Shown: positions 1 to 16,894 of the stretch, piece after piece
Layout of the letters: every line of letters begins with the position of its first letter
Numbering within the stretch: the first letter of the stretch is position 1
Source: Thalassiosira profunda
Taxonomy: Eukaryota > Bacillariophyta > Thalassiosirophyceae > Thalassiosirales > Thalassiosiraceae
Length of the DNA: 16,894 bases
Direction: 5' to 3'
Assembly (NCBI GenBank): GCA_036939355.1
Contig: JALLAP010000520.1
Coordinates: forward strand, 1-16,894
Program-made: the position numbers and the translations under genes
The notes under the pieces: generated by a model
Databases searched by the model: none
Told to the model about the DNA's origin: nothing
The model's input: only the letters and a program-made list of their open reading frames with translations

Positions 1-166
1 CAAGTTCTTCGCGTAGAAAAGTTATTCCATTTCGCTGGAATTTCCACGCTGACACTGAAGTAAAGTACCTGGATCTTTCATACCAGGGGTGTTAGATAAC
101 CTGTCAAGTCGGCACTCCCCCGTGTCCCCCCGGCCGCCCGCCCCTGGTGCACCGACGACGTACACC
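1..166. promoter_or_regulatory. 5' flank of the secreted-protein gene
   Basis: No supported gene. CCTGG (68-72) and CCAGG (83-87) form a short inverted repeat, and C/G-rich sequence precedes the start codon. Promoter function is assumed from position only. Confidence 0.3.
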
Positions 167-1641
167 ATGAAGCCCCCCCTCCCGTTCCTCTCCGCGGCCT
201 CCCTCCTCGCCGCCCGCGCCGCCGCGGCCGAATTGACGCCCGAGGAGTTGGCCACGTACGGGCTGACGCTCGATCAGTTCCAGTCGGTGAGGCGGAGCGA
301 GAGCCCGGCCGACTTCGGGGGGTTGCCGAGCCAGGGCGAGACGGACCAATTGTGGCTGGACGCCGCGTCGTTCGAGTACGATGTGAGTTGATATTCGGTT
401 ATATTATTTGTGCAATAATTGGTGGTAGTGTGGCGCGACGGCAGGGGTTGAACGAGCGAGTCTTCCCGGAAAGGGCGCACTCAGTTGCAGTGCGGCAGAC
501 GCGAGCGCTCGAGAGGCTGGGCTGGCACGCGCACTCTCGTTTGCAACCCTCAAATCTAACACCATGCTCCATACACTTCCTTGTGCAGGTGGCCACCTCC
601 CATGCCTCCGACAAGGCCTCGACCTCCCCCGGCTTTCATCCGTACCTCGTCTGTTCCATGTCCCCCGGCCTCTCCGGCAACAAGCGCGAGGAGCAGGTCA
701 ACGACATGTTCCGGGACACTCCCGGCGTCGAATCCTCGCATTTCTACGCCAACCCGAATCTCTATATAAACAACGACACAATGTCGTGTGGGACGCTCCG
801 CGCGTTCAACGATACCATTGCTAAGGTGTACGGTGCGAATCCCGATGCGAAGGAGTGGATGAAGGTGAATCCGCTGCACCCGAGCATGAAGATGGCGGAA
901 TACACCGTGGACACGATGGAAACCTGGTTCGACGAAGAGGAGGTGGCTGACGACGTGGTATCGATCTCCGGCGGCGCCCCGAACGACAATCAGATTCGGG
1001 TTCAGGTGTTGGGGCTTCACATGCTTCTTTGTCCGGGGGTGCAGTGGTTCGACGAAGATCAGGATCAGGACATGGAGGACATTTCCGACGATCAGATTGC
1101 CGACGAGGTCAAAACCTTCGTTACTGAAAAGGGAGGGGAGACGGCGGCGGAAGTGTCGTTTTACCACCACCGCGCGGGCGGAATGGACGGTCCCGATGCT
1201 GTATACACGGAGAGAATGGCCTTGTGGAATGCCCACCTCGCCAACGTCACGAGCTGGACGAAGGACGACGGCTCGAACGCCTGCCTCGACACTGTCATCG
1301 CCGACCACATGCTCTGGATTGTGAAGGACAAGGTACTGGAGGTGACGGCCGGCCTTTCCTTCAAGGAGGCGACCCTGCTGATGGAAGAAATGGGCTACGA
1401 GCAGTGGCAGATGGAGAATTGCCTGGCGTACATGACGTACGCGCTGGCGCTGAGTCCGCAGGTGTGCACGTTGGAGCCGCGGACGAGGGTTCGGACGCTG
1501 TGCAAGGACGGGACGAGCGATCTGAGCAAATGCCCTCCGCCGGCCGTCGAGGATCCAAACTCGGCAAGGGGCAGAACAGGCTCCTTGTGGAGATTTGTTG
1601 CGTCGATGGCTGGAGCGGCATTGCTCAGCGTGGCGTTGTAG
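167..1641 (+). CDS. Secreted, possibly GPI-anchored protein of unknown function (two exons)
   Basis: Exons are 167-382 and 589-1641. The 206-nt intron (383-588) has a GTGAGT donor and a TTGTGCAG acceptor, and both exons meet in phase 0, giving 422 residues. The ATG at 167 has A at -3 and opens directly into a signal peptide: hydrophobic residues 4-16, then an Ala-rich stretch with likely cleavage near residues 20-22. The mature part has eight Cys (94, 139, 220, 304, 350, 365, 377, 387), enough for four disulfides. It also has three N-glycosylation sequons (N134, N146, N291) and acidic stretches around 186-194 and 226-240. The last 15 residues are hydrophobic and run to the stop after a small-residue segment (about 395-403), resembling a GPI-attachment signal, although Arg407 near it is not ideal. 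I recognise no family. A secretory-pathway surface or luminal protein is inferred from its ends only. A single C-terminal membrane anchor is the alternative. Confidence 0.75.
383..588 (+). other. Intron of the secreted-protein gene
   Basis: It starts GTGAGTTGA, with an in-frame stop at once, and ends in a pyrimidine-rich tract followed by TGTGCAG. At 206 nt it is about 2.5 times longer than every other intron seen here. Removing it joins two coding stretches that are open in phase 0. Confidence 0.75.
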
Positions 1642-1693
1642 GAGCTATCGCATGGTATATTACTTAAGTTGTTCATCGTCCATAGCCGCCGCC
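1642..1693. other. Convergent intergenic gap of 52 bp
   Basis: Only 52 bp separate the stop codons of the secreted protein (+) and the PAH/PHD protein (-). No separate room is left for two non-overlapping 3' UTRs and polyadenylation signals, so the transcripts probably overlap tail to tail. No canonical AATAAA is visible in the gap. Confidence 0.6.
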
Positions 1694-4331
1694 TCACCGA
1701 CGCTGCAGAGACGCCATCGCCTTCGACACAGAGGTTACCGGCTTGCATTTGATGCCCAGGATCGAGTTCTTGTACAGGGGCATCGGCCTATAGGCGGCCT
1801 TCTCGACGAGCTGAGCCAGCCACATCCGATCCACCCCTCGCTCCACCAAAGGCCGAACGCTCGGTGTAGCTTCGCTGCTGTCGGTGACGGTCGTTGCACC
1901 TGCGTCCACCGAGGAATCGTCGACCTCTCCTTCATCTTCTGCTGGTGCGTACGTGTCAACTGCCTTCCCGTCACTTTCGAGCCATATCTGCGTCGAGTGT
2001 TCATCCGAGGACACCAACGCCCGCTCGTGGTTGGACTTCTGCAATAGCAGCTGAGACCACTTCACGGACCTCTCCTGCTCCGCCCGCTCTGCCAACGCCA
2101 GTCCAAGGGGCACGTCCACATCGGCCAAGAGTTCTCGGCGAGGGGGCTCGCTCTCGGCGGCGGGCTTTTCGTCTTCCGAGCCAATGGCCTGTGGATTGTC
2201 AGCGGGAGGCCTTTTTGCCTCTCCAGCGGGCTTGTCCGTTTCACTGCTCACTGCACCGTTCGCAGCATCGTTCACTACGTCGACCAACAGATCCTGCGCT
2301 TCATCCCGCAATCGCAGCAGGGCGTGCTGCTCCTCCCCAAAGAACGAACTCAGCGCCCACCGATCGTCCGGCCGCGTCGCGTTCCTTTCCGAGCTGCCGA
2401 GACGCATATTGGCGAATAGGGCGCCCTCCTCGTCCTCGTGCAAAAATTGCCGCACCGTGACCAATTCCAGCGCGCTCCGGGCGAGGATCATCGCCGGTTT
2501 CCACTTTTCGTGGGTGACTCCCCTCAATTTGGAGGTTTGGCCTTGAATCAGCGCCACGCCCACGGCGAGGCTGTGCTCCTCCAATACGATCCAGCGCAGC
2601 AGCTCTTTCTTACGACCCTGTAGCCCCGCTGGAAAGCGTACCAACACTTCAGATGTCGACAGCGGACACGTGCCGTAATACTCCAAGTCTCTTATCTGAA
2701 CGGTGTTGTTTTTTGTCACTGGCGGTCCATCCCCAACACCGTACAACGATGGGTAGGCTGTGCAGGCCCGAAAATCCACGATGCGCCCCACATGATACTA
2801 GCAAAATGCAAGGATCAGTTGCGTAGAATGATACAAGCGTACAGAGTAATGTTTGCTCACCTCGTTGTCGAGGCTGTTGTACAGCCGCACCGGTTTGCCC
2901 ACCAAACACTCGGCGGTATCATCCACGGGAGGGGCCTTGTGCGCTGCACCCTCGCTTAGCAAAGCCTGCGCAGTCAATTCGGTCGCATACCACAATTCCG
3001 ACCGGGGCGACGGCCGCAGCCTCACCTCCCCAATGCCCGCTTTGGCCTGGGCCAGGCTCCGCTCGACCAAGTTCCCGTCCGGATTCGCTCTCATGTGCTT
3101 CTCCAGCATTGCACAGACGTAGGCGCGACTGCACGAGTAGTGCGATCGATCGTAGTCCACCTTGTCAAAGTACTTCTCTAGGACGGATGTGGATCCCTCC
3201 TCGGCGCATTTGGCGCAGAAAATGTCCCCAGCGGGTACATCGTATTGCGATTGTGGTGGCTGCTCCCCTCCATTCCCAGCATCCCCTTCAGTAGGTACGG
3301 GCGCAGGCGCATCCCCACTCTCTTTTTGCGGAAAGAGAGGAGGGTCGTGCTCGTGCAAACACCCCAAGTGATATTCGGCGTTGCACCCCCTCTGCTCGCA
3401 CAATAAGACGGGTTCGTTTTGCGATATCGCCACCGAATCCCGCTTCCCCTTGCACAATTTGCAGTCCACATGGTCCGTGTGCATTTCATAGGCATATTCC
3501 CCGTCGCGGCCCGGCGCGTATTCGTGCACCACGTCCCGCGGTCCAACTGTGGGCGGCGCCAGCAGTATTTGCGTATTTGCATTGATCCTCCGCTTGGAAG
3601 CAAAACGGGCGGTATTGGACGGGGCGGAAGTGAATTTGATGTTGNGTATTTGCATTGATCCTCCGCTTGGAAGCAAAACGGGCGGTATTGGACGGGGCGG
3701 AAGTGAATTTGATGTTGCTCCGCGGGGCGTCCCCCTTGGCCCGGACCCGCAGCCGCTTTCTCTTGGGAGGATCCGGATCTTGGGGAGCATCCCGCCGCTT
3801 TCGCTTGTGATGGCTGGTGGTGACGCGGTTTGAGTCCTCATCCATATCCCCTTCTTCCTTCTTGGCCCCTTTTCTTTTCTTGGCCCTCGCTGGTGAATGA
3901 ACCACGGGAGGCCCATCCTCCTCCTCGTCCATCGGGACCACCGCCGGTACCCCCGGCTCGACAATCCTAAACTCGGCGGGGAGGAAGGCATTGAACCCCA
4001 AGATCAATTCTCGATTTCGGCCGAAGATATTGCGCATCCGCCCGATGACCTCCTGGGGGGTCAAAACGCCCGTGCGGTAGCCTCTCAGGGAGGAGAGGAA
4101 GGTGCGATATCTCTCGGAGTCGGGGCCGAGGACGAGCTTGACGTGGGCGACGTAATCCCGGGCTGATGGTGCACGCAAGATATGCATCAGACTACGATCA
4201 CATCTTGTGCGCAAAAAAGTACCATCGAAACACTCACCGACGTGCACGCTAGGAAGGGAGCCGTCGCGGTTGGGCACGAGGCGGGCGCCCTGGGCGGGGT
4301 CGCCGACGTACGGGTCTCCGCCGTCGGCCAT
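1694..4331 (-). CDS. PAH (Sin3-like) and PHD-finger nuclear protein, frame broken by an assembly-type duplication
   Basis: Exons on the minus strand are 4331-4238, 4162-2861 and 2797-1694. Introns are 4237-4163 (75 nt) and 2860-2798 (63 nt). Collapsing one 72-bp copy plus the N (73 nt) restores one frame of 808 residues. The ATG has an excellent context (ACCATGG). Residues 33-98 form a paired amphipathic helix domain, including the hallmark 'LILGFNAFLP', the fold Sin3 uses to bind repressors. Basic clusters at 125-133, 151-155 and 165-170 look like nuclear localisation signals. A PHD finger follows: C241, C244, C262, C267, H272, C275, C323, C326, with a long Pro-rich insert before the last pair. 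The section at 428-530 (around 'GRIVDFR' and 'LEEHSLAV') looks folded but I do not recognise it. The rest is acidic and low in complexity. A role as a chromatin or transcriptional-repression adaptor is inferred from domain content. It diverges from the epimerase gene. Confidence 0.85.
3573..3717. repeat. Perfect 72-bp direct duplicate flanking a single N (likely contig-join artefact)
   Basis: Bases 3573-3644 and 3646-3717 are identical, separated only by N at 3645. Both copies lie inside exon 2 of the PAH/PHD gene and encode the same 24 residues (about 181-204 of the repaired protein). The 73 extra bases shift the frame. Removing them reconnects the PAH half to the PHD half. If only the N is spurious, the duplicate is an in-frame 24-residue tandem repeat instead. 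Two unmerged overlapping contig ends is the simplest explanation. Confidence 0.9.
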
Positions 4332-4587
4332 GGTTCAAGAGGAGGTTGACGCCGCCGGTAGGCAGATGCGCGGATGATGGTGCAGGTGAAAATGAAGAAA
4401 GTGCGTGCACTGTGCACCACTAGCTTCGCTCCTTCCTTCCCTCCTCACCTCCAGGCCCGCGTGCCGAAGTCGGCTGAACTCGGTGCACTGACTCTTCACT
4501 CTTGTCTTTGGAAAGCGAAGGCGGCCCGACGACCAAACCCATTGCAGCAACGCGGCGCTATGACATCTGGTCGGTTGAGCACGAGTT
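4332..4587. promoter_or_regulatory. Shared upstream region between two divergent genes
   Basis: These 256 bp lie between the start codons of the PAH/PHD gene (-) and the epimerase gene (+), so both promoters must lie here or overlap the genes. I see no clear TATA or CCAAT box. GTGCAC-type repeats occur around 4401-4418 and again near 4481. An ATG at 4560 opens a 21-codon frame that overlaps the epimerase start, and would be an upstream ORF if transcription starts before it. Confidence 0.5.
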
Positions 4588-6147
4588 ATGGCAACCAGGC
4601 GACGGTCGTCGCTATCTTCGCATAATAATAATTGCAATTCGCCTGCACCAACCTCCGAGAGACGCAAAGACCAAGACGAGGAGTCCGGCCCCTTCCAACG
4701 AATACCCCAAGCAAAGGCCGAAATGGTGTCGCTATCGCCCAGCCCAAAGGGCAAAACTTTCGCCACTTCATCGGGTGGCGTTCCCGAGCACCCGCTGGAA
4801 ATGAGTGACGATGCCGAGCCGTGGAGCAAAATGGACGTCCGCTCGAGCGAGGAGGGCGCGACGAGCTTCTTCAAAAGCAAACGAGGATTGGCGTGCACGG
4901 CGTCGGTGGTGGCACTGTTCATTGCAGCTACGTATGCCCTGTTCACCACGGAGACGAGTCATCGATCTGGCATGCACGAAGGCAACGATGGAAATCTTGT
5001 CGCCCCAATTAAAGGGCAAGCATACCTGACCCCGGACGAGTTCAGAGACATACGCACCGCGCAGCCGGGGGAATCGGTGCTGGTAACGGGGGGACTGGGG
5101 TTCATTGGGTCTCACGTGGTGGACTTGCTATTGCATCGGGGATTCGACGTCACAATATTAGACGATGAGAGCAACGGCCACAATCACAACAAACACGCCA
5201 CGGAATTGGTGCCCCACGACATTACGGTGGTGGGAGATCTCCCCGCGATTCCTTCGGGAGGGAAGACCGGGGGACAATTCACCCACGTGATACACCTTGC
5301 GGCGGCAATCTCCGTGGCGGAGAGCATGAACGAGCCCGAAAAGTACGAGCGCATCAACTACGGCGGCTCGGAGAAGGTGCTCCAATGGGTCGACGCGTAC
5401 AACAACCAATCCTCGGCGGGGGGAGATGGAAATAAAGACCACAAGGATCCGGGAATGAGCTCGATACGAAAAATGGTCGCCGCCTCCTCCGCGGCCGTCT
5501 ACGGGGATCCCGACCCCTCGCTGTTGCCATTGAGAGAGTCGGCGCCGTACGGGGGATTGAGTCCGTACGCCAACACGAAGCATCGAATGGAGGGACTGAT
5601 GAAGAAGTTCGTCGATGGGCAGAACGACAAGCACCCAACAATACCGCGAACGAGCGCCGTGGCTCTGCGATTTTTCAATGTCTACGGACCACGGCAGGAT
5701 CCGAAGAATCCGTACAGCGGCGTCATCAGCCTCTTTTTGGAGAAGGCCCTGACGGGGCACGACATAACAATTCTGGGCGATGGCGAGATGACTCGGGATT
5801 TCGTCTACGTGAAGGATGTGGCGCGGGCCATCGTCTTGGCTCTATTACAGGAGGGGGAGGGCAAGGATGCCGATTTTGCAGTCTACAATGTATGCACGGG
5901 CAAATCCATCACCATCAACACGCTGGCCGCGCAGATCAAGCAGAGCATGGAATCGGAGAGCAGATTAATGCACTTGGAGCCGAGGCAGGGCGACATTCGG
6001 CAATCGAGCTGCAATCCATCGCTGGCGAAGGAGGGGATCGGATTCGTATCGGCGGTGTCGCAGGAGGGTGGATTGGAGAAGACGGCCAATTGGTTCCGGC
6101 TGAAGGATGAGTCGAGGTTGGCGGCCAAGGCGAAGGAGAGGAGATGA
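4588..6147 (+). CDS. Type II membrane-anchored NAD-dependent nucleotide-sugar epimerase (extended SDR)
   Basis: An intronless frame of 519 residues. A cytosolic N-terminal tail (1-98, Ser/Arg-rich) precedes one hydrophobic segment at 101-119. An extended short-chain dehydrogenase domain then fills about 160-500. Its NAD-binding glycine motif is TGGLGFIG (167-174). The catalytic Ser301 lies in 'SSAAVYG', and Tyr327 with Lys331 forms YxxxK. 'RFFNVYGPRQDP' (361-372) and 'GDGEMTRDFVYV' (397-408) are typical of UDP-glucose, UDP-GlcNAc and UDP-glucuronate 4-epimerases and related decarboxylases. The family inverts or oxidises the C4 hydroxyl of a UDP-sugar. The anchor topology suggests a catalytic domain in the ER or Golgi lumen, supplying sugars for glycans or polysaccharides. 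Exact substrate is unresolved. The Met at 46 is a possible downstream start, but the ATG at 4588 keeps the full tail and has G at +4. Confidence 0.88.
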   Translation: MATRRRSSLSSHNNNCNSPAPTSERRKDQDEESGPFQRIPQAKAEMVSLSPSPKGKTFATSSGGVPEHPLEMSDDAEPWSKMDVRSSEEGATSFFKSKRGLACTASVVALFIAATYALFTTETSHRSGMHEGNDGNLVAPIKGQAYLTPDEFRDIRTAQPGESVLVTGGLGFIGSHVVDLLLHRGFDVTILDDESNGHNHNKHATELVPHDITVVGDLPAIPSGGKTGGQFTHVIHLAAAISVAESMNEPEKYERINYGGSEKVLQWVDAYNNQSSAGGDGNKDHKDPGMSSIRKMVAASSAAVYGDPDPSLLPLRESAPYGGLSPYANTKHRMEGLMKKFVDGQNDKHPTIPRTSAVALRFFNVYGPRQDPKNPYSGVISLFLEKALTGHDITILGDGEMTRDFVYVKDVARAIVLALLQEGEGKDADFAVYNVCTGKSITINTLAAQIKQSMESESRLMHLEPRQGDIRQSSCNPSLAKEGIGFVSAVSQEGGLEKTANWFRLKDESRLAAKAKERR

Positions 6148-6472
6148 GAGCTGGGATCCCTCCAATTAATGAGCACTGTGATAGTAGCAGTGAAGTCGCT
6201 AAGTGCATCAACCTCCACCGAACACTACGCGGCGTGACGATGATCGGAAGATCGTCGGTAGATAATTGGCACCCTGCGCTGATATCTCTGCAGAGACGAG
6301 AACCCTGCAGCTCCCGTTTAGTTGAAGCTGTCTCGCATCTCACGCATTGTGATTGCTCTTCGCATTGATTGATCTCGCTTGTCGAGGTGCATTGAGTTGC
6401 GCTCTCATAAAGATCAACAAGTTAGCAAACGAAGTGAACCGACAGAATCAAAACAAACGAGACGAAGACACG
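6148..6472 (+). promoter_or_regulatory. Upstream region of the Cys-rich secreted protein gene
   Basis: These 325 bp hold the 3' end of the epimerase transcript and the promoter of the next gene, both on the plus strand. I see no convincing coding frame. Two small inverted repeats stand out: a perfect 12-bp palindrome TCTCTGCAGAGA at 6285-6296, and GACGAT/ATCGTC arms at 6236-6241 and 6251-6256. Either could be a protein-binding site, but both are short enough to be chance. Confidence 0.4.
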
Positions 6473-7584
6473 ATGAAGCTAATCTCATTGGTATTGTTGC
6501 TTGCTGGACTCGGTGAGTGCGTTTTATATCGAGGCAGGGGGCGAAGTTGCCTGCGATACCTCTTTTGACTCGGCCTTCTCATTCTCTCCCAGCCTGCAGC
6601 ACGGCCGTGAGCAATGATGATGAGGAGCACGCCTTGCTTGCTGGTCCGCGCCGACGTGGATATCGCCGTCAGCGTAGGTCCTGCGGTAGTAGGGTGGTCC
6701 TGCTGCGTCAAGACTGCCAGGACAGGACCGAACGGTGCCTGAGCCAACTCGAGAAAAAGATCAAGCAGCACTTTAACGTCGAAGTTGACCGTGAGTTGGG
6801 GAGTAAACAGGATCGTCCACTGCTGATGGTCCGCGTCGACGAAGACACGCGTTGCGGCGAGCTCACTAAAGCAGTTTTGGGCGATATCAAGCGTGAGATC
6901 AAGAGTCAGTACAATGGACGCCGCGCCCGCGCATGCATCCGCAAGCCCGTGCCCGGGTACCTTCGAACGAGAGCCAGCTCCACGAGCACCAAGAGTTCCA
7001 AAGCCAGTGCCACGGGCCAAAGCAAGAGAAGCCGCAAGTCCTGCGGAGCCCCAGAGTATTTCGACTCGGGGTACCCCACCTGCCGCCAAGTAATGCGAGG
7101 GAGGCACGTCAATTCCTACTACGAGAACCCAAACTTCCTCTGCAAGACGGACCAACGACCATGTGAAGATCCTTGTGCCCTCCTCGACATGGAGCTCCCC
7201 AACGGTATGGTTCTCAATCTGAGGTCAGAAGGTACCGATGATGTGACTTGCGGCTCGGTCGACTCAGATGACGGCCCTCGGGTCGGTGGAGGTCCGGCCG
7301 AGGTATGGCAAGTCCGGACGGACAGAGATGGGGTGCCAAAGAACTTTCCTTGGAACTCCGAATATCGCGTCCTCATGGAGGGGGGATGTGTAAACGAGAA
7401 CAGAGCGCTGGGATCTGATGATAATGATTACGGGCTACCGGATCTGAACAACTATGGATTCGATTCTCTCTGGTGTGGCGCGTGGGACGACGACGATTTC
7501 TATTTCATTATCGTTGATGGCGTTCTCGTAGATTCCTGCCCGAAACGCATTGCCCAGCAGTGCAGAGACTGCGATGGTCGCTAG
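6473..7584 (+). CDS. Secreted Cys-rich basic protein of unknown function (two exons)
   Basis: Exons are 6473-6512 and 6593-7584. The 80-nt intron (6513-6592, GTGAGT...CCCAG) cuts a codon after its first base, giving 343 residues. The ATG at 6473 has A at -3 and starts a short signal peptide (hydrophobic 3-13, likely cleavage near 14-18), so the intron falls inside the signal-peptide coding part. The mature chain has 17 Cys, a strongly basic N-terminal half with Arg-rich 33-42, and a Ser/Lys/Thr-rich linker at 142-163. The C-terminal part (about 210-330) is acidic and rich in Trp, Gly and Asp. Two helical stretches resemble each other: 'LSQLEKKIKQHFN' (63-75) and 'LGDIKREIKSQYN' (109-121), suggesting an internal repeat. 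I recognise no family. Secretion and disulfide bonding are inferred. The Ser/Lys linker loosely recalls silica-associated diatom proteins but is far too short for that call. Confidence 0.75.
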
Positions 7585-7828
7585 GAAGGCACTCACAGCA
7601 TTGAACTGTTTTGTCTGTCAGATGCTGCGTCGAGGAAGAAGGCAAGAATCATGCTCTGCGCTGCCAGTATGATGTACTACGACTGTCTGAATGACTTTGG
7701 AGCAGCCCAACTCCGCTGCTCTCAACAGCTGTTCGGTGTATTGAAAGCTCCGAGAAAGAAGGCGATAGCATAAACTAACTCCAGAGTAATCCTTTGCTCT
7801 ACAAGTCTCCTGTCAGTGCCAGTAGTGG
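7585..7828. other. Convergent intergenic region with a Cys-containing open frame
   Basis: These 244 bp lie between the stops of the Cys-rich protein gene (+) and the giant ankyrin gene (-). Directly after a strong acceptor-like TTTTGTCTGTCAG (ending 7621) the plus strand is open for 49 codons, stopping with TAA at 7771-7773. It encodes three Cys spaced much like those of the upstream protein. It may be an alternative last exon, a remnant of a duplicated copy, or 3' UTR that is open by chance. The only donor that would fit in frame (GTCGCT at 7577) is weak and the implied intron is just 45 nt. Confidence 0.35.
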
Positions 7829-10800
7829 TCAACAGGCGGTAAACCAAGGCCTGAACCGTCGCTTGGACTTCCTCATCTTTTTCTTCTTCCTTGCCGCGGC
7901 GCCCTCCGGATCGGGATCATTCGGTATTCTTCCCAATGTCTGACCCTCAGGAGATACTTCAGGCATCCTGCGGGTTTCGATCTCCATCGGCTCTTCTCGG
8001 CGGTGCCCCTGAGGTGCTCCTTGCTCATTGACTCGAGGACGTCCACCGGCGAGGTTGTTTTCATCCAATGATTCTGATGGCTCATCGACGGCGTTGTCAG
8101 AGACAAACAGCGTAGTTGTAGCCATCTTCCCCTTCAACAACAATTTCCTTCTCTTCAAGAGACTGCCGTATTGTGCTTTGGCGTCCTTTGTTTCATCGAT
8201 ACTGACCCTCAGCTCTCCCAGCCGTTCTTCCAATTCTACGAGCTCCACCATGCCTTCCAACTCACTGACTGTATCCACAGTCGTCCACAAGCCAGGGCTC
8301 GTGCTGGCACCAACACCAGAGGCGCCTGATACAACACGCCGAAGATTGCCAAACTCTCTATCCGGGTCCTTCTCGCGGAACAATTGCTCCAGCTGCACCA
8401 TTGGAATTGCAGCAACGGCCGGATCTCCAGGTGAGAGGTCAATCTCAGCTAGGCCGAGAGCCGATGTGGACAGGGTGCTCTTGTTGTCTAAGCTGCCGAA
8501 ACTCTGATTCAAATTGGCCCTGCTGGAAATGGATTCGTCGTCTAGCGCAGCCTGGAGCTCGTTCTTTCGCAGGATCTTTTGTAAGATGGTAAAGTCTTCA
8601 ACACTTGCAGAGTTGTCCGCGCTGTGCAAAAGGCCGGGCTCGGAGGAGAGCCACGACTCGGGAATGCCCAGATGCAGAGGCAACCCCAGCAGAGTCACCA
8701 ATCCAGAGAAGCCGTTGCTCGCTAGACATTTGAGTGTCGCGACATTCATAAACGGCAAGAGGACATTCGCAATGAGTTTCGGGTTTGGCTGCAGCTCCAA
8801 CGGATACTTGGACCCAGCCTGTGTGCTCCCATCCGACGAACAATGCGGCAGCAAGGAAGCCTCGTCGACCAGATAGAGGTATGCGGTCGATTGGTAGAGC
8901 TCGCAGATCGCTTCAGAGTTTCGTTTGATTGCCCTCCGAGCGGCGCGGATGGGATCACGCATGTAAGATTTTGCTTGGCTAATGCTGCCATCGAGAGCGA
9001 GAACCTCCTTGCAAATCATCGCGTAATTCATACCGCAACCAAGGCCGTTCACTATTTCTTTCGCAATGGATGCGGACGATTCTTTCCGGGAGCGCTGCAG
9101 CCAGCTTTGCAGACGTGCTTTGAACTCATCGCCATCTCTACCCCGGATCTTGCCATTCATCATGAGCCAGAAGCTGAGCCTGGCCGTCGCCTTATTGATT
9201 TCCAGGAGGCACTGGCCAAACTGAATTGCGCTAGAAATGATCCTGGGTTCGGTCGACAAGACGGGTCTCCTGGATGATGGATCGATGCTGAGTTCGTACG
9301 GTAGTACCACGAGGCACGTCGGAAAGGCAATCTGGTCCGTGGCAAAGCCTAGCCTGCAGAATTTCTCCATAGAGTCCTCGAGCAAGGCCGATACGTGAGT
9401 TGACACTTTTCGGATGGACACGGTGCTGTCTCGAAGTATCTGCATCTCCTCGTTTTTCACAAGAAAATGCTCCGCCTCGACCGAATTAGGCGAGAAGAAT
9501 GGATGCTTCAAAACAGCATCCATGGTGGGCAATCGTTCTTCTGCAGGCACAAGGATTCGGCAGAGCAAATCCTGTGCCAACGGGTCTTCGATGTGCTCCT
9601 TCACATTCCTTTCTGCAGCATCTTTGGTCCAGTTGTACAGCTTCGAATACGCGTCTACTCCGCGAAGTTCGCCTTGGTACCCAACGTGGAATGGGTTGCC
9701 TCCGCTGCACAGCTCGTAGAGGAAGATTCCAAAGACCCAGACGTCCACCTCGACAGAAGGGGGTACTAATGCGTACGGCAGCGCAGCCGCATCCCGAGGG
9801 GGGTAGTCCTTTCTGTTCTCGAATGTTTTGATCATGTATGCACAGTGACTCTCCTCGTCCACACGAGGCCGGATGACTCTTTCCCAAAGGTCGTGTTGGT
9901 GACACATGCGCCTCCAAACTGTACAGAACTGGTCGAGCGAAGCGCATTTGGACAGGGCGCGGGGCAGATCCTCAAACTGGATCGTGTTCAGCAAGGTTGA
10001 GATGTTCCGCTTCCACCCATCGCTCTCCTGACCATTGGCAGCGTCTTTCTCTGTTGGCGAATTAGCATTTGTTTCGACAAATCGAGATAGCACCTGTCGT
10101 TCGTGGGGCGTGAGCGCCTTAAGATTGCTTGCATCCGCGTGGGTATACTTCCAATACCGCATCAGCTGATCAAATGTATCACTATGTGACAAGTCAACTT
10201 TCGCAATCATTTCTGGTGGCAGAATGCTTGGGCAGAGCTTGGTAGAGGTGCCACCAATGGCGTTTACGCCATCAATTGCTTTCAAGAATAACGCACTCCC
10301 GAAGTCCGACAGCGCCATTTTGTCCCCTGATGCCAGCAGGACATTGCTCAGCTTCAAATTCATGTGTGTTATGCCTAGTGGATCGTACGCAACACACCAG
10401 TGAGTGCAGCGAGATCAAACAAAAGGAGCAGCGCAAGAGGAAAAACAATCACTCACCTTGTTCGTGGAGAGCCTCCAATGACCGCCCGATTCTTCGTGCG
10501 TTCTCCCTCAAACTATCGGAGCTTATTCCCTCTCGATGGACGAGATCCCTTAGGTCGCACCTGGCACTGGGCATGACGATGCCATGCGGCATTCTCGAGA
10601 GATCAATCGAAGGAGACCCATCACCATAAATATCCCGGGTGAAATCGCTGCTGTCCCTTTCTTTGTCGCCGTCGAACGAAAAATGATTGAGGATGGGCAC
10701 AACTGCCAATGATTTGCTGCCACTCTCGCGCAGAATGCCCCTACATTGCCTCTCAAGCTCGTATGACTGCTTGCTCTGCATGAACTTGATGACAACCGGA

Positions 10801-13800
10801 CGGGAACCCGAGTCATCAACATCATGGAGTCGGCAGAATTGGGCAAAGACCCCCTTCTTTACACCCTCTTTGAGGTTCGGCTTTTCCTGCTCTCCTGGGA
10901 GCTCGCTGTTCAGTGACGTGTCTAGCAACGGCGAATCCCTCACCAGCTTCTGAATCTCAGCAAGTGCCTGGGACGGGTCGACGCCAATCTTTCCTGCAAA
11001 GTGAGTGAAGCGATCAACTTCAATTGCGTTCGATTTGATGGCATGAACGCTCCCATCACAGTGCGAGTAGTCATCGATGTCTGGCTCTTCAACGCTCATC
11101 AGTGTCTGTATCGAGAGGAACGCTTCCATGGCCCCGATGTCTTTCGCCTTTAATACGACGCACGACTCTGACCTATGCAGTGGGACGCATGCTCTGTCCA
11201 AGACATATCGACCCAGGAAACTGAGACGGCTCCTCAGTATCAACGCGCATCGTGGTGCAGAGCAGTCCTTGATGGGAACGTCTGGCACTGGCTCTGATTT
11301 GGGGTTCGTTGTCAGGGCAAGAAAGCGAACGGCCTCGATAGGCAGCGATCGAACAATGTCAGATACCACTGCCGCGTGGATGCCGTCGGTGCACATCCAG
11401 CACCAGGCCAATCTTGCCATTTCAGTCAATTTGGTATCTTCATTCTCGAGCTTTTTGTCGCTGCATTGTGATGCCTCTTTCTTTACGATCGCTGCAAGTC
11501 GTTCGATACGATCCTTCTCATCGCGATAGTAAGTTGTGAGGTATGGCCGGCTGGACTTGGGACAGTTGGGATTGTGCACAAAGATGAGGTCGGATCGGAG
11601 GTTGAAGCTGGAATCATTATTTGGAGAGAGTGAGGTGTGAGACACACAGTGGCCAGACATTCATACATGCATCGTGCAATCAACTCACTCTGCTTCCCCA
11701 AGAGCCATTTGGGTGGCGCCATCTCCAGTTGCCCCGACCGTCTTCTCCACGCCCGACGACGAGATCTTCAGTCGCCCTTCCTCAAATATCTCAAGAGCAT
11801 ACATTGCTTGATTCTTCTTTCGGCCCGCCTCTGCCTTGCTCGCATTAAGGGGCGGAACAGTCTGGCGTTGGACCTGCGCCGCCTCACTGTAGGAGGAGAG
11901 CAGGCCCTTCAATACGTTGTATTGACAGCGATATTCCGCCGCGACTGTGAGTTTCGCGGCCAAGGAAGAATTGAGTGAGAGAATGACAAAGACAAGATGT
12001 CTGTGATGTGGCTGAGACTCACTGTGCAGAGGCAAATTCACGCCCAAGCTGCCTGGATAAGCGCAGATCGTTGGATTGTGTATGATGGGTCTGAGGAGCA
12101 ACTCGACAGTCATTTGGGTGGCCGATCCAGAGCGCACCAAGAGATGGAGGGGCAAGTCGCCCTCGTCCGTGCGCCTGTAGCATCCGTCCGCATAGGCATC
12201 AACTAAAATCCTCAGCAGCGCCTCGCTGCCACCGTGCTCTGCAGCCAAATGTATTGGCAGCTTCCCACTCGAGTCTTTCAGGTGCGTCGCGTTCACTCCC
12301 TGCTCAGTGAGCAGGGCCCGTAGGATGCCCAGGTACGGCATGCGGGGACCGCTCAATGCCGCGTGGAGTGGGGTACGCCGGTCCGAGTCGGCATCGAGAA
12401 GCGACGCTGGGCTGGCCTCGACGAGACAGCGCAGTGTCCGCTCAAGTACTCCAACCTTGAGGGCGTAGTGCACTGGCAGATCGCGTCCAAATCCCACCGA
12501 CACGAGAACTTGCATCTGCTCCTTCAGATTGCCAGGGTTGTCTCCCCCGCTCAGCAGAACATGCAGAGGGTTGTGGCCGTTGTAGTCGCAGGAGTAAACG
12601 AGCTGCCGCACGGAAAGGTTCGTCACTGCGAGGGTGTATCCCTCCGAGCCAAAATACCACAGAGTGTACGAGTGCCCTGGGAGGTGGTTGAAGGAGACGC
12701 TAACCCGAGTTGGCTGCCGTTGCGTGGAGGACGCTGTCGCTCCGTCATCCTTGTTTGTGGCCTTGACCGGCGTGGATGCCACCACCAACTCAGGTTGGGC
12801 GTTCGCCCGCTTCGCATCTTCTCGCAACACCAGCAACCCTCCTCCCTCACAGTCGATGACACTTCGCTCCTCTCTATCCCTCCCTTCTTCCGGACAACTT
12901 TGATCGTAGGTCACTTCGCAGCTGATGACAACAGTGTGCGTGCAGCTGGGCACAAACGGCAAATCCAGCTTCTGCCATGGGAGGGACACTCGGCCTTCCC
13001 TCTCCACCAACTGTGTCTCTGTCTCTGGCGCAAATAAGTCGGAGCTGAGCCTCCACTCGCCACAATCGTCCATTATTTCCATCGAGGAAGGCCGGGGAAG
13101 CCGCCGCACGCCGCGAGCGCGGGCCCTCCGGCACGTCGACGAATAGGCCAACGCATCTCCGGCATCCAGAAAGGATAGGACAGAGCTGTGAAAGAATGCC
13201 TCTCCCAGCATCTGCCGCATCGTGCCATTGGGCGCACGCTCTTTCGCCTCCTCCAAGACAGTGCGCCCATTGGCCAGAGGCGGCACGCGGACCCCTTCCG
13301 AGACGGACTCAGTCCGCAAAAAGTTCAATCGCAGGACCATCTGGGGCTCCAGGCCCTCCAGTACCCGACCAATCGCCGCGCCAAAGTTGGGCGTGGGCCG
13401 AGACTTCCTCGCGGACTTGTGCGAGGGATCGCCTGCGCTCCGACACAAAAACAGCCAGACGCTCCCGGCCATGTCAGGCAGCACCCCCTCGTTCCCTTCC
13501 GCGGCGGCCTCCCCCCGAATAAGCGCCTCGAACCTCCCCAAGCGCGCCTCGTCGTGACAATAAACCGCCCCCTTGCTGCTCACGGCCTCAGGGAAGTAGC
13601 TAAACAGCAAATCGCTCCGGCGAAAGTATTCTTCGCTCAGCAATGGGAAATCCTCGTCCGACGTCCGGTCCACCTCGCGGCCTGCCCGCCCCTCCTCGAA
13701 TAACTCAATTGGCAGCGCGTTTATTCTGTCTGGATGCAGCGCCGCCGCAACCAGGGGGGTCCGCGCCCCCTCCGGGTGTGCGCGGCACAATCCTGACAAT

Positions 13801-15533
13801 ATATCAAAGGAAGCGCCGTGGAGGGCGGCTATGTGCAGAGGAAGGATCGTGCTCGCCGTCGAGTCCGGAGCGGAGTTGAGCGATCGCAGCGAGGCGCCTA
13901 CGTCGTTGTCGCTGCCGCGGGCTGAATGCGACAGGCCGTTGGCTCCGGTGGCCGCGGTGGCCAGCCTCGCCTCCGGATTGTTATTCTGGATCGCTGCCAC
14001 GATAGGTTCCAGCAACGCCGAGATGGCGCCGCAGTGCTCCTCGTTGAGGAAGACGCTGGCGTCCTCCGATCCCAGGGAATCGCCGCTGGACAGCGCGTGC
14101 GCCCCAGGCTGATACGGCACGGACACGAATCGCCAGTGGAGGAGGTGCACGGCCAAATCCCGGCCGTAGCACCCTCCCGTCTCGGGAAATAGTCCAACTT
14201 CGGATTCATCCTCCGGCAAGACGGCATTTCTGTTGACGTCCCACTCGTAGCTATTGCTGGAGTCCCCGGGTTGAAACGGGGGCAACACCGGCGTCCAGGC
14301 CGCGGACGGAAAGGCCTCCACGAGAGCGCGGAGTATCGATTCATTAGCCCGCGGACAGGCGGCGGCGCGGTGGAGGGGCAGTCGGCCCTCAGTGTCGCGA
14401 GCGCGCAACGCACGGCGGACGGCCGATCGGATGGCCGATTTCTTCTCCCCTATCTTTCCAGACGTATCGCTGTCGGTGCCCAGCAGGGTCTGCACCAATC
14501 CCAGTCCGTCCGCCATCCCCCCCGCATTCCCTGCGCCTCGATCCTCGAACACAATGTGAAGCGGCGTTTGCTTCCACCGGTCCGTCGTGGCCAGTCCATC
14601 TGGATGGGCTGTCATCAATAATTGCGGCACCTGTCTTGTTTCCTCCTCCTCCTCATTGTATTTGCCCGTGCCGGCCGGCCCGTACCGATTATGGACGACG
14701 GGAGTGGCGTCCCGCTCCCATCTTTGTCGCTGCGGATTGGCAAAACTGGGAACTTCAATGTTCTGCCCGGTGTGCCTGCTCTCCGATCCATTCGGCCCAC
14801 CGCCTCTCTTCCGGCAAGTTGCCAGATGCAGTGGTAAGCGGCCATTGCGGTCGGGAATCCGGCACGCATTTGGACACGCCCGTATCAGCAAGGATATAAC
14901 ATCAGGAGGAGCATTGCCGCACGCAATCAGGAGGGGGGTCGACCTGTCCTGCCCCTCCCTCGCCACCAGCTGCCGCTTCAACGATGCAACTCGCTCGGGG
15001 GACATGCCATTGTCAGAGTTGTGAGTGCTGCAATGGCTGCCCTCGTCGTCGCCGTGGGTCGAGGAGGGGGCCGCGTTGGCCACAGAGCTCGAGGCAGAGG
15101 CGGCGTCCTCTTCTGCTTTTCGTGCTGGCAACTCTTTCTCCCGCCGTTCCTGCCCTCGATGTCTCTCGTCCCCACCGGAGTACTCCGCAGGCCTACTCCG
15201 TCCCCCCTCCCCCAAACTCTCGTCGTAGCTGCACCCCAGATTCTCCTCGTCGAACCAGCTCTCCGACGAATCAGAGGCGTCGCTCACATCCACTGAATGC
15301 GTGTGCTCGGTGGCGGTGCGCCGGCCGCTCGACGGTGCTGTTGTCGCGGTGGGGGCGAGGGAGGCGCGGTGTTTGCCCTGTGTCTCGGGGCGATTACGTG
15401 TCTGTTTGCCATCACCACCAGTCGTCGCGCCCTCGGTCTCAAGCAGCGACGTCAATGTGGCCCGGACCTCGGGCCAGTTGCCCTCGGCGCAGAGGACGTG
15501 CAGCTCGCCTTCGAGCTTGGCCGGTTTGCCCAT
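7829..15533 (-). CDS. Giant ankyrin-repeat protein fused to an atypical, probably inactive, kinase domain (four exons)
   Basis: Exons on the minus strand are 15533-12023, 11944-11689, 11607-10457 and 10374-7829. Introns are 78, 81 and 82 nt, with GTGAGT donors and phases 1, 2 and 1. The total is 7464 nt, or 2487 residues. The start is the ATG at 15533 (A at -3, G at +4); the frame is open a little further upstream but only with non-ATG codons. Ankyrin-type 'LPLHxA' units sit near 233, 323, 385, 564, 988, 1054, 1092, 1127 and 1167. An F-box-like stretch lies at 784-805 and a beta-rich stretch at 825-980. The kinase-like domain (about 1505-1935) has VVIKF (Lys1529), HMNLKLSN (1643-1650) where HRDxxxxN is expected, DFG (1663-1665), PPE (1692-1694), DVWxxG (1850-1855) and a final 'LKHPFF'. 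About 155 residues separate PPE from DVW. An uncharacterised C-terminus with a helical segment (2343-2388) and a Lys/Arg-rich end (2469-2480) follows. A cytosolic or nuclear scaffold is inferred. Two separate genes is the main alternative. Confidence 0.8.
10375..10456 (-). other. Intron immediately before the kinase catalytic loop
   Basis: Donor GTGAGTGAT at 10456, acceptor CCACTAG ending at 10375, 82 nt. Splicing gives 'LHEQGGITHMNLKLSN', placing the catalytic-loop helix and loop in one frame at the spacing usual for protein kinases. Confidence 0.88.
11608..11688 (-). other. Intron that joins the ankyrin part to the kinase part
   Basis: The donor GTGAGT begins at 11688 and overlaps the TGA that would otherwise end the ankyrin frame. 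The acceptor is ATTCCAG, with the exon resuming at 11607. Splicing turns GA plus C into Asp1256 and continues straight into 'FNLRSDLIF'. That phrase echoes 'FRRSDLLF' at 637-644, which lies uninterrupted inside the first exon. Confidence 0.8.
11945..12022 (-). other. Intron inside an ankyrin repeat
   Basis: Donor GTGAGTCTC at 12022, acceptor CTCACAG ending at 11945, 78 nt. Splicing rebuilds the ankyrin signature LPLHIAAEY. Retention keeps the frame open because the intron is a multiple of three without a stop, but inserts 26 residues in the middle of the motif. Confidence 0.88.
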
Positions 15534-16007
15534 CCTGCAACTTTTCGGGGTATCTCCGCCCTCGGGGGTATCTTGCAAAAAAATCCTCTCGAGTCCCTAC
15601 TTCAGGCTACCTGCCCGAGCCGGCGGCGCTCTGCGGCTTCTGCTGCGGAGAGACTGGCTGCTTATGCCGACGCCCGCGCTGGCTGGAGCGGCGGGGCAGG
15701 GCGGCGCATGTTCCTCCGCTCGCTCCATCCGAGGGCTCAACTTTCAACTTTTTCGTAGGGTGTACATGTGAAGGAATCAGTACTAATTTTGGCGGTTAAA
15801 ATCCGCCCAACCCCCCCGCCCCGCCCCCCACACCCTGTGCTCCCTCGAGGTCCCCGCTAGCTCTGCCCTCACCCCCGCCCGCGGCGGGCCCGCTCACCCG
15901 CTCCCCATACCCGAGGCGACAGCCCCCCCTTGCGCCGCAGAACGGCGTTGCGCCGCTGCCGTGCCTGGAGCCAATATTTTTTTCTGCCGAGATACTTTTA
16001 GCCCGTC
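15534..16007. promoter_or_regulatory. GC-rich shared upstream region between the giant ankyrin gene and the MYND gene
   Basis: These 474 bp separate two divergent start codons. The stretch 15806-15960 is very C-rich on the plus strand. At 15785-15802 an E2F-like TTTTGGCGG is followed by CCGCC, forming a 5-bp inverted repeat (15791-15795 with 15803-15807). A 13-bp inverted repeat GCCCGCGGCGGGC lies at 15877-15889. A CCAAT pentamer sits at 15971-15975, only 33 bp before the MYND start codon. No open frame of note is present apart from a non-ATG upstream extension of the ankyrin gene to 15578. Confidence 0.5.
15806..15835 (-). promoter_or_regulatory. Potential G-quadruplex motif
   Basis: On the plus strand five C-runs of 3, 7, 4, 6 and 3 are separated by one to three bases. 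The minus strand therefore carries a textbook G3+N1-7 quadruplex pattern, about 275 nt before the ankyrin gene's start codon and on its coding strand. The pattern is seen; a regulatory effect is inference. Confidence 0.5.
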
Positions 16008-16894
16008 ATGCCGTTCGATCGCAACAACTTCGCATCCGGCGTGGAGAAGCGCCTCGTGGCCGCCGTCCGCGCCTCCCGCGGGTGCTTCAACCCCAGCTGC
16101 GGCGCCCCCGCCGCGTCCCGCGCCTGCAGCAAATGCAAGATTGCCGTTTACTGTGAGTGCTCATATCATATGCACATGACGTCCTGACAAATACTATCTC
16201 ATGCACTTTAAATCATCACATCCATTTGCAGGCTCCCGCGATTGCCAGCGGGCCGATTGGAAGCTGGGCGGGGAGATGTCGCACAAGACCCTGTGCCAGA
16301 TCTATTACAACAACATCACTCCGGGCGTGAACAGTCCGAAGGGGCAGGAGTTTCCGATGCCCGTGGCGTTGCGGTCCGTGGGGTTCATCGAAGAGCAGCA
16401 AATGTTCGATGCCCTCAAAAGGAGGGGCGAGGCCTTCCTCAAGGAGGCCAAGCGGGTGGTGGGGAAAAGCGACATGACAATCGGCCTCGTGGCAAACTGC
16501 ATGTACAACTTCAACCGTCCCATCCTCCAGTGCTCGGCGACCGTGTTCGACTCCGACGCCGGCGACGACGCCCCGGGCAGCTTGTTTGGCAAGAAGCACG
16601 AGCGGGTGGAGAACGTCGTCTTCGTCCCCATCGGCAAGGGAGGGGAGCACGTGCGGGAGAAGCTCCACCCTCCCCTGGGATCGGGGGACATCTCCAAACA
16701 GCACCGGCGGAACGTCGTGAAGGAACTGAAGGCGTTCATTGCAAAGGCGGTCAACGATTACGGCCTGTCGGTCGATGTCTTCACGTACCAACGTGGGCTC
16801 ATGTGGATGAGTAACGATGGATTCCAGAGTGGAGGAGCTAAGGAGCTGGAGAAGGCCAATGGCGGCAAGCGGATTCGGTGGTCTCCCGACATGC
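16008..16894 (+). CDS. MYND zinc-finger protein, 5' part (runs off the window)
   Basis: Exon 1 is 16008-16152. A 79-nt intron (16153-16231, GTGAGT...TTGCAG) splits a Cys codon. Exon 2 runs from 16232 to the window end without a stop, giving 269 complete codons so far. The N-terminus carries a MYND-type zinc finger: C26, C31, C40, C43, C49, C53, H66 and C70. The first pair is spaced C-x4-C rather than the usual C-x2-C; the second half (YC-x3-C...H-x3-C) is canonical. MYND fingers mostly bind short proline-rich peptides and appear in transcriptional and histone-methyltransferase proteins. I see no SET signature in the part present. The region after the finger (about 75-269) is mixed alpha/beta and unrecognised. 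The start has G at -3. The intron falls exactly at a zinc-binding Cys, which supports the splice. Function beyond a protein-interaction role is not claimed. Confidence 0.85.

Follow-up and report, generated by a model that had tools for sequence, protein, structure and literature searches.

Ankyrin-plus-kinase proteins are an already known kind. RNase L has ankyrin repeats, a kinase fold and a further C-terminal domain, in that order, and ILK, which is far shorter than the protein described here, has ankyrin repeats and a pseudokinase that acts as an adaptor. In the available text of PMC4718504, ILK is named, and called an adaptor in a title, and HER3 is described as weakly autophosphorylating with Asn in place of its catalytic-loop Asp. 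Here we describe a gene in a 16,894-nt stretch of Thalassiosira profunda DNA (the window, meaning the whole stretch that was analysed), where the minus strand from 15533 to 7829 is confirmed as a single spliced gene of 2487 codons (Table 1). In order, its product has ankyrin module A, a beta-rich domain, ankyrin module B, a kinase fold, a helical C-terminal domain and a basic tail ending in Cys.

All three introns are of the form GTGAGT...AG, and the cumulative exon lengths of 3511, 3767 and 4918 give phases 1, 2 and 1. The sequence-only reading had proposed exactly this one-gene model, and the open frame and the splicing of a second copy bear it out, as the position of intron 2 does for its proposal that the TGA apparently closing the ankyrin half is part of the second splice donor. 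Considering only introns with GTGAGT donors, two ways of combining them were compared, and the accepted one is open for 2487 codons versus 1665 for the alternative. The sense strand of the gene contains four GTGAGT, the three donors and one at 8265. Across both strands of the whole window the motif occurs 15 times versus a shuffled mean of 7.5, and none of 200 shuffles reached 15; this enrichment by itself does not establish the introns because most of the 15 sites are not introns of this gene. Similarly, not every intron is required to keep the frame open, since the unspliced intron 1 of the window copy is in frame without stops and the unspliced intron 3 of the second copy is in frame and open.

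Table 1 Features of the gene in the window (aa, residue of the predicted protein).
Feature	Position	Strand	Description and basis
Start codon ATG	15533	-	Open frame
Exon 1	12023..15533	-	aa 1-1170 + 1 nt; N-terminus (disordered), ankyrin module A, the beta-rich domain and the larger part of ankyrin module B; open frame, second copy (88%)
Intron 1	11945..12022	-	78 bp, GTGAGT...CAG, phase 1; excision rebuilds NLPLHIAA of an ankyrin repeat
Exon 2	11689..11944	-	Remainder of ankyrin module B, then linker
Intron 2	11608..11688	-	81 bp, phase 2; in-frame TGA within donor
Exon 3	10457..11607	-	Conserved linker and kinase N-lobe as far as LHEQ
Intron 3	10375..10456	-	82 bp, phase 1; within kinase, immediately ahead of catalytic loop
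Exon 4	7829..10374	-	Catalytic loop through stop TGA (stop included)
Ankyrin module A	14274..14978	-	About aa 186-420; Pfam Ank at 198-224; helical pairs in model m3ed3a54b8051
Beta-rich domain	12579..13001	-	About aa 845-985; secondary structure of model
Ankyrin module B	11886..12578	-	About aa 986-1190; spans intron 1
Kinase-like domain	9458..10874	-	About aa 1501-1945; spans intron 3; ~150-residue insert between PPE and DVW
Codon of Asn1645	10358..10360	-	Catalytic Asp position (HMN for HRD); alignment
C-terminal domain, mostly helical	8303..9445	-	About aa 1950-2330; conserved among the diatom relatives
C-terminal tail RFRPWFTAC	7832..7858	-	Conserved, terminal Cys; sequence comparison

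A stronger test of the gene model than the GTGAGT counts is the comparison with contig C616 of the same assembly, which carries a second, colinear copy at 88% DNA identity that splices at the same places into 2490 codons. The two copies share the three junctions, and the introns of C616 are 80, 76 and 81 bp, the first of which would shift the frame if left unspliced. All nine exon indels between the copies are multiples of three (exon 1: 6, 9, 18, 3, 12 and 12 bp; exon 2: 15 bp; exon 3: none; exon 4: 6 and 24 bp), and five of the seven intron indels (4 and 2; 2 and 3; 1, 1 and 3 bp) are not. The exons are 89-92% identical and the introns 86%, 71% and 63%. By a simple pairwise count (NG86), dN/dS is 0.22 overall versus 0.16 in the kinase, 0.13 in the C-terminal domain and 0.11 in ankyrin B (aa 986-1255), with weaker constraint in aa 421-560 (0.40), ankyrin A (0.35) and the tail region 2331-2487 (0.32). 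The two copies together show both the gene model and the purifying selection on it. Other matches in the genome to an exon 4 query were on C487 (38%) and C525 (27%), each over about 90 residues.

Pfam, structure models and sequence comparison agree with the earlier proposal of two ankyrin modules, a kinase-like domain and an uncharacterised C-terminus. Ankyrin models score above their cut-off, as expected of an ankyrin-repeat protein, and the protein kinase-like fold (PF00069) is supported by both the curated score and a bilobal fold. The two predicted structures have middling mean pLDDT values of 72 and 68, and the kinase model is that of a relative, P0035. The fold-comparison lists (Foldseek, VIA) were filled by kinases or by ankyrin and other repeat chains, and thus make no statement on the folds of the beta-rich or C-terminal domains; likewise, neither RNase L nor IRE1 appears in the 50 rows listed in the kinase-filled searches, which is not evidence against them. 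A profile search of solved structures found no PDB relative of the beta-rich domain by sequence, the best hit not falling below E=0.07, and gave nothing below this value for the kinase insert or for the C-terminal domain, which also matched no Pfam family by sequence. A KEN RNase was absent from the Pfam matches of 10 C-terminal proteins at E<=1 and from the PDB profile chains at E<=10. Variants of the tail with its terminal Cys end 33 fetched proteins as well as both T. profunda copies; P0058 does not end in it. The Cys is the last residue, which does not fit a CaaX box. An F-box-like segment had also been proposed and did not hold up: a candidate inside the kinase insert reached E=0.11 and 12.7 bits against the Pfam F-box-like cut-off of 24.3 (of 18 scanned rows, 3 came to E<=0.5, with 0.11 the best), and another ahead of the beta-rich domain reached only E=0.52 to FBXW7.

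The window's clade has Asn at the catalytic Asp position of the kinase. Of 35 rows, 14 carry Asn at position 1645, namely the window, C616 and 12 others, and 21 carry Asp. Thirteen of these 14 group together (SH-aLRT 92; 97 for the 12 that remain without P0008), and the other, P0058, stands apart in the tree, giving at least two Asp/Asn changes in all. Judging from the aligned rows, this diatom clade has lost an Asp thought to be essential for catalysis, which its relatives retain. Kinases in general and the outer rows suggest that Asp would be the older state here, yet Asn is found in P0058, the outermost row. The tree was built quickly, carries SH-aLRT support only and is midpoint-rooted, with long branches for P0023, P0058, P0008 and P0007 and without P0024-P0034, P0040-P0051, P0056, P0057 and P0059; the motif alignment is without P0031-P0034 and P0052 onward. 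The sequence-only reading did not mention the Asp position.

K1530 (beta3 Lys), E1541 (alphaC Glu) and D1663 (DFG Asp) are invariant columns in 18 aligned rows. Eleven relatives, on the Thalassionema side of the tree, have DFD in place of DFG. Even a loose glycine-rich loop pattern (GxGxxG) is found in just one of 37 rows, which is not the window, so nucleotide binding is uncertain even for the HGD relatives. Where HRDxK has its Lys, 22 of the 23 rows on the window's side of the tree have Gln or Ser, and the catalytic-loop Asn is replaced in P0004, P0005 and P0039. Motif loss does not prove inactivity, because HER3, with the same change, autophosphorylates weakly according to the available text of PMC4718504; this, together with the retained Lys, Glu and DFG Asp, the constraint on the domain and the HRDxK Lys that the window alone keeps on its side of the tree, would fit one gene whose kinase remains catalytically active, with an unusual catalytic loop. 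We consider this unlikely, since decay has gone further in this clade, where the other rows lack the Lys and the three relatives named above lack the loop Asn.

The fused layout recurs in Cyclostephanos, Thalassionema, Thalassiothrix and Skeletonema (in the last as far as residue 1946), which answers an earlier suggestion to look for the same fusion in orthologues. Cyclostephanos P0004 is fused at 2224 aa in a record marked LOW QUALITY, P0053 (Thalassionema) and P0054 (Thalassiothrix) align over window aa 609-2487, and P0058 aligns to aa 2381. Of the 2490 residues of the C616 product, 2478 are identical in the annotated T. profunda ACHAXT_006534 (P0001, 2490 aa), so a public record of the fusion already exists, labelled only as a hypothetical protein; the window protein is 87.5% identical to it over the whole length. 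Among the matches listed in literature searches (diatom ankyrin/kinase, pseudokinase, kinome, gene fusion), no paper on this protein was apparent from title and start of abstract. In viral contigs scanned for relatives, 80 stretches fitted a pattern and none was confirmed.

The expectation that annotation would split the gene was right in that splits occur, but they fall after residue ~1946 and at intron 3, and the T. profunda record is already joined. The protein is split at the intron 3 position in P0024-P0030, and the same position is also interrupted in P0019 and P0021. In Skeletonema and other relatives, protein sets cut the gene after residue ~1946, at an apparent intron, and in Skeletonema such a cut leaves an orphan protein of about 530 residues. 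P0009-P0016 (8 of 8) stop at aa ~1946 and P0042-P0050 (9 of 9) start at 1942-1952, as if the C-terminal part (aa 1950 on) were a separate gene product in many diatoms, merely read through here. This is very improbable, since all eight ends read EK-VS, as expected of an unspliced donor, P0043 and P0046 start with intron-like residues, P0006 of the Skeletonema group of the tree continues across without a break, and equally sized contigs (9758 for P0009 and P0049; 9259 for P0011 and P0048) suggest the two pieces to be on the same contigs. Kinase-bearing proteins without ankyrin repeats (P0035, P0037-P0040, P0051) look cut short, although this is not proved, as those starts that were inspected fall inside conserved domains or on intron-like residues; P0038 appears to run in from intron sequence at the site of the window's intron 2. 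Such relatives, the presence of both TGA and ATG at the corresponding positions of C616, and a frame open from the ATG into the kinase in both copies would suit a pair of genes, one for an ankyrin protein that stops at the TGA (~11685) and one for a kinase that begins with the in-frame ATG at 11660, perhaps on one bicistronic or alternatively retained transcript, but this is scarcely credible given that the intron 2 stretch diverges like an intron (71% versus 89-92% in exons) and has 5 bp fewer in C616, that the two codons are merely 24 bp apart, and that relatives continue across the intron 2 site without those residues.

We favor, as the probable reading, one gene encoding one protein of ~2490 residues that diatoms conserve, a scaffold of ankyrin repeats and pseudokinase whose layout resembles that of RNase L or ILK. 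By analogy, the following roles are proposed. The ankyrin modules would dock partners. The kinase domain would no longer transfer phosphate efficiently, and, with the beta3 Lys, alphaC Glu and DFG Asp retained, may still bind nucleotide and switch shape, a state that the helical C-terminal domain could relay, while the basic, aromatic, Cys-ended tail may anchor the protein at a membrane. A bolder proposal, for which we see only a slim chance, is an independently arisen diatom counterpart of the RNase L plan, with an ankyrin sensor, a kinase fold that binds nucleotide (and has DFD on the Thalassionema side) and a membrane-tethered C-terminal effector domain of an undescribed kind, in which the enzyme became an allosteric switch in Thalassiosira-like diatoms in visible steps (HGDLK to YLDLQ to HMNLQ).

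The likeness to RNase L and ILK is one of layout alone, and membership of either family is not shown. RNase L has Asp505 at the Gly of DFG, according to the available text of PMC4718504, as do the DFD relatives at the corresponding place; unlike RNase L, the window protein has DFG, adds a second ankyrin module, a beta-rich domain and a kinase insert, and has no KEN RNase family detected by sequence in its C-terminal domain. HER3 shares the change of the catalytic-loop Asp to Asn and retains the beta3 Lys, loop Asn and DFG Asp (available text of PMC4718504), but it is a receptor tyrosine kinase and lacks the alphaC Glu that is retained here. Compared with these systems, it is unusual that a very large ankyrin-kinase protein is retained in centric as well as araphid pennate diatoms, and that its C-terminal domain and tail, both conserved, matched no named family in this analysis. 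Living relatives also seem to represent successive stages in the loss of the kinase catalytic loop, so the change from enzyme to scaffold can be tested by comparing the domains of related diatoms.

The proposal, made from the sequence alone, of a single spliced gene was borne out: four exons form a frame of 2487 codons with phases 1, 2, 1, all three introns are GTGAGT...AG, and the unspliced ankyrin frame does stop at a TGA within the second intron's donor. Removal of intron 1 restores the ankyrin motif GVNLPLHIAAEY and removal of intron 3 restores the kinase catalytic loop LHEQGITHMNLKLSNVLL, so both junctions are sensible at the protein level. Because intron 1 of the window copy is in frame without stops, and the same holds for intron 3 of a second copy of the gene on another contig of the same assembly (C616), an open frame alone does not prove every intron; as judged from the aligned sequences, the pattern of change between the two copies does. 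Window positions 4633-15786 are colinear with C616 at 88% DNA identity, and the C616 gene (2490 codons) has introns of 80, 76, and 81 bp at the same three places. All nine exon indels are divisible by three, five of the seven intron indels are not, and identity is 89-92% in exons and 86%, 71%, and 63% in introns. Differences at codon positions 1, 2, and 3 number 145, 122, and 366 (2181 codons, first-tested set), and dN is 0.062, dS 0.28, and dN/dS 0.22 over 2471 aligned codons, with dN/dS ≤ 0.26 in each exon. We regard the gene model as almost certainly correct.

Among three arbitrary 6-kb probes of the assembly, one has a full second copy at 88% identity (C300/C532), one a copy of ~1 kb at 87% (C50/C264), and one repeats only (C900); window 1-4500 has only short matches elsewhere in the assembly. 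One report gives T. profunda 26% BUSCO duplication, yet an estimated diploid state (PMC12159174). The two-copy state may stem from divergent haplotypes, from a hybrid, or from a mixed culture.

Features of the window
Feature	Position	Strand	Evidence
Main gene	15533-7829	-	
Its C-terminal tail, up to the last residue	7832-7858	-	FRPWFxxC / FRPYFGxC
NAD-dependent epimerase/dehydratase gene, N-terminal extension	4579-6147	+	Pfam Epimerase 1.5e-48
PHD-finger-like match, below cut-off	2801-4003	-	20.9 bits vs 23.9
Neighbour gene, strand opposite main gene	16009-16894	+	likely GTGAGT...CAG intron 16153-16231

The Cys pattern of the neighbour gene is presumably MYND-like. The lone N at 3645, flanked on both sides by the same 72-base stretch (3573-3717), is likely a join by the assembler.

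The public T. profunda protein P0001 (hypothetical protein ACHAXT_006534) differs from the C616 product at 12 of 2490 residues and carries the window residue at 11 of these sites, ten of them at aa 1484-1570. It shares with the window a run of 150 identical residues (P0001 aa 1442-1591; 87.5% identity overall) and follows C616 outside it. The public gene therefore looks, from these residues, like a mosaic of both copies, by either gene conversion or chimeric assembly. The fused layout is also found in Cyclostephanos tholiformis (P0004, record marked LOW QUALITY) and in JGI proteins, P0005 and P0008 among them. P0053 (Thalassionema nitzschioides) and P0054 (Thalassiothrix antarctica), whose CAMPEP/MMETSP names we take to mark transcript-derived peptides, align across window aa 609-2487, and the fusion therefore likely arose before these araphid pennates and the centrics named here diverged. 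For the most part the finding is ordinary, and it has a public record already.

The sequence-only reading had also warned that annotation could easily split the gene. Splitting does occur in protein sets, but in species other than this one and at different introns (P0009-P0016, P0042-P0050, P0024-P0030). All eight of P0009-P0016 stop at EK then VS, after aa ~1946, and all nine of the C-terminal proteins P0042-P0050 (532-589 residues) start at 1942-1952; P0006, which the tree places among the Skeletonema rows, is continuous there, and the window gene has no intron after aa ~1946. In protein sets from Skeletonema and its relatives, an apparent fourth intron would split the gene at that point. 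The position of intron 3 seems to be old; P0019 and P0021 have additional in-frame residues at it, and P0024-P0030 (7/7) depart from the shared sequence there. The sequence of P0038 seems to run in from an intron located where the window has intron 2. Proteins that bear the kinase but no ankyrin repeats (P0035, P0037-P0040, P0051) are taken as cut short; those whose starts were inspected begin inside conserved domains or like intron ends.

In the kinase-like domain, the catalytic position is Asp in 21 of 35 tree rows and Asn in 14. HGDLK occurs in eleven rows (P0017-P0023 and P0052-P0055, the latter group including the two araphid pennates), ten with DFD and P0023 with DMG. The Skeletonema group and P0007 have YLDLQ (YPDLQ in P0012), the window's clade has HMNLQ or similar (HMNLK in the window), and P0058 has HGNLA with DFD. 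Thirteen of the 14 Asn rows group together with an SH-aLRT of 92; the remaining one, P0058, is separate, which implies at least two changes. We infer that Asp is ancestral because it is the usual state, an argument limited by the midpoint root, with P0058 (Asn) outermost on its own side. The β3 Lys (K1530), αC Glu (E1541), and DFG Asp (D1663) are invariant in 18 rows, while a loosely defined glycine-loop pattern is present in 1 of 37. Selection still acts on the domain (dN/dS 0.16 between window and C616), which fits a scaffold or switch better than a dying gene, and a pseudokinase is the probable reading.

The FRPWFxxC / FRPYFGxC tail is present, with small variations, in both copies and in 33 retrieved proteins, and the C-terminus of P0058 differs from it; a lipid anchor would be a guess at its role. 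The best-supported reading, which we consider reasonably likely as a whole, is an ankyrin-docked pseudokinase scaffold: the ankyrin part would dock partners, the kinase fold with its lost motifs may work as a switch, and the protein might hold to a membrane. Of this reading, the sequence data establish the fusion, the fold and the loss of the motifs. Two parts deserve testing, the stepwise decay of the loop and the C-terminal domain, which is unnamed.

According to PMC4718504, HER3 carries the same Asp-to-Asn change as the window's clade, with ATP binding and weak autophosphorylation. The nearest plan is that of RNase L, with ankyrin repeats, a kinase fold that binds ATP with phosphorylation not observed, and an effector domain (PMC4718504); we do not claim membership in its family. 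RNase L also resembles the DFD relatives here in having Asp in place of the DFG Gly.
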